Assembly: GCF_003952165.1 (NCBI RefSeq)
Contig: NZ_RXFT01000006.1
Location: forward strand, 62,001-126,000
DNA length: 64,000 bases
DNA from: Variovorax guangxiensis
GTDB lineage: Bacteria > Pseudomonadota > Gammaproteobacteria > Burkholderiales > Burkholderiaceae_C
Direction of reading: 5' to 3'
In this document: in pieces, positions 1 to 64,000 of the stretch
Layout: each line of letters begins with the position of its first letter
How positions within the stretch are numbered: position 1 is the stretch's first letter
Notes under the pieces: generated by a model
What the model saw: only the letters and a program-made list of their open reading frames with translations
Databases searched by the model: none
Told to the model about the DNA's origin: nothing
Translations under genes and position numbers: made by a program

Positions 1-144
1 GCCCAGGCTCTGCTGGAATTCGCCGAAGCGCTTCATGCCGTCGAAGGCATCGCGGATCACGAGCAGCGACCATTGGTCGCCGACGATGTCGAGCGCGCGT
101 GCCATCGGGCATGCGTCGGCCTTGAGGCTCTTTCTTTGGGCCAT
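1..144 (-). CDS. HxlR-family transcriptional regulator, N-terminal part only
   Basis: The gene runs off the left edge; only the first 48 codons are visible. The protein starts MAQRKSLKADACPMARALDI and continues with a GDQWSLLVIRDAF segment and KRFGEFQQSLG. A Cys just before an alpha helix, a xGDxWSLLIIR-type helix and an RFxEFxxxLG turn are the hallmarks of the HxlR/MarR-like winged-helix family. Start chosen because GGAAAG lies about 7 bases upstream. Members are usually 100-150 residues and many sense electrophiles or oxidants through the N-terminal Cys (here about residue 12). It lies 78 bp downstream of an MFS gene on the same strand, and an AT-rich palindrome in that gap may be its operator. 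The ligand is unknown. Confidence 0.8.
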   Translation of the reverse strand, partial: MAQRKSLKADACPMARALDIVGDQWSLLVIRDAFDGMKRFGEFQQSLG

Positions 145-189
145 GGGTTTCTTTCCGAAGCGAGGCAGGTTCGGGCAACACTGCCGTTC

Positions 190-206
190 GGTTTTATTTT
201 AAAACC
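190..206. promoter_or_regulatory. AT-rich 17 bp perfect inverted repeat upstream of the HxlR-type gene
   Basis: GGTTTTA and TAAAACC arms flank a three-base T loop. In this GC-rich sequence such an AT-only block is conspicuous. It sits 46 bp upstream of the HxlR-type start codon, where a promoter or operator would be expected, and on the minus strand it contains a TAAAAT that could serve as a -10 box. HxlR regulators commonly bind short AT-rich palindromes and repress themselves. Binding is inferred, not shown. Confidence 0.4.
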
Positions 207-222
207 CAAGCGAAAAGGCCCC

Positions 223-1476
223 TTATCGGGCGGCGACATGCGCCCGATGCAGCCGCGAGAAGCGCGCGATCATCAGCGGCCCCAGCAGCGCGCCCAGCCC
301 GGCTGAACTCCATGCCGCCACCCACGCATGCGTGCTGCCGATGCCGAAGCTGCCTTGCCCCCAGTCCAGCGCGAGGCCGAACACCCAGGGGCTGAGCGCG
401 CCCGCGCCGAAGCCCATCACCGAGCGCACCGAGAAGGCCACGCCCAGCCGGTGCGGCGCCACCACGTCGGCCAGCGCGGTCGAGTAGACCGACGAGTCCG
501 CGATGGCCAGCAGGTTGTAGACGGCCGCTGCCGCCGCCAGCAGCCACAGCGGCCAGCTCCACATCCAGCCGAAGGCGAAGGACATGCAAAGGCTCGCGAC
601 GGTGGCGATCATCATCACCCGCGCGCGGCCCAGCCTGTCGGAAGCCGCGCCGCCCGCGATGCTGCCGAACACGCTCACCAGATGGGCCAGTGCCGCCAGC
701 GCGATGCCGGCGCCTTGCCACGACGAGGCCACGCCCGAAGAGGCGACCAGGTACGCCGGCAGCCATGCCCAGAGCGCCATCAGTTCCCAGCAGTGGAAGG
801 CGTAGGCCCAGTTGCCGGCCATCGCGGGCTTGTCGCGCACCGTGGCTGCCAGGGCGTGCAGGGTGCCTTCGCGGATCGCACCGGGCGCGGGGGGCGAGGG
901 CAGCCGCATGCGGCGCAGCGCCTGCGCCGTGAGCACCGCGCCAGCCAACGTGCAGACCGCAGCGGCCAGCGGCCCCAGCCGCCACTGATGCAGATGGCTG
1001 AACGCCGCCGCCACCGCGAGCGAGAGTGCGTAGCCCATCGACGACGATCCGATGAAGAGCCCCATCGCGCGCCCGCGCACGGCGGGCTCGGTGTTGTGCG
1101 CCAGCAGCTGCAGGCCCGGCGTGTACGAGGCGCCCGCGCACAGTCCGGCCAGGCCGTAGAGCAGCATGGCCGAGAGATGGTCGCGTGCGAAGAGCGCAAA
1201 GGCGAGCGCAGCCGCCGCACTCACCGCGCTGCCCGTGAAGAAGATGCGCTGCGGCCCGTAGCGGTCGGCCAGCAGGCCCACGGCGAACAGCGAGCTCATG
1301 TAGCCCACGTGCCAGGCGCTCTGGATCGAGCCGGCCTGCGCGGCCGTCATGTGCCAGTCGGCCATCGCGAAGGGCAGCACGCCGGAGTAGGCGGTGACGA
1401 TCATCGACTGCAGCAGCCGGCTCGCGCACAGCAGCGCCAGCCAGCCGCGCGCGGGGCCGGCGGTGTTGCCCGACAT
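223..1476 (-). CDS. MFS transporter (12-TM type)
   Basis: 417 residues with about twelve hydrophobic segments. The MFS signature loop is visible as LLADRYGPQR (about residues 68-77), and the equivalent GGAASDRLGRARV follows the sixth-seventh segment boundary in the second half. This makes it an inner-membrane secondary transporter of the major facilitator superfamily; the substrate cannot be read from sequence. It lies 12 bp downstream of the acetyltransferase gene on the same strand, so the two are probably co-transcribed and controlled by the divergent LysR gene. A modify-and-export or import-and-modify pairing is plausible. Family membership is certain; substrate and direction are open. 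Confidence 0.88.
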   Translation of the reverse strand: MSGNTAGPARGWLALLCASRLLQSMIVTAYSGVLPFAMADWHMTAAQAGSIQSAWHVGYMSSLFAVGLLADRYGPQRIFFTGSAVSAAAALAFALFARDHLSAMLLYGLAGLCAGASYTPGLQLLAHNTEPAVRGRAMGLFIGSSSMGYALSLAVAAAFSHLHQWRLGPLAAAVCTLAGAVLTAQALRRMRLPSPPAPGAIREGTLHALAATVRDKPAMAGNWAYAFHCWELMALWAWLPAYLVASSGVASSWQGAGIALAALAHLVSVFGSIAGGAASDRLGRARVMMIATVASLCMSFAFGWMWSWPLWLLAAAAAVYNLLAIADSSVYSTALADVVAPHRLGVAFSVRSVMGFGAGALSPWVFGLALDWGQGSFGIGSTHAWVAAWSSAGLGALLGPLMIARFSRLHRAHVAAR

Positions 1477-1488
1477 GACGACGCAGCC

Positions 1489-2022
1489 TCAGCGCAGGGC
1501 GCGCTGCATCAGCACGGTGTCGACCCAGCGCCCGAACTTGAAGCCGATGTCGCGCAGCACGCCGACCTGCGCGAAGCCCAGGCTTTCATGCAGCCGCAGC
1601 GAGCCCGCGTTGGCGCTGTTGCCCACGCAGGCGACCATCTGCGTGAAGCCGGCTTCGGTGCAGCGCCGGACCACCTCGCGCAGCAGCGCCTTGCCGATGC
1701 CGTGGCCGTGCATGCCCTGCGCGACGTAGACCGAGTCTTCCACCGAGTGCCGGTAGGCCGAGCGGGCACGGTAGGCGGTGGCGTAGGCATAGCCGGCGAC
1801 CTCGCCGTCGAGCATCGCCACCAGGTAGGGCATGCCGCGCGCGAGCACGTCGGCGCGGCGCTGCTGCATCTGGTCGACGGACGGCACTTCCTCCTCGAAG
1901 GAGCACAGGTCGTGCAGCACGTAGTGGCTGTAGATGGACTGCACGGCGGCCATGTGATGCGGCATGGCGTCGAGGATTTCGACCGTGGCGGAAGCGAGCG
2001 GAACAGGGGATGGCGATGACAT
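1489..2022 (-). CDS. GNAT N-acetyltransferase, phosphinothricin acetyltransferase-like
   Basis: 177 residues, one GNAT domain. The segment YATAYRARSAYRHSVEDSVY is close to the phosphinothricin acetyltransferase (Pat/Bar/YncA) consensus, with the acetyl-CoA loop QGMHGHGIGKAL at about residues 102-113 and the late SLRLHESLGF motif. Family members acetylate small amino compounds such as phosphinothricin, methionine sulfone or related amino acids using acetyl-CoA in the cytoplasm. It is first in a minus-strand pair with the MFS gene and divergent from a LysR regulator whose start is about 58 bp away. Some relatives are general L-amino-acid acetylases, so the exact substrate is uncertain. Confidence 0.85.
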   Translation of the reverse strand: MSSPSPVPLASATVEILDAMPHHMAAVQSIYSHYVLHDLCSFEEEVPSVDQMQQRRADVLARGMPYLVAMLDGEVAGYAYATAYRARSAYRHSVEDSVYVAQGMHGHGIGKALLREVVRRCTEAGFTQMVACVGNSANAGSLRLHESLGFAQVGVLRDIGFKFGRWVDTVLMQRALR

Positions 2023-2080
2023 GGCCCCGATCTTGACGATGCCTCATCGATAAGTGAAGCTTCGCCAGCCTATGCAAGGC

Positions 2081-2995
2081 ATGAGAAAAACTTTGGATAA
2101 ATCGCTCAACCTCGACCAGCTTCGTTCCTTCGCGCTCGTCATCGAAGCCGGCAGCTTCTCGGCCGCCGCCGACAGGCTGGGCCTCTCCCAGCCGGCTGTG
2201 AGTCTTCAGATCCGCCAGCTCGAACGCCGGCTGGCGGTGCGCCTGGTGGAGCGCGTCGGCAAGCGCGCGCACGCCACGCCGGCGGGCATGGAGTTGCTGC
2301 GCCACGCGCAGAACATCGAGACCGCAGTGGAGAACGCCATCGACGCGCTCGCCGATCACGCCAGCGGCATCGCGGGCCGCGTACGGCTGGGCACGGGCGC
2401 GACGGCCTGCCTGCATTTCCTGCCTTCTGTGCTGCGCGGACTGCGCGAACGCTTCCCCGAACTCGGCGTGGTGGTCAGCACCGGCAACACAGAAGACCAG
2501 GCGCGCAAGGTGGAAGAAAACAGCCTCGATCTCGCGCTGGTCACGCTGCCCGTGGCCGGGCGCTCGCTGGCGGTGATGCCGGTGCTCGACGACGAGTTCG
2601 TCGCCATCGGCCGGCAGGACCTCGCACCGCTGAAGTCGAAGGTCGCGCCGGGCGATCTGGCCGGCCTGCCGCTGGTGCTGTTCGAGCCCGCGGCCAACAC
2701 GCGCAAGCTGGTCGACCGCTGGTTCGCCGCCGAGGGCCTGCAGCCGCAGCCGGTGATGGAGCTGGGCAGCGTGGAGGCGATGAAGGAGATGGTGGCCGCG
2801 GGGCTGGGCTACGCCATCGTGCCCGGCATGGCGATGACGGGGCGCGGCGCGCACCCGGAGCTGAAGGCCAGCCGGCTGAACCCTCGCATGCACCGTGCGC
2901 TGGCCATCGTGGTTCGGCGCGACAAGCCCGTCGGCAAAGCCTTGCGCGTGGTGCTGGATGCGATCGTGGCGGCCGGGAAGCCCGGCCGCCGCTGA
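2081..2995 (+). CDS. LysR-family transcriptional regulator
   Basis: About 304 residues. The N-terminal winged helix is clear: LDQLRSFALVIEAGSFSAAA followed by LGLSQPAVSLQIRQLERRL and a long linker helix, then a periplasmic-binding-protein-like effector domain. In-frame upstream starts exist at 2054 (GTG) and 2072 (ATG). I chose 2081 because the LysR domain begins right after it, but no start has a good ribosome site. The gene diverges from the acetyltransferase-MFS pair, the classic arrangement for a LysR activator of its neighbours. It ends 25 bp from a convergent second MFS gene. The effector is unknown. Confidence 0.88.
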   Translation: MRKTLDKSLNLDQLRSFALVIEAGSFSAAADRLGLSQPAVSLQIRQLERRLAVRLVERVGKRAHATPAGMELLRHAQNIETAVENAIDALADHASGIAGRVRLGTGATACLHFLPSVLRGLRERFPELGVVVSTGNTEDQARKVEENSLDLALVTLPVAGRSLAVMPVLDDEFVAIGRQDLAPLKSKVAPGDLAGLPLVLFEPAANTRKLVDRWFAAEGLQPQPVMELGSVEAMKEMVAAGLGYAIVPGMAMTGRGAHPELKASRLNPRMHRALAIVVRRDKPVGKALRVVLDAIVAAGKPGRR

Positions 2996-3020
2996 ACGAT
3001 TGCGGAGTTGCCGCTTGTGC

Positions 3021-4274
3021 TTACTCGGGCACGGCGGCCAGCGAGGCACCGCCGCGCGCGCGGCCCAGCGTGCCGACGATCAGCGCCGCGATCAGCACCA
3101 GCACGCCGCTGAGCACCATCGCGCTGGAGATGCCGAAGCTGTCGACCGTCACGCCGCCGATCAGCGCGCCGGAGGCGATCGCCACCTGGAAGCCGCTCAC
3201 AAGCAGCGCCTGGCCGGCCTCGGGTGCGTCGGGCACGGCTTCCATCATCCAGCCGGTGAGCGCGACCGGGATCAGGCCGAAGGCCACGCCCCAGATCACG
3301 ACCACCACCGCGCCGGGCACGAAGCCGGAGCCGATCACCGTCGTCAGCAGCAGGGCGGTGGCCAGCATCAGCGCCGCCAGCAGGGTGGTGCCGCGCACGC
3401 TGCGCGCCACCAGGCTGCCGCCGAGGAAGGTGCCGATGAAGCCCACCGCGCCGTACACCAGCAGCAGCGTCGACACCGAGTTGGGCGCGAGGCCGAACAC
3501 CTGCTGCAGCAGCGGCTTCAGGTAGGTGTAGGCCGCGAAGTGGCCGGCGATGAAGAACAGCACCGCGAGCAGGCCGACCTGCGCCATGCGGCGCGTGAGC
3601 GGCGTGAGCAGGTCGCGCGCGCCGATGGCGCGCACCGGCGGGATCGAAGGCAGCAACCACAGCTGCACCACCAGCACGGCGGCCGCGAGCGCGCCCGTCA
3701 CGGCGAACGATGCACGCCAGCCGAACAGCGTGCCGAGGAAGGAGCCGGCCGGCACGCCGAGCACGGTGGCGGCCGACACGCCGGCCAGCACGATCGACAT
3801 GGCGCGAGCCTGCGAGGCATGCGGCACCAGCTGCGTGGCGGCGGCGGGAGCGAAAGTCCAGAAGCCGCCCACGCACAGGCCGAGCAGCAGGCGTGCCACC
3901 AGCATGGTGGCGAAGTTGGGCGCGAAGGCCGCGAGCAGGTTCGATGCGATCAGCAAGGTGGTGAGCGCGATCAGCACCGTGCGGCGGTCGAGCTTGCCCG
4001 AAGCGACGATAAGCGCCGGCCCCGCGAAGGCGGCGAGCACGCCGGGCATGGTGACCATGAGTCCGGCCGTGCCGTCGGACACGTTGAGGCCGCGCGCGAT
4101 GTCGGTGAGAAGGCCGATGGGCATGAACTCCGTCGAGACCATCGCGAAGGTGCCGACGGCGATGGAGCCGACGGCGAGCCATGCGGAGCGCGAGGCCGGA
4201 ACGTGTGCTGCCGCGGCCTGCACCGGTGCTCCGAGTTCGTCGATGCACGGGTTGCTGCTGGGTGAATTCATCAT
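3021..4274 (-). CDS. MFS transporter, AraJ/NepI-like drug:H+ antiporter-1 type
   Basis: About 417 residues from the ATG at 4274. The reading frame stays open to 4406, but the extra N-terminal stretch is Arg-rich and not family-like, and AAAGGA lies about 12 bases before 4274. Twelve hydrophobic segments are apparent. The TEFMPIGLLTDIARGL segment near the first membrane helix is typical of the AraJ/YdhP/NepI subgroup, and a SGKLDRRTVL loop follows helix 2. Such proteins export sugars, nucleosides or drugs. No partner gene is adjacent on the same strand, and the nearby LysR gene is convergent. The substrate is not predictable. Confidence 0.85.
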   Translation of the reverse strand: MMNSPSSNPCIDELGAPVQAAAAHVPASRSAWLAVGSIAVGTFAMVSTEFMPIGLLTDIARGLNVSDGTAGLMVTMPGVLAAFAGPALIVASGKLDRRTVLIALTTLLIASNLLAAFAPNFATMLVARLLLGLCVGGFWTFAPAAATQLVPHASQARAMSIVLAGVSAATVLGVPAGSFLGTLFGWRASFAVTGALAAAVLVVQLWLLPSIPPVRAIGARDLLTPLTRRMAQVGLLAVLFFIAGHFAAYTYLKPLLQQVFGLAPNSVSTLLLVYGAVGFIGTFLGGSLVARSVRGTTLLAALMLATALLLTTVIGSGFVPGAVVVVIWGVAFGLIPVALTGWMMEAVPDAPEAGQALLVSGFQVAIASGALIGGVTVDSFGISSAMVLSGVLVLIAALIVGTLGRARGGASLAAVPE

Positions 4275-4453
4275 GATGGGAAGCTGTCCTTTGGAGCGTC
4301 GGCGGCGGCGCGCACCGATGCCGTTGAAGAGGCATGGAGTGTGCGAGCCGTCGCGCTTGCGACAAAGGTGCCGCGCGGCAGCAGACAGTTTCCCGGGGAT
4401 GAACAATGGGCCCTTTTAATGGCTATCGCCATCCATGGGGCCTCTGCAGCGGC

Positions 4454-4996
4454 CTAGCTGAGCGCGGGTCGCAATTGCAGTATTCGGCCATCGGCGACGA
4501 AGGAATCGCCGATCAGTACGCGAAAGGTTGTACCGGGCTGGAAGCGGGGCAGCGCGACGACGGGCGAGAGGAACTCGACTTCGAGCGCGGCGGGCTTGCC
4601 GCGCTCCAGCGCATCGCCCGCCGGCACCATCCAGCGCGCCGAGAAGCCTTCCTTGCCGAGCACCAGCGCGCAGCGGTATTCGCCCGGCGCGATGGGCGTG
4701 TCCTGCGAGGGCAGGGCGGGCTTGCGGAAAGTGATCTCCGCGAGCGCACCGGGTGTGAACGCACCCAGCGCATCGAAGCCCGGCGGTGCTGCGGCAGGCG
4801 CACGGCGCGGCCACTTGCCGATCAGCCATGCGATCACGTTGCCGATGATCGGCACCCACAGCACCATCAGCAGCGTCGCGATATCGCGCGTGGTCGAGCC
4901 CGGCGCCGCGTAGTGCCGCACCACCGCGCCGCCCACCGCCACGCACAGCAGGATGGCGACGATGAGCCTGCGGCGAAAGCCGATCTTCGTGCTCAT
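4454..4996 (-). CDS. Small membrane-anchored protein of unknown function
   Basis: 180 residues; not recognised. It begins MSTKIGFRRRLIVAILLCVA and shows two hydrophobic segments (about residues 10-30 and 38-60) separated by a short basic loop, then a roughly 115-residue soluble C-terminal part rich in beta-prone stretches such as EYRCALVLGKEG and TTFRVLIGDSFVADGRIL. The predicted topology is two membrane helices with a cytoplasmic or periplasmic beta domain. The C-terminal wording (a GDSFVADGRI element) resembles translation-factor-like beta barrels, but this is only an impression. It sits 4 bp from the end of the GFA-family gene upstream on the same strand, so co-transcription is likely. Confidence 0.65.
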   Translation of the reverse strand: MSTKIGFRRRLIVAILLCVAVGGAVVRHYAAPGSTTRDIATLLMVLWVPIIGNVIAWLIGKWPRRAPAAAPPGFDALGAFTPGALAEITFRKPALPSQDTPIAPGEYRCALVLGKEGFSARWMVPAGDALERGKPAALEVEFLSPVVALPRFQPGTTFRVLIGDSFVADGRILQLRPALS

Positions 4997-5000
4997 GCGT

Positions 5001-5402
5001 TCAGGCCTTTGCCGGCGGAGCTTCGGGGAAGGAGGGAATTGCCGTCGTGTGGTCGAGCCACGGCACCTCGTGCGAAGTCCAGATGTGCGAGGCGGGGCGC
5101 TGGCCCGGGTCGTCGTCGAGCGAGCCCAGGCGCAGGATGACCTGCGGCTTGTCCACCCACTCGGCCACGAGGTGCGTGCCGCAGCGGGTGCAGAAGTGGC
5201 GCAGCTTGCCGGGCGTCGATTCGAAGGAGCCGATGGCTTCCTCGCCCGCGGTCCATCGGAAGTCTGCGCGGTCGACGCGACCGGTCGTGGTGAACGCGGC
5301 GCTGTGCGCCTTGCGGCAGGTCGCGCAGTGGCAGTGGACGATGGGGCCGGCGAGGCGCGCGGCTTCGTACCGGACGGTGCCGCAGAGGCAGGAGCCTTTC
5401 AT
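5001..5402 (-). CDS. GFA-family (glutathione-dependent formaldehyde-activating-like) zinc protein
   Basis: 133 residues from the ATG at 5402, beginning MKGSCLCGTVRYEA. The GFA/CENP-V-like fold is shown by the Cys pattern CLCG (about 5-8), HCHCATCRKAHS (about 23-34) and FCTRCGTHL (about 70-78), which bind zinc. The family prototype binds S-hydroxymethylglutathione, but most members have no proven substrate, so the formaldehyde label should not be taken literally. The frame stays open far upstream through the ppc gene; that is an accident of GC-rich sequence. Together with the small membrane gene 4 bp downstream it forms a short minus-strand unit after ppc. Confidence 0.85.
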   Translation of the reverse strand: MKGSCLCGTVRYEAARLAGPIVHCHCATCRKAHSAAFTTTGRVDRADFRWTAGEEAIGSFESTPGKLRHFCTRCGTHLVAEWVDKPQVILRLGSLDDDPGQRPASHIWTSHEVPWLDHTTAIPSFPEAPPAKA

Positions 5403-5494
5403 GGCGTTCTCTTTCGGTGGATAGGGCTGCGAGTCTATGCGCGCTGCAAACGACGACGGGCCCCGAAGGGCCCGTCCCGGCTCGCGCGGTGGCG

Positions 5495-8338
5495 TCAGCC
5501 CGTGTTGCGCAGGCCCGCCGCCACCCCGTTGATCGAGATGTGGATGCCGCGCTGCAGCCGCTCGCCGCCGTCGCCCGCGCGGTAGCGCCGCATCAGCTCG
5601 ACCTGCAGATGGTGCAGCGGGTCGATGTACGGGAAGCGGTGGCGCACCGAGCGCTGCATCTCGGCGTTGCCTTCGAGCCGCTGCTTCGCGCCGGTGATGA
5701 GCGTGAGCGCATCGGAGGTGCGGTGCCATTCGGCGTCGATCATCGAGAACACCTTCTGCCGCAGCTTGCGGTCGGTCACCAGCTCGGCGTAGCGCGAGGC
5801 CAGCGCGAGGTCGCTCTTGGCGAGCACCATGTCCATGTTCGACAGCAGCGTGCGGAAGAAGGGCCACTGCGCGTACATGCGCTGCAGCAGCGCCTGGCGC
5901 TCCTTGCGGCCCGCCGCGTTGCCGGCGGCGGCCAGGAACTGCTCCACGCCCGAGCCGAAGCCGAACCAGCCCGGAATGGTGAGGCGGCACTGGCCCCAGC
6001 TGAAGCTCCACGGCACCGCGCGCAGGTCGTCGATCTTGTGGCTGGGGTTGCGCGACGCGGGGCGCGAGCCGATGTTGAGCTCGGCGATCTCGCGGATCGG
6101 CGTGGAGCCGAAGAAGTAGTCGCCGAAGCCCGGGGTTTCGTATACCAGCTTGCGGTAGGCCGCCATGCTCGCGGCCGAGAGTTCGCTCGCGGCCGAGAGG
6201 AAATTGGCGGGCGCCGACTTGCCCTGCGGCAGCAGCGTGGCTTCGAGCGTGGCGGCCACCAGCGTCTCGAGGTTGCGTCGGCCGATCTCGCGGTTGGCGT
6301 ATTTGGAGCCGATGACTTCGCCCTGCTCGGTCAGCCTGATCTGTCCGCGCACCGTGCCCGGCGGCTGCGCAAGGATGGCCTGGTAGCTCGGGCCGCCGCC
6401 GCGCCCCACCGTGCCGCCGCGGCCGTGGAACATGCGCAGGCGGATCGGGTTGGCCTTCTTCTTGTTGAGCTCGTCGAAGAGCGACACCAGCGCGATGCCC
6501 GCGCGGTACAGCTCCCAGTTGCTGGTGAAGATGCCGCCGTCCTTGTTGCTGTCGGAGTAGCCGAGCATCACGTCCTGCTCGGCGCCCGAGCGTTCGATGA
6601 GCGCCTGGATGTTCGGCAGCGCATAGAAGGCGCGCACGATGGGCGCGGCGTTGCGCAGGTCCTCGATGGTCTCGAACAGCGGCACCACGATCAGGTCGCA
6701 GGTGGCCTTGCCGTCCATCGCGCCGCGCAGCAGGCCCGCTTCCTTCTGCAGCAGCAGGGCTTCGAGCAGGTCGCTCACCGTTTCGGTGTGGCTGATGATG
6801 TAGTGGCGGATGGCGGCGGTGCCGTAGCGCGCACGCGCGGTGCGCGCGGCCGAGAAGATGGCCAGCTCGCTCCTGGCGAGCGGCGAGTAGTCGGCATCGG
6901 GCACGCGCAGCGGCCGGGCGTCGTCGAGCAGCTTCAGCAGCAGCGTCTGCTTGGCCTCCTCGGCCAGCGACGCATACGAAGGCTCGATGCGCGCGGTGGC
7001 CAGCAGCTCGGCGATCACGGCCTCGTGCTTGTCGGAACTCTGGCGCAGGTCGACGGTTGCCAGGTGGAAGCCGAACACCTCCACCGCGCGGATCAGCGGC
7101 AGCAGGCGCGGCGCGGCGAGCACGCTGCCGTGCTTTTCCTCCAGCGATTCGGCGATGGTGCGCAGGTCGGCCAGGAACTCCTCGGCGCTCTTGTAGGGGT
7201 TCTGCGGCGCGACGGCGTGCCGCGCGGCCTCTCCGCCGGTCAGCTCGCGCAGCGTGGCCGCCAGGCGCGCATACACGCCGGTGAGGGCGCGGCGATAGGG
7301 CTCGTCCTTGCGGTGCTCGCTGGTGTCGGGCGAGCGCTCGGCCAGCGCCTGCATTTCCACCGACACGTCGACCAGCGTGGCCGACAGCGACAGCTCGCCG
7401 CCGAGGTAGTGGACCTCGGTGAGGTAGTAGCGAAGCGCCAGCTCGCACTGGCGGCTCAGCGCGTATTCGAGCGTCTCGGCCGTGACGTTCGGGTTGCCGT
7501 CGCGGTCGCCGCCGATCCACTGGCCCATGCGCAGGAAGGGCGCCACAGACGGCACCTGGCCGCCCTGGGCCAGCGCCTTCTCGAGGTCGGCGTACACGCG
7601 CGGGATCTCGCGCAGGAAGGTTGCTTCGTAGTAGCTCAGCGCGTTCTCGATCTCGTCGGCCACGGTGAGCTTGGAAAAACGCAGGATGCGCGTCTGCCAG
7701 ATCTGCGTGACGCGGATGCGCATCTGCGTTTCGTTCTCCGCGAACTCGATGGGCGTGAGCGCGTCCTTGGCCGCCGCATAGGCGTTCTGGCGCAGCCTGA
7801 TCTCGTCGCGCACCGTCAGCAGCTGCGCTATGGCGCGCTCGGCATCGAGGATGCTCTTGCGCTGCACTTCGGTGGGGTGCGCGGTAAGCACTGGCGAGAC
7901 ATAGCTGTGTGCCAGCGAGGCGACGATCTCGTCGGGCTTCACGCCGGCCTTGCGGATGCGCGCGAGCGCGGTCTGCAGGTCGCCCTCGACGCTCTCGCCG
8001 GCGCGCTCGGTTTCGGTGCGGCGGCGGATCTGGTGGCGGTCTTCGGCAAGATTGGCCAGGTGGCTGAAGTAGGTGAAGGCGCGGATCACGCGCACCGTCT
8101 CGGCGGCGCTCAGCCCCTTGAGCAGGTTCTTCAGCGCCCGGTCGGCTGCCTGGTCCGCATCGCGGCGGAAAGCCACGGAGAGAGTGCGGATCTTCTCGAC
8201 CAGTGCATATGTCTCTTCTCCCTCCTGCTCCCGGATCACGTCGCCGAGGATCCGGCCCAACAGCCGGATGTCTTCGATCAGAGGCTGGTCTTCGGCCTGG
8301 CGGCGCTTGGGCGGAGCAGGTGTCTTGCTGGCTTTCAT
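5495..8338 (-). CDS. ppc: Phosphoenolpyruvate carboxylase
   Basis: 947 residues, typical for bacterial PEPC. It carboxylates phosphoenolpyruvate with bicarbonate to oxaloacetate, replenishing the TCA cycle in the cytoplasm. Visible motifs are TAHPTE with catalytic His at about 154, [10 protein letters not shown] at about 276-285, [10 protein letters not shown] at about 593-602, [14 protein letters not shown] at about 637-650, and the invariant C-terminal NTG. The N-terminal 16 residues are basic and variable. The gene is divergent from hemC, with about 100 bp between the starts, and reads towards the GFA-family gene. No allosteric anomalies were noticed. Confidence 0.98.
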
Positions 8339-8441
8339 TCGATGTTTGTCCTGGACTTCTTGAATGGAGTGCCGTCTTCGTTGTTGCGGCGCAACATGCT
8401 AGCATTCCCGCGGTTTGGAACACGTACTTTTGAGGCCGGTC

Positions 8442-9347
8442 TTGAGCAATATCGTGATCGCCACGCGCGAAAGCCGCCTGGCACTGTGGCAAGCCCAACA
8501 TGTGCAGGCGCTTTTGCAAGAAAGAGGCCACACCGTCAGCCTGCTGGGGCTGACCACCACCGGCGACCAGATCCTCGACCGCACGCTCAGCAAGGTGGGC
8601 GGCAAGGGGCTCTTCGTGAAGGAACTCGAACTCGCACTCGAGGAAGGGCGCGCCGACATTGCCGTCCATTCGCTGAAGGACGTGCCGATGGACCTGCCCG
8701 AAGGCTTCGTGCTGGCCTGCGTGCTCGAGCGCGAAGACCCGCGCGACGCGCTCGTCTCCCCCCGCTACGAATCGCTGGACGCACTGCCGCAGGGCGCCGT
8801 CGTCGGCACATCCAGCCTGCGCCGCATGGCGCTGCTGCGCGCGCTGCGGCCCGACCTGCGCATCGAACCGCTGCGCGGCAACCTCGACACCCGCCTGCGC
8901 AAGCTCGACGAAGGGCAGTACGACGCCATCGTGCTGGCCGCGGCCGGTCTCAAGCGGCTGGGGCTGGAAAGCCGCATCCGCGTGGCCTTCGACGCCGACA
9001 CCATGCTGCCTGCCGCGGGGCAGGGTGCGCTCGGCATCGAAGTGCGCGCCGACCGCAAGGATCTCATCGAACTGCTGGGCCCGCTGGCCCACCAAGGCGA
9101 CTGGCTCTCCACCGCCGCCGAGCGCGCCGTGAGCCGCGCAATGGGCGGTAGCTGCTCCATGCCGCTGGCCGCCCACGCTCGCTGGCAGGCCGACGGCGCG
9201 CTGCGCATCGATGCCGCCTGGGGCGACCCCGAAGGCAAGGTGCCGCTGGTGAAGGTGCATGCGCTGGCATCCGCCGGCGACTTCGCCCAGGCCGATGCGC
9301 TCGGCGCGCATGCCGCGGCGCTGCTGCGTGCCGGCGGAGCCCACTGA
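8442..9347 (+). CDS. hemC: Porphobilinogen deaminase (hydroxymethylbilane synthase)
   Basis: 301 residues if translation begins at the TTG at 8442, which is preceded six bases upstream by GAGG and gives the family-typical start [17 protein letters not shown] longer frame opens at 8415 but has no family support. The enzyme polymerises four porphobilinogens into hydroxymethylbilane for heme synthesis. Catalytic Asp is in HSLKD (about residue 80), and the dipyrromethane-cofactor Cys in GGSCSMPL (about 238). LRGNLDTRL and GQGALGIE are further conserved blocks. It leads the hemC-hemD-hemX-hemY cluster, with hemD starting 16 bp downstream. Confidence 0.97.
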
Positions 9348-9363
9348 CACCGGTGGTCATCGT

Positions 9364-10137
9364 ATGACCGGCCGTCCCGTCATCGTCACGCGGCCGGCGC
9401 GCGAAGCCGCGCGATGGGTCAGCGATCTGCGCACAGCGGGGATCGAGGCGGTGGCGCTACCGCTCATCGTGATCGAGCCCGCCACCGACATCGAGCCGCT
9501 GCGCGCGGCATGGCGGCAGCTCTCGGACTATGCCGCGCTGATGTTCGTGAGCGCCACGGCGGTCGAGCATTTCTTCCAATACAGAGGTGCCGCCGATTCG
9601 CTGGCAGGTTGCCGCTTCTGGGCCACGGGCCCTGGTACGAAGCGCGCCTTGCTGCGTGCGGGCGTGCCGTCCGATTCCATCGACGCGCCGCCGCCCGAGG
9701 CCACGCGCTTCGACTCCGAGGCGCTGTGGGAACGCGTCCACGCGCAGGTGTCGAATGGCGTTCGCGTGCTGATCGTGCGCGGCGGGGACGAAGCCGGACG
9801 GCCCGCGGGACGCGACTGGCTGGCCAACGAGATCGATGCGGCGGGCGGCCATCGCGACACCGTGGTGGCCTATCGCAGGCTGCCGCCATCGCTGGACGTC
9901 GTACAACACCGGCTCGCCATGGACGGCGCCGAAGGCCGGGCGATCTGGCTCTTCAGCAGCTCGGAGGCGATTGCCAATCTGCAGCGCGCGATGCCGGGCG
10001 TGCAGTGGCATGCCGCAAGCGCGGTCGCCACGCATGCGCGCATCGGCGAAGCCGCGCGTGGCGCGGGTTTCGGGGCGTTGCGTGTATGCACGCCCCTGCT
10101 GGATGCGCTGGTCGCGTCTATAGAATCCTTGGCATGA
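9364..10137 (+). CDS. hemD: Uroporphyrinogen-III synthase
   Basis: 257 residues from the ATG at 9364. It closes and inverts ring D of hydroxymethylbilane to give uroporphyrinogen III. The sequence is poorly conserved in the family, but VIVTRPAREA at the start, FVSATAVEHFF, and the second-domain VLIVRGGDEAGRPAGRDWL and VAYRR blocks fit HemD4. It lies directly after hemC and its stop overlaps the hemX start (ATGA), indicating translational coupling. Position plus these blocks make the call secure. The frame is open upstream into hemC, but no earlier start makes sense. Confidence 0.93.
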   Translation: MTGRPVIVTRPAREAARWVSDLRTAGIEAVALPLIVIEPATDIEPLRAAWRQLSDYAALMFVSATAVEHFFQYRGAADSLAGCRFWATGPGTKRALLRAGVPSDSIDAPPPEATRFDSEALWERVHAQVSNGVRVLIVRGGDEAGRPAGRDWLANEIDAAGGHRDTVVAYRRLPPSLDVVQHRLAMDGAEGRAIWLFSSSEAIANLQRAMPGVQWHAASAVATHARIGEAARGAGFGALRVCTPLLDALVASIESLA

Positions 10138-11231
10138 GCGCCGCGTCCCCCACAGACGATCTTTCTCCTTCCCCATCCGCTGCCACGGCGCCGGTGCCAG
10201 CCCCGCTGGCACCGCATCAGACACCTGCCGCGCAGGCCGCCGGCGCGCTGCTTCTCTCCCGCATCGGCTTCGGCCTCGTGGCCCTGATGGCGCTTGCCGC
10301 GCTGCTGATGTCCATCGCGCTCTGGCAGAAGGTCGGCGGCATGAAGGAGCAGCTGGCGCGCCAGAGCGCCGACGCCATTGCGCAGTCGATGGAGGCACGC
10401 ACGCTGGCCCGCCAGGCCAGCGACACGGTGCGCGATGCATCGGCCCGCGTGGCGCTGGTCGAGACGCGCGTGGCCGAAGTCGCGCTGCAGCGCTCGCAGC
10501 TCGAGGAGCTCATCCAGAGCCTCTCGCGTTCGCGCGACGAGAACCTCGTCGTCGACATCGAGTCGGCCGTGCGCCTTGCCCTGCAGCAGGCGCAGGTCAC
10601 CGGCAGCGTCGAGCCGCTGCTGGCCGCGCTGAAGGCCGGCGACACGCGCATCGCCCGTGCCGCGCAGCCGCGTCTCACGCCCCTGCAGCGCGCCATGCAG
10701 CGCGACGCCGACCGCCTGCGCAGCAGCGCCAGCAACGACGGCGCCGAGGCGCTGCAGAAGCTCGACGAGCTGATGCGCAACGTCGACGACCTGCCTACGC
10801 TCAATGCGGTGGCCGTGCGCGGCACCGGCACCAATGCGTGGCAGCCCGAGCCCATTCCCGCCGATGCGCCGTGGTGGCGCCGCGTGCTCCTCAGCGTGCA
10901 GGGCGAGGCCCGCTCGCTGGTGCGCGTGGGCCGCATCCAGACCCCCGAGGCGATCCTGCTGGCGCCCGAGCAGTCGTACTTCCTGCGCGAGAACCTCAAG
11001 CTGAAGCTGCTCAACGCGCGGCTGTCGCTGCTGTCGCGGCAGATGGAGGCCACGCGCAGCGAGCTGTCGCAGGTGACCGCCTCGCTCAACCGTTACTTCG
11101 ACCCCGCATCGCGCCGCACCCAGGCCGCCGCCACGCTGCTGCAGCAGTTGCAGTCGCTGGTGAAGACGACCGAGCCGGTCCGCATCGACGACACGCTGGC
11201 GGCGCTCGCGACTGCCGCAGCAGGGCGCTGA
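10134..11231 (+). CDS. hemX: HemX-like membrane protein (uroporphyrinogen C-methyltransferase-related name, non-enzymatic)
   Basis: 365 residues starting at the ATG that overlaps the hemD stop by four bases. A Pro/Ala/Ser-rich N-terminus is followed by one membrane helix (about residues 42-66, GLVALMALAALLMSIALW), then a long alpha-helical, probably coiled-coil region rich in Ala, Arg and Gln. This matches the HemX family found between hemD and hemY in proteobacteria. Its old annotation as a methyltransferase is not supported by any SAM motif here. It is probably a membrane-tethered assembly or scaffold factor for heme synthesis; the exact role is unknown. Confidence 0.88.
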   Translation: MSAASPTDDLSPSPSAATAPVPAPLAPHQTPAAQAAGALLLSRIGFGLVALMALAALLMSIALWQKVGGMKEQLARQSADAIAQSMEARTLARQASDTVRDASARVALVETRVAEVALQRSQLEELIQSLSRSRDENLVVDIESAVRLALQQAQVTGSVEPLLAALKAGDTRIARAAQPRLTPLQRAMQRDADRLRSSASNDGAEALQKLDELMRNVDDLPTLNAVAVRGTGTNAWQPEPIPADAPWWRRVLLSVQGEARSLVRVGRIQTPEAILLAPEQSYFLRENLKLKLLNARLSLLSRQMEATRSELSQVTASLNRYFDPASRRTQAAATLLQQLQSLVKTTEPVRIDDTLAALATAAAGR

Positions 11232-11241
11232 TCGGACATCC

Positions 11242-12525
11242 ATGCGCGCAGCAATCTGGCTTCTTGCCCTCTTCGCCGTCGCGGCGGCAGTCGCTCTCTT
11301 CGCAGGCAACAACCAGGGCACGATCACCGTGTTCTGGCCGCCGTGGCGTGTCGATCTTTCGCTGAACCTCGTGCTCGTGATCCTGCTGGTGGCCTTCGTG
11401 CTGCTGCATGCGGCGTTGCGGGCGCTGGCGGCGCTGTTCTCGCTGCCCACGCAGGCGCGCCAGTGGCGGCTGCAGCAGAAGGAGCGCACGCTGCACGCAG
11501 CCCTGCTCGACGCGATGGTGCAACTGATCTCCGGCCGCTTCTCGCGCGCGCGAAAGGCCGCGCAGGCCGCGCTCACGCAGGAGAAAACGCTCGCCGCGCT
11601 CGGCGCCAGCCTGCCGCAGGCGCAGCAGGTTCGCGTGCTCTCGCACCTGCTCGCCGCGGAAAGCGCCCAGGCGCTGCAGGACAAGGCGGCGCGCGACGCG
11701 CATCTGCAGCAGGCCCTCAACGAAAGCGCGGATCGCACCGTGCTCGCCAGCCCCGAGACGCGCGAAGGCGTGCAGCTGCGCGCTGCGCGCTGGGCCCTCG
11801 AAGATCGCGATGCAGCAGCCGCACTGGCGCGGCTCGAAGAACTGCCGCAGGGCGCGCAGCGCCGCACGCTCGCACTGCGGCTGCGCCTGAAGGCCGCGCG
11901 TCAGGATCGCCGCACGCTCGAAGCACTCGAAACCGCGCGCCTGCTGGCCAAGCACCGCGCTTTCTCGGATGCGGCCGCACAAAGCATCGTGCGCGGCCTC
12001 GCGACCGAGCTGCTGTCGGGCGCGCACGATCCGGCCCAGCTGCTGCGCGCCTGGACCGAGCTCGATGCCAGTGAGCGCGAGATGCCCGAGGTGGCGATCC
12101 ACGCGGCCCAGCGCATGGTCGCGCTGCGCGGCGATCTGGCGTTGGCGCGCGGCTGGCTGCTGCCGGCCTGGGAGCGCATGGTGGCCAATCCGCGCGGGCT
12201 CGGCGACGGGCTGCGCGTCAAGCTGGCGCGCGCGCTCGAAGCGGGGCTCGACTCGGTGGACGCCGAATGGCTCGCGCGCATCGAGAGCGCACAGCGCAAC
12301 AACCCGCGCGACGCGAACCTGCAGTACCTCGCGGGCATGGCCTGCATGAAGCGCCAGCTCTGGGGCAAGGCCCAGCAGCTGCTGATGCAGGCCGGCATGG
12401 GCCTGCAGGACACCGAGCTCTATCGCCGCGCCTGGCTCGCACTGGCGCAGCTGGCGGAAGACCGCGACGACGCCGAGCAGGCCGCCGAGGCCTGGAAGCG
12501 CGCGGCCCAGGTCGAGAACTCCTGA
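11242..12525 (+). CDS. hemY: HemY, TPR-containing heme-biosynthesis-associated membrane protein
   Basis: 427 residues. It begins [22 protein letters not shown], a membrane anchor, with a second hydrophobic segment at about 42-62 (LNLVLVILLVAFVLLHAAL). The rest is helical with TPR-like repeats, for example NPRDANLQYLAGMACMKR near the C-terminus. This is the proteobacterial HemY family (unrelated to protoporphyrinogen oxidase of the same name); members stabilise or connect late heme enzymes at the inner membrane. It is the last gene of the hem cluster, 10 bp after hemX, and converges on an MFS gene after 16 bp. Confidence 0.92.
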   Translation: MRAAIWLLALFAVAAAVALFAGNNQGTITVFWPPWRVDLSLNLVLVILLVAFVLLHAALRALAALFSLPTQARQWRLQQKERTLHAALLDAMVQLISGRFSRARKAAQAALTQEKTLAALGASLPQAQQVRVLSHLLAAESAQALQDKAARDAHLQQALNESADRTVLASPETREGVQLRAARWALEDRDAAAALARLEELPQGAQRRTLALRLRLKAARQDRRTLEALETARLLAKHRAFSDAAAQSIVRGLATELLSGAHDPAQLLRAWTELDASEREMPEVAIHAAQRMVALRGDLALARGWLLPAWERMVANPRGLGDGLRVKLARALEAGLDSVDAEWLARIESAQRNNPRDANLQYLAGMACMKRQLWGKAQQLLMQAGMGLQDTELYRRAWLALAQLAEDRDDAEQAAEAWKRAAQVENS

Positions 12526-12541
12526 GGCCAGCCTACAGGGG

Positions 12542-14089
12542 CTAGGGGCACGCGGGCCGCACCGACGGCTTCTTGCTGCCGCTACCGAATACCAGCCAGC
12601 TGATGCCGGCCAGCAGCCATACGCCGGCGCCTCCGTAGAGCATCACCAGTCCGAAGCCGTGCGCCAGCGCGGCATGCACCGTTGCTCCGGACGGATCGAG
12701 CTGCGGCAGCGCGGGAAAGCTCTCGCCGAGCGACGCGAAGCTGCCCGCCGCGACTTTCTCCGCCAGCGCGCGCAGCTGCAGCGCATCGAGCGATGTGGAA
12801 AGCGCGCCGCGCAGGTGCGCATGGACGCCCTCGAGCAGCACGAAGCCCATCAGCGCGATGTTGATGGCCAGCGTGATCAGCCGCGCGCTCATGTCCATGC
12901 CCGAAGCCATGCCCGCCCGCGCGCTGGGCACCGAGCCGGTGGTGGTGTTGGTGACGGGCGTGTTGGTCAGCCCGAGCCCGATACCCGCGAGCAGGCAGCC
13001 GGGGAGCATCGTCATCCAGCTCGCATGGGCCATGCCGCTGCCGTAGCGCATGGCCATGAAGCCGAGGCCGATGACGAAGAGGCCCGCCGGAATCACCACG
13101 CCCGGGCGGTAGCGCAGCGAGAGCCGCTCGGCCAGCGGCGGCAGCACCAGCGTGGGCAGCGTGTAGGCCAGCAGCGCGGAGCCGGCCACGACGGCGTCGT
13201 AGCCCAGCGCGCCCTGGAAGAAGATGGGCAGGTAGATCATGAACGGCCAGAAGCTGAAATTCATGCCGATGGAGCCGATGATCGAGCCCGAGAAGTCGCG
13301 GATCCTGAAGACCGAGAAGTCGAACATCGGATGCGGGTTGATCTTCTCCACCCACAGGAAGAGCGCGAAGCTCGCGGCCGACGCGGCGGCGATGCCGATG
13401 GCCAGCGGGCTCGAGAAGCCGAGGCCGGGCCCCTGCGTGATGAAGCAGGTCAGCCCCAGCACCGCGAGCGAGAGCGTGAGGATGCCGGGCAGGTCGAGCC
13501 GTTGCGCGTCGGGGTCGCTCGACTCCTCCACGCTGCCGAGCACCAGGGCCAGAGCCACAGCCGCGAGCGGCGCGTGGACCAGGAACACCCATTCCCAGCT
13601 CGACAGCGCCACGATCGCGCCGCCGATGATCGGCCCGAAGCCCAGGCCCATGCCGAACACCACACCCCAGGTGGCGAAGGCCCGGCTGCGTTCCTTGCCC
13701 TGCTGGAACTGGTGCGAGAGCACCGCGAGTTGGCAGATCAGCATCGCGCCGCCGCTGAGGCCCTGCAGGAAGCGCGCGGCGATCAGCACCGGCGCGTTCT
13801 GCGCGAGCCCGCAGGCCAGTGAGGTCAGGCCGAACAGCGCCACGCTGACGACGAGGATGCGCTTGCGGCCGTAGCGGTCGGCCAGCGTCCCGGCGGCCAT
13901 CAGCACCGTGGTGCAGGCGATGGTGTAGGCGTTCATGATCCACTGCATGTCGCTGAAGTCGCCATGCAGCGCCTTTTCGAGCGTGGGAAGGATGACGGGC
14001 ACGCTGGAGATCTCCAGGCCGAACATCAGGGCAATGAGGCAGATCGCGGCCAGTGCGACGCGGTTCTTGCCGGTGTGGGAAAGGGGCAT
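12542..14089 (-). CDS. DHA2-family (EmrB/QacA) MFS drug exporter, 14-TM type
   Basis: About 515 residues from the ATG at 14089 (MPLSHTGKNRVALAAI). An in-frame ATG at 14152 would add 21 residues, but would leave only 56 bp to the divergent LysR gene. About fourteen hydrophobic segments are visible, with the loop GTLADRYGRKRILV after helix 2 and a PxxGPxxGG-type antiporter motif C (FGPIIGGAIV) in helix 5. QacA/EmrB relatives export hydrophobic cations and other toxic compounds by proton antiport. The divergent LysR regulator probably controls it. No EmrA-type adaptor is adjacent, so it may act alone in the inner membrane. Confidence 0.88.
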   Translation of the reverse strand: MPLSHTGKNRVALAAICLIALMFGLEISSVPVILPTLEKALHGDFSDMQWIMNAYTIACTTVLMAAGTLADRYGRKRILVVSVALFGLTSLACGLAQNAPVLIAARFLQGLSGGAMLICQLAVLSHQFQQGKERSRAFATWGVVFGMGLGFGPIIGGAIVALSSWEWVFLVHAPLAAVALALVLGSVEESSDPDAQRLDLPGILTLSLAVLGLTCFITQGPGLGFSSPLAIGIAAASAASFALFLWVEKINPHPMFDFSVFRIRDFSGSIIGSIGMNFSFWPFMIYLPIFFQGALGYDAVVAGSALLAYTLPTLVLPPLAERLSLRYRPGVVIPAGLFVIGLGFMAMRYGSGMAHASWMTMLPGCLLAGIGLGLTNTPVTNTTTGSVPSARAGMASGMDMSARLITLAINIALMGFVLLEGVHAHLRGALSTSLDALQLRALAEKVAAGSFASLGESFPALPQLDPSGATVHAALAHGFGLVMLYGGAGVWLLAGISWLVFGSGSKKPSVRPACP

Positions 14090-14208
14090 CGGAATCTTTC
14101 GGAAGTCCTTGAAGGCGACAGGTCCGGGCGATTCTGGGTAAAGCCTCTTCATGATGGAAATGATTTAATTTCCTGAGACCCATTAAAAGCCATCATTTAT
14201 TCATTGCC

Positions 14209-15087
14209 ATGGACTTCGATCCCGCACTGCTGCGCGCCTTCGTGGCCGTCAAGGAAACCGGCGGCTTCACGCGCGCCGCCCAGCGGCTGCACCTGACGCA
14301 GTCGGCCGTGAGCCACCAGATCAGGCGGCTGGAAGAGCAGGTGGGCCGGCCGCTGTTGCATCGCACGACGCGCCGCCTCACGGTGACCGAGGACGGCGAA
14401 GACTTCCTGCGCTATGCCCAGCAGATCCTCGAGACGCTGGACGCGATGACGCGGCGCTTCCAGCCCTCGCCCATCGCTGGCGTGGTGCGCTTCGGCGCGC
14501 CGGACACCTTCATGGGCGAGCGGCTGCCTCCGTTGCTTTCGCAGTTCGCTCGCTCCTTTCCCGCCACGCGCATGGAAGTCAGCGTGAGCATGCACCTCGA
14601 CTTCCGCGCCATGGTCCGCGCGGGCGAGCTGGATCTTGCGGTGGTGATGTCGCCACCCGGCTGCGAGGAGGGCACGCGCCTGCGGCGCACGCAGCTGGTG
14701 TGGGCGGCGGCCGAGACCTTCGAGGCGGCGCCCGGTGCCTCGCTGCCGCTGGCTTTCTTTCCCAAGCCCTGCGTCAACCGCGAGGTGGCGAGCGAGGCGC
14801 TGGATGCGATGGCGCTCGACTGGCATGTGGTCTTCACCTCGGCGAGCCAGCACGGCATTCGCGCGGCGGTGCTCGCGGGGCTGGCGGTGACGGTGCTCAC
14901 GCGCGAGGACGTGGAGCCGGGCATGAAGATCGTCGACGGCCGCTATGGATTGCCGCAGCTGCCGAGCGTGGATTTCTCGCTGATCTGGAGCGAGAACGGC
15001 AAGACCGAATGCGCCTGCCGCTTCGGGCAGCTGATCCTGGAGATGCCCGAGCTGCCCCTGCCCGGGAAGGCGATGCAGAAGGCATGA
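14209..15087 (+). CDS. LysR-family transcriptional regulator
   Basis: 292 residues. The winged-helix region is LLRAFVAVKETGGFTRAA then LHLTQSAVSHQIRRLEEQV, as in LysR, followed by a substrate-binding-type effector domain. Note the FxAVxETGGFTRAA variant typical of regulators of efflux systems. Divergent from the DHA2 pump with a shared upstream region of about 120 bp containing AT-rich stretches, so it likely regulates that pump and itself. It ends directly before a bidirectional terminator shared with rne. The effector is unknown. Confidence 0.9.
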   Translation: MDFDPALLRAFVAVKETGGFTRAAQRLHLTQSAVSHQIRRLEEQVGRPLLHRTTRRLTVTEDGEDFLRYAQQILETLDAMTRRFQPSPIAGVVRFGAPDTFMGERLPPLLSQFARSFPATRMEVSVSMHLDFRAMVRAGELDLAVVMSPPGCEEGTRLRRTQLVWAAAETFEAAPGASLPLAFFPKPCVNREVASEALDAMALDWHVVFTSASQHGIRAAVLAGLAVTVLTREDVEPGMKIVDGRYGLPQLPSVDFSLIWSENGKTECACRFGQLILEMPELPLPGKAMQKA

Positions 15088-15090
15088 ATG

Positions 15091-15116
15091 AAAACGGCGC
15101 CAGTGGCGCCGTTTTT
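15091..15116. terminator. Bidirectional Rho-independent terminator between lysR and rne
   Basis: A perfect 11 bp stem, AAAACGGCGCC against GGCGCCGTTTT, with a three-base loop. It is flanked by an A run on one side and a T run on the other, so it can stop transcripts arriving from the plus-strand LysR gene and from the minus-strand rne. Confidence 0.9.
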
Positions 15117-15135
15117 CATTTGCTTCCAGCAGGCT

Positions 15136-18100
15136 TTACTGCTGTTGTTGCTGCTGCTGTTGTTCGAACGGCAGCGACATCGAGCCGAGGTCGCGGCGGG
15201 TTTCGACCAGCACCAGCGGGCCTTCGTCGAGCACCACCAGCGGCGGGCGCTCGCGCGGCACGTGCACCGGCTTCGGCTCGGCTTCGATCGCGGCGCGCGC
15301 CTGGGCGATGCGCTCGGCGTCCGAGTTGACCCACTGCAGGCCCGAGCTTTCGGCGATCTGCGCGAGTTCTGCCAGCGGCAGTTCGAAGGGCTGGACCTTG
15401 GGCAGCGCGCGGCCGTTGGCGGCCGCGGGTGCCTTGGCGGAAGCGCTTTCGATCACGATCTGCTCGGCTGCTGCTTCAGCAACCGTGACGACCGGCGCGG
15501 GGCGCTCGGCACGGGGCTGCTGTTGCTGCGGTGCCTCGCGGACTTCCGTTGCGACGGCAACGGTTTCCACTGCTTCGACGCGCTCGGACACCAGCGGCAG
15601 TTGCTGCTGGGGCTCCTGTGGCTGCCCCTGCTGTGAGAAGCCTTCGGCGGAAGCCACTGCGGCGCCGGCTTCGGCTTCTTCGCGCGGGCCGCGTTCGCGG
15701 CGGTCGCGGCCGTAGCGGTCGCGCGAACGGCCGCGGCGCTCTTCGCCGTCGCGGCGCGGTGCCTGCTCGCCATTGCCGTTGATGGCGGCTTCGCTGCCTT
15801 GCTCGGCGTCGGCTGCAGCGGCTTCGGCGCCGCGTGCATCCGCTTCGGCTTGCGCTGCGTCGTTGCCGCGGCGTTCACGGCGGCCGTCGTTGCGGTCGCC
15901 ACGGGGGCCGCGCTGTTCATCGCGACCGTTGCGGGGCTGGCGCTGCTCGCCTTCGCCCGCCTCGGCTGCGTTGCGTTCGCGGTCGCCATTGCGTTCACCA
16001 CGCTCGCCACGCTCATTGCGCTCGCCACGTTCGCGACGCTCGCCACGGGCGCGCGGTGCGCGTTCGGCCGGGTTGCCTTCGTCGCCCGCAACGGCGCCGG
16101 CCAGTTGCTGGGCTTCGAGGTCGGTGCCCGCCAGCGCATCGGCCGGCAGCACGCTGCTGCGACCTTCGCGGCCTTCGCCTTCGCGGCGCTCGCCGCGTCC
16201 GTTGCGGCGCTGTTCGCCGTCGCGCGGTGCGCGTGCCTCACGGGCTTCGCGCGGCTCGCGTTGTTCGCGCGGCTGGTTGTTGGCGCCTTCGTTGCGTTGC
16301 TCGTTGCGCTGTTCGCCGTTGCGGCCTTCGCGGCGTTCGCCGCCACGGCCACCGCGGCGCTGTTCGCCGTCGCGGCCGCCCTGGCGTCCGCCGTTCTCGC
16401 CACGGCCCTCGCTTCGCTCGCCACGTTCACCGCGGCCTTCACCGTTGCGGCCGCCACGGCGCTGTTCGCCGCTGCGAGCTTCGCCGTCACGGCCGGGGCG
16501 GCCGTCGCGGCGGGGCTTCGGTGCCTCGACCGGGATCGGCGCCGGCGCGGGAGCCGCGACCGGCTCGGGCTTGCCGCCGAACAGGTTCTTGATCCAGGCG
16601 AAGAAGCCGGTCTGCGCCGGAACGGGCGCGCTCACCACGGGCGGAGCGACCGGCGCCGGTGCGGCGGGTGCGCGCACGGCTTCGGGCTTGGGCGGCACAA
16701 CCGGAGCCGGCGCGTCGGGCAGCACGCCCTTGATAACGGGCGTCTGCTTGTTGGTGGGCTCCTGCGAGCGGCGGGTGACCGAGGTCGGGTCCTCGATCTC
16801 GTCGGCCATCTTGTAGCTGGCCTCGATGTGGTCGAGGCGCGGGTCGTCGTGCTTCAGGCGCTCGAGCTTGTAGTTGGGCGTCTCGAGGGTCTTGTTGGGC
16901 ACCATCAGCACGCTCACGCGCTGCTTGAGTTCGATCTTGGCGATCTCGGTGCGCTTCTCGTTCAGCAGGAAGGAGGCCACTTCCACCGGCACCTGCACGT
17001 GCACGGCGGCGGTGTTGTCCTTCATCGACTCTTCCTGAATGATGCGCAGGATCTGCAGCGCGCTCGATTCGGTGTCGCGGATGTGGCCCGAGCCGCCGCA
17101 GCGGGGGCAGGGGATCGACGAGCCTTCGGACAGCGCCGGCTTCAGGCGCTGGCGGCTCATTTCCATCAGGCCGAACTTGCTGATCGAGCCGAACTGCACG
17201 CGGGCGCGGTCTTGCCGGAGCGCGTCGCGCAGGCGGCTTTCGACTTCGCGGCGGTTCTTCGACTCGTCCATGTCGATGAAGTCGATGACGATCAGGCCAC
17301 CCAGGTCGCGCAGGCGCATCTGGCGGGCCACTTCGTCGGCGGCTTCGAGGTTGGTGCGGGTGGCGGTTTCCTCGATGTCGCCGCCCTTGATGGCGCGCGC
17401 CGAGTTCACGTCGACCGAGACCAGCGCCTCGGTGTGGTCGATGACGATGGCGCCGCCCGAGGGCAGCTGCACAGTGCGGGCGTAGGCCGACTCGATCTGG
17501 TGCTCGATCTGGAAGCGGCTGAACAGCGCCGCGTCGTCGCGGTAGCGCTTCACGCGCGAGGCATGCTCGGGCATGACGTGCGCCATGAACTGCTGTGCCT
17601 GGTCGTAGATGTCGTCGGTGTCGATCAGGATGTCGCCGATGTCGTGATTGAAATAGTCACGGATGGCGCGGATGACGAGCGAGGATTCCTGGTAGATCAG
17701 GAAGGCGCCCTTGCCGCCCTTGGCGGCGCCGTCGATGGCGCTCCAGAGCTTGAGCAGGTAGTTCAGGTCCCACTGGAGTTCGGGCGCCGAACGGCCGATG
17801 CCGGCGGTGCGCGCGATGATGCTCATGCCCTTGGGGTACTCGAGCTGGTCCATCGCCTCCTTGAGCTCGGCGCGGTCGTCGCCCTCGATGCGGCGCGAGA
17901 CGCCGCCGCCGCGGGGGTTGTTCGGCATCAGCACGACATAGCGGCCGGCCAGCGAGATGAAGGTGGTGAGGGCCGCGCCCTTGTTGCCGCGCTCTTCCTT
18001 CTCGACCTGCACGACCAGTTCCTGGCCCTCGCGGATCGCGTCCTGGATGCGGGCCTGGCTGGCCGACACGCCTTCGGCGAAGTACTGCTTGGAGATTTCC

Positions 18101-18312
18101 TTGAACGGCAGGAAGCCGTGGCGGTCTTCGCCGTAGTCGACGAAACAGGCTTCGAGCGAGGGCTCGACGCGCGTGACGACCGCCTTGTAGATGTTGCCCT
18201 TGCGCTGTTCGCGCCCTTCGATTTCGATTTCGTAGTCGAGCAGTTTCTGCCCGTCGACGATGGCCAGGCGGCGTTCTTCGGCCTGCGTGGCATTGATCAG
18301 CATCCGCTTCAT
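15136..18312 (-). CDS. rne: Ribonuclease E
   Basis: 1058 residues. The endonuclease central to mRNA decay and rRNA/tRNA processing, at the inner membrane. The N-terminal catalytic half shows the S1 RNA-binding region (about 38-120), the DNase-I-like site with Asp in SVDVNSAR (about 301) and VIDFIDMD (about 344), and the Zn-link CPRC at about 402-405. An ISQ-like [11 protein letters not shown] (about 573-583) may be a membrane-binding helix. The C-terminal half is disordered, dominated by R/G/E/N/Q repeats (about residues 600-890), and the protein ends in eight Gln. SD AAGGA precedes the ATG. Divergent from rluC as in E. coli; the long structured leader may allow self-regulation. Confidence 0.97.
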
Positions 18313-18853
18313 GATGCGTTGTCCTTATATGTATCGTTCTACCGGCCCTTGACGAGCCAACGATGCACGGACGACGCCCGCGAAACCAGGGAATTGCCGC
18401 TTGGGCCCCGGATGCTGCCGCTGCCGCGCAAGGCGCGGGCAGGCTTCTCGAGCGTTAGCTCAAGAAGACAGCCGGGGTGGGGGCGCGTGGATGGGCGCGA
18501 GCCAGATTCGGTGTTGGGTAGCTATCTTTTTAATAGCTGATTGCGCAATGATGGCGCGCGCTGCGGACGGCTGAATGGCCGAAGCCACCGGCGCAAGCCA
18601 GTGCAGGCACATTCGAATCAGCAGCATCAACACAACAAGGGACTCGCTTCGATCCGCCGGCAGCTTGGAAGCTGCAGGCTGGGGTATTCCGTATCGGTGT
18701 TTCGTGGGTGTCGGCTTGACTTGGGCGCCTGGTCTGCCACTTTGCGCGATTGCGCGGGGTTTGCAGCTCGGCGCCAAAGCGGCATCGACCTACCTGCGCC
18801 GCCCTGGGTATTTGATGGCAGTGGACTAAACTTCTGTCTAATCAAGCACTTAC
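18313..18853. other. Gene-free 541 bp region between divergent rne and rluC
   Basis: No convincing gene on either strand. Read towards rne, it would form a long leader with several potential stems, including TTGAGC-TAAC-GCTCGA around 18452-18467 and a GC-rich pair near 18420-18440. Long rne leaders are known in enterobacteria to sense RNase E activity. It also carries a small AT-rich hairpin repeat (18519-18539). Towards rluC an AT-richer stretch at about 18815-18850 probably holds that promoter. I see no strong -35/-10 pair and mark none. Confidence 0.6.
18519..18539. repeat. Small hairpin repeat of the AGCTAT...ATAGCT type
   Basis: AGCTAT and ATAGCT arms enclose CTTTTTA, and GATTGCGCAATGATGGCGCGC follows. 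I recall similar hairpin-plus-GC tracts scattered in intergenic regions of Comamonadaceae (Acidovorax, Rhodoferax, Polaromonas); this is memory, not a search. It sits within the rne/rluC divergent region and could act on the rne leader. Confidence 0.45.
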
Positions 18854-19963
18854 ATGACCGCGCTGGTGAAAAACATTATAGGTGCGAAGCAAGGGCCCGC
18901 GGCTGCTCGAAATCCCGCAGGCCTGCAGGCCGCAGGAGAACCCGGGGCGCCGCATTCGGCCATCAGATTCCTCACGGTCGATGCCGAATCCGCCGGGCAG
19001 CGGCTCGACAACTTCCTTTTCCGCCATCTGAAAGGCGTTCCGAAGACGCACGTCTACCGGATCATCCGGTCGGGAGAGGTGCGCATCAACAAGGGCAGGG
19101 TGCAGGCCGAGACTCGCATCGAAGCCGGCGACGTGCTGCGGCTGCCGCCGATCCGCATTTCGCAGCGCGCGGAGGAGGGCGCCGCCCCGCCAGCGCCAGC
19201 GCGCGAATTTCCCGTCCTGCTGGAAGACGACGCCGTCCTGGCCGTCGACAAGCCGGCCGGCGTGGCCGTCCACGGCGGCAGCGGCGTGAGCTTCGGCGTG
19301 ATCGAGCAGCTGCGCACCGCGCGGCCCGGGGCCAAGTTCCTGGAGCTGGTGCACCGGCTGGACCGCGAGACCTCCGGCATCCTGCTGGTCGCCAAGAAGC
19401 GCAGCGCGCTGGTCGCGCTGCAGGACCAGTTCCGCGAACGCGAGACCGGTAAGACCTACCTGGCGCTGGTCGAAGGCGACTGGCCGGCCAGCAAAAAAGT
19501 GCTCGACGCGCCTCTCGCCAGGTATCTGTTGCCCGACGGCTCGGCCGGCGCGGGCGAGCGCCGCGTACGTGTGGTCGCCAAGGACCACCCGGACGCCATG
19601 CGCGCCGTCACGCTGGTGCGGGTGCTGGCCAGGCTCTCGCTGCCGGGCGAGTCGGCTCCGATGTCGCTGCTGGCGGTCACGATCAAGACCGGCCGCACGC
19701 ACCAGATCCGCGTTCATCTCGCCTCGGCCGGCCATCCGATCGCAGGCGACGACAAGTACGGCGAAGCCGATCGCCAGCGCGCCCTTCACAAGCTGGGCCT
19801 GCGGCGCATGTTCCTGCATGCGTGGCGGCTGCAGTTCAATCACCCGGCCAGCGGCGAACGCGTTGCGCTGCAGGCCGGCCTGCCGCCCGAGCTGCTCTCG
19901 CTGATGCCCCCGGCTGCCCTCGAGGCGATGGCCCGACACCCCACCCCCACGGTTCATGACTGA
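18854..19963 (+). CDS. rluC: RluA-family 23S rRNA pseudouridine synthase (RluC-like)
   Basis: 369 residues. An S4 RNA-binding domain at about 47-100 (QRLDNFLFRHLKGVPKTHVY) is followed by the pseudouridine synthase domain with catalytic Asp in HRLDRETSG (about 170) and the KTGRTHQIRVHL block. Family members convert uridines of 23S rRNA (955, 2504 and 2580 in E. coli for RluC) to pseudouridine. Divergence from rne matches the E. coli rne-rluC arrangement, supporting RluC over RluD. The N-terminal 35 residues are a variable extension. The end overlaps the following HAD gene by eight bases. Confidence 0.93.
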   Translation: MTALVKNIIGAKQGPAAARNPAGLQAAGEPGAPHSAIRFLTVDAESAGQRLDNFLFRHLKGVPKTHVYRIIRSGEVRINKGRVQAETRIEAGDVLRLPPIRISQRAEEGAAPPAPAREFPVLLEDDAVLAVDKPAGVAVHGGSGVSFGVIEQLRTARPGAKFLELVHRLDRETSGILLVAKKRSALVALQDQFRERETGKTYLALVEGDWPASKKVLDAPLARYLLPDGSAGAGERRVRVVAKDHPDAMRAVTLVRVLARLSLPGESAPMSLLAVTIKTGRTHQIRVHLASAGHPIAGDDKYGEADRQRALHKLGLRRMFLHAWRLQFNHPASGERVALQAGLPPELLSLMPPAALEAMARHPTPTVHD

Positions 19964-20627
19964 TTCAAAAAGACCCCCGCGCTTCGACCTGATTGCATTC
20001 GACTGGGACGGCACGCTCTACGACTCCACCCGCCTCATCGTGCGCTGCATCCAGGCCGCGGTGATCGACGTGGGCGGCGCCAAGCCTAGCGAGAACGACG
20101 CCACCTGGGTAATCGGCCTGGGCCTGGCCGAGGCGCTCGCGCGCGCGGCGCCCGATGTGCCGAAGGAGAAATACCCCGAACTCGGCGCGCGCTACCGCTA
20201 CCACTACCTGCAGCACCAGGACGACATCGTTCTCTTCGACGGCGTGCTGCAGATGCTCGACGCGCTGCGCGAACGCGGCCACAGGCTGGCAGTGGCCACG
20301 GGCAAGTCGCGCCGCGGCCTCAACGAGGCGCTGAGGTCGGTGGCGCTGCGCGACCGCTTCGACGCCTCGCGCACCGCCGACGAGACCTTCGGCAAGCCGC
20401 ACCCGCGCATGCTGCTGGAGCTGATGGAAGAACTCGACGTGCCGCCCGAGCGCACCCTGATGATCGGCGACACCACGCACGACCTGCAGCTCGCGCAGAA
20501 CGCCGGCTGTGCCAGCGTGGGCGTGAGCTACGGCGCGCACGAGCCCGCGAGCTTCGACGAATTCAAGCCGCTGCACGTCGTCCACTCGGTGGCGGATCTG
20601 CAGGCCTGGCTGCTCGAGAACGCCTGA
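19956..20627 (+). CDS. HAD-superfamily phosphatase, phosphoglycolate-phosphatase-like
   Basis: 223 residues. HAD motif I FDWDGTL with the Asp nucleophile (about 16) and acid/base Asp (about 18), a helical cap (about 25-90), motif II VATGKS, motif III Lys in FGKPHPRML, and motif IV MIGDTTHDL. This is subfamily IA, with phosphoglycolate phosphatase and pyrophosphatase PpaX as near relatives. The natural substrate is uncertain. Its start overlaps the end of rluC (ATG inside the last codons), so it is translated from the same message, and a Rieske gene follows 19 bp later. Confidence 0.87.
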   Translation: MTDSKRPPRFDLIAFDWDGTLYDSTRLIVRCIQAAVIDVGGAKPSENDATWVIGLGLAEALARAAPDVPKEKYPELGARYRYHYLQHQDDIVLFDGVLQMLDALRERGHRLAVATGKSRRGLNEALRSVALRDRFDASRTADETFGKPHPRMLLELMEELDVPPERTLMIGDTTHDLQLAQNAGCASVGVSYGAHEPASFDEFKPLHVVHSVADLQAWLLENA

Positions 20628-20646
20628 ACCGTATGAAGATGCCGCC

Positions 20647-21018
20647 ATGAGCGATCAAGAACGCATTCCGCTGTGCAACGCCTGCGACCTGGCCGAAGGC
20701 GGCCTGGCGGTGCCCTTCGACGTGGTCTACGGCGGCGAGACCTGCCGCGCCTTCGCGATACGCTTCGAGGGCCGGCCGCATGCGTTCCTCAATCGCTGCA
20801 CGCACGTCGCGATGGAGCTCGACTTCCAGCCCGACCGCTTCTTCGACGACACCGGCCAGTGGCTGCTGTGCGCGACGCACGGCGCGGCCTATCGGCCCGA
20901 CACCGGCGAATGCGCGGGCGGCCCGTGCCGCGGCGGCCTCGTGAAGATCGCGCTGAGCGAGCATGACGGCGTGGTGCACTGGCATACTGACTGGAACCTT
21001 CACCCCCTGACTTTCTGA
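20647..21018 (+). CDS. Rieske [2Fe-2S] domain protein
   Basis: 123 residues, a stand-alone Rieske ferredoxin-like domain. Cluster ligands are visible as RCTHVAMEL (Cys about 51, His about 53) and CATHGAAY (Cys about 75, His about 78). Note THV rather than the common PHR in the first box. It is soluble, with no signal peptide. Such proteins often donate electrons to oxygenases, but no oxygenase is nearby. The conserved Burkholderiales position between a HAD phosphatase and an S49 peptidase suggests a housekeeping redox role that is not defined. Confidence 0.88.
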   Translation: MSDQERIPLCNACDLAEGGLAVPFDVVYGGETCRAFAIRFEGRPHAFLNRCTHVAMELDFQPDRFFDDTGQWLLCATHGAAYRPDTGECAGGPCRGGLVKIALSEHDGVVHWHTDWNLHPLTF

Positions 21019-21023
21019 CCGAC

Positions 21024-22040
21024 ATGACCGACCCGAACCGAACCGAACCCTCGGGGTTCGAACCTTTTGAGCGGGCCCCTTCCACGAACATGGCCAAAGA
21101 TCCCACGCAGCGCCCCGGTTGGGAGCGCGCAACCCTCGAGAAGCTCGCCTTCGCCTCGCTGAACGAACAGAAGGCCGCGCGCCGCTGGAAGACCTTCACG
21201 CGACTGGCCTGGCTGGCCTTCTTCGTCTTCCTGGCCTGGGCCGCGTTCTCGCGCAGCACGCCGAGCACGGCCAAGACCTCGGCGCACACGGCCGTCGTCG
21301 AGATCAAGGGCGAGATCGCCAACGGCGGCGACGCGAGCGCCGAGTTCGTGGTCGCGGCCATGAAGACGGCCTTCGAGGACGAGGGCGCCAAGGGCGTGGT
21401 CCTGCTGATCAACTCCCCTGGCGGCAGCCCGGTGCAGGCCGGCATCATCAACGACGAGATCAAGCGCCTGAAGGCCAAGTACAAGAAACCGGTCTATGCC
21501 GTGGTCGAGGAAACCTGCGCCTCGGCGGCCTACTACATCGCCGCCGCGGCGGACAAGATCTACGTCGACAAGGCCAGCATCGTCGGCAGCATCGGCGTGC
21601 TGATGGACGGCTTCGGCTTCACCGGCGTGATGGAGAAGGTGGGCGTCGAGCGCCGCCTGCTGACGGCCGGCGAGAACAAGGGCTTCCTCGACCCGTTCAG
21701 CCCGATGAGCGACGCGCAGCGCGCGCATGCGCAGACCATGCTCAACCAGATCCACACGCAGTTCATCAATGTGGTGAAGGCTGGCCGCGGCGACCGCCTC
21801 AAGCTCGACACCCCGGGCCTGTTCAGCGGCCTCTTCTGGAGCGGCGAGCAGGCCGTCGAGTACGGCCTGGCCGACCAGCTCGGCAATGTCGACTACGTGG
21901 CGCGCGAAGTGATCAAGGCCGAAGAGGTGATCGACTACACCCGCCGCGACAACGTGGCCGAGAAGCTGGCCAAGAAGTTCGGCGCGGCGATGGCCGAGAC
22001 CACCGTGCGCCTGATGCACGCCACGCCGGCGCTGCGCTGA
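21024..22040 (+). CDS. sppA: S49-family signal peptide peptidase (SppA-like)
   Basis: 338 residues. A cytoplasmic N-terminal tail (about 1-58), one membrane helix (about 60-75) and a periplasmic serine protease domain. The catalytic Ser is in CASAAYY (about 167) and the likely general-base Lys in AGENKGF (about 219), which fits the Ser-Lys dyad of short SppA enzymes. LINSPGGS and GSIGVL are further family blocks. The Ser motif reads ASAAYY where many relatives have ASGGYY. It cleaves remnant signal peptides in the membrane. It follows the Rieske gene by 5 bp and converges on an MFS gene. Confidence 0.93.
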   Translation: MTDPNRTEPSGFEPFERAPSTNMAKDPTQRPGWERATLEKLAFASLNEQKAARRWKTFTRLAWLAFFVFLAWAAFSRSTPSTAKTSAHTAVVEIKGEIANGGDASAEFVVAAMKTAFEDEGAKGVVLLINSPGGSPVQAGIINDEIKRLKAKYKKPVYAVVEETCASAAYYIAAAADKIYVDKASIVGSIGVLMDGFGFTGVMEKVGVERRLLTAGENKGFLDPFSPMSDAQRAHAQTMLNQIHTQFINVVKAGRGDRLKLDTPGLFSGLFWSGEQAVEYGLADQLGNVDYVAREVIKAEEVIDYTRRDNVAEKLAKKFGAAMAETTVRLMHATPALR

Positions 22041-22047
22041 TCGTTTC

Positions 22048-23202
22048 TTACCTGGCTTCGCCGCCGGCCGTGTAGCGCGCCGATGCCGCCAGCGCCGCGG
22101 CGAAGACCACCACCACGTAGAGCGCCGCCGTCAGCGAGGTCGCGCGCGCCAGCAGGCCGATCACCGCCGGGCCTGCCATGAACCCGAGATAAGCCACGGC
22201 CGAGACCGACGCGATGCCACGCGCGGGCTCGATGCCGGGCACCTTCGCGGAGGCCGAGAACAGGATCGGCACCACGTTCGCGAAACCTACCCCCACGCCG
22301 GCGAAGCCGACCAGTGCCAGCCAGGGCAGATCGGTGATGAGCACCAGCGTCATTGATGCCGCCGCCAGCAGGCCGCTGCCGAGCAGCAGCGCAGCCGGCG
22401 AGAAGCGCGCGCGCAGGGCGTCGCCGCCGAAGCGCGCAGCCGCCATCGCCGCCGAGAAGCTCGCGTAGGCCAGCGCGGCCTGCTGTTGCGGGCTGCCGAT
22501 TTCCTGCTGCATGTAAAGCACGCTCCAGTCGTAGATCGCGCCCTCGGCGATCAGGCCCAGCGCGGCGAGCACGCCCAGCACGGCGAGCGTGCCGCGAGGC
22601 AGCAGGAAGCCGTGGTCGACTTCGGTCGCACCGCTGGTGGCGGGTCGGGGCAGCATGCGTGTGGAGGCCAGTGCGACGAGCACCGTCATGCCGGCTGCAA
22701 CCACCAGCAGGTGCGCCTGCGCGCCGAGCCCGGCCGCCAGCGCGGCGCTGCCGCTCGCGGCACCGGCCATGCCGCCGAGGCTGAACATGCCGTGCATGCC
22801 GCTCATCAGCGGCGTGCCGCCATGCAGCTCGAGCTGGGCGGCCTCCGTGTTGATCGACACGTCGAACACGCTCGTCACGAGGCCGAAGGCTGCCAGCAGC
22901 ACCAGCAGCGCCGCGTAGCCCGGCATGGCGATCAGGCCTGCCAGCAGCAGCGCGTAGACGACGCCGCAGATGCCGGCCATGCGCCGCGGGCCGTTGCGGC
23001 CGATCCAGCGGCCCGCGCTGGTCAGTCCGAACATGGCTCCGGCGCCGGCCGCGAGCATGGCCAGGCCGAGCTGGGCCTCGTCGATGCCGTAGTGCGCCTT
23101 GACCGTGGGCACGTGCACGCCCCAGGTCGCGAAGATGAAGCCGGCTGCGAAGAACTGCGCGCGCGAAGCCCAGCGCGTGGCTGCGGTAATGGCCACCATC
23201 AT
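22048..23202 (-). CDS. MFS transporter, YbjJ/fucose-permease-like
   Basis: 384 residues with about twelve hydrophobic segments. FFAAGFIFATWGVHVPTVKA at the N-terminus and the FDVSINTEAAQLE segment in helix 4-5 resemble the YbjJ/FucP-related branch. Two ATG codons in tandem (23202 and 23199) are possible starts; the first overlaps the stop of the methylase gene by one base (TGATG), so translation is coupled to it. The substrate is unknown. Being tied to the yceF-methylase unit rather than to a regulator is unusual for an MFS gene. Confidence 0.85.
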   Translation of the reverse strand: MMVAITAATRWASRAQFFAAGFIFATWGVHVPTVKAHYGIDEAQLGLAMLAAGAGAMFGLTSAGRWIGRNGPRRMAGICGVVYALLLAGLIAMPGYAALLVLLAAFGLVTSVFDVSINTEAAQLELHGGTPLMSGMHGMFSLGGMAGAASGSAALAAGLGAQAHLLVVAAGMTVLVALASTRMLPRPATSGATEVDHGFLLPRGTLAVLGVLAALGLIAEGAIYDWSVLYMQQEIGSPQQQAALAYASFSAAMAAARFGGDALRARFSPAALLLGSGLLAAASMTLVLITDLPWLALVGFAGVGVGFANVVPILFSASAKVPGIEPARGIASVSAVAYLGFMAGPAVIGLLARATSLTAALYVVVVFAAALAASARYTAGGEAR

Positions 23203-23975
23203 CAGCGGCCGATCGCGAACACGGCGGGCAGGCGTTCGTCAGTGGTGGGCTGGGGCTTCGCCGCGCGCCAGGACTTGACCGTCTCGCTGCGCACGTGGGC
23301 GTTGGCGAGCGTCAGGCCGCGTGCCACGGCGAGGCGGGTGTTGTGCTGCAGCGTCTGCGTCAGCGCCTGCAGCAGTGCGGCGTTGCGATAGGGCGTCTCG
23401 ATGAAGAGCTGCGTCTGCCCCGACTTGAGCGCCAGCGCCTCGAGCTCGCGGATGCGGGCCTGGCGCTCGCCGGCGTCCTGCGGCAGGTAGCCGACGAAGG
23501 CGAAGTTCTGGCCGTTGAGCCCGCTCGCGGCCAACGCAAGCAGCAGGGAGACGGGGCCGGTCAGCGGCACCACGGCGAGGCCGAGGTCGTGCGCGGCGCG
23601 CGCCACCGACGAGCCCGGATCCGCCACCGCCGGCATGCCGGCTTCGCTCAGCAGGCCGACATCGTGGCCTTCGAGCGCGGCGGCGAGCAGGGGGCGGGCG
23701 TCGAATTGCCCGGCATGGTCACCCTTCTTGTGCACTTCGCGCGGCAGTTCCTGGATGTTCTGCGCCTGCAGGGGCGCGGCGAGCGCCGCGACGGCATCGA
23801 TGCGCTTCAGGTAGGCGCGCGCGGACTTCGCGTTCTCGCAGATCCAGTGCGTGATGCCGGCGGCCGTCTGCAGGGTGCCCAAGGGCAGGGCATCCTGCAA
23901 CGGGGCTTGAGCCTCGCAGCCGAAATCGAGCGGCGCGGGGACGAGGTAGAGCTTGCCTTTTTCCTTCTGCGTCAT
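23202..23975 (-). CDS. RsmI-like SAM-dependent methyltransferase (tetrapyrrole-methylase fold)
   Basis: 257 residues from the ATG at 23975 (MTQKEKGKLYLVPAPLDFG). The fold is shown by VGLLSEAGMPAVADPGS, by VPLTGPVSLLLALAASGL and by FVGYLP, which are the cofactor-site blocks of the RsmI (16S rRNA 2'-O-methylase) family. The start reads LYLVPAPLDFG rather than the TPIGNL of true RsmI, so it is a paralogous branch common in Burkholderiales, with unknown target. Its start overlaps the stop of the Maf gene (ATGA), and its stop overlaps the MFS start. Confidence 0.82.
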   Translation of the reverse strand: MTQKEKGKLYLVPAPLDFGCEAQAPLQDALPLGTLQTAAGITHWICENAKSARAYLKRIDAVAALAAPLQAQNIQELPREVHKKGDHAGQFDARPLLAAALEGHDVGLLSEAGMPAVADPGSSVARAAHDLGLAVVPLTGPVSLLLALAASGLNGQNFAFVGYLPQDAGERQARIRELEALALKSGQTQLFIETPYRNAALLQALTQTLQHNTRLAVARGLTLANAHVRSETVKSWRAAKPQPTTDERLPAVFAIGR

Positions 23976-24553
23976 AGAAGGTCGACTCCCGCGGCGCGCA
24001 GCATCTGGCAGGTTCTTATCAGTGGCAGGCCGACCAGCGCGGTCGGGTCGTCGCTGTCGATGGCGTTCAGCAGCGCGATGCCCAGGCCCTCGCTTTTGGC
24101 GCTGCCGGCGCAGTCGTAGGGCTGTTCGGCCTGCAGGTAGCGCTCGATGGCGGCGTCGCTGAGATCGCGGAACACCACGCGCACGGGGGCGATGTCGCAC
24201 TGGACGAAGCCCGTGGCCTTGCAGACGACGGCCACGGCGGTCTGGAAGATCAGCGTCTGGCCGCGCATGCGGCGCAGCTGGGCGGTGGCCCTGGCGTGGT
24301 CGCCGGGCTTTCCCAGCGCTTCGCCGGCGAGATCGGCCACCTGGTCTGAGCCGATGACCACGGCTTCGGGGAAGCGGGCGGCCACGGCATTGGCCTTTTC
24401 GAGCGCGAGGCGGACGGCGAGGTCGTGCGGCGTTTCGCCGGGCAAGGGTGTTTCGTCCACTTCCGGCGAGTGCACGTCGAAGGGCAGGCGCAGGCGGGTG
24501 AGCAATTCGCGGCGATAGCGCGAAGTGGAAGCGAGGATCACTGTGCGTTGCAT
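23972..24553 (-). CDS. yceF: Maf-family nucleotide pyrophosphatase, YceF type (7-methyl-GTP pyrophosphatase)
   Basis: 193 residues from the ATG at 24553. LASTSRYRRELL at the start, VDETPLPGE, IGSDQVADL (the catalytic Asp region) and CAGSAKSEGLG are Maf blocks, and the overall wording is much closer to E. coli YceF than to YhdE. YceF hydrolyses 7-methyl-GTP and similar modified nucleotides. As in E. coli it adjoins yceD-rpmF-plsX, but here it is divergent from yceD, with 82 bp between starts. It overlaps the methylase gene downstream. Confidence 0.93.
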   Translation of the reverse strand: MQRTVILASTSRYRRELLTRLRLPFDVHSPEVDETPLPGETPHDLAVRLALEKANAVAARFPEAVVIGSDQVADLAGEALGKPGDHARATAQLRRMRGQTLIFQTAVAVVCKATGFVQCDIAPVRVVFRDLSDAAIERYLQAEQPYDCAGSAKSEGLGIALLNAIDSDDPTALVGLPLIRTCQMLRAAGVDLL

Positions 24554-24635
24554 GCCGACGATTGTGCGTGAGCCGCCTAAAACCCTCAGGCATGCCCCAT
24601 GCCGGCCGGATGGCTGGCGCGCTAGACTGGCGTGG

Positions 24636-25193
24636 ATGAAGAGAGAATTCGCCCCCGAACGGCTCAATGTGCCCGGTTTCGCCGCCGCTGGCGCCACGAT
24701 GGAAGCCGCAGATCCGGTTCCGAAATACGCACGCCTGGTCGCCGAACTGGCTGCTCCCGCTCCCGATGCGGTGGTGAACTGGACGGCCCACGGCGAAGAC
24801 CGCCCCGGCGCGGATGGCAAGCCCGTGCCCTGGCTCCATCTGGAGGTCGAGGCCGTCGTGCCGCTGGTTTGCCAGCGCTGCCTGTCGCCGGTAGATACAT
24901 CGCTTACCGTGGACCGCTGGTTCCGCTTCGTCGCCAACGAGGAGGTCGCCGAGGCGGAAGACGAGGAATCCGAGGAAGATTTGCTCGTCGTGAGCCGGGA
25001 TTTCGACCTCCATACCCTCATCGAAGACGAGCTTATGATGGAAATCCCCGTCATGCCGGCCCATGAGATCTGTCCCGCGCCGGTGCGGCTTTCGTCCAGC
25101 GACGAGGACTTCAAGGCCGCCGAAGAGGCCAAGCCGAACCCCTTTGCCGTGCTCGGTGCGTTGCGTTCGCGCAAGCCGGAAGAGGGAAAGTAG
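24636..25193 (+). CDS. yceD: YceD/DUF177 protein (23S rRNA accumulation protein family)
   Basis: 185 residues from the ATG at 24636 ([19 protein letters not shown]); longer frames have no family support. DUF177 features are the paired Cys in [10 protein letters not shown], an acidic segment ([12 protein letters not shown]), and a later [16 protein letters not shown] block ending in a single Cys. E. coli YceD affects 23S rRNA levels; the mechanism is not known. The location immediately upstream of rpmF is near-universal for this family. Separated from rpmF by a 173 bp gap with its own likely promoter. Confidence 0.92.
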
Positions 25194-25213
25194 CCCTTTG
25201 CCTCAGGCTGGGC

Positions 25214-25219
25214 TATAAT
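25214..25219 (+). promoter_or_regulatory. Candidate -10 box upstream of rpmF
   Basis: A perfect TATAAT lies in the 173 bp yceD-rpmF gap, about 150 bp before rpmF. No good -35 hexamer is found at 16-18 bp spacing (the sequence there is GTAGCCC), so the call is tentative. A separate rpmF promoter would fit the high demand for a ribosomal protein. Confidence 0.35.
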
Positions 25220-25366
25220 CATGGGCTTCGCGCGCGCCGCCGTGAGCAGCGATACACGAAACGACGACAGGGGCATTCCATACATGCCGCCGGGTTTTGC
25301 GGGTTTCGTTTATTGCCACCGCTTGAGCCCGCATCCAATCACCAACCTAACAGTCCAGGAGCCATC

Positions 25367-25549
25367 ATGGCCGTCCAGCAAAACAAGAAGTCGCCTTCCA
25401 AGCGCGGCATGCACCGTTCCCACAATGCACTGGTCGTGCCCGGCATCGCCGTGGAGCCGACCACCGGCGAAACCCACCTGCGCCACCACATCAGCCCGAA
25501 CGGTTTCTACCGTGGCCGCCAGGTTCTCAAGAACAAGTCCGAAGCCTGA
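25367..25549 (+). CDS. rpmF: 50S ribosomal protein L32
   Basis: 60 residues, [20 protein letters not shown] at the start, the classic L32 beginning. Lys/Arg-rich with the [16 protein letters not shown]-terminal block. It is a structural protein of the large subunit near the peptidyl-transferase exit. This is the Cys-free version: the zinc-binding Cys of some L32 proteins are absent. A strong ribosome site AGGAG lies six bases before the ATG. Followed by a strong hairpin before plsX. Confidence 0.98.
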
Positions 25550-25566
25550 TCTCGCATCCCAAGGCC

Positions 25567-25609
25567 AAGGCCCGAAGCTACTTTTGCCGTAGCGTCGGGC
25601 CTTTGTTTT
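25567..25609 (+). terminator. Terminator/attenuator hairpin between rpmF and plsX
   Basis: AAGGCCCGA-A-GCTAC pairs with GTAGC-G-TCGGGCCTT around a seven-base loop (25567-25603), followed by TGTTTTG. It looks like a Rho-independent terminator with a broken T run. Its last stem base is only seven bases before the plsX ATG, so it must also cover the plsX ribosome-binding region. Confidence 0.7.
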
Positions 25610-25610
25610 G

Positions 25611-26708
25611 ATGGCTACGCCTTCTTTTTCCGAAAACACCGCTGCGCCTTCCGCAATCACGCTCGCCGTGGATTGCATGGGGGGTGATCATGGGCCGCGC
25701 GTCACGCTCGCGGCCTGCCGCGCGTTCCTCGAGCGGCACGGCGATGCCTCGTTGCTGCTCGTCGGCGCGCCGGCCGCGCTGGCCGGGTTTGCTGATCATC
25801 CGCGTGCCCGTATCGTCGCCGCGAGCGAAGTCGTGGGCATGGACGATCCAATCGAAATCGCCCTGCGCAAGAAGAAGGATTCTTCGATGCGCGTCGCGAT
25901 CCAGCAGGTCAAGGACGGCGCCGCCCAGGCGGCCGTTTCCGCCGGCAATACCGGCGCCCTCATGGCGATCGCGCGCTACCTGCTCAAGACGCTGGAAGGC
26001 ATCGACCGCCCGGCCATCGCGCCGCAGCTCCCCAATGCCAAGGGCGGAGCAACGACGGTGCTCGACCTCGGCGCCAACGTCGATTGCGACGCCGAAGACC
26101 TGCTTCAGTTTGCCGTGCTCGGCTCTGCACTGGTATCGGCGCTGACCGGCAACGAGGCGCCTTCGGTCGGCCTGCTCAATATTGGCGAGGAAGCCATCAA
26201 GGGCAGTGAAACGATCAAAAAGGCAAGCCAACTGCTGCGTACGGCCGCCAATTCCAAGGATCTGAACTTTTACGGCAACGTGGAAGGCAACGATATCTTC
26301 AAGGGCACGACCGACATCGTCGTCTGTGACGGTTTTGTCGGAAATGTGGCGCTCAAGGCCAGCGAAGGCGTCGCTTCGATGATCGGCGAGTTCATTCGCG
26401 TCGAATTCTCGCGGAGCCTTTTCACCAAAATTGCGGCAATTGTTGCTTATCCGGTTCTAAAAGCGTTCAAAAGTCGCTTGGATCATCGTCGGTACAACGG
26501 TGCGGCCTTGTTGGGCCTGCGCGGACTGGTTTTCAAGAGCCATGGCTCGGCTGACGAGGTGGCTTTCGGTCATGCGCTGGATCGCGCTTATGATGCCGCT
26601 CGCAACAACCTGCTCGATCGCGTGCGGGCCCGCATCGCCCACGCCGCGCCTTTGCTCGCGCGGCAGGAACCGGCGGCGCCGGTCGACGCGACAGCCCTTC
26701 ACGTTTGA
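25611..26708 (+). CDS. plsX: Phosphate acyltransferase PlsX
   Basis: 365 residues. It makes acyl-phosphate from acyl-ACP, the entry to phosphatidic acid synthesis, as a peripheral membrane enzyme. Visible blocks are [13 protein letters not shown] near the start, [19 protein letters not shown] and [12 protein letters not shown]. No Shine-Dalgarno sequence is visible; the bases before the ATG belong to the descending arm of the preceding hairpin. A TTG lies directly before the ATG in frame. Its stop overlaps the fabH ATG by one base (TGATG). Confidence 0.96.
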
Positions 26709-27685
26709 TGACTCCTTATTCACGCATTACCGGCACCGGCAGCTACCTGCCTCCACGCCGCGTGACCAATGACGATCTCGCCAAGGATCTGGCTACGCGA
26801 GGCATCGAGACCTCCGACCAGTGGATCGTCGAGCGCACCGGTATTCACGCCCGGCATTTCGCCGCGCCGGATGTCACCAGCAGCGACCTCGGTCTCCAGG
26901 CGGCCCGGCACGCGCTGGAGGCGGCCGGCCGCAAGGCCAGCGACGTCGACCTGATCATCGTCGCGACTTCCACGCCGGACATGGTGTTCCCGTCGTCGGC
27001 AGCCATCCTCCAGAACAAGCTCGGCATTGCCGGCTGCCCGGCGTTCGACGTCCAGGCGGTCTGCAGCGGTTTCGTCTACGCGCTCACCGTCGCCGACGCG
27101 ATGATCCGCACCGGCACCGCGCGCTGCGCGCTGGTGGTGGGCGCCGAAGTGTTCTCCCGCATCCTCGACTTCAACGACCGCACCACCTGCGTACTGTTCG
27201 GCGACGGCGCGGGCGCGGTGGTGCTCGAGGCCAGCGAGGAGCCCGGCATCCTGGCCAGCGACCTGCACGCCGACGGCAAGCACGTCGGCATTCTTTGCGT
27301 GCCGGGCCACGTTTCGGGCGGCAACGTGCTGGGCACGCCGCTGCTGCACATGGACGGCCAGGCCGTCTTCAAGCTCGCGGTCCGCGTGCTCGAAGAGGCG
27401 GCGCGTGCCACGCTGGCCAAGGCCGGCAAGGTAGACACCGACATCGACTGGCTCATCCCGCACCAGGCCAACATCCGCATCATGGAGGGCACCGCGAAGA
27501 AGCTGAGGCTTCCGCGCGAGAAGCTGATCGTCACGGTCAACGAGCACGGCAACACTTCCGCCGCCTCGATTCCGCTGGCGCTCGACGAAGCGGTGCGCTC
27601 GGGCAAGGTGAAGAAAGGCGAAACGCTCATGCTCGAGGGCGTGGGGGGCGGCTTCACCTGGGGCGCGGTGCTGTTGAATCTGTAG
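26708..27685 (+). CDS. fabH: 3-oxoacyl-ACP synthase III (KAS III)
   Basis: 325 residues. It condenses acetyl-CoA with malonyl-ACP to start type II fatty acid synthesis. The catalytic triad is visible: Cys in QAVCSGF (about 119), His in PHQANIR (about 252) and Asn in EHGNTSAAS (about 282). The start [11 protein letters not shown] and the end [11 protein letters not shown] are typical. The start codon overlaps the plsX stop, so the two are translationally coupled. fabD follows after 59 bp. Confidence 0.97.
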
Positions 27686-27744
27686 TTAGCTAGTGCGTTG
27701 CGGTGCCCCGGAAAGGGCCGGCAATGCGAGACGACGCGTAAACA

Positions 27745-28698
27745 ATGAAATCCTTTGCATTTGTCTTTCCGGGGCAGGGCTCGCAGGCTGTCGGCATGCT
27801 CGACGCCTGGGGCGACCATCCGGCCGTGGCCGAAACGCTGCGTGAGGCGTCCGAGGCGCTCGGCGAAGATGTCGGCGCCCTGATCAAGAACGGCCCGAAG
27901 GAAGAGCTGGCGCTCACCACGAACACCCAGCCCGTGATGCTGGTGGCTGGTGTGGCCGCATGGCGCGCATGGCTGGCCGAGGGTGGCGCGAAGCCTTCCG
28001 TCGTGGCGGGGCATTCGCTCGGTGAGTATTCGGCGCTGGTTGCTTCGGGCGTGCTGACGCTGGCGCAGGCCGCGCCGCTGGTGCGCTTCCGTGCACAGGC
28101 GATGCAGCAGGCCGTGCCTGTGGGCGTCGGCGCGATGGCTGCCGTGCTTGGCATGGAGTCGGGCAAGGTGGTGGCTGGGTGTGCGGAAGCCACGGCCAGC
28201 TTCGGCGCCGGCAGTGCGGAAGTCGTTGAAGCGGTGAACTTCAACGACCCGGTGCAGACGGTGATCGCCGGCAGCAAAGCTGCGGTGGACAAAGCCTGCG
28301 AGCTGCTGAAGGCAAACGGCGCCAAGCGCGCGCTGCTGCTGCCGGTTTCGGCGCCGTTCCATTCGAGCCTGATGAAGCCCGCGGCGGAAGCGCTGCGCGA
28401 GAAGCTGGCTTCGGTCACGCTGGCTGCGCCGCAGATCCCTGTGCTGAACAACATCGACGTCGCCGTCGAAACCGACGCCGACCGCATCCGCGACGCCCTG
28501 GTGCGCCAGGCCGCTGGCCCGGTGCGTTGGGTCGAGAGCGTGCAGGCCTTGAAACTGCGCGGTGTAGCCGCCATCATCGAGTGCGGTCCCGGCAAGGTGC
28601 TGGCCGGCATGGTGAAGCGCATCGCCCCCGATCTGGAAGCCGCGTCGGTGTACGACCCGGCAACTCTCGCGGACACCCGACAATCGCTCGCCGGCTGA
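27745..28698 (+). CDS. fabD: Malonyl-CoA:ACP transacylase
   Basis: 317 residues. It transfers malonyl from CoA to ACP. FVFPGQGSQAVGM at the N-terminus, the nucleophile in GHSLGEYSAL (Ser about 91), and VSAPFHSSLM carrying the catalytic His are all present, with the KVLAGMVKRI end region. Lies between fabH and fabG in the standard fab order. Spacing to fabG is 27 bp. Confidence 0.97.
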   Translation: MKSFAFVFPGQGSQAVGMLDAWGDHPAVAETLREASEALGEDVGALIKNGPKEELALTTNTQPVMLVAGVAAWRAWLAEGGAKPSVVAGHSLGEYSALVASGVLTLAQAAPLVRFRAQAMQQAVPVGVGAMAAVLGMESGKVVAGCAEATASFGAGSAEVVEAVNFNDPVQTVIAGSKAAVDKACELLKANGAKRALLLPVSAPFHSSLMKPAAEALREKLASVTLAAPQIPVLNNIDVAVETDADRIRDALVRQAAGPVRWVESVQALKLRGVAAIIECGPGKVLAGMVKRIAPDLEAASVYDPATLADTRQSLAG

Positions 28699-28725
28699 CG
28701 GCGCCAAGGCCCCCATACTTTTCTT

Positions 28726-29469
28726 ATGAGCATTCCCAAATTCGAAGGGCAGGTTGCCCTGGTCACCGGCGCGACGCGCGGCATCGGCGCGGCGATCGCG
28801 CTGGAGCTGGCCCAGCGCGGCCTCAAGGTCGTGGGCACCGGTACCACCGATGACGGCGCGGCCAAGATCACCGCGGCGCTGAGCGCGTACGACGGCCGCG
28901 GCCGCGCGCTGAACGTCAATGACGGCGCTGCCGTCGAGGCCCTGATCGACGAGATCGTGCAGGCATACGGCGCCATCCACGTGCTGGTGAACAACGCCGG
29001 CATCACGCGCGACACGCTCGCCATGCGCATGAAGGACAGCGACTGGGATGCGGTGCTCGACACCAATCTCAAGGCCGTCTTCTCGCTCTCGCGTGCGGTG
29101 ATCCGCCCGATGATGAAGCAGCGCTACGGCCGCATCATCAGCATCACCAGCGTGGTGGGCGCTTCCGGCAATGCCGGCCAGGCCAACTACGCGGCCGCCA
29201 AGGCGGGCGTGGCGGGCATGACCCGTGCGCTGGCCCGCGAACTGGGCAGCCGGAACATCACCGTCAACTGCGTCGCCCCCGGTTTCATCGAGACCGACAT
29301 GACGGCCAGCCTTCCCGAAGCCCAGCAACAGGCGCTGCTCCAGCAGATCCCGCTGGGCCACCTGGGCAAGCCGGCCGACATCGCGCACGCGGTGGCGTAC
29401 CTCGCATCGCCCCAGGCGTCCTACGTCACGGGGCAGGAGCTGCACGTCAACGGCGGCATGCACATGTAG
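28726..29469 (+). CDS. fabG: 3-oxoacyl-ACP reductase
   Basis: 247 residues, a short-chain dehydrogenase. The NADPH site is TGATRGIGAA (about 15-24), VNNAG at about 88-92, and the catalytic Ser (about 142), Tyr (about 155) and Lys (about 159) are in TSVVG and YAAAK. GQELHVNGGM closes the protein, as usual. It reduces 3-oxoacyl-ACP in each elongation cycle. Placed before acpP with a 99 bp gap that contains a TAAAAT at 29529 and may hold an additional acpP promoter. Confidence 0.97.
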   Translation: MSIPKFEGQVALVTGATRGIGAAIALELAQRGLKVVGTGTTDDGAAKITAALSAYDGRGRALNVNDGAAVEALIDEIVQAYGAIHVLVNNAGITRDTLAMRMKDSDWDAVLDTNLKAVFSLSRAVIRPMMKQRYGRIISITSVVGASGNAGQANYAAAKAGVAGMTRALARELGSRNITVNCVAPGFIETDMTASLPEAQQQALLQQIPLGHLGKPADIAHAVAYLASPQASYVTGQELHVNGGMHM

Positions 29470-29808
<339 letters not shown>

Positions 29809-29910
29809 TCGGCCAGCTGACAACAACATTGCAACTGCGGCCGGCGGCTTTTTCTTGAACCGCACGCGCCGGCAGGCAACTGTTCAGCGCTTTCAGAAAG
29901 GTTTGCCGGC

Positions 29911-31155
29911 ATGACCAAACGCCGCGTCGTCGTTACCGGACTCGGTTGCATCGCTCCTGTCGGAAACACCGTTGCCGAATCCTGGGCCAACCTGTTGGCC
30001 GGGAAGTCGGGCATTGCGAACATCACCGCGTTCGATGCAAGCGCCTTCGCCTGCAAGTTCGCAGGTGAGGTCAAGGGTTTCGACATCACCAAATACATCT
30101 CGGAGAAGGAAGCGCGTCACATGGACCGCTTCATTCATCTGGGGCTCGCCGCCGCCATCCAGGCGGTGCAGGACAGCGGACTGCCGACCGGCGAAGCGCT
30201 CTCCTATGAGCAGGCCGTGCGCATCGGCTGCAACATCGGCTCGGGCATCGGCGGCCTGCCGATGATCGAGGAAACGCACGGCGAGCTGATGAACCGCGGC
30301 CCGCGCCGGGTGTCGCCGTTCTTCGTGCCGGCTTCGATCATCAACATGATCTCGGGCCACGTCTCGATCAAGTACGGCTTCAAGGGCCCGAACATCGCGG
30401 TCGTGACCGCCTGCACCACCGGCCTGCATGCCATCGGCACCTCGGCTCGCATGATCGAGTACGGCGACGCCGACGTCATGATCGCCGGCGGCGCGGAATC
30501 GACGATCTCCCCGCTCGGCATCGGCGGCTTCACCGCGCCTCGCGCACTGAGCACCCGCAACGACGATCCGGCCACGGCCTCGCGCCCGTGGGACAAGGAC
30601 CGCGACGGCTTCGTGCTGGGCGAGGGCGCCGGCGTGCTGGTGCTCGAAGAATACGAACACGCCAAGGCGCGCGGTGCCAAGATCTACGCCGAGGTCGCGG
30701 GCTTCGGCCTGACGGGCGACGCGTATCACATGACCGCGCCCGACGTCGACGGCCCCCGCCGCTCGATGGCCATGGCGCTGTCGAACGCGGGCGTCAACGC
30801 CGACCAGGTGCAATACCTGAACGCGCACGGCACTTCCACGCAGATCGGCGACGTCAACGAGACCAATGCGGTCAAGCTGGCTTTTGGCGACCACGCGAAG
30901 AAGCTGGTCGTCAATTCGACCAAGTCCATGACCGGCCACCTGCTGGGCGGAGCGGGCGGCATCGAATCGGTGTTCACCGTGATGGCGCTGCACGAGCAGA
31001 AGAGCCCTCCGACCATCAACATCTTCAACCAGGATCCGGAGTGCGATCTCGACTACTGCGCCAACGAGGCGCGCGATCTGAAGATCGATGTCGCGGTCAA
31101 GAACAACTTCGGCTTCGGCGGCACCAACGGCACGCTGGTGTTCAAGCGCGCTTGA
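29911..31155 (+). CDS. fabF: 3-oxoacyl-ACP synthase II (KAS II)
   Basis: 414 residues. The elongating condensing enzyme of fatty acid synthesis. The catalytic Cys is in [11 protein letters not shown] (about 168), with His in NAHGTST (about 306) and GHLLGGAGG (about 343), and GFGGTNGTL ends the protein. It is 102 bp after acpP. The gap contains a GCCGGCGGC followed by TTTTTC that could slow polymerase, but a clean terminator is not formed. Confidence 0.97.
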
Positions 31156-31168
31156 GCGTCGCTCTGTC

Positions 31169-31651
31169 ATGCACAGCGCGCCGTCGGTGACCTATCCGGT
31201 GGGGCGCTCGCGTGGCGCAACCCGGATTCTTGTCGTTCTCTGGGCGCTGGGGGCTCTTTGCGCGGGTGCGTCCTGCTATCTCTTCGATAGCATCGGATGG
31301 CGTCATCTCCTGCTGGTTCTCAGTGTCGTGTTCGCGGGCGTTGCCGCGGGTTTCGGCCTGCGGCAAGAAGGCGCGGGCGTCCTGCACTTCGACGGCCTTT
31401 ACTGGTCGCTGACAGGCAATCAGGCCTCCCGTGGCGTGCACGCCGCGCGTGCCTCCGTGGCGCTCGACTTCCAGTCGCTGATGCTGCTGCGCCTGAGCGA
31501 ACCGGGCCGTGCCCGGCGCTGGATCTGGATCGAGCAGCGGGCCATGCCCGAGCGCTGGCGCGATCTGCGCCGCGCGGTATATTCGCGCCCCCCGGCCGCC
31601 ACGCCTGCGGCCGACCCCTGGCGCGCGACAGCTCCGGCCGACGCGCCCTGA
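31169..31651 (+). CDS. YgfX-like membrane protein between fabF and rpoE
   Basis: 160 residues from the ATG at 31169, starting MHSAPSVTYPVGRSRGATRI. Two hydrophobic segments (about 21-40 and 47-64) are followed by a soluble part with HFDGLYWSL, a run ending LMLLRLSEP, RRWIWIEQRAMPERWRDLRRAVY. The short hairpin membrane anchor, the W-x-L beta strands and the late W-R-D-L-R-R motif match the YgfX/CptA family, which in E. coli is paired with SdhE and affects division proteins. No SdhE gene lies here. In this lineage the position between fabF and rpoE suggests an envelope role. Family assignment is by eye. Confidence 0.6.
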   Translation: MHSAPSVTYPVGRSRGATRILVVLWALGALCAGASCYLFDSIGWRHLLLVLSVVFAGVAAGFGLRQEGAGVLHFDGLYWSLTGNQASRGVHAARASVALDFQSLMLLRLSEPGRARRWIWIEQRAMPERWRDLRRAVYSRPPAATPAADPWRATAPADAP

Positions 31652-31661
31652 ACCTTCTTCG

Positions 31662-32333
31662 ATGACCACTTCCCCGCCCGTGCCGCCGGACTCCGGCCTG
31701 AACGACGCGCCCGCCGCGGCGGCGCGTCCGGGCGAGGTCGATTTCCAGCTGGTCCAGCGCACCGTCGCAGGTGACCAGAAGGCCTTCGAGCTGCTGGTCA
31801 TCAAGTACCAGCGCCGCATCGAGCGCCTGATCGGGCGGATGGTGCGCGATGTCGACCTGATCGAGGACATCGCGCAGGAAACCTTCATTCGCGCCTACCG
31901 CGCCCTGCACCAGTTCCGCGGCGAGGCGCAGTTCTATACCTGGCTCTACCGGATCGCCGTCAACACCGCCAAGAAGGCGCTGGTGGACATGAAGCGCGAT
32001 CCCACCGTCTCCGAGGCGGCTCTGAGGCCTTCTTCCGAGGATGAGGATGAAACTTACCGTCCCGGAAACGAACCAACCAGCGACGAAACCCCCGAATCGG
32101 TCATGGCGGCGAACGAAATCGCCGGCGCCGTCGAGGCAGCCATGGAAGCGCTCCCTGCCGAACTTCGGCAGGCGGTCACGCTGCGTGAGATCGAGGGCAT
32201 GAGTTACGAAGAGATTGCCGAGGTCATGGATTGCCCTATCGGCACGGTGCGTTCGCGGATTTTCCGGGCGCGCGAGGCCATTTCGGCCAGGGTCAAGCCG
32301 TTGCTGGACAACCAGTCCGGCAAGCGTTGGTAG
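31662..32333 (+). CDS. rpoE: RNA polymerase sigma factor RpoE (AlgU-type ECF sigma)
   Basis: 223 residues from the ATG at 31662. Region 2 is seen in ELLVIKYQRRIERLI and IEDIAQETFIRAYRALHQF, with FYTWLYRIAVNTAKK at region 2.3-2.4. Region 4 is MEALPAELRQAVTLREIEGM then YEEIAEVMDCPIGTVRSRIF. It directs transcription of the envelope-stress regulon. The 25-residue Pro/Ala-rich N-terminal tail and the acidic linker with SSEDEDETY are longer than in E. coli. Followed by its anti-sigma factor gene after 16 bp. Confidence 0.97.
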   Translation: MTTSPPVPPDSGLNDAPAAAARPGEVDFQLVQRTVAGDQKAFELLVIKYQRRIERLIGRMVRDVDLIEDIAQETFIRAYRALHQFRGEAQFYTWLYRIAVNTAKKALVDMKRDPTVSEAALRPSSEDEDETYRPGNEPTSDETPESVMAANEIAGAVEAAMEALPAELRQAVTLREIEGMSYEEIAEVMDCPIGTVRSRIFRAREAISARVKPLLDNQSGKRW

Positions 32334-32349
32334 TAAGCAGGTGAATGAA

Positions 32350-33027
32350 ATGAATCAGACGATGACGGTTCGGGAACAGGTGTCCGCACTTGCGGATGGT
32401 CATTTGCAGGGCGAGGCGTTCGCTCAGGCCATCGAGGCGATCGGCGCCGAAGGCGAGTCGCGTGCGACATGGCAGACCTACCACGTGGTGGGCGACGTGC
32501 TGCGCTCGGGTTCGCATTCGCCGTGCAGCGATACCTCGGCCTTCCTGGCGCGCTTCCAGCAGCGGCTGGCGGCAGAGCCGGTGATGATGGCCCCGGTGGC
32601 GGAGCCCGTCGCCGCGACCATGCCGTTCCAGCGCAGGGCGGAAGCGGCCAACGAGCCGGTGTTCCGCTGGAAGCTGGTGGCCGGCGCCGCATCGCTGATG
32701 GCCGTTGCCGCCATCAGCTGGACCCTGGTCGGCAACGGCTCGGCCGTGCCGCAGCAAGGCGGTGCTCAACTGGCTTCGGTGCAGCAGCAACAGCAGCCGG
32801 CACCGGCCGTGAACTCGGTGCTTGCCGCGGCCGCGGTCAACGCCCCCCAGGCCGTCGGCAACACGCTGACCCCGACCCGCGTGATCGTGGGCAACGGCAA
32901 TCCGCAGGTCATGCTGCGCGACCCGCGCCTGGATCAACTCCTCGAAGCGCACCAGCAGGCCGGCGGCGCTTCGCAAATGCCCTCCGGCTTCCTGCGCAAC
33001 GCCACTTTCGAGGGCCCGACGCGCTGA
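32350..33027 (+). CDS. rseA: RseA/MucA anti-sigma-E factor
   Basis: 225 residues from the ATG at 32350 (AGG eight bases upstream); a GTG at 32341 is an alternative. The N-terminal cytoplasmic domain (about 1-80: VREQVSALADGHLQGEAFAQ, and WQTYHVVGDVLRS) is the RseA sigma-binding module. One membrane helix at about 110-128 (LVAGAASLMAVAAISWTLV) is followed by a periplasmic tail with a five-Gln run. It holds RpoE inactive at the membrane until cleaved under envelope stress. Its stop is followed at once by a tiny reading frame that leads to rseB. Confidence 0.93.
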   Translation: MNQTMTVREQVSALADGHLQGEAFAQAIEAIGAEGESRATWQTYHVVGDVLRSGSHSPCSDTSAFLARFQQRLAAEPVMMAPVAEPVAATMPFQRRAEAANEPVFRWKLVAGAASLMAVAAISWTLVGNGSAVPQQGGAQLASVQQQQQPAPAVNSVLAAAAVNAPQAVGNTLTPTRVIVGNGNPQVMLRDPRLDQLLEAHQQAGGASQMPSGFLRNATFEGPTR

Positions 33028-33059
33028 TGAGCGCGAGCAGCACCCGTAGCCGCCCGTAA
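33027..33059 (+). CDS. Possible ten-codon minicistron linking rseA and rseB
   Basis: The rseA stop overlaps an ATG (TGATG). That ATG opens a frame reading MSASSTRSRP that ends in TAA, and this TAA overlaps the rseB ATG (TAATG). Both junctions are the classic one-base stop/start overlaps used for reinitiation. Codons are ordinary and no function of the peptide is implied. It may simply be chance spacing in a 31 bp gap, or a relay that lets ribosomes pass from rseA to rseB. Confidence 0.3.
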   Translation: MSASSTRSRP

Positions 33060-34138
33060 TGACCGTTCCGATGCCGTTCTCCGCACGCGCCTTCGTGCTT
33101 GTATTTGCTGCCTTCTGCCTCGCGCAGGCTGCCACCGCGCAGACCCGCTCGGGCACCGCGAATGCGAAGAGTGCGGCAACCGCGCAGACGGACGAGCCGC
33201 CCGCGATGAGCGTCACGGAGTGGCTGCAGCGCATGCACACCGGCGCCCGCCAGCGCAACTACGTGGGCACCTTCGTGGTGTCGGCGCCGGGCGGCGACCT
33301 TTCGAGCGCGCGCATCTGGCATGTGCGCGACGGCGAACACCAGATCGAGCGCATCGAAGCCCTGACGGGGCCGCCGCGCTCCACCTTCCGGCGCAATCGC
33401 AACGTCATGACCTTCCTGCCGGAGGCGAAGGTGGTGAAGGTCGAGAAGCGCGAGAACCTCGATCTCTTCCCGAATCTGCCGGACAAGCCCGATTCCTCGA
33501 TCGGCGATTTCTACGACGTGCGCGCGATCGGCAAGGACCGCGTCGCCGGCTTCGATGCCGACGTGGTGCAGCTGGTGCCGCATGACGGATTGCGCTTCGG
33601 CTATCGCATCTGGAGCGAGCGCCGCTCGGGCCTCGTGGTGAAACTGCAGACCGTCGACAGCGACTCCCGCGTGGTGGAGCAGTCGGCTTTTTCCGAACTG
33701 CAGCTCGATGCGCCGGTGAAGGCGCAGGCGCTCGCGCAGATGATGTCCAACACCGCGGGATACCGGGTCGAGAAGCTCGAACTCGAACGCAGCAACGCGC
33801 AGGATGAAGGCTGGACCCTGCGCACGCCCGTGGCCGGATTCAAGCCCCGAAGCTTCTTCCGTCGTCCCACGACGGGTGACGACGGCGGCAAGGTAAAGCA
33901 GCAGGATGCCGCCACCGTCCAGTGGACCTTCTCCGACGGCCTGGCCTCGGTATCTCTCTTCATCGAACGCTACGACCCCGCGCGCTCGCCCCGCGACGGC
34001 GTGCTGACCATCGGCGCGACCAACGCGATCCGCCGCCGCTTGCCCGAGCCGGCCAGCGACTGGTGGCTGACCGCGGTCGGCGAAGTGCCCCAGCAGACGC
34101 TCAACGCATTCGCACAAAGCCTCGCGCGCACGCGCTGA
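33059..34138 (+). CDS. rseB: RseB/MucB sigma-E regulatory periplasmic protein
   Basis: 359 residues. A cleavable signal peptide is visible (RAFVLVFAAFCLAQAATAQ, cut near residue 28). The first domain resembles the LolA/LppX fold (SVTEWLQRMHTGARQRNYVG) and the second is the smaller MucB_RseB C-terminal domain containing FSDGLASVSLFIERYD. RseB binds RseA in the periplasm and protects it from DegS until off-pathway LPS or porins appear. An in-frame ATG at 33071 is an alternative start; I prefer 33059 because it overlaps the preceding minicistron stop. Confidence 0.93.
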   Translation: MTVPMPFSARAFVLVFAAFCLAQAATAQTRSGTANAKSAATAQTDEPPAMSVTEWLQRMHTGARQRNYVGTFVVSAPGGDLSSARIWHVRDGEHQIERIEALTGPPRSTFRRNRNVMTFLPEAKVVKVEKRENLDLFPNLPDKPDSSIGDFYDVRAIGKDRVAGFDADVVQLVPHDGLRFGYRIWSERRSGLVVKLQTVDSDSRVVEQSAFSELQLDAPVKAQALAQMMSNTAGYRVEKLELERSNAQDEGWTLRTPVAGFKPRSFFRRPTTGDDGGKVKQQDAATVQWTFSDGLASVSLFIERYDPARSPRDGVLTIGATNAIRRRLPEPASDWWLTAVGEVPQQTLNAFAQSLARTR

Positions 34139-34231
34139 CGGGCCCGAGAAGCGCCAATTGCGCTGAACCAAGCCCGCGCAGCAGACTCATAGACCTGTTT
34201 TTCGCCGCTCTGTTCTTTTGAAAGAAAGCCG

Positions 34232-35713
34232 ATGATCTTCAAAGTCGAGGGACACAAGTTTCGTTCCGGCCTGCTGGCATGCGCACTCGCACTGACCGCC
34301 AGCGCCACATTCCTTCCCGTCGAGCCTGTTCACGCGCAGACGCGCACGCTGCCCGACTTCACCGATCTGGTCGATCAGGTCGGTCCCTCCGTCGTCAACA
34401 TCCGCACCGTCGAGAAGGTGGCGCAGCGCGGCGGCAACGGCGAGATGGACGAGGAAATGCAGGAGTTCTTCCGCCGCTTCTTCGGCCAGCCGCTGCCGGG
34501 CCAGCCGCGACAGGGGCCGCGCCAGAACCGTCCGCAGCAGCCGCAGGAAGAAGAGCGTCCGCGTGGTGTGGGCTCCGGCTTCATCCTCACGCCCGACGGC
34601 TACGTGATGACCAATGCGCACGTGGTCGAAGACGCCTCCGAGGTGTTGGTCACGTTGCCCGACAAGCGCGAGTTCAAGGCCAAGATCGTCGGCGCCGACA
34701 AGCGCACCGACGTCGCCGTCGTGAAGATCGAGGCGACCGGCCTGCCGGCGGTGAAGGTCGGCGACATCTCCAGGCTGCGCGTGGGCGAGTGGGTGATGGC
34801 CATCGGCTCGCCCTTCGGCCTCGAGAACACCGTCACCGCCGGCATCGTGAGCGCCAAGCAGCGCGACACCGGCGAATACCTGCCGTTCATCCAGACCGAC
34901 GTGGCCATCAACCCGGGCAATTCGGGTGGCCCGCTCATCAACATGCGCGGCGAGGTGGTCGGCATCAACAGCCAGATCTACTCGCGCTCGGGCGGCTTCA
35001 TGGGCATCTCGTTCTCGATTCCGATCGACGAGGCGATCCGCGTGAGCGACCAGCTGCGCACGTCGGGCCGCGTTTCGCGTGGCCGCATCGGCGTGCAGAT
35101 CGACCAGGTCACGAAGGACGTGGCCGAGGCCATCGGCCTGGGCAAGCCGCAGGGCGCGCTGGTGCGCGGCGTCGAGGCGGGCTCGCCGGGCGAGAAGGCC
35201 GGCGTGGAGCCGGGCGACGTGATCACCAAGTTCGACGGCAAGGCCATCGAGAAGCCGAGCGACCTGCCGCGCCTGGTGGGCAACACCAAGCCGGGCACGA
35301 AGAGCACGCTCACCGTGTTCCGGCGCGGCGCCTCGCGCGACCTCAGCGTGACCATCGCCGAGATCGAGCCCGACAAGCCCAGCAAGCGTGCGAGCGATCG
35401 CGACGAGCCGGCGCAGAAGCCGCCGGCATCCGCCGCCGCCAAGTCGCTGGGCCTGGCCGTGAGCGACCTCACCGATGCGCAGAAGAAGGAGCTGAAGGTG
35501 AAGGGCGGCGTGAAGGTCGATGCAGCCAGCGACGCCGCGGCCCGTGCGGGCCTGCGCGAGGGCGACATCATCATGGCTGTCGGCAATGTCGATGTATCGA
35601 ACGCGCGGGAGTTCGAGTCGGCCGTTGCCAAGTCCGACAAGAGCAAGCCGCTCAGCGTGCTCTTCCGCCGTGGCGACTGGGCGCAGTACGCGCTGATCCG
35701 GCAGACACGCTGA
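34232..35713 (+). CDS. mucD: Periplasmic serine protease MucD/DegP (Do family)
   Basis: 493 residues. Signal peptide (about 1-35, ending VHAQ), then a trypsin-like domain with catalytic His in TNAHVVE (about 130), Asp in RTDVAVV (about 160) and Ser in NPGNSGGP (about 231), followed by two PDZ domains (about 285-370 and 400-490). It degrades or refolds damaged envelope proteins. A Gln/Pro/Arg-rich stretch (about 89-110) forms the flexible LA loop. Last gene of the rpoE operon, 93 bp after rseB, and followed by a strong terminator. Confidence 0.96.
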   Translation: MIFKVEGHKFRSGLLACALALTASATFLPVEPVHAQTRTLPDFTDLVDQVGPSVVNIRTVEKVAQRGGNGEMDEEMQEFFRRFFGQPLPGQPRQGPRQNRPQQPQEEERPRGVGSGFILTPDGYVMTNAHVVEDASEVLVTLPDKREFKAKIVGADKRTDVAVVKIEATGLPAVKVGDISRLRVGEWVMAIGSPFGLENTVTAGIVSAKQRDTGEYLPFIQTDVAINPGNSGGPLINMRGEVVGINSQIYSRSGGFMGISFSIPIDEAIRVSDQLRTSGRVSRGRIGVQIDQVTKDVAEAIGLGKPQGALVRGVEAGSPGEKAGVEPGDVITKFDGKAIEKPSDLPRLVGNTKPGTKSTLTVFRRGASRDLSVTIAEIEPDKPSKRASDRDEPAQKPPASAAAKSLGLAVSDLTDAQKKELKVKGGVKVDAASDAAARAGLREGDIIMAVGNVDVSNAREFESAVAKSDKSKPLSVLFRRGDWAQYALIRQTR

Positions 35714-35731
35714 CCGGCTCTGGCGTCAAGT

Positions 35732-35768
35732 GGCCCCACCCGGTAGTCGGGTTTGGGGCCGTTTTTTT
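35732..35768 (+). terminator. Rho-independent terminator after mucD
   Basis: GGCCCCA-CCCG pairs with CGGG-TT-TGGGGCC around GTAGT, followed by a run of seven T. It closes the long fab-rpoE-mucD transcription unit. Confidence 0.92.
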
Positions 35769-36148
35769 GAGGTGTTTACGACGTTCCGGCGCCGGCCTCC
35801 AAAAAAATCCGGCGGACTGAAAACACTGATTTTGGTTTGCGTCCACTAACTTTCAAAAGGGCTAAGGACGGTTTTCGGTAGAATAAGGCACTCTCGGCGG
35901 CTGGTCGGCGCATAAGGAATGCCCCGACCTTCACCATGCGGGATGTCAGATGGCAGTCCACCGGTGCTCCACAGATCGCCCACAAGTTGTTCAGTAACTG
36001 CTCCACCGATCCTGTGGATAACCTGTTTGTATCTTTGATGTTGTGGACCTGCAACGACCCTTTTGGACCCCGTTCCCGGATGTACGCGCTTCCCTTTTTG
36101 CCTACAATGAAGCTCCAACTACTGCAGTTGCCATTGCTTGTTGGTTCA
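35769..36148. other. Gene-free region upstream of lepA with a cluster of TCCAC/GTGGA motifs
   Basis: No plausible gene. Six TCCAC or GTGGA cores occur between 35842 and 36047 (35842, 35957, 35968, 36002, 36013, 36043); the one at 36013-36021 is a perfect DnaA box (TGTGGATAA). A stem GGTCGG...CCGACC spans about 35903-35928. TAGAAT at 35879 and TACAAT at 36103 are possible -10 boxes without good -35 partners. The role is unknown; see the findings. Confidence 0.5.
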
Positions 36149-36181
36149 GGGCGCGTCTCCAGAAGACGCGCCCTTTTTTCT
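36149..36181 (+). terminator. Rho-independent terminator 54 bp before lepA
   Basis: GGGCGCGTCT pairs perfectly with AGACGCGCCC around CCAGA, followed by six T. It lies downstream of the mucD terminator, with no gene in between, so it must end a short transcript that starts in the gap (a candidate TACAAT lies at 36103) or act as an attenuator of lepA. Confidence 0.9.
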
Positions 36182-36234
36182 TGCCTGTAGCACTCTGCGT
36201 ACGAGCCAATTCAAGTACTTAAGCGTTCCCGTTG

Positions 36235-38046
<1,812 letters not shown>

Positions 38047-38053
38047 TCGAAAA

Positions 38054-39019
38054 ATGGCATTCATCACCTCCCTGGTCCTCGCGGCCTTCGCCGCCTACGT
38101 CGGCGCCTGGTACTTCAACGTGATCGAGGGCAACTTCGCCTTGCTGCTGTTCCTGGCGACGGTGGTCACCGGCCTCTACTGGCTGGCCGAGCGCTTCTAC
38201 TTCCTGCCCCGGCGCGAGCAGGCCGCCGCGAAGCTCGAAGCCTCGCTGGCCGAGCGCAATGCGCGCCTGGCGGGGCAGGGCATCAACCAGGTCGACACGG
38301 TCGACGCCAAGGCGAGCGAGCGGCTGCTGATGCAGCCCTGGTGGCTCGACTGGACCGCCGGCCTGTTCCCGGTGATCCTGGTGGTGTTCCTGCTGCGCTC
38401 GTTCCTCTACGAGCCCTTCAAGATCCCGTCGGGCTCGATGATGCCCACGCTGCTGACCGGCGACCTGATCCTGGTCAACAAGTTCACCTACGGCCTGCGC
38501 CTGCCGGTCATCAACACCAAGATCACCGAAGGCACGCCGCTGGCGCGCGGCGACGTGGTGGTGTTCCGCTACCCGCCCAAGCCGAGCATGGACTACATCA
38601 AGCGCGTGGTCGGCATTCCGGGCGACGAGGTCGCCTACCTGAACAAGAAGCTCACGATCAACGGCCAGCCGGTTTCCAAGGTGGCTGCCGCTGACTACCT
38701 CGACGGCGAATCGATGCGCCTGCTCAAGCAGTTCGACGAGAACTTGGGCGGCAAGCAGCACAAGATCCTCAACGACGATGCCTCGCCGGCATTCGTGCCC
38801 GGCGCCAGCGACTTCCCGTTCCGCGAAAACTGCCGCTACTCGGTCGAAGGCGTTGTCTGCAAGGTGCCGCCTGGCAACTATTTCATGATGGGCGACAACC
38901 GCGATAATTCGGCCGACTCGCGTTTCTGGGGATTCGTGCCGGACAAGAACATCGTGGGCAGGGCCTTCTTCGTCTGGATGAATTTCGGCGACCTGGGACG
39001 CATCGGTCCGTTTCAATAA
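38054..39019 (+). CDS. lepB: Signal peptidase I
   Basis: 321 residues. Two N-terminal membrane segments (about 4-20 and 27-45) and a third hydrophobic stretch before the active site (about 101-118). The catalytic Ser is in PSGSMMPTL (about 128) and the general-base Lys in YIKRVVGIPGD (about 183); box E is MGDNRDNSADSRFWG. It removes signal peptides of exported proteins on the periplasmic face. Directly after lepA, as in most proteobacteria, and before a DUF4845 gene. Confidence 0.97.
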   Translation: MAFITSLVLAAFAAYVGAWYFNVIEGNFALLLFLATVVTGLYWLAERFYFLPRREQAAAKLEASLAERNARLAGQGINQVDTVDAKASERLLMQPWWLDWTAGLFPVILVVFLLRSFLYEPFKIPSGSMMPTLLTGDLILVNKFTYGLRLPVINTKITEGTPLARGDVVVFRYPPKPSMDYIKRVVGIPGDEVAYLNKKLTINGQPVSKVAAADYLDGESMRLLKQFDENLGGKQHKILNDDASPAFVPGASDFPFRENCRYSVEGVVCKVPPGNYFMMGDNRDNSADSRFWGFVPDKNIVGRAFFVWMNFGDLGRIGPFQ

Positions 39020-39060
39020 ACAAGCGTTCATCGCAAGCACAGTTCGAGGGGTATGAGGGC

Positions 39061-39429
39061 ATGAGAGCACATCGGTCCGTTCGCAGCAGCGCTGCGCAGC
39101 AACGTGGCATTTCGTTCATCGGCTTGGTGTTCGTCGCGGCCGTGCTCGGGTGCCTGGGCGTGGTCATCGCACAGGTCATTCCGACGCTGATCGAATGGCA
39201 GGCCATCGACAAGGCCGCAAACAAGGCCAAGGAGGGCACCACGGTGCCCGAGGTGCGCGCCATCTTCGATCGCGCCCAGGCCATCGACGACTTCAAGTCG
39301 GTCAGCGGCAAGGACCTCGAAATCAAGAAGGTCGGCGACAAGGTGGTGGTTTCGTACTCGTACGAGCGCGAGATCCCGCTCTTCGGCCCGGCCTACCTCA
39401 CGCTCAAGTACAAGGGCGAAACCCGCTGA
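39061..39429 (+). CDS. DUF4845 membrane protein
   Basis: 122 residues. One membrane helix near the N-terminus (about 19-38, [20 protein letters not shown]) after a QRGISFIGL start that looks like a type IV pilin-like or single-anchor signal, then a small periplasmic domain ending [14 protein letters not shown]. This is the conserved DUF4845 family found between lepB and rnc in Betaproteobacteria; its function is not known. Its stop overlaps a CTG that may be the rnc start. Confidence 0.88.
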
Positions 39430-39446
39430 ACACGGCACCCAAAAAG

Positions 39447-40133
39447 GTGGACGGCAGCCTGGCCGCGTTGCAGGCGCGCCTGCAGCACACCTTCTCCGAC
39501 CCGCGGCTGCTGCAGCTCGCGCTCACGCACCGCAGCTTCTCGGCCGACCACAACGAGCGCCTCGAATTCCTCGGCGACTCGGTGCTGAACCTGGCGGTCT
39601 CGCACCTGCTCTACCAGCGCCTGTCGGCGCTGCCCGAGGGCGACCTTTCGCGCGTGCGGGCCAACCTTGTCAAACAGGACACCCTGCATCGCCTGGCCGT
39701 AGGTCTGGCACTGTCGCCGCTGCTGCGGCTCGGCGAAGGCGAAGCGCGCTCGGGCGGGCCGAACCGGCCGTCGATCCTGGCCGATGCGCTGGAAGCACTG
39801 ATCGGTGCCGTTTATCTCGATGCGGGCTTCGCCGCCGCCCAGGCGCTGGTGCACCGGCTCTACGAGTCGGTCGAGATCAACCCGCGCATGGAAGCCGCGG
39901 CCAAGGACCCGAAGACCGAATTGCAGGAATGGCTGCAGGGTCACAAAATGAAGCTGCCGGTGTACCGCGTGGCCGCCACACTGGGCGCGGCGCACAAGCA
40001 GACTTTCGATGTCGAGTGCGAGGTGCCCGAGCTGGGCTTTCGCGAACGCGGCATCGGCGGCTCGCGCCGCGCCGGCGAGCAGGCTGCCGCGGCGGCCATG
40101 TTGATCCGGCTCAAGGCACGCGGCGGCGCGTGA
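39447..40133 (+). CDS. rnc: Ribonuclease III
   Basis: 228 residues from the GTG at 39447, or 235 from a CTG at 39426. It cleaves double-stranded RNA in rRNA maturation and mRNA control. The signature [13 protein letters not shown], the second acidic site in [14 protein letters not shown], and the C-terminal dsRNA-binding domain ([16 protein letters not shown] and [11 protein letters not shown]) are present. No ATG exists near the start. The CTG overlaps the preceding TGA stop (CTGA) exactly where an ATGA coupling would be, so it is a serious alternative. Its end overlaps a GTG that could start era. Confidence 0.95.
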
Positions 40134-40141
40134 AATCCAGA

Positions 40142-41125
40142 ATGAACGATGCTATCAATCCCGTAGCGGAACCCGAAGACGCCGAAGGCGGCGAGGGGGC
40201 CGCTGGTTCCCAAGGCCACCAAGGCCCCCAGCACTGCGGCCTCATCGCCATCGTCGGCAAGCCCAACGTGGGCAAGTCGACGCTGCTCAACGCCCTGGTC
40301 GGCCAGAAGATCAGCATCACCTCGCGCAAGGCGCAGACCACGCGCCACCGCATCACCGGCATGCGCACGCTGGGCGCCACGCAGTTCGTGTTCGTCGACA
40401 CGCCGGGCTTCCAGACCCTGCACGCCAACGCGCTGAACAAGTCGCTCAACAAGACCGTGCAGGGCGCGGTCGGCGACGTGGACCTGATCCTGTTCGTGGT
40501 CGAGGCCGGCAGCTTCACCCAGGCCGACGAGCGCGTGCTCAAGCTGCTCGGCAAGGGCATTCCGACGGTACTGCTGGCCAACAAGCTCGACAACGTGCAC
40601 CGCCGGGGCGACATCGCGCCCTGGCTGAAGAGCATGCAGGAGAAGCACGAGTTCGCCGAATACGTGCCGATGTCGGCCAAGAACCCGAAGGACGTCGAGC
40701 GCCTGTTCGGCATCTGCGAAAAGTACCTGCCCGAGCAGCCCTGGTTCTACGACGAGGACGAGCTGACCGACCGCAGCGAGAAGTTCCTCGCCGGCGAGCT
40801 GGTGCGCGAGAAGCTGTTCCGCCTGACCGGCGACGAACTGCCCTACACCTCCACCGTCGTCATCGACAAGTTCGACGAGGAGCCGCCCCAGAAGAAGGGC
40901 CAGAAGCGCCTGCTGCGCATCGCCGCCACCATCGTGGTCGAGCGCGACGGCCACAAGGCCATGGTGATCGGAGACAAGGGCGAGCGCATCAAGCGCATTG
41001 GCATGGAAACCCGCGTCGAGCTCGAGAAGCTGGCCGATGCCAAGGTGTTCCTCGAGCTGTGGGTGAAGGTGCGCTCCGGCTGGGCCGACGACGAAGCGCG
41101 CGTGCGTTCCTTCGGCTACGAATAA
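40142..41125 (+). CDS. era: GTPase Era
   Basis: 327 residues from the ATG at 40142; a GTG at 40130 overlapping the rnc stop is an alternative. G1 is GKPNVGKST (about 39-47), G3 VDTPGFQ and G4 NKLDNV; the KH domain is at the C-terminus ([14 protein letters not shown]). Era binds the 3' end of 16S rRNA during 30S assembly. The first 30 residues are a low-complexity Glu/Gly/Gln extension not found in E. coli. It follows rnc as in most bacteria and is separated from recO by a repeat element. Confidence 0.97.
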
Positions 41126-41128
41126 ACA

Positions 41129-41224
41129 GGCAAACCCCCAGGCTTGCTCGCTTCGCGTAGCCGCAAACCCCCTTGCAGGGGGCAACGCCAGCGGCCCGGC
41201 AAAGCCGGTGCCGCGACGTTTGCC
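41129..41224. repeat. 96 bp palindromic element with inverted ends between era and recO
   Basis: GGCAAAC at 41129-41135 is mirrored by GTTTGCC at 41218-41224. Inside are the stems CCCCCT-TGC-AGGGGG (41168-41182) and CCGGC-AAA-GCCGG (41196-41208). The sequence type, AACGCCAGCGGCCCGGCAAA, is one I recall as widely dispersed in Variovorax and related genomes. It fills nearly the whole era-recO gap and is probably a REP/MITE-like non-coding repeat; copy number cannot be judged from one window. Confidence 0.65.
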
Positions 41225-41258
41225 GGCCTGAAGCCTCGATGCTCGACTGCTCACTGAC

Positions 41259-42029
41259 ATGGCCACCCACCGCGTTTCGCACGAGCCGGCTTACGTCCTC
41301 CATCGCTACGACTGGAGCGAGTCGAGCCTGATCCTCGAAGTCTTCACCCGCCACCACGGGCGCATCGCGCTCGTGGCCAAGGGGGCGAAGCGGCCCAGTT
41401 CCAACTTCCGCCCGGTGCTGCTGCCGCTGCAGCCATTGCAACTCAACTACGGCGGCGACGCCGAAATCCGCACGCTCAAGGGCGCCGAATGGATGGGCGG
41501 CCACGTGATGCCGACCGGCGAGGCGCTGCTGTCGGGCTACTACGTCAACGAGCTGCTGCTGCGCCTGCTGGCGCGCGACGACGCCCACGAGGCGCTGTTC
41601 GATGCCTACGCCGGCGTCGTGCAGGTGCTGGCGAGCGAGCACGGCGGCGCGCAGGCCACGGCCCAGGCGGCCGCGCTGCGCGCCTTCGAGCTGCTGCTGC
41701 TGCGCGAAGTCGGCCTGCTGCCGTCGCTCGACGTCCAGACCCTGACGCTGGAGCCGCTCGCCGGCGGGCTGCGCTACAGCCTCGTGCCCGAGGCCGGCCT
41801 GCGCGAGGCCGGCGACGACGAGGCCGCGCTGACCGGCGCCGACTGGCAGGCCCTGCAGGCCGTGCTGGACGACCGCGCGCCATTTACCGCCACCTTGCGT
41901 GAAATTGCCACCATGAACGCCGGCAGCAACAGTGCCCTGCGAAACCAGCTGCGCGCCTTGCTCAACTACCATTGCGGCGTGTCCACGCTGCGAACGCGGC
42001 AAATGATGAGAGACCTGCAAGCACTATGA
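41259..42029 (+). CDS. recO: DNA repair protein RecO
   Basis: 256 residues. The N-terminal OB-fold is seen in [20 protein letters not shown] and [18 protein letters not shown]; the helical C-terminal part has [15 protein letters not shown] and [16 protein letters not shown]. RecO helps RecF/RecR load RecA on SSB-coated DNA. The Cys of the zinc-binding variant are absent. Its TGA overlaps the pdxJ ATG (ATGA), indicating translational coupling. Confidence 0.95.
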
Positions 42030-42823
42030 GCACTCCGGGCCAAGCCGGCGCCAGCGCCGCCACCTCGCTGTCCGTCAACCTCAACAAGGTCGCGCTGGTG
42101 CGCAATACACGCCACCTGGGCATTCCGAGCGTGGTGAAGGCCGCCCAGGCCTGCCTGGCCGCCGGTGCCCACGGCATCACGGTGCATCCGCGGCCGGACG
42201 CACGCCACATCCGCGCGCACGACGTGAGCGATCTTTCCGCGCTGCTCGCCAAGGACTGGCCGGGCATCGAATTCAACATCGAGGGCAACCCCTTCCAGAA
42301 CCTGATGGACTTCGTGCGCGCGCTCAAGCCGCACCAGGCCACCTTTGTGCCCGACAGCGAGACCCAGTCGACCAGCGACCATGGCTGGACCTTCCCCGAC
42401 GACGCCGAGCGTCTGCGCCCGCTGATCGCCGAAGCCAAGGCGCTGGGCGTGCGCGTCAGCCTGTTCATGGACCCGATTCCCGAGATGATGGCCGCCGTCA
42501 AGACCGTGGGCGCTGACCGGGTCGAGCTCTACACCGAAGGCTACGCCGCCTCCCGCGGCACCCCGAACGAGCAGACCGTGCTCGCGCGCTATGCCGAAAC
42601 GGCGCGCGCGGCCATGGCGGCAGGCCTAGGCGTCAACGCCGGGCACGACCTGAGCCGCGACAACCTCACGGCCTTCCTGCGCGCCGTGCCGGGCGTGCAG
42701 GAGGTTTCCATCGGCCACGCCTTCGTCGCCGACGCGCTCGAGCTCGGCTACACGGCCGCCACGCGCGACTACCTGCGCTGCATCCGTGAGGCGAGCCAGC
42801 AGCAGCAACAGCAACAACAATGA
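42026..42823 (+). CDS. pdxJ: Pyridoxine 5'-phosphate synthase
   Basis: 265 residues from the ATG overlapping the recO stop. It joins 1-deoxyxylulose-5-phosphate with 3-amino-2-oxopropyl phosphate to form pyridoxine phosphate. [18 protein letters not shown] at the start, [34 protein letters not shown] and VNAGHDLS are the TIM-barrel blocks. The protein ends in eight consecutive Gln after REAS, which is not part of the usual family end. acpS follows after 13 bp, as in E. coli. Confidence 0.97.
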
Positions 42824-42836
42824 GCGCCGTCGCCGC

Positions 42837-43229
42837 ATGATCTACGGCATTGGCACCGACATCTGCGACCTGCGTCGCATCGCCGCGACCTTCGAGCGCC
42901 AGGGCGAACGCTTTGCCCGCAAGGTGCTGAGCGATGCCGAGTTCAAGGTCTGGCAGGCCCGCAGCGCGCGTTGGCCGAAGCGCGGCCTGAGCTACCTCGC
43001 TACCCGTTTTTCCGCCAAAGAGGCCTTCAGCAAGGCGATCGGGCTGGGCATGCGCATGCCCATGAGCTGGCGCCTGTGCGAGATCGCCAACCTGCGCAGC
43101 GGCAAGCCGGTCATCGTGCTGCACGGCGCCCTGAAGGAGTGGTTCGAGGACCAGGGCCTCACGGCCCACGTGACCGTGACCGACGAAACCGAATACGCCG
43201 CGAGCTTCGTGGTGGTGGAGAAGATATAG
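42837..43229 (+). CDS. acpS: Holo-ACP synthase
   Basis: 130 residues from the ATG at 42837 ([15 protein letters not shown]). It transfers phosphopantetheine from CoA to the Ser of AcpP. The metal-binding Asp is in GTDICD (about 8) and the second acidic residue in [12 protein letters not shown]. The longer frame upstream is Arg/Asn junk from the pdxJ glutamine repeat in another frame. It activates the acpP product encoded about 13 kb upstream in the same run. nagZ starts 2 bp after its stop. Confidence 0.96.
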
Positions 43230-43231
43230 AT

Positions 43232-44329
43232 ATGACCGCCGGGCTTGCAGAAGACCGCCCCCATGCGCCGCTGATCATCGACGTTGCCGGCACGGCGCTG
43301 ACAGACGCCGACCGCCGTCGCCTCGCCGACCCGCTCGTCGGCGGCGTGATCCACTTCGCCCGCAACTGGCAGGACCGCGCGCAGATGACCGCGCTCAATG
43401 CCGAGATCAAGTCGATCCGGCCCGACCTGCTGATCTGCGTCGATCACGAGGGCGGCCGCGTGCAGCGCTTCCGCACCGACGGCTTCACCCACCTGCCGAC
43501 GATGCGCGCGCTCGGCGAACTCTGGATGCGCGACGCCATGCGCGCCACCCAGGCCGCCACGGCCGTCGGGCAGGTGCTGGCCGGCGAGCTGCGTGCCTGC
43601 GGCGTCGACTTCAGCTTCGCACCGGTGCTCGACCTGGACTACGGCGGCAGCAGCGTCATCGGCACCCGCAGCTTCCACCGCGACCCGCGCGTGGTCGCGC
43701 TGCTGGCCAAGAGCGTGATGCACGGCATGCTGCAGATGGGCATGCGCAACTGCGGCAAGCACTTTCCGGGACACGGTTTCGTGCACGCCGACTCGCACGT
43801 CGAGATCCCGGTGGACAAGCGCGGCCTCAAGGCCATCCTGGCCGACGACGCGAAGCCCTACGACTGGCTGTCGGGCTCGCTCGCGGCCGTGATGCCGGCG
43901 CATGTGATCTATCCGAAGGTGGACAAGCGGCCGGCGGGGTTTTCCGCCAAATGGCTGAAGGAGACCCTCCGGCAGCGGATCGGCTTCGAGGGAGCGGTTT
44001 TCAGCGATGACCTGAGCATGGAGGCTGGGCGCTACATCGATGGCGAATTGCTCAGCTTTGCCGATGCGGCGCTGGCGGCGCTGGCGGCCGGATGCGACAT
44101 GGCGCTGTTGTGCAACCAGAGCATCGGCGACGGCGCGCCGCTCGACGGATTGCTGCAGGGCTTCGCTGCGGCCCGGGATGCAGGGCGCTGGATGGGCAAC
44201 CTGGACAGCGAAGCGCGCCGCAGGGCCTTGCTTCCCGATACGGCGGCGCTGCCATGGGCTGCGCTTGCGGGCTCGGCGCCGTATTGCAGCGCCAGGCGCA
44301 CCCTCTCGCGCGATCGCCTGACGGAGTAG
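43232..44329 (+). CDS. nagZ: Beta-N-acetylhexosaminidase NagZ
   Basis: 365 residues from the ATG at 43232. A glycoside hydrolase family 3 enzyme that removes GlcNAc from anhydro-muropeptides in the cytoplasm during wall recycling, which also feeds AmpC induction. LLICVDHEGGRVQRF, CGKHFPGHG (Lys/His about 176-177) and the nucleophile Asp in FSDDLSM (about 259) are visible. Follows acpS with only 2 bp between. It is slightly longer at the C-terminus than E. coli NagZ (341). A glycosyltransferase gene follows after 6 bp. Confidence 0.96.
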   Translation: MTAGLAEDRPHAPLIIDVAGTALTDADRRRLADPLVGGVIHFARNWQDRAQMTALNAEIKSIRPDLLICVDHEGGRVQRFRTDGFTHLPTMRALGELWMRDAMRATQAATAVGQVLAGELRACGVDFSFAPVLDLDYGGSSVIGTRSFHRDPRVVALLAKSVMHGMLQMGMRNCGKHFPGHGFVHADSHVEIPVDKRGLKAILADDAKPYDWLSGSLAAVMPAHVIYPKVDKRPAGFSAKWLKETLRQRIGFEGAVFSDDLSMEAGRYIDGELLSFADAALAALAAGCDMALLCNQSIGDGAPLDGLLQGFAAARDAGRWMGNLDSEARRRALLPDTAALPWAALAGSAPYCSARRTLSRDRLTE

Positions 44330-44335
44330 TCGCTG

Positions 44336-45685
44336 ATGCCGCTGTGCCTCAGTTTCTTCCAGCGCAAGGACGAGGCCGTGCTGCGCAATCACGCGCACTA
44401 TTGCCGGCTGTTCGGATACCCGCACCAGTGGATCGAGGCCGATCGCATCCGTCACCCCGCGTTGCGCGACAGCGCGAAATACAGCCAGATCCTGCGCCAC
44501 CTGCGCGCGCTGCCGGAGAACGACTGGCTGCTGTTCCTCGACGGCGACTCCGTGGTGTTCCACCCGGTGGCCGTCGAAGTGCTGCTGCAGGGACGGGATT
44601 CGCTGGTCGTCGAAGGGCCTCCCAGCGGTGACCGACCCGGTCCGGCGATGACCAACATGATGGTGCTGCGCAATACGGCAGCCAACCGCGCCATGCTGCT
44701 CGGACTGATGGACGACGCAGGCTATGTCATCGCTCTGGTGAATCGCGCCGTCGACGAAGCCGCACGGCTGCGTCCGGCTGGCCTGCTCGGCTGCAATGCC
44801 ATGGTCGGCGACATCTACGCCAACGTGTCGTGGCGCATTCCGCAGTGGTTCCTGGCGCGCATCTTCGTCGTCAACCTCGGGCCGCTGCCCATCCTGGCGC
44901 CCGAGGGTGGATGGCGCGAGGCATTGCTTCACGACCAGAACCTGCAGGACATGCTCGTGGCGCAGGTCAACAATGCACTGATCCACGGCCAGCCCGTGCT
45001 GCAGCCTGCGGCTTATCCTGCTCTGTCGGAAGAGCGGGTGTCGAGCTACAACGCCGGTGCTGACATCGCTTTCGTCACGCTCTACACGCACCACGTCGGC
45101 AGCTACGCGCGGGTGTCCGAGCACAACGTGAAGCGCTATTGCGACCGGCACGGCTACGCGTACCACGTGTACCGTGCGATTCCAGAAGCCGTCGACACCG
45201 GCATCGGCGGATCGTGGGTGCGCAGCTGGCTGCTGCAGCAGCACATCGCGCATCACAAGTGGGTGATCTGGATTGACGCCGACGTGCTCTTCCTCAACCA
45301 GAGTCGCCGGATCGACGCCTTGCTCGATGGGCGTGAGCTGCTGCTCGCCAAGGACGTAGGCGGCTGGTCGTTCAACTCGGGCGTGATGGGCTTCCTGAAT
45401 ACCCGGGGCAACGCCGAGCTGCTGGCGCGTATCTGGCAGCGCATCGGCGAGGTCGACGACAAGTCGGCGGTCTACAGCAGCCAGGGCGATCAGTACTACA
45501 CCAACGAAGTGCTGTCCGGAGCGGGGCTGGTGAACGAGCACGGCATCGTCGACAACCTCAGCATCAACACGCCACCGCACCTGGCTTCCGACGAGACCCT
45601 GCTGGTGCACTTCATCAATCTGGACGAGCCCTATCGGTCGGCCTACATGGCCTCGATGGATGCGCTCTCGCAGCGCCTGCGCTGA
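44336..45685 (+). CDS. Putative glycosyltransferase with two tandem GT-A-like domains
   Basis: 449 residues. Two halves share a pattern: RNHAHYCRLFGYPHQW then NDWLLFLDGDSVVF (about 18-75), and EHNVKRYCDRHGYAYHVY then HKWVIWIDADVLFLN (about 262-321). Each has a DxD-type motif (DGD, DAD), and MTNMMVLRNTAAN mirrors FNSGVMGFLNTRGN. The second half, with SSQGDQYYTNEV, resembles GMA12/MNN10-type (GT34) galactosyl or mannosyl transferases. No signal or membrane helix, so it is likely cytoplasmic. It sits 6 bp after nagZ and converges with another glycosyltransferase. Donor and acceptor are unknown; one domain may be non-catalytic. Confidence 0.75.
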   Translation: MPLCLSFFQRKDEAVLRNHAHYCRLFGYPHQWIEADRIRHPALRDSAKYSQILRHLRALPENDWLLFLDGDSVVFHPVAVEVLLQGRDSLVVEGPPSGDRPGPAMTNMMVLRNTAANRAMLLGLMDDAGYVIALVNRAVDEAARLRPAGLLGCNAMVGDIYANVSWRIPQWFLARIFVVNLGPLPILAPEGGWREALLHDQNLQDMLVAQVNNALIHGQPVLQPAAYPALSEERVSSYNAGADIAFVTLYTHHVGSYARVSEHNVKRYCDRHGYAYHVYRAIPEAVDTGIGGSWVRSWLLQQHIAHHKWVIWIDADVLFLNQSRRIDALLDGRELLLAKDVGGWSFNSGVMGFLNTRGNAELLARIWQRIGEVDDKSAVYSSQGDQYYTNEVLSGAGLVNEHGIVDNLSINTPPHLASDETLLVHFINLDEPYRSAYMASMDALSQRLR

Positions 45686-45694
45686 GCGGGCCGG

Positions 45695-47641
45695 TCAGCC
45701 GTTCGCGGCCTGCGGCTCGGCGGCCGCCGGTGCTGGTTCCAGCCTGAAGATCCGTACCGGCAACTGGCTGGACGCCGGCGCGAGGAACTGGGCGATCTCG
45801 GGCACCGCGAACTGCCGCTCCAGCCATTCCTTGTCCGCCAGCCCCGCGTTGAAAAAGATCTGAAGCAGCCGCAAGGCCTCGTGCCGCAATGCGCGCGTCA
45901 GCGTTTCATGCTCGACCAGCTGCAGCTCCGGTGCCGCGGCTGGCCTGAAGCTCGCGCGCGCGAGGACCAGCAGCAGCTTCTCCGCGAAGTCGAGCACCGG
46001 CGGCCAGTAGAGGTCGTAGAGCTTGGCGATCTCCTGCACATGCTCGACGCTCGATTGGGGCAGCAGATGGGCCAGAACCAGCGCCCGCGCCCGCGATGCC
46101 AGCGTGGCCGCGCGGGCCGCATCGGCGGAACCGGTCGGAGTGGCCGGCTTGTGAAGAAGCTCTGGGATCACCGCAAAGCGCGCGCCGGCGGCTGCGCTCT
46201 TGCAAAGCATGTGGAAGTCGTCGTGCGCCGTGAACTCGGGATCGTGGCGCACGCCGCTGCGCTCCATGAAGCTGCGGCGCAACATGCAGGCCGACAGTAG
46301 CAAGGGGCGCGGGCCGAAGAACTCCACGAGGATGTCCTGATGCCGCTCGGAGAACTCGAAAGGGCCCTCCTGCGTCTCGCACCAGGAGCCGACGATGTCG
46401 ATGCCGGGGCAAGCCTGAAGCAGCGCGGCCTGGCGCTGCAGGCGTTGCGGCGCTGGAACGTCGTCGACGTCGGCGAAGACGACGTAGTCGCCTTGCGCAT
46501 GCGCGAATGCAAGGTTGCGGGCCGTGGCTCGGTCGAACGCGAAGGGCAGGGCGACCATCTGCGAACTGGCGATGCCCGATCCCGCCAGCACGGCCTCGAG
46601 GCCGGCGATGCCCGCGCGCGCGACCAGTACCAGGTGGAGCTCCACCGCGGTCTGGGCCGCCCAGGTCCGAAGGCTGCGCTCCAGGCTTTCGAGCGAATCG
46701 CCGGCTGCCAGGCAGAGGGTGACACGCGGTGGTGTCGCCGGCAGGGCGAAGCGGTCGGGTTGCTGGGCGCGCCAGCTCAGGAAGCGCTCGATGGCCGGCC
46801 CCACCAGAGGGGCTGCGAACGCGCTGGTGAAGATCGCCAGGCCTTCGCGTTCGAGTCTCGCCCGGCGGGGTGCATCGGCAAGAAGCTGCTCGATCGTCTC
46901 GATGAGCTTCTCGTAGGGGGCTCCAACCACCGCCTTGCGGATCGACGCCTCGATCTCGCTGTCGGGGTACAACTCGCAGACCACGGCCTTGCGATGCCGC
47001 AGCAGGATGGACAGCCGTGGCACCTCGACGATGCGCGACTCTTCCCAGTTGTGGAGGTTGAGCACGATCTTCGCGCGCCGCATGAAGCCGTTGCGCTCTT
47101 CCAGCGTCCAGGCTCGCCCCCGGTTGACTTCGACGCGCAGGCCGCGCGCCATCAGTCCTTCGAGGATGTCGATGCGCCGGCGTGTCAGCGAGCCGAAGAA
47201 AACGACGTCGATGTCCTGCTGCTCGTCGGGGAGGATGTCTTCCAGCGGCATGATTTCCGCGGCGTCGGGCTCCCAGCCGAGCGCGACATAGTCCGCGTTG
47301 CGGTAGCCGAGCTGGCGATGCCGCTGGAAGTTCGTCTTGCTGTATTCCCAGAGATAGCAGCGCTTGAGCACTTCGAGATAGCGATCGTTCCATGCATGGG
47401 TGCCATGCACCATCGGCTCGAAGTTGACGACGATGCAGTCGGGGTGGTGCTGCTCGATGTGCTCCCATGGCACATCCCAGAAGAAGAACAGGATGTTGAT
47501 TTCACCCGGCTCGATGTAGCAGTGGGTGAACCGGGTCGGGTAGCCGAGGCGTTCCGCCGCCAGCCTGAAGGCTTCGACGATGTCGCCGCAGGTTTCGTGC
47601 GAGGACAGCGAGGTGAAGTTGAGCCGGGGCAGTGTCGTCAT
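45695..47641 (-). CDS. Two-part glycosyltransferase (CgeB/GT1-like N-half plus GT2 C-half)
   Basis: 648 residues. The N-terminal part (about 1-290) has a Rossmann-like look: DVVFFGSLTRRRIDIL (about 145-160), KIVLNLHNWEESRIVEVPRL (about 191-210) and RKAVVCELYPDSE, as in GT1/CgeB-like transferases. The C-terminal part (about 305-540) is a GT2 domain, with LCLAAGDSLESLERSL, RATARNLAFAHAQGDYVVF and the DxD at DVDD (about 391-394). A helical tail follows. No membrane segment. It lies 26 bp after a methyltransferase gene on the same strand. Probably builds a polysaccharide or modifies a protein; the substrates are unknown. Confidence 0.75.
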   Translation of the reverse strand: MTTLPRLNFTSLSSHETCGDIVEAFRLAAERLGYPTRFTHCYIEPGEINILFFFWDVPWEHIEQHHPDCIVVNFEPMVHGTHAWNDRYLEVLKRCYLWEYSKTNFQRHRQLGYRNADYVALGWEPDAAEIMPLEDILPDEQQDIDVVFFGSLTRRRIDILEGLMARGLRVEVNRGRAWTLEERNGFMRRAKIVLNLHNWEESRIVEVPRLSILLRHRKAVVCELYPDSEIEASIRKAVVGAPYEKLIETIEQLLADAPRRARLEREGLAIFTSAFAAPLVGPAIERFLSWRAQQPDRFALPATPPRVTLCLAAGDSLESLERSLRTWAAQTAVELHLVLVARAGIAGLEAVLAGSGIASSQMVALPFAFDRATARNLAFAHAQGDYVVFADVDDVPAPQRLQRQAALLQACPGIDIVGSWCETQEGPFEFSERHQDILVEFFGPRPLLLSACMLRRSFMERSGVRHDPEFTAHDDFHMLCKSAAAGARFAVIPELLHKPATPTGSADAARAATLASRARALVLAHLLPQSSVEHVQEIAKLYDLYWPPVLDFAEKLLLVLARASFRPAAAPELQLVEHETLTRALRHEALRLLQIFFNAGLADKEWLERQFAVPEIAQFLAPASSQLPVRIFRLEPAPAAAEPQAANG

Positions 47642-47667
47642 GGGGCGCAGTGCACGGGCAAGGGCCG

Positions 47668-48294
47668 TCAGTAGTGGCCTAGCACGTTGACCTTGTGGTA
47701 GTGGTCCTTCAGCGCGGCATGCAGCTGCAGTGCCTGCGCGCGGGTTTCGTCACCGGCCTCCTTGCCCACGCCGAAGAAGTACAGGTCGTGGCTGCTGCGG
47801 TCTTCGAAGAAGCCCCATACCGAGAACCAGGCGTCGTGCTGGAGCAGTTCCGTGAAATCGGAGGCCGCGAGATTCCGGTAGTAGTTCTGGCTCTTGCCGA
47901 TGGTCAGCGGCGAGTCGGAGGGGTTGAACTCCACGGTGCCATGCTGGCGCCGTCCCGGTGTGGCGCAGGTCATGACGACGAGGCCGTCGTCCTTCACCAG
48001 TCGCAGCATGTTGAGCCAGGTTTTCTTCCACTGTGGGTTGTGCTCCATGGCCTCGCACGAGATGACGACGTCCGTGCCATTCGCGGCGCCGCCATGGTTT
48101 TCACCGTGGCAGACGAGGTCGACGTCCGGGCCTTCCCCTACATCGAGGCCGAGATAGCTGCAGTCCTGGAAGAACTCGCGAACCGAACCGTTGAGATTGA
48201 GGCTGCCGATCTCGATCACCGACCGACCGGTGAAGTAGGAAGGCAGGAACTGCTTCACGCCGGCGACGAAGAATCGTTGTTGAGGATGTGACAT
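47668..48294 (-). CDS. SAM-dependent methyltransferase (class I), glycan-cassette type
   Basis: 208 residues from the ATG at 48294 (MSHPQQRFFVAGVKQFLPSY). SAM motif I is SVIEIGSLNLNGSV, motif II DCSYLGLDVGEGPDVD, and ISCEAMEHNPQWKKTWLNM plus DGLVVMTCATPGRR follow, as in methylase type 11/23 proteins found beside glycosyltransferases. The frame is open upstream to 48519 but overlaps the neighbouring gene. It is 67 bp after the YgjP-type gene and 26 bp before the large glycosyltransferase, so it probably methylates a sugar or glycan intermediate made by its neighbours. Confidence 0.75.
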   Translation of the reverse strand: MSHPQQRFFVAGVKQFLPSYFTGRSVIEIGSLNLNGSVREFFQDCSYLGLDVGEGPDVDLVCHGENHGGAANGTDVVISCEAMEHNPQWKKTWLNMLRLVKDDGLVVMTCATPGRRQHGTVEFNPSDSPLTIGKSQNYYRNLAASDFTELLQHDAWFSVWGFFEDRSSHDLYFFGVGKEAGDETRAQALQLHAALKDHYHKVNVLGHY

Positions 48295-48361
48295 GAGCCT
48301 GGCTGCGTTGGGTTGGCTTTGCGGCTGAAGCTCGGGGGACTGGAACACTCGCTGCGCGAAG

Positions 48362-48898
48362 TCAACCCTGGCCGGGTGAAGAGGCTGCTGCCGCATTCGC
48401 CCACAAGCGCTTTCCTCCCATGCCCAAGTGCTCCAGGTACAGCCGGAGATCGAACTCGAGGCGATGATAGTCCGGCTCCATGTGCCTGCACAGCGCATAG
48501 AACGCCTTGTCATGCTCACGTTCCTTCATATGTGCCAACTCGTGCACAACAATCATCCTCAGCCACGCCAGCGGCACTTCCTTGAACAGGCTCGCGACCC
48601 GGATTTCCCGCTTGGCCTTGAGCTTGCCGCCCTGCACACGCGACACGGTGGTGTGGGTGCCCAGCGCGTTGCGGATCACGTGCAGCTTGTTGTCGAACAT
48701 CACCTTCGACAGCGGCTCGGCCTTGCGCATGAATTCGCCCTTGAGTTCGCTCACGTAGCCGTAGAGCGCCCGGTCGGTCTGGATGTCGTGCACGCCGTCC
48801 GGGTAGCGCTGGCCGAGGAGGGCGCCGAGCCTGTCTTCGGCGATGAGCTGGCGGACCTGCTCCAGCAAGGGTGCCGGGTAGCCCGCCAGGTATTTCAT
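48362..48898 (-). CDS. YgjP/DUF45-type zinc metalloprotein
   Basis: 178 residues. The zinc-protease motif is HELAHMKEREHD with His at about 119 and 123, Glu 120 and a third His at 129, followed by FYALCRHMEPDYHRLEFDLRLYL, which is characteristic of the YgjP-like (M48/WLM-related, DUF45) family. Proteolytic activity has rarely been shown for these proteins, which often sit near nucleases or chaperones. It has no signal or membrane segment. It starts 13 bp after the Hsp70 gene, so it is likely co-transcribed with it. Function unknown. Confidence 0.82.
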   Translation of the reverse strand: MKYLAGYPAPLLEQVRQLIAEDRLGALLGQRYPDGVHDIQTDRALYGYVSELKGEFMRKAEPLSKVMFDNKLHVIRNALGTHTTVSRVQGGKLKAKREIRVASLFKEVPLAWLRMIVVHELAHMKEREHDKAFYALCRHMEPDYHRLEFDLRLYLEHLGMGGKRLWANAAAASSPGQG

Positions 48899-48911
48899 GG
48901 AATGAGCGAGC

Positions 48912-50183
48912 TCAGGCCCGGCGCTGCGTACTGGCCGCGCAGGCCAGCCCGGTGGCGACGCCGCCGAAGAGGTCGCCCTCGACCAGGTTCACGCCTGCGA
49001 AGCTCCTGCGCAGGGCGTTCTGGAAGGGGCGCAGCGCCGAGGAACCGCCGGTGAGGTAGATCGCGTCGAGGTCGTTGCTGCGCAGGCCCGCGCGCTTGAC
49101 GCAGGCGTGGGCGCAGGCGACCACGCTTTCCAGCGGCGTGGCCAGTTGCTGGGCCATGTCGTCCGGAGTCAGAGATGCCGCCAGTCCGCGTTCGGCGCTG
49201 CCGAGGTCGATGGCGGTCGGGGCATCGCTCAGCGAGACCTCGATCTTGGCTGCTTCCACCGCGCTCGCGATGCGGTGGCCGTGCCGCTCTTCGAGCACGG
49301 TCATCAGCCGGTCGTGCAGGCGCGTGTCGCTGTAGCTGGTGCGCAGGTCCTTCGCCTGCCGCAGCGCCTTGGCGGCGTAGAGCCAGTTGATCAGGTGCCA
49401 GGACGACAGCTCGAAGAACACCTTGCTCGGCACTTCGCGCCCCTGCGGGCCGTGATGGCGGAAGCCGAACTGCGGCATCACCTGTTCGAGGTTCAGCCGC
49501 TGGTCGAAGTCGGTGCCGCCGATGTGCACGCCGCTGGTGGCCAGCACGTCGTCGCCGCGGTCCTCGCGCGCGGCGCGCTCGGGGCCGACGCGTACGACGG
49601 TGAAGTCGGAGGTGCCACCGCCGATGTCGACGATGAGCACGATCGACTCCCTGGCGACGCGCTGTTCGTAGTCGAAGGCGGCCGCGATGGGTTCGAGCTG
49701 GAACGAGATCTCGCGAAAGCCTGCGGCACGCGCGGCGACGCGCAGGCTTTCTTCCGCACGCTCGTCGCGCTTGGGGTCATCGTCCACGAAATGCACCGGG
49801 CGCCCGATCACCACGCGCTCCGGCATCTGGCCGAGCTCGCGGCCGGCGCGCACGGCCAGTTCGCGCAGGAAGCGCGCGATGATGTCCTCGAAGCTCACGA
49901 GGCCGTCGTAGATCGCCGTTTTCTCCTGCATCAGCGCGCTGCCGAGCAGGCTCTTGAGCGATCGCATCAGCCGGCCCTCGGTGCCCGAGAGGTACTGGCC
50001 GATGGCGTCGCGGCCGAAGTGCGTCGTGCGGTCTTCGGCGTTGAAGAAGATCGCGGTGGGAAGGGTGGTGGCCGAACCCTCGATGGGCAGAAGGCGGACT
50101 TCTCCGCCTACCCGGCAAGCGACAGCGGAATTGGAGGTGCCGAAGTCGATGCCGATCGTCGGCAACGACGACGGTGCCTTCAC
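48912..50183 (-). CDS. Hsp70-family protein with only the nucleotide-binding domain (YegD-like)
   Basis: 423 residues, against about 640 for DnaK. ATPase blocks are IGIDFGTSNSAV (about 10-21), IVDIGGGTSDFTVVRV (about 184-199) and YLTGGSSALRPFQNALRR near the end. There is no substrate-binding beta domain or lid, so it is not a normal chaperone. Resembles E. coli YegD, whose role is unclear. It begins 2 bp after the lysS stop on the same strand and is followed by the YgjP-type gene, suggesting one transcription unit. Confidence 0.87.
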   Translation of the reverse strand: MKAPSSLPTIGIDFGTSNSAVACRVGGEVRLLPIEGSATTLPTAIFFNAEDRTTHFGRDAIGQYLSGTEGRLMRSLKSLLGSALMQEKTAIYDGLVSFEDIIARFLRELAVRAGRELGQMPERVVIGRPVHFVDDDPKRDERAEESLRVAARAAGFREISFQLEPIAAAFDYEQRVARESIVLIVDIGGGTSDFTVVRVGPERAAREDRGDDVLATSGVHIGGTDFDQRLNLEQVMPQFGFRHHGPQGREVPSKVFFELSSWHLINWLYAAKALRQAKDLRTSYSDTRLHDRLMTVLEERHGHRIASAVEAAKIEVSLSDAPTAIDLGSAERGLAASLTPDDMAQQLATPLESVVACAHACVKRAGLRSNDLDAIYLTGGSSALRPFQNALRRSFAGVNLVEGDLFGGVATGLACAASTQRRA

Positions 50184-50185
50184 GA

Positions 50186-51733
<1,548 letters not shown>

Positions 51734-51857
51734 GGGAGGCGGATGACGCGCAACCGGGAGCGTGCGCGGGCCCGGCATTTTAGCCGATCGGATTTGAATA
51801 AAACCGGCCCGGAGCGCCCGTCGATCCTGCGCTATGTGCTATGAAAAATGGAGCGGC

Positions 51858-52502
51858 CTATTCAGTGATGCCGGTGCGTGCGAGCAGATCGCTGACCAGC
51901 TCCAGCCGCATCAGCGGGCTATCGAGCTCCATCAGCCTCTGGCGCAGCTCGAGCTGCATCGGCACCAGTTCGCACCATCGGTTGGCCACCCAGCCGCAAT
52001 CGTCGAAGCAGTAGGGCTCGGCGATGGGCAGGCGCACCGCTCCGCCTTGGGCGCGCTTGCGCTCCTCCAGCGTGCCGACGAGGCGCTGCAGCGCGGTGGA
52101 GGTGTGCCGCAGGTCGTCGGGAATCTCCAGGGCGACGTCGTCGTTCACCGCTTCCACCTCGGCGACCCAGAGGCCGTGCTTCTGCAGCTCGTTGCTGCGG
52201 ACGCGAAAGCGCTGAGTGCCCACGCACTCGATCTGCAGCAGGCCGCTTTGAGGAGACTCGAACTCGCGGATCATGGCCAGCGTGCCGATGGCCGCGAAGC
52301 TCTCGGCATCGGCGCCGGCCTTGCGCACCTCGCTGCCGCTGGTGAGGCTCACCACGCCGAAGGGCGCGTCGGCCTTGCGGCACTTGCCGATCATGTCGAG
52401 GTAGCGCACCTCGAAGATGCGCAGTGGAAGAAGGCCGCCGGGGAAGAGCACCGTACCGAGCGGAAACAATGGCAGTGAATGCAAAAGGGGTTGTGTCGTC
52501 AT
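51858..52502 (-). CDS. LON-substrate-binding-domain (ASCH-like N-domain) protein
   Basis: 214 residues from the ATG at 52502 (MTTQPLLHSLPLFPLGTVLF). SLPLFPLGTVLFPGGLLPLRIFEVRY is the hallmark of the Lon protease N-terminal domain, and FGVVSL, GTLAMIREFE and GTQRFRV follow. No ATPase or protease part is present. Such stand-alone proteins are widespread and their role is unclear; they may act as adaptors or regulators of Lon. Divergent from yggT with a 49 bp gap. Confidence 0.88.
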   Translation of the reverse strand: MTTQPLLHSLPLFPLGTVLFPGGLLPLRIFEVRYLDMIGKCRKADAPFGVVSLTSGSEVRKAGADAESFAAIGTLAMIREFESPQSGLLQIECVGTQRFRVRSNELQKHGLWVAEVEAVNDDVALEIPDDLRHTSTALQRLVGTLEERKRAQGGAVRLPIAEPYCFDDCGWVANRWCELVPMQLELRQRLMELDSPLMRLELVSDLLARTGITE

Positions 52503-52551
52503 CGAAGAGCCTTGCGTGGCTATCATCGCATTCCCCTCACGGCCGCGCCTC

Positions 52552-53112
52552 ATGCTCTACCAGATTCCCTCGTTCCTTCTCGACGTGATCGTCGGTCTGC
52601 TCGGCGGCGCCTGCCTGCTGCGCCTGTACATGCAGTACCACCGCGTGCCCTTCGGCAACCCGCTTGGGCGCTTCGTGTTCGCCATCACCGACTGGATCGT
52701 GCTGCCGCTGCGGCGCATCGTGCCTTCCGTGAAGCGCTGGGACCTGGCCAGCCTGATCGCGGCCTGGTTGCTGGTGATGCTGAAGTTCCTGCTGCTGTGG
52801 CTGCTGGTGGGCAACCTGGGGCGCATCGCGACCCTGCCGCTGGTGTCGCTGGTGGGGCTGATGCAGCTGGCCGTCTCGGGCCTGACGGCACTGCTGGTGG
52901 TCTACGCGGTGCTGTCGTGGATTCCGAATGCGTCGCCGATGCTGCTCGACCTGATCTCCCGCCTGGCCGAGCCGCTGGTGCGGCCGTTCCGCCGCTTCAT
53001 TCCGTTGATCGGCGGGGTCGACCTGTCGCCGCTGGCCGCGATCGTCGTGCTGCAGGTGATCGCGATCGTGCTGGGCAACCTGCTGGTGTTTGCTTACCAG
53101 CTGACCTTCTGA
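52552..53112 (+). CDS. yggT: YggT-family integral membrane protein
   Basis: 186 residues from the ATG at 52552, about four hydrophobic segments in two repeats. LRLYMQYHRVPFGNPLGRFV and TDWIVLPLRRIVPS form the first YGGT domain, and YAVLSWIPNASPMLLDLI with LAEPLVRPFRRFIP the second. The family is implicated in membrane organisation and osmotic or potassium response and in plastid division; the molecular role is open. The gene is followed by a bidirectional terminator shared with accD. Confidence 0.9.
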   Translation: MLYQIPSFLLDVIVGLLGGACLLRLYMQYHRVPFGNPLGRFVFAITDWIVLPLRRIVPSVKRWDLASLIAAWLLVMLKFLLLWLLVGNLGRIATLPLVSLVGLMQLAVSGLTALLVVYAVLSWIPNASPMLLDLISRLAEPLVRPFRRFIPLIGGVDLSPLAAIVVLQVIAIVLGNLLVFAYQLTF

Positions 53113-53130
53113 ACGCCTGAATTCCAAAGC

Positions 53131-53166
53131 AAAAGGGCCCGGATGCATCGGCATCCGGGCCCTTTT
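53131..53166. terminator. Bidirectional terminator between yggT and accD
   Basis: A perfect 16 bp stem, AAAAGGGCCCGGATGC with GCATCCGGGCCCTTTT, and an ATCG loop. A run on one side and T run on the other allow it to end both the plus-strand yggT and the minus-strand leu-asd-trp-accD unit. Confidence 0.93.
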
Positions 53167-53187
53167 GTTATTGCGTCAGCGTTTCGC

Positions 53188-54060
53188 TCAGCTCACCGCA
53201 TCGGCCGGCTGGCGCAGCAGCATCGCCAGCGTGTTGGCGATGGTCTTGCGCAGCTCGCGACGGTCGCTGATGAAGTCGATCGCGCCCTTGGTCTGCAGGA
53301 ACTCGGCACGCTGGAAGCCTTCGGGCAGCGTCACGCGCACGGTCGATTCGATCACGCGCGGGCCGGCGAAGCCGATCAGCGCCTTCGGCTCGGCGATCAC
53401 CACGTCGCCCACGAAGGCGAAGCCGGCCGACACGCCACCCATGGTCGGGTCGGTCAGAACGCTGATGTAGGGCAGGCCCTTCTTCGCCAGGCGCGTGAGC
53501 GCGGCGTTGGTCTTGGCCATCTGCATCAGCGAGAGCAGGCCTTCCTGCATGCGCGCGCCGCCGGTGGCGGTGAAGCAGATGAAGGGCACCTTCTGCTCGA
53601 TGGCGGTCTCGACGCCGCGCACGAAGCGCTCGCCGACCACGCTGCCCATGGAGCCGCCCATGAACTCGAATTCGAAGCAGGCCACGACCACGCTGATGCT
53701 GTGCACCGAGCCGCCCATGACGACCAGCGCGTCGGTCTCGCCGGTGTTCTCCAGGGCTTCCTTCAGGCGCTCGGGGTACTTGCGGCTGTCCTTGAACTTC
53801 AGGGCGTCGACCGGCAGCACTTCCTGGCCGACTTCGTAGCGGCCCTCGGCGTCGAGGAAGGCGTCGAGCCGCGCGCGGGCGCCGATGCGGTGGTGGTGGC
53901 TGCAGCTGGGGCAGACGTTCTGGTTGTGCTCGAGGTCGGTCTTGTACAGAACGGTCTCGCAGGCGGGGCACTTGATCCACAGGCCCTCTGGCACCTGGCG
54001 GCGCTCGGACGGGTCGGTTTGGGCGATCTTGGCGGGTAGCAGTTTTTCAAGCCAGCTCAT
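53188..54060 (-). CDS. accD: Acetyl-CoA carboxylase, carboxyltransferase subunit beta
   Basis: 290 residues. The zinc finger is CPAC at about 31-34 and CPSC at about 50-53, followed by the crotonase-like transferase domain with [20 protein letters not shown] (oxyanion loop) and [13 protein letters not shown]. With AccA, AccB and AccC it makes malonyl-CoA, the substrate of FabD. It is the last gene of the trpF-trpB-trpA-accD run, 24 bp after trpA, and is stopped by the shared terminator. The folC gene that often follows accD is absent here. Confidence 0.97.
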
Positions 54061-54084
54061 GGGGGCTCCTTGTGTTGGCGGTGA

Positions 54085-54929
54085 TTATCGACCAGCCGCG
54101 TTCTTGGCCGTCGCGGCGGGCAGGGCGTCGAGCGCCTCGCGGATGCCCGCGAGGAATTCGCGCACCGCCGGCACGACCTTGTCGCGGGGCTGGTCCTCGA
54201 TGAGTTGGATGATCTTCGTGCCGATCACGACCGCGTCGGCGGCCGAGCCGATGGCCTGCGCCGTGGCGGCGTCGCGGATGCCGAAGCCCACGCCCACCGG
54301 GATGCTCACGTGCTCGCGGATGCGCGGGATCATCCGGCCGACGGCCTCGGTGTCGAGGTGGCCGGCGCCGGTCACGCCCTTGAGCGACACGTAGTAGACG
54401 TAGCCGCTCGCGATGCGTGCGACCTGGGCCATGCGCTCGTCGGTGCTGGTGGGGGCCAGCAGGAAGATCAGGTCGATGCCGGCGGACTTCAGCTCGGCGG
54501 CGAAGGCCTCGCATTCCTCGGGCGGGTAGTCGACCACCAGCAGGCCATCGACCCCCGCGGCGGCCGCGTCGCGGATGAAGGCCTTCTTGCCGTGCACCAG
54601 GTCGTAGCGCTCGACCGGGTTGGCATAGCCCATCAGCACCACGGGCGTGGTCGTGTCGGTCTTGCGGAAGGCCGCGACGATGGCGAGCACCTGCTTCATG
54701 CCCACGCCCAGCGCCAGCGCGGCCTCGCCGGCCTTCTGGATCACGGGGCCGTCGGCCATCGGGTCGGAAAATGGCACGCCCAGCTCGATCACGTCGGCGC
54801 CGGCCTCGACCATGCCGTGCATCAACTCCGGCGTGATGTCGGCGAAGGGGAAGCCCGCGGTCACGTAAGGAATGAGGGCGCGGCGGCCGTCTTTCTTCAG
54901 GGCCTCGAAGGTGGCTGCAATGCGGCTCA

Positions 54930-54930
<1 letters not shown>
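54085..54930 (-). CDS. trpA: Tryptophan synthase alpha subunit
   Basis: 281 residues from the ATG at 54930 ([20 protein letters not shown]). It cleaves indole-3-glycerol phosphate to indole. The catalytic Glu 49 and Asp 60 occupy the same positions as in Salmonella, in [29 protein letters not shown] and GVGFGIRD form the phosphate site. Its ATG overlaps the trpB stop by one base, which fits the tight 1:1 complex of the two subunits. Confidence 0.97.
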
Positions 54931-56216
<1,286 letters not shown>

Positions 56217-56232
56217 GGTTCTCGATCGGTGG

Positions 56233-56262
56233 GCCGCAGCCCGACGAACGATCGGCTGCGGC
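56233..56262 (-). promoter_or_regulatory. Hairpin in the trpF-trpB intercistronic gap
   Basis: GCCGCAGCC pairs perfectly with GGCTGCGGC around a 12-base loop and fills most of the 48 bp gap. No T run follows, so it is not a terminator; it may set differential expression or mRNA stability between trpF and trpB. Confidence 0.5.
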
Positions 56263-56264
56263 GG

Positions 56265-56966
56265 CTAACTGGAGAAGGACGCGTCGGCAGCCCTGACTGC
56301 TGCGACGAACTGCCGGATCTTTCCGGCGTCCTTGAGGCCCTTGTTCCCGGGACCGTCGATTTCGACGCCCGAGCTCACATCAACGGACAGCGTCTTGCAG
56401 CGCGTCCGCAGGATGCGAATGCCATCGCTCACGTTTGCAGGTGTGAGCCCACCACTCAAGACGAGGTGAGCGTCGACGGCGGGTGGAAGAAGTGACCAAT
56501 CGAATGCCTTGCCGCCACCGCCATAACCTTCGACATGCGCGTCGAGCAGGATGGCCTGGGCGTGGGAGTAATCGGACGCGTATTTTACGAGGTCGAAGCC
56601 GGCCCCGGCATCCCCCAGCGGAATGCGGGCGGCGCGCATGTAGCGGAAGCGCCCGCCGCCGGCGGCTTCCTCGCATTGCTGCGGCGTTTCTTCACCGTGG
56701 AATTGCGCGATCGAGCCCTTTACCTGGGCGAGTGATGCTATGACTTTGGGAGCATCCTCGTTCACGAACAGAAGCACGGGCGTGATGAACGGCGGCAGGC
56801 GCGAGGCCAGTTCGGCTGCACGCCCGGCGGTCACGGCACGGGGGCTCTTCGGATACAGCACGAAGCCGATGGCATCGGCTCCGGCTTCGATTGCCGCGTC
56901 GACGTCGGCTTCGCGGGTCAGGCCGCAGATCTTGATGCGGGTTCGGGACAGGGCAGGCGCGCTCAT
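56265..56966 (-). CDS. trpF: Phosphoribosylanthranilate isomerase
   Basis: 233 residues from the ATG at 56966 ([20 protein letters not shown]). KICGLTR with the catalytic Cys and the second-half [10 protein letters not shown] and SVDVSSGVE are the TIM-barrel blocks, plus VLLFVNE and QFHGEE. It isomerises PRA to CdRP in tryptophan synthesis. Its start overlaps the truA stop (ATGA), a conserved Burkholderiales coupling. The trpC and trpD genes are elsewhere. Confidence 0.96.
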
Positions 56967-57775
56967 GGCGGGCCATCATACGGAGCGCGGCCGGCCTGCA
57001 GCGTGGCTTCGTCCGGCAGACCCCACTTGGCGTCGTACAACGGGCCCATGAAATACAGGCCGTCGGCCGAGAAGGTGGGCGCCGCCGCATCGCGGCTGCG
57101 CGCCGCGAGCACGTGCGAGATCCACTCGGGCCGCTCGTCGCCGCGGCCGACGCGCAGGAGGCTGCCCATCAGGTTGCGGATCATGTGGTGCAGGAACGCA
57201 TCGGCCTCGAACTCGAAGTGCCAGCGGCAGCGTTCGCCATTGCCGATGCGCGTGATCTCGATGCGCCGCAAGTCCTTGACCGGCGAGCGTGCCTGGCAGG
57301 CGGAGGCGCGGAACGAACTGAAGTCGTGCTGGCCGATCAGCAGTGCCGCAGCCGCACGCATCGCGTCGCCATCGAGCAGATGCATCGACCAGCCGACACG
57401 GCCTGAATCGAGGCTGGGCCGCACCGGCGATTGGGAGAGCACGTAGACGTAGCGGCGCGCCAGGGCGCTGGCGCGGCAGTGGAATTCGTCCGGCACGGGG
57501 TGCGCCCACTGCACCGCGATGTCGTCAGGCAGGAAGCGGTTGGTACCCCGCATCCAGGAGAAGGGTTCGCGCCTGGCGGTGGTGTCGAAGTGCACCACCT
57601 GCATCAGCGCGTGGACGCCCGCGTCGGTGCGTCCGGCGCACAGCGTCCTGATGGGCTGCGCGGTGAACTTCGTGAGGGCCGCCTCGAGCTTGTCCTGCAC
57701 CGTGCGGCCCGAGGGCTGGCTCTGCCAGCCGTCGTACGCTTGGCCGTTGTACCGGATGCCGAGCGCCAGCCTCAC
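56963..57775 (-). CDS. truA: tRNA pseudouridine(38-40) synthase TruA
   Basis: 270 residues from the GTG at 57775, giving VRLALGIRYNGQAYDGWQSQ, the family start. The frame is open upstream to 57934, but that part is basic and unlike TruA. The catalytic Asp is in AGRTDAGVHA (about 51); FHCRASALARRYVYV, HDFSSFRASACQA and FLHHMIRNLMGSL follow. It modifies the tRNA anticodon arm at positions 38-40. Coupled to trpF by a four-base overlap; fimV ends 40 bp upstream. Confidence 0.95.
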   Translation of the reverse strand: MRLALGIRYNGQAYDGWQSQPSGRTVQDKLEAALTKFTAQPIRTLCAGRTDAGVHALMQVVHFDTTARREPFSWMRGTNRFLPDDIAVQWAHPVPDEFHCRASALARRYVYVLSQSPVRPSLDSGRVGWSMHLLDGDAMRAAAALLIGQHDFSSFRASACQARSPVKDLRRIEITRIGNGERCRWHFEFEADAFLHHMIRNLMGSLLRVGRGDERPEWISHVLAARSRDAAAPTFSADGLYFMGPLYDAKWGLPDEATLQAGRAPYDGPP

Positions 57776-57815
57776 GAATTCAGGGGACCGAGGAAGAGCG
57801 GGCGGCGAGGCCCGA

Positions 57816-60668
57816 TCAGCGCAGTTCCGCGAGCAGTTGACGGGCTTGCGACTTGAGGTCGCCGGCGCTTTCGGCTTCGACTTCCTCGACCAGCGAACGG
57901 GCGCCTTCGACGTCGCCGATGGCTTGCAGCTCACGGGCCAGCGACAGCTTGACCGCGTGCGGGCTGTCGTCGCCGTCGTCGTTGTGCGCGGCGGCGGCAG
58001 GAGCCGACGCGGGCTTGGCGGTCTCGGCCGGGCGCGATGCCGGCAGGCCGGCCAGCGCGCTCATGTCGAACTCGATGAAGCCCGAGTCGGCCGGCAGCGC
58101 ATTGCGCAGCATCGCGGGACGGGTGTTGTCGGCGTCGCTCAGGCTCAGCGAACCGGGCAGCGTGTCGGCCGACAGTGCGCCGGGGGCGGTGTCGAAGTCG
58201 TTCTCGAGGTCGACCGGCGTCGTCGGAGCATGGCCGTTCGACAGCGGCGGCGCTGGGCGAGCCGTCGTCGGAGCAGGGGCGTAGGCCGACTTCGGCAGGC
58301 TGGCGCCGACCGGTGCGTGCTGCTGGGCAGCCGGTGCCGGAGCGGGTGCCGGCGGGGTGGTCAGGTCGAGGTCGAAGTCCAGCGGAGCGACCGAGGGCAC
58401 GAAGGCGGGCGGTGCCACGGCCACCGGCGGCGAAACCACTGGAGCGGGCGCTGCCGGCTTGGCAGCTGCGGCCAGGGCGCCTGCGAAGGCGGCCGTTTCG
58501 GCGGCGCTGGCGCCACCGCTGCGCGGGGAGCCCGATTCGTACAGCGGGTTGCCCGGATCGAGGTCCTTGCCCATGTCGACGACGCGGGTCCAGTCGGAGC
58601 CCTGGCCGCCTGTCAGCTTGTGCACTTCGGTGGCGAGGCTCTCGTAGGCACGAACGTCGCGGCGCTTGGCGTGGATCTCGAGCAGCTTCAGGTGGATGGC
58701 CGTGCGGTCCGGGTTCAGGCGCAGCGCTTCGCGCAGGATTTCTTCGGCCTGCAGGTCGCGGCCGTAGGCCAGGTACACGTCGGCTTCGGCAACCGGGTCC
58801 ACATCGCCTGCGTCGAGCTGGCTCGGCGAGTACGACAGCGACGAGACGGTGGAGTCGCCGCGATGCTTGGTGTCCACCGATTCGCCACCGCTGGCGCCGA
58901 AGAACGAATCCTTCGGAATGCGGCTTTCGAGGAACACGCTCTCGCTCATTTCCTCGCGGCGGCGGCCCAGCACGCGGTACAGCAGGAAGCCAACCAGCAG
59001 CGCGATCAGCGCGGCGCCCGCCAGCATCAGCGGGTTGTCCATCAGCTCTTCGAGGAAGGTGGGCTCCGGCGGCGGGGGCGGCGGAGCCGGCTTCTTCACA
59101 GCGGGCTTCGGTGCGGCGGCCACCGCGGCGCTTGCGGCTGCTGCAGCAGGGGTGGCGGTGGCATCGGCTGCCACCGGCGGCGTGGCGGCTGGTGCTGCTT
59201 CAGCCGGAGCGGCAACCGGAGCAGCAGGCGCTGCGGCCTGTGCCGTGGCTTCGGGCGTAGGTGCGGGGCTCGGAGCTGCCGCCGCTGCCGGGGCGGGCGC
59301 CGCAGCGGGTGCCGGCGCGGGAGGTGCGACCGGAGCTGCGGCGGCCGCAGCAGGTGCGGGGCTGGCGGCGGGGGGCGCGACCGTGGCGCTGGTATTGGGG
59401 GCCGGAACCGGAATGCCAGGCGTCGCCGGTGCCGGTGCGGCAGCGGCCGGCGCGGCGGCGGACGACCCTGTGCCGGTGCCCGTCGCTGCCTTGAGCTTGT
59501 TCAGCTCGTTGATGTTCTTCGACAGCTCCGCGACGCGGTTGCTGCTGTCCTGTGCCTGGCGGCTCTGCGCGACCTTCTCGTCGGCGGCGCGGCTGGCAGC
59601 GTTGCCTTGCGAGATCGTGAGCTTGTCGGGCGAACTGGCCGCCGCGTTGCGGTCCTCGACGTTCGCCTGAACCTTGCCCGCTGCCTTGCGGCTCGCGGCG
59701 GCCACGTTCGTGGTCGGTGCGTTGTCGGCCAGACGCTGACGGTAGGCGCCGAAGTCGCGGCTTTGTGCCGTGACCGTGCGGCGCGCCTCGGCCGGCGGCA
59801 CGGCGGACGCCTCGGCGGCGCTCGGCAGGTCCAGCACGGCGCCTGCGCGCATGCGGTTGACGTTGCCACCGACGAAGGCGTCGGGGTTGGCCATCAGCAG
59901 CGCAACGAGCATCTGGTCGAGCGAGACGTCCGCGGGCTTGTAGGTGGCGGCGATCTTGCCGGCGGTGTCGCCGCGCTGCACCGTGACCTGCTCGCCGCCG
60001 CCGCTACGGGCTGGTGCGGCTGTGGCCGGGGCGGGAGCTGCCGCGGCGGGTGCGGTTGCGGCAGGCGCGGGAGCGGCGGACGGCGCCGTGGTCACCACGG
60101 GCGGGCGCTCGCGGCGCGCGCGCGCCGCGGGGGCTGCGCGCTCGACGGGAGTGCTGATCTGGGGAGAGATGGGTGTGGCCTGCGTGCTCGCCGCAGCCTG
60201 GCGGGTGGCCGGCGGATCGAGCAGCACGGTGTAGTCGCGCACGATGCGGCCGGATGCGCCGTTGGCTTCGAGCAGCAGGTCGATGAATGGGTCGTTCAGC
60301 GGGCGGCTGCCGCTCAGGCGCACCACGTACTGGCCGCCGGCCCGGCGCTGCAGCGTCGCCTTGACGTCGCTGAGTGCCGAGTTGTACGGCACGCCGGCGT
60401 TCTTGAATGCCTCGGCCGTGGCGATGTTGATCTTCAGGCCGTCCGCCTCGTTGGCGGCGATTTCGGTGACGTCGATCTCGGCACGCAAGGGTTCGCCGAG
60501 GGCCGACTGCACCTTCAGCTGCCCCAGCGTGAAGGCGCTGGCGTCGACGCTGGCGATGCCCATGGCCACGGCTGCCGCCGCGCCAAGAATGGAAAGGCGC
60601 CAACCGTTCGACGGCAGAGGCGGGCGAACGGCCGATGGGCTGGCCGCAGGCAACAGATGTCTTGTCAT
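57816..60668 (-). CDS. fimV: FimV/HubP-type polar hub and peptidoglycan-binding protein
   Basis: 950 residues. A signal/anchor (about 22-44), the FimV N-terminal domain (FTLGQLKVQSALGEPLRAEI, about 46-65), a LysM-like domain (VTVQRGDTAGKIAATYKPAD, about 228-247), a coiled coil (about 365-395), an Ala/Pro linker (about 400-535), one membrane helix (about 547-566) and a cytoplasmic tail with TPR-like SPSQLDAGDVDPVAEADVYL and the conserved FimV C-terminal box LSLARELQAIGDVEGARSLV near the end. It organises the pole for type IV pili, twitching or flagella. Preceded by a 167 bp gap that may hold its promoter. Confidence 0.93.
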   Translation of the reverse strand: MTRHLLPAASPSAVRPPLPSNGWRLSILGAAAAVAMGIASVDASAFTLGQLKVQSALGEPLRAEIDVTEIAANEADGLKINIATAEAFKNAGVPYNSALSDVKATLQRRAGGQYVVRLSGSRPLNDPFIDLLLEANGASGRIVRDYTVLLDPPATRQAAASTQATPISPQISTPVERAAPAARARRERPPVVTTAPSAAPAPAATAPAAAAPAPATAAPARSGGGEQVTVQRGDTAGKIAATYKPADVSLDQMLVALLMANPDAFVGGNVNRMRAGAVLDLPSAAEASAVPPAEARRTVTAQSRDFGAYRQRLADNAPTTNVAAASRKAAGKVQANVEDRNAAASSPDKLTISQGNAASRAADEKVAQSRQAQDSSNRVAELSKNINELNKLKAATGTGTGSSAAAPAAAAPAPATPGIPVPAPNTSATVAPPAASPAPAAAAAAPVAPPAPAPAAAPAPAAAAAPSPAPTPEATAQAAAPAAPVAAPAEAAPAATPPVAADATATPAAAAASAAVAAAPKPAVKKPAPPPPPPEPTFLEELMDNPLMLAGAALIALLVGFLLYRVLGRRREEMSESVFLESRIPKDSFFGASGGESVDTKHRGDSTVSSLSYSPSQLDAGDVDPVAEADVYLAYGRDLQAEEILREALRLNPDRTAIHLKLLEIHAKRRDVRAYESLATEVHKLTGGQGSDWTRVVDMGKDLDPGNPLYESGSPRSGGASAAETAAFAGALAAAAKPAAPAPVVSPPVAVAPPAFVPSVAPLDFDLDLTTPPAPAPAPAAQQHAPVGASLPKSAYAPAPTTARPAPPLSNGHAPTTPVDLENDFDTAPGALSADTLPGSLSLSDADNTRPAMLRNALPADSGFIEFDMSALAGLPASRPAETAKPASAPAAAAHNDDGDDSPHAVKLSLARELQAIGDVEGARSLVEEVEAESAGDLKSQARQLLAELR

Positions 60669-60835
60669 GCTGATAGGGGGCGGCTCAGGCCCGGAATTTG
60701 TAAGAGGACGTTAGCATCATCACTGGGCACTGACAAGGCAATGCGCTTGTTCTACCCAGTGCGCGCATACTTACGCACACATCTTGCGTTGCTTGAAGGC
60801 AACAATTCGTGTTTCAAAAGCCTGAGCAGCCCTCA

Positions 60836-61978
60836 TCAGGCTTCGAGCAGGATGCGCAGCATGCGGCGCAGCGGCTCCGCGGCACCCCACAGCAACTGGT
60901 CGCCGATGGTGAAGGCGCCCACGTACTCCGGGCCCATCGCCAGCTTGCGGATGCGGCCGACCGGGATGTTCATGGTGCCCGTCACGGCCACCGGCGTCAG
61001 GTCCTTCACCGTGGCTTCGCGCGTGTTCGGCACGACCTTGGCCCACGGGTTGTCGGCGGCGATCATCGCCTCGATGTCGGCCACCGGCACGTCCTTCTTG
61101 AGCTTGAAGGTCAGGGCCTGGCTGTGGCAGCGCATGGCGCCGATGCGCACGCAGAAGCCGTCGACCGGCACGGCGGCGGTGCCGAAGCCCGCGCCCTGGC
61201 CGAGGATCTTGTTGGTCTCGGCGCCGCCCTTCCATTCTTCCTTGGACATGCCGTCGCCCAGGTCCTTGTCGATCCAGGGGATCAGCGAGCCGCCCAGCGG
61301 CGCGCCGAAGTTGGCCGTTTCTGCGGCGCTGAGCGTCTGCTGCTTGTGCAGCACCTTGCGGTCGATCTCGAGGATGGCCGACTTCGGGTCGTCCAGCAGG
61401 GCGCGCACTTCGGCGTTGAGGGTGCCGAACTGGGTCAGCAGCTCGCGCATGTGCTGCGCGCCGCCGCCCGAGGCTGCCTGATAGGTCATGCTGGTCATCC
61501 ACTCGACCAGGCCGGCCTTGTAGAGGGCGCCAACGCCCATGAGCATGCAGCTCACCGTGCAGTTGCCGCCGATCCAGTTCTTGCCGCCCTTGGCGAGCGC
61601 GTTCTCGATCACCGGCAGGTTGACGGGGTCCAGCACGATGATCGCGTCGTCCTTCATGCGCAGGGTGGACGCGGCGTCGATCCAGTGGCCGTTCCAGCCG
61701 GCGGCGCGCAGCTTGGGGAACACCTCGCTGGTGTAGTCGCCGCCCTGGCAGGTAATGACGATGTCGCACTTCTTCAGTGCCTCGATGTCGTTCGCATCCT
61801 TCAGCGCGGTTTCGTTCTTGGCCATCGCCGGGGCCTTGCCGCCGGCGTTGGAGGTCGAGAAGAAGACCGGCTCGATGAGACCGAAGTCGCCTTCGGCCTG
61901 CATGCGGTCCATCAGGACCGAGCCGACCATGCCGCGCCAGCCCACGAGGCCGACCAGAGGTTGAGATGCGTTCGCCAT
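60836..61978 (-). CDS. asd: Aspartate-semialdehyde dehydrogenase
   Basis: 380 residues. It reduces aspartyl phosphate to aspartate semialdehyde for Lys, Met and Thr and for diaminopimelate. [13 protein letters not shown] is the NADP loop, [12 protein letters not shown] carries the catalytic Cys (about 140), and [19 protein letters not shown] has the His and Arg of the substrate site. This is the Gram-negative type I enzyme, with Arg/His as in E. coli. SD AAGGG lies 10 bases before the ATG. Separated from leuB by an 89 bp gap with AT-rich tracts. Confidence 0.97.
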
Positions 61979-61987
61979 TTCAGTTTG

Positions 61988-62041
61988 CCCTTATGAAAAA
62001 AAGAAAAGTTGTCTTTTTTGCGCCCGACTCGTCGAGCCGGG
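61988..62041 (-). promoter_or_regulatory. Hairpin and A/T tracts between leuB and asd
   Basis: On the minus strand a stem CCCGGCTCG/CGAGTCGGG (62041-62023, one G-U pair) is followed by GCGCAAAAAAG, ACAA and CTTTTCTTTTTTT. The long T run could serve as a weak terminator after an A/T-only stem (AAAAG/CTTTT). It could also be a promoter or attenuator for asd. Clear function cannot be read. Confidence 0.4.
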
Positions 62042-62067
62042 GAGGGGCGTGACGAAGCGGGCTGCGG

Positions 62068-63156
62068 TTAGCCGGTAATCGTCTTTTTGGTGATTGCTGC
62101 AACGACCGCGTCGCCCATCTCGCGGGTGCCGACGCGCTTGGTGCCTTCCGACCAGATGTCGCCCGTGCGCAGCCCGGAGGCGAGCACTTGCTTGACCGCC
62201 GACTCGATACGGTCGGCAGCTTCTGGCTGGTTGAGGGAGAAACGGAGCATCATGGCAGCGGACAGGATTGTAGCCAAAGGATTGGCAACCCCTTTGCCAG
62301 CAATGTCGGGGGCGCTGCCGTGGCTGGGCTCGTACAGGCCCTGGTTGCTCGAATTGAGCGATGCCGAGGGCAGCATGCCGATGGAGCCGGTGAGCATCGC
62401 GGCCTCGTCCGAGAGGATGTCGCCGAACATGTTGCCGGTGACCACCACGTCGAATTTCTTGGGTGCCTTCACGAGCTGCATGGCCGCGTTGTCGACCAGC
62501 ATGTGGTCGAGTTCGACGTCCGGATATTCCTTCGCGATGTCGAGCATCACGTCTTTCCACAGCTGCGAGGTTTCCAGCACGTTGTTCTTGTCGACGCTGG
62601 TCACGCGCTTGCTGCGCTTGCGTGCCGCATCGAAGGCGACGCGGGCGATGCGCTCGATCTCGGGGCGCGAGTAGCGCATCGTGTCGAAGGCCTCTTCGGC
62701 GCCTGGGAAGTGCCCGTCCGTAGCGGTGCGGCGGCCGCGCGGCTGGCCGAAGTAGATGTCGCCGGTCAGCTCGCGGATGATGAGGATGTCCAGCCCGGCG
62801 ATCAACTCGGGCTTCAGGCTCGAGGCGCCCACCAGCTCCTCGTAGCAGATGGCCGGGCGGAAGTTGGCGAACAGGCCCAGGTTCTTGCGCAGCCCCAGGA
62901 TGGCCTGTTCGGGCCGCAGCGGCCGGTCGAGCTTGTCGTACTTCCAGTCGCCCACGGCGCCGAACAGCACCGCGTCGGCTTCCTTGGCGAGCTTGAGCGT
63001 CGATTCGGGCAGCGGGTGGCCGTGCGCCTCGTAGGCCGCGCCGCCGACCAGGGCCGACTCCGTCTCGAACTTCAGGTCGAGCACGTCGAGCACCTTGACG
63101 GCTTCCGCAACGATTTCGGTGCCGATGCCGTCACCCGGGAGAACTGCGATTTTCAT
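62068..63156 (-). CDS. leuB: 3-isopropylmalate dehydrogenase
   Basis: 362 residues from the ATG at 63156 ([20 protein letters not shown]). It oxidises 3-isopropylmalate in leucine synthesis. [18 protein letters not shown]-type substrate loop, [17 protein letters not shown] with catalytic Lys, and [20 protein letters not shown] carry the active site. The frame continues upstream through the leuD gap but is not family-like. leuD ends 53 bp upstream. Part of leuC-leuD-leuB. Confidence 0.97.
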
Positions 63157-63208
63157 TTTGTCTTCTGTTGAGGGAATGAATGGGAGCGCGCGAACAGGCT
63201 CGGGCGGC

Positions 63209-63865
63209 TCAGCTGTTGGCGAGCATCGTATGCGCAAGCCACGGCTTCTGCGCCAGGCGCTCGGCCTCGAAGGCCTTGATCTTGTCCTTGTGGCGCAGCG
63301 TGAGGCCGATGTCGTCCAGGCCGTTGAGCAGGCAGTACTTGCGGAAGGCCTGCACGTCGAACGCGAACTCCTGGCCGTCGGGCTTCACCACCACCTGGCG
63401 TTCCAGGTCGATGGTCAGCGTGTAGCCCGGGAAGGCGAAGGTCTCGTCGAAAAGCTGCGCCACTTGCGCTTCCGGCAGCACGATCGGCAGCAGGCCGTTC
63501 TTGAAGCTGTTGTTGAAGAAGATGTCGGCATAGCTCGGCGCGATGATCGCGCGGAAGCCGTACTGGTCGAGCGCCCACGGCGCGTGCTCGCGCGACGAGC
63601 CGCAGCCGAAGTTCTGGCGTGCCAGCAGGATCGACGCGTCGGCGTAGCGCGGCTGGTTCAGCACGAAGTCGGGGTTCGGCTTGCGGCTGGCCGGGTCCTG
63701 GCCGGGCAGGCCCGGGTCGAGGTAGCGCCACTCGTCGAACAGGTTCACGCCGAAGCCGGTCTTCTTGATCGACTTCAGGAACTGCTTGGGGATGATCGCG
63801 TCGGTGTCGACGTTCTCGCGGTCCATCGGGGCCACGAGGCCCTTGTGCACGGTGAATTGCTTCAT
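63209..63865 (-). CDS. leuD: 3-isopropylmalate dehydratase small subunit
   Basis: 218 residues. With LeuC it isomerises 2- to 3-isopropylmalate. [32 protein letters not shown] and [18 protein letters not shown] are the swivel-domain blocks. Starts 33 bp after the leuC stop, with AGGAAG upstream. No entericidin-like small gene lies between leuC and leuD, as is sometimes found in this family. Confidence 0.97.
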
Positions 63866-63897
63866 GGGAGTCTCTTTTCTTCCTTCTTGCAGCTCGC

Positions 63898-64000
<103 letters not shown>

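Follow-up and report, generated by a model that had tools for sequence, protein, structure and literature searches.

A tandem GT34-like glycosyltransferase family of Burkholderiales with a presumed catalytic C-terminal half and an N-terminal half degenerate across the family

The question raised by this locus is whether a protein that appears to contain the same glycosyltransferase (GT) domain twice uses both copies as enzymes or has given one of them another role. The gene lies in a window of 64,000 nucleotides (the whole stretch of DNA that was analysed) from the 7.18 Mb genome of a soil bacterium, a Variovorax. The initial annotation, made from the letters and their open reading frames, proposed an internally duplicated catalytic domain which either adds two sugars or has turned one half into a binding module. 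The gene, its halves and the positions discussed below are as follows.

44336..45685, + strand, stop included: tandem GT-A (GT34-like) glycosyltransferase gene, 449 aa (ORF); homologues are 439-475 aa long with the same two-half layout
44336..45037, + strand: N half, aa 1-234, predicted GT-A domain, apparently degenerate across the family (AlphaFold2, 2p6w match, conservation)
45038..45682, + strand: C half, aa 235-449, presumed catalytic GT-A domain (PF05637, 2p6w match, conservation)
44540..44548, + strand: DxD position of the N half, D69-G70-D71 (DGD in the window protein), placed by alignment; D69 in 36 and D71 in 17 of 38 proteins
45275..45283, + strand: DxD of the C half, D314-A315-D316; both Asp in 38 of 38, A315 in 37 and S in one
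45485..45493, + strand: C-half motif G384-D385-Q386; D385 and Q386 in 38 of 38, G384 in 37 of 38
45608..45610, + strand: C-half His425, candidate metal ligand (C-His), in 38 of 38

The motif pairs on which the duplication had been proposed lie where they were reported and follow the same order in both halves of the protein: RNHAHYC (residues 17-23) in the N half pairs with EHNVKRYC (262-269) in the C half, LLFLDGD (65-71) with IWIDADVLFL (311-320), and NMMVLRNT (107-114) with NSGVMGFLNT (347-356). Compared as single sequences, the halves gave a weak signal above chance, with a Smith-Waterman score of 54 that was reached by 4 of 1000 shuffles and a BLASTP E-value of 0.003 in a two-sequence comparison. 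Since a comparison of this kind is too weak to settle homology, profiles were used. Profile-profile alignment of the halves, with 28 rows each, gave E-values of 2.1e-12 (global) and 4.3e-12 (local), and the C-half profile alone picked up the N half of the protein from genome G043 (E 8.4e-5). The Pfam model of GT34, PF05637, with a cut-off of 23 bits, scored 42.9 bits on the whole protein, 26.8-26.9 bits on the C half and 18.7 bits, below the cut-off, on the N half. Across 28 members the same model matched the C half in all 28 and the N half in 20, with E-values up to 1. NCBIfam models and PHROGs gave no matches to the 449-aa protein. The N and C halves are homologous, and the proposed internal duplication of a GT-A domain holds, both on the profile comparison (E 2e-12) and on the GT-A fold predicted for each half.

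The initial annotation had set its own refutation check, whether the N half would fail to fold as GT-A, and it withstood this check: modelled alone, the N half is confidently predicted to be a GT-A domain (AlphaFold2, pLDDT 90.2, pTM 0.88). Its best PDB match is 2p6w, which is domain 1 of A064R (Z 16.1, rmsd 3.0, 184 aligned), followed by the plant enzyme XXT1 (6bsu; Z 14.0, rmsd 3.7, 206 aligned), with LH3 and R699 ranking after XXT1 at Z of about 12 each. In the full-length model (pLDDT 91.2, pTM 0.88), VIA-align superposes the C half (residues 242-441) on A064R domain 1 with Z 20.2 (rmsd 3.1, 192 aligned) and on XXT1 with Z 17.0 (rmsd 3.3, 205 aligned). The predicted models of both halves thus have the GT-A fold that characterizes GT34. 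At the level of profiles, the C half matched A064R domain 1 with E 4.5e-7 over positions 21-206 of 215 and the plant GT34 enzyme XXT5 with E 0.0016 in a short match around the DxD; the N-half profile reached an E-value of just 0.12 against A064R domain 1. The first strand of the full-length model is formed by residues 3-8, and because no leader precedes it the protein is probably located in the cytosol.

Conservation was counted over 38 distinct two-domain proteins, drawn from 39 rows (the 28 of alignment A2 plus 11 others), in an uneven set with many close Variovorax rows (L007 and L026 are 97.6% identical). The identical proteins L008 and L035 were counted once. L001, L002, L004 and L006 were left out as the same places as the window, L013, L018 and L024, as were nine of 12 plasmid records (H2, H7 and H12 were kept) and L082, the second copy on the L063 contig. 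In the C half, W294, D314, D316, N347, D375, D385, Q386 and H425 are each present in 38 of 38. Judged by sequence, a metal-dependent retaining GT-A enzyme would be expected to have these residues, among which we take Q386 to be the Gln near the reaction centre. The DxD and the C-His are both discussed for GT-A enzymes in the available part of PMC7185993. The conserved DxD of GT34 is found in the C half alone, the N half having a full DxD in 15 of 38 (DGD in 14, DDD in one). Other variants at this place are DQF, DCN, DGN, DxH, DST, DES, DVF, DEF, DPF, TQD and SED; D69 is replaced by T or S in two members, and position 71, where it is not D, is F, H, N, T or S. Of the 14 closest Variovorax N halves (window to L023), 13 have a full DxD and L018 has DGN. 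The acid that opens the helix, E141, occurs in 34 of 38. At position 142, which corresponds to Gln386, the residue is A, N, S, E, L, G, T or H, and of the candidate His positions 180 is N, S, H, Y, C, A or F and 199 is H, Y, F, V or A; these counterparts of Gln386 and His425 were assigned by secondary-structure order, and hhalign puts them a few residues away. The N half nonetheless has invariants of its own: N18, H19, Y22, Y28, H30 and R112 are each found in 38 of 38.

The N half is more divergent than the C half in 374 of 378 pairs from the 28 rows, with a mean identity of 43.7 versus 55.6%. Against ten relatives its dN/dS is 0.09-0.28, compared with 0.05-0.26 for the C half, and the N-half value is not always the higher one (L018). 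The N half is under purifying selection and is not decaying. Together with its six invariants, this argues that the domain is kept for something other than the chemistry of the C half. When the halves of 24 family members were placed in a tree together with six single-domain relatives, the N halves formed one clade (support 100/99) and the C halves another (97/98), which indicates one old duplication or fusion; that event is older than the spread of the sampled family. The single-domain proteins sit nearer the C-half side; their place inside or outside the duplication, like the root, is provisional, and the tool flagged several long branches (L061, L048_N, L047_N, L009_N) as well as long branches that meet. 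In the tree of the 24 N halves, a full DxD switches between present and absent four times or more, so the DxD is not what conserves the N half family-wide. Separately, among the viral-contig loci (eight of 16 opened), seven (L064-L066 and L075-L078), on contigs classed as viral, code for proteins of one domain that are related to the C half, in open frames of 230-320 aa with the motif WIDADA. The L065 and L075 proteins are identical, and these relatives are possible outgroups for rooting.

We consider it likely that the protein combines a catalytic, retaining, GT34-like C half with a degenerate accessory N half, derived from one old duplication or fusion and found in Burkholderiales. The C half would be the catalytic unit. 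A064R domain 1 and GT34 suggest by analogy that D314/D316 and H425 would hold the Mn2+ through which the C half binds a UDP-sugar, and that the sugar would be transferred with retention of configuration, Q386 lying near the reaction centre. The N half appears to be drifting into a pseudo-glycosyltransferase, keeping the fold and its own invariants and having lost the metal and catalytic set in most members; most likely it positions the acceptor, or scaffolds or stabilises and regulates the C half. The two outcomes offered by the initial annotation differ in likelihood. Because the N half has no family-wide DxD, Gln or C-terminal His, the binding module agrees better with family conservation, and the addition of two sugars agrees with it less well. 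The degeneracy of the N half is a judgement from family conservation and seems to be least in the window protein's own clade.

The main alternative, which we regard as unlikely, is a bifunctional enzyme whose two halves both work and attach two sugars one after the other, at least within the DGD-keeping Variovorax clade. All 14 DGD N halves, including that of the window protein, carry H199, but the same 14 rows have A (11), T (two) or S (one) at position 142 and never Gln. The purifying selection on the N half would suit two active sites, as would the precedent of A064R of PBCV-1, where two GT domains in tandem on one polypeptide are both proven transferases (available part of PMC9614988); set against them are the match to PF05637 below the cut-off and the repeated changes of the DxD on the tree. 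The H199 count nevertheless led us to lower our confidence in the catalytic C half with an accessory N half a little and to raise that in the bifunctional enzyme a little. A combination of the two is rather improbable in our view, namely that in the DGD/H199 Variovorax clade both GT34-like sites are active and add two sugars in a single pass, with a non-catalytic, acceptor-holding N half in the sister clades.

A missing metal motif is no proof of inactivity, because A064R domain 2 is an active transferase that needs no cation (available part of PMC9614988), prokaryotic GT6 and GT14 work without DxD, and certain families do so without the C-His (available part of PMC7185993). The N half could accordingly be imagined as an active, metal-independent glycosyltransferase that no longer needs its DxD, a reading that we find very unlikely. 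Metal-independent bacterial GT6 structures are among its structural matches (4ayl, Foldseek 1.3e-5 and VIA Z 11.6; 4ayj also matched), and several of its polar residues are invariant. Many GT-A structures other than GT6 match at a similar Z, however; position 71 has no consistent substitute, and D69 itself has become T or S in two members. An accessory N half beside a catalytic C half remains our preferred reading.

The position of the gene was the other point on which a function might have been hung, and it is bordered as follows.

42971..44329, + strand: nagZ ORF (GH3), left border of a variable site, true start probably further in (PF00933, PRK05337)
45695..47641, - strand: neighbouring GT2-domain protein of the same insertion (PF00535); homologues occur in the nagZ-ygjP gap of other genomes of the genus
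47668..48519, - strand: neighbouring methyltransferase-like ORF (weak PF13489 match, E 0.003, below cut-off); homologues occur in two other gaps
48362..48898, - strand: ygjP-like metallopeptidase gene, which borders the variable site on the right (PF01863)

The nagZ ORF matches the beta-N-acetylhexosaminidase model PRK05337 far above its cut-off. Within the genus, nagZ was matched in 41 of the 41 genomes searched and ygjP in 40 of 41; in the 40 genomes with both on one contig the two are less than 100 bp apart in 26 and 345-4047 bp apart in 14. Gap contents were examined in 13 of these 14 (window, L002, L004, L006 and L049-L057; G334 was left out). Eleven of the 13 hold at least one of the two-domain GT, the GT2-domain neighbour or another GT2-like gene, and six (window, L002, L004, L006, L050, L055) hold the two-domain GT; the gaps of L056 and L057 showed none of the four query genes beyond a 39-residue match. 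Throughout Variovorax, the nagZ-ygjP interval is a place where glycan genes are variably inserted, represented in the window by the gap 44330-48361. As side observations, the 648-aa GT2-domain neighbour has its GT2 domain in the C-terminal half alone (365-452 matched), and its N-terminal 300 aa, with no confident Pfam domain, may be another GT domain.

The initial annotation was right about the 6 bp between the two genes (nagZ stop at 44329, GT start at 44336); a functional link is not upheld, because adjacency at a site with variable cargo is no evidence of function. That the GT works with nagZ in peptidoglycan recycling is hardly credible and was rejected on synteny: the shared direction and close spacing speak for it, but nagZ and ygjP are close neighbours in most genomes, wider gaps carry variable GT genes, the two-domain GT sits beyond ygjP-hsp70 in L005, L021, L022 and L023, and L025-L037 gave no nagZ match within the flanks searched (3 kb at most), so that linkage to nagZ is not conserved among the homologues.

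The family is sparse: with the window's own genome counted each time, it was found in 7 of 61 relatives searched, in 3 of 399 genomes from the order and in 1 of 274 from the class. The C-half profile matched 4 of 398 genomes of the phylum, again including the window's own; the match in G710 is a single-domain protein of about 248 aa. PF05637 has a single match in the window genome, which is the two-domain GT gene, and a Pfam profile search found it absent from 14 control genomes. In a named-genome collection, 27 loci were found in Variovorax, Collimonas, Hydromonas, Comamonas and one uncultured Burkholderiaceae by a scan with two short peptide patterns, which favours close relatives; the closest named homologue is that of Variovorax sp. 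CAN15 (96% identity). Twelve Caballeronia and Burkholderia plasmid records also match, ten with an alignment that covers 80% of the query or more. Phages gave one weak match (27.5% over 28% of the query).

The surroundings differ between lineages. In two Caballeronia plasmids the GT gene lies among metabolic and unassigned genes. In Hydromonas duriensis (L028, 582-6123) three DUF2827 genes, a family to which Pfam gives no function, surround the GT and a methyltransferase, in what may be a glycan-type cluster. On one contig of Variovorax sp. EL159, the paralogues L014 and L021 lie about 4 kb apart and flank ygjP-hsp70; after the second there is, on the opposite strand, a class II aminoacyl-tRNA synthetase gene, and then a gene of the rhamnosyl O-methyltransferase/CmcI family. 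L063, an IMG/VR contig of 65 kb classed as viral, has two adjacent copies of the two-domain GT (2287-3648 and 3661-5016) and a DUF2827 gene, resembling the Hydromonas cluster; the contig may be host DNA. Because neighbours vary between lineages, the gene's context gave no clue to the donor or the acceptor.

Most known GT34-like enzymes are from plants and fungi, and a relative occurs in an algal virus. Limited searches of open-access literature (titles and the beginnings of abstracts) found no description of a bacterial tandem GT34-like family. What we describe is a family of bacterial proteins whose internal duplication is fixed, one copy being retained although it has mostly lost its catalytic set, and the support for it as a real variation on a known theme is good. 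Its members stand at different stages of loss, which makes it a compact system for testing the function of pseudo-glycosyltransferase domains, and if the DGD clade did have two sites the family would have been caught between a bifunctional enzyme and a pseudo-enzyme. Annotation would also improve, since seven of the 12 matched plasmid records call the gene a 'hypothetical protein', five have no feature at the match, and NCBIfam has no matching model.

It is useful to compare the protein with systems in which GT-A domains work in pairs. The best match of both halves is domain 1 of PBCV-1 A064R (2p6w/2p72/2p73), a retaining beta-L-rhamnosyltransferase with a GT34-like GT-A fold and about 20% identity to the C half. 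According to the available part of PMC9614988, domain 2 is an inverting, cation-independent GT with no homology to annotated rhamnosyltransferases and domain 3 is a methyltransferase; domain 2 is not a copy of domain 1, unlike the halves of the window protein. Both GT domains of A064R are active, domain 2 without a cation, so that the family-wide catalytic set seen here in the C half alone does not by itself decide between one active half and two. XXT1, XXT2 and XXT5 are plant Golgi enzymes with one GT-A domain per chain. They (6bsu, 9p3j) share their fold with both halves, and the short profile match of the C half lies around their DxD. XXT2 and XXT5 form a stable, preferred, non-covalent pair in which XXT5 has some activity in vitro (available part of PMC9201394); in the window protein both GT-A domains are on one chain. 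COSMC and LARGE1/2 belong to other GT families, and COSMC is a separate chain. The two GT domains of LARGE belong to different families. The available part of PMC7185993 describes COSMC as a GT-A relative without DxD that is kept as the partner of an active GT, and LARGE1/2 as two GT-A domains in tandem.

A parallel in organization is offered by two collagen-modifying enzymes, human LH3 with its GT-AC module (PLOD3; available part of PMC6082870) and mimivirus R699 (available part of PMC11838735), each with tandem GT-A-type domains of which one is catalytic and one accessory. Foldseek matched the full model to LH3 and R699 with best E-values of 3e-10 and 3e-9 over about 500-530 alignment columns, and this column count suggests that the match spans both halves of the model. 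A similar arrangement of the domains is not supported, the whole-length rmsd being 16-18 and the query TM 0.27-0.32, and neither protein is among the best 50 VIA rows of the full model. LH3 carries an additional hydroxylase domain and has its catalytic domain first; in the window family the accessory domain appears to come first and the catalytic domain second. The family has two tandem GT-A domains, one degenerate by family conservation, and the catalytic set lies in the C half and not N-terminal to the accessory domain. With this conserved set in its C half, the window protein would work like the LH3/R699 pair and not be a member of that family.
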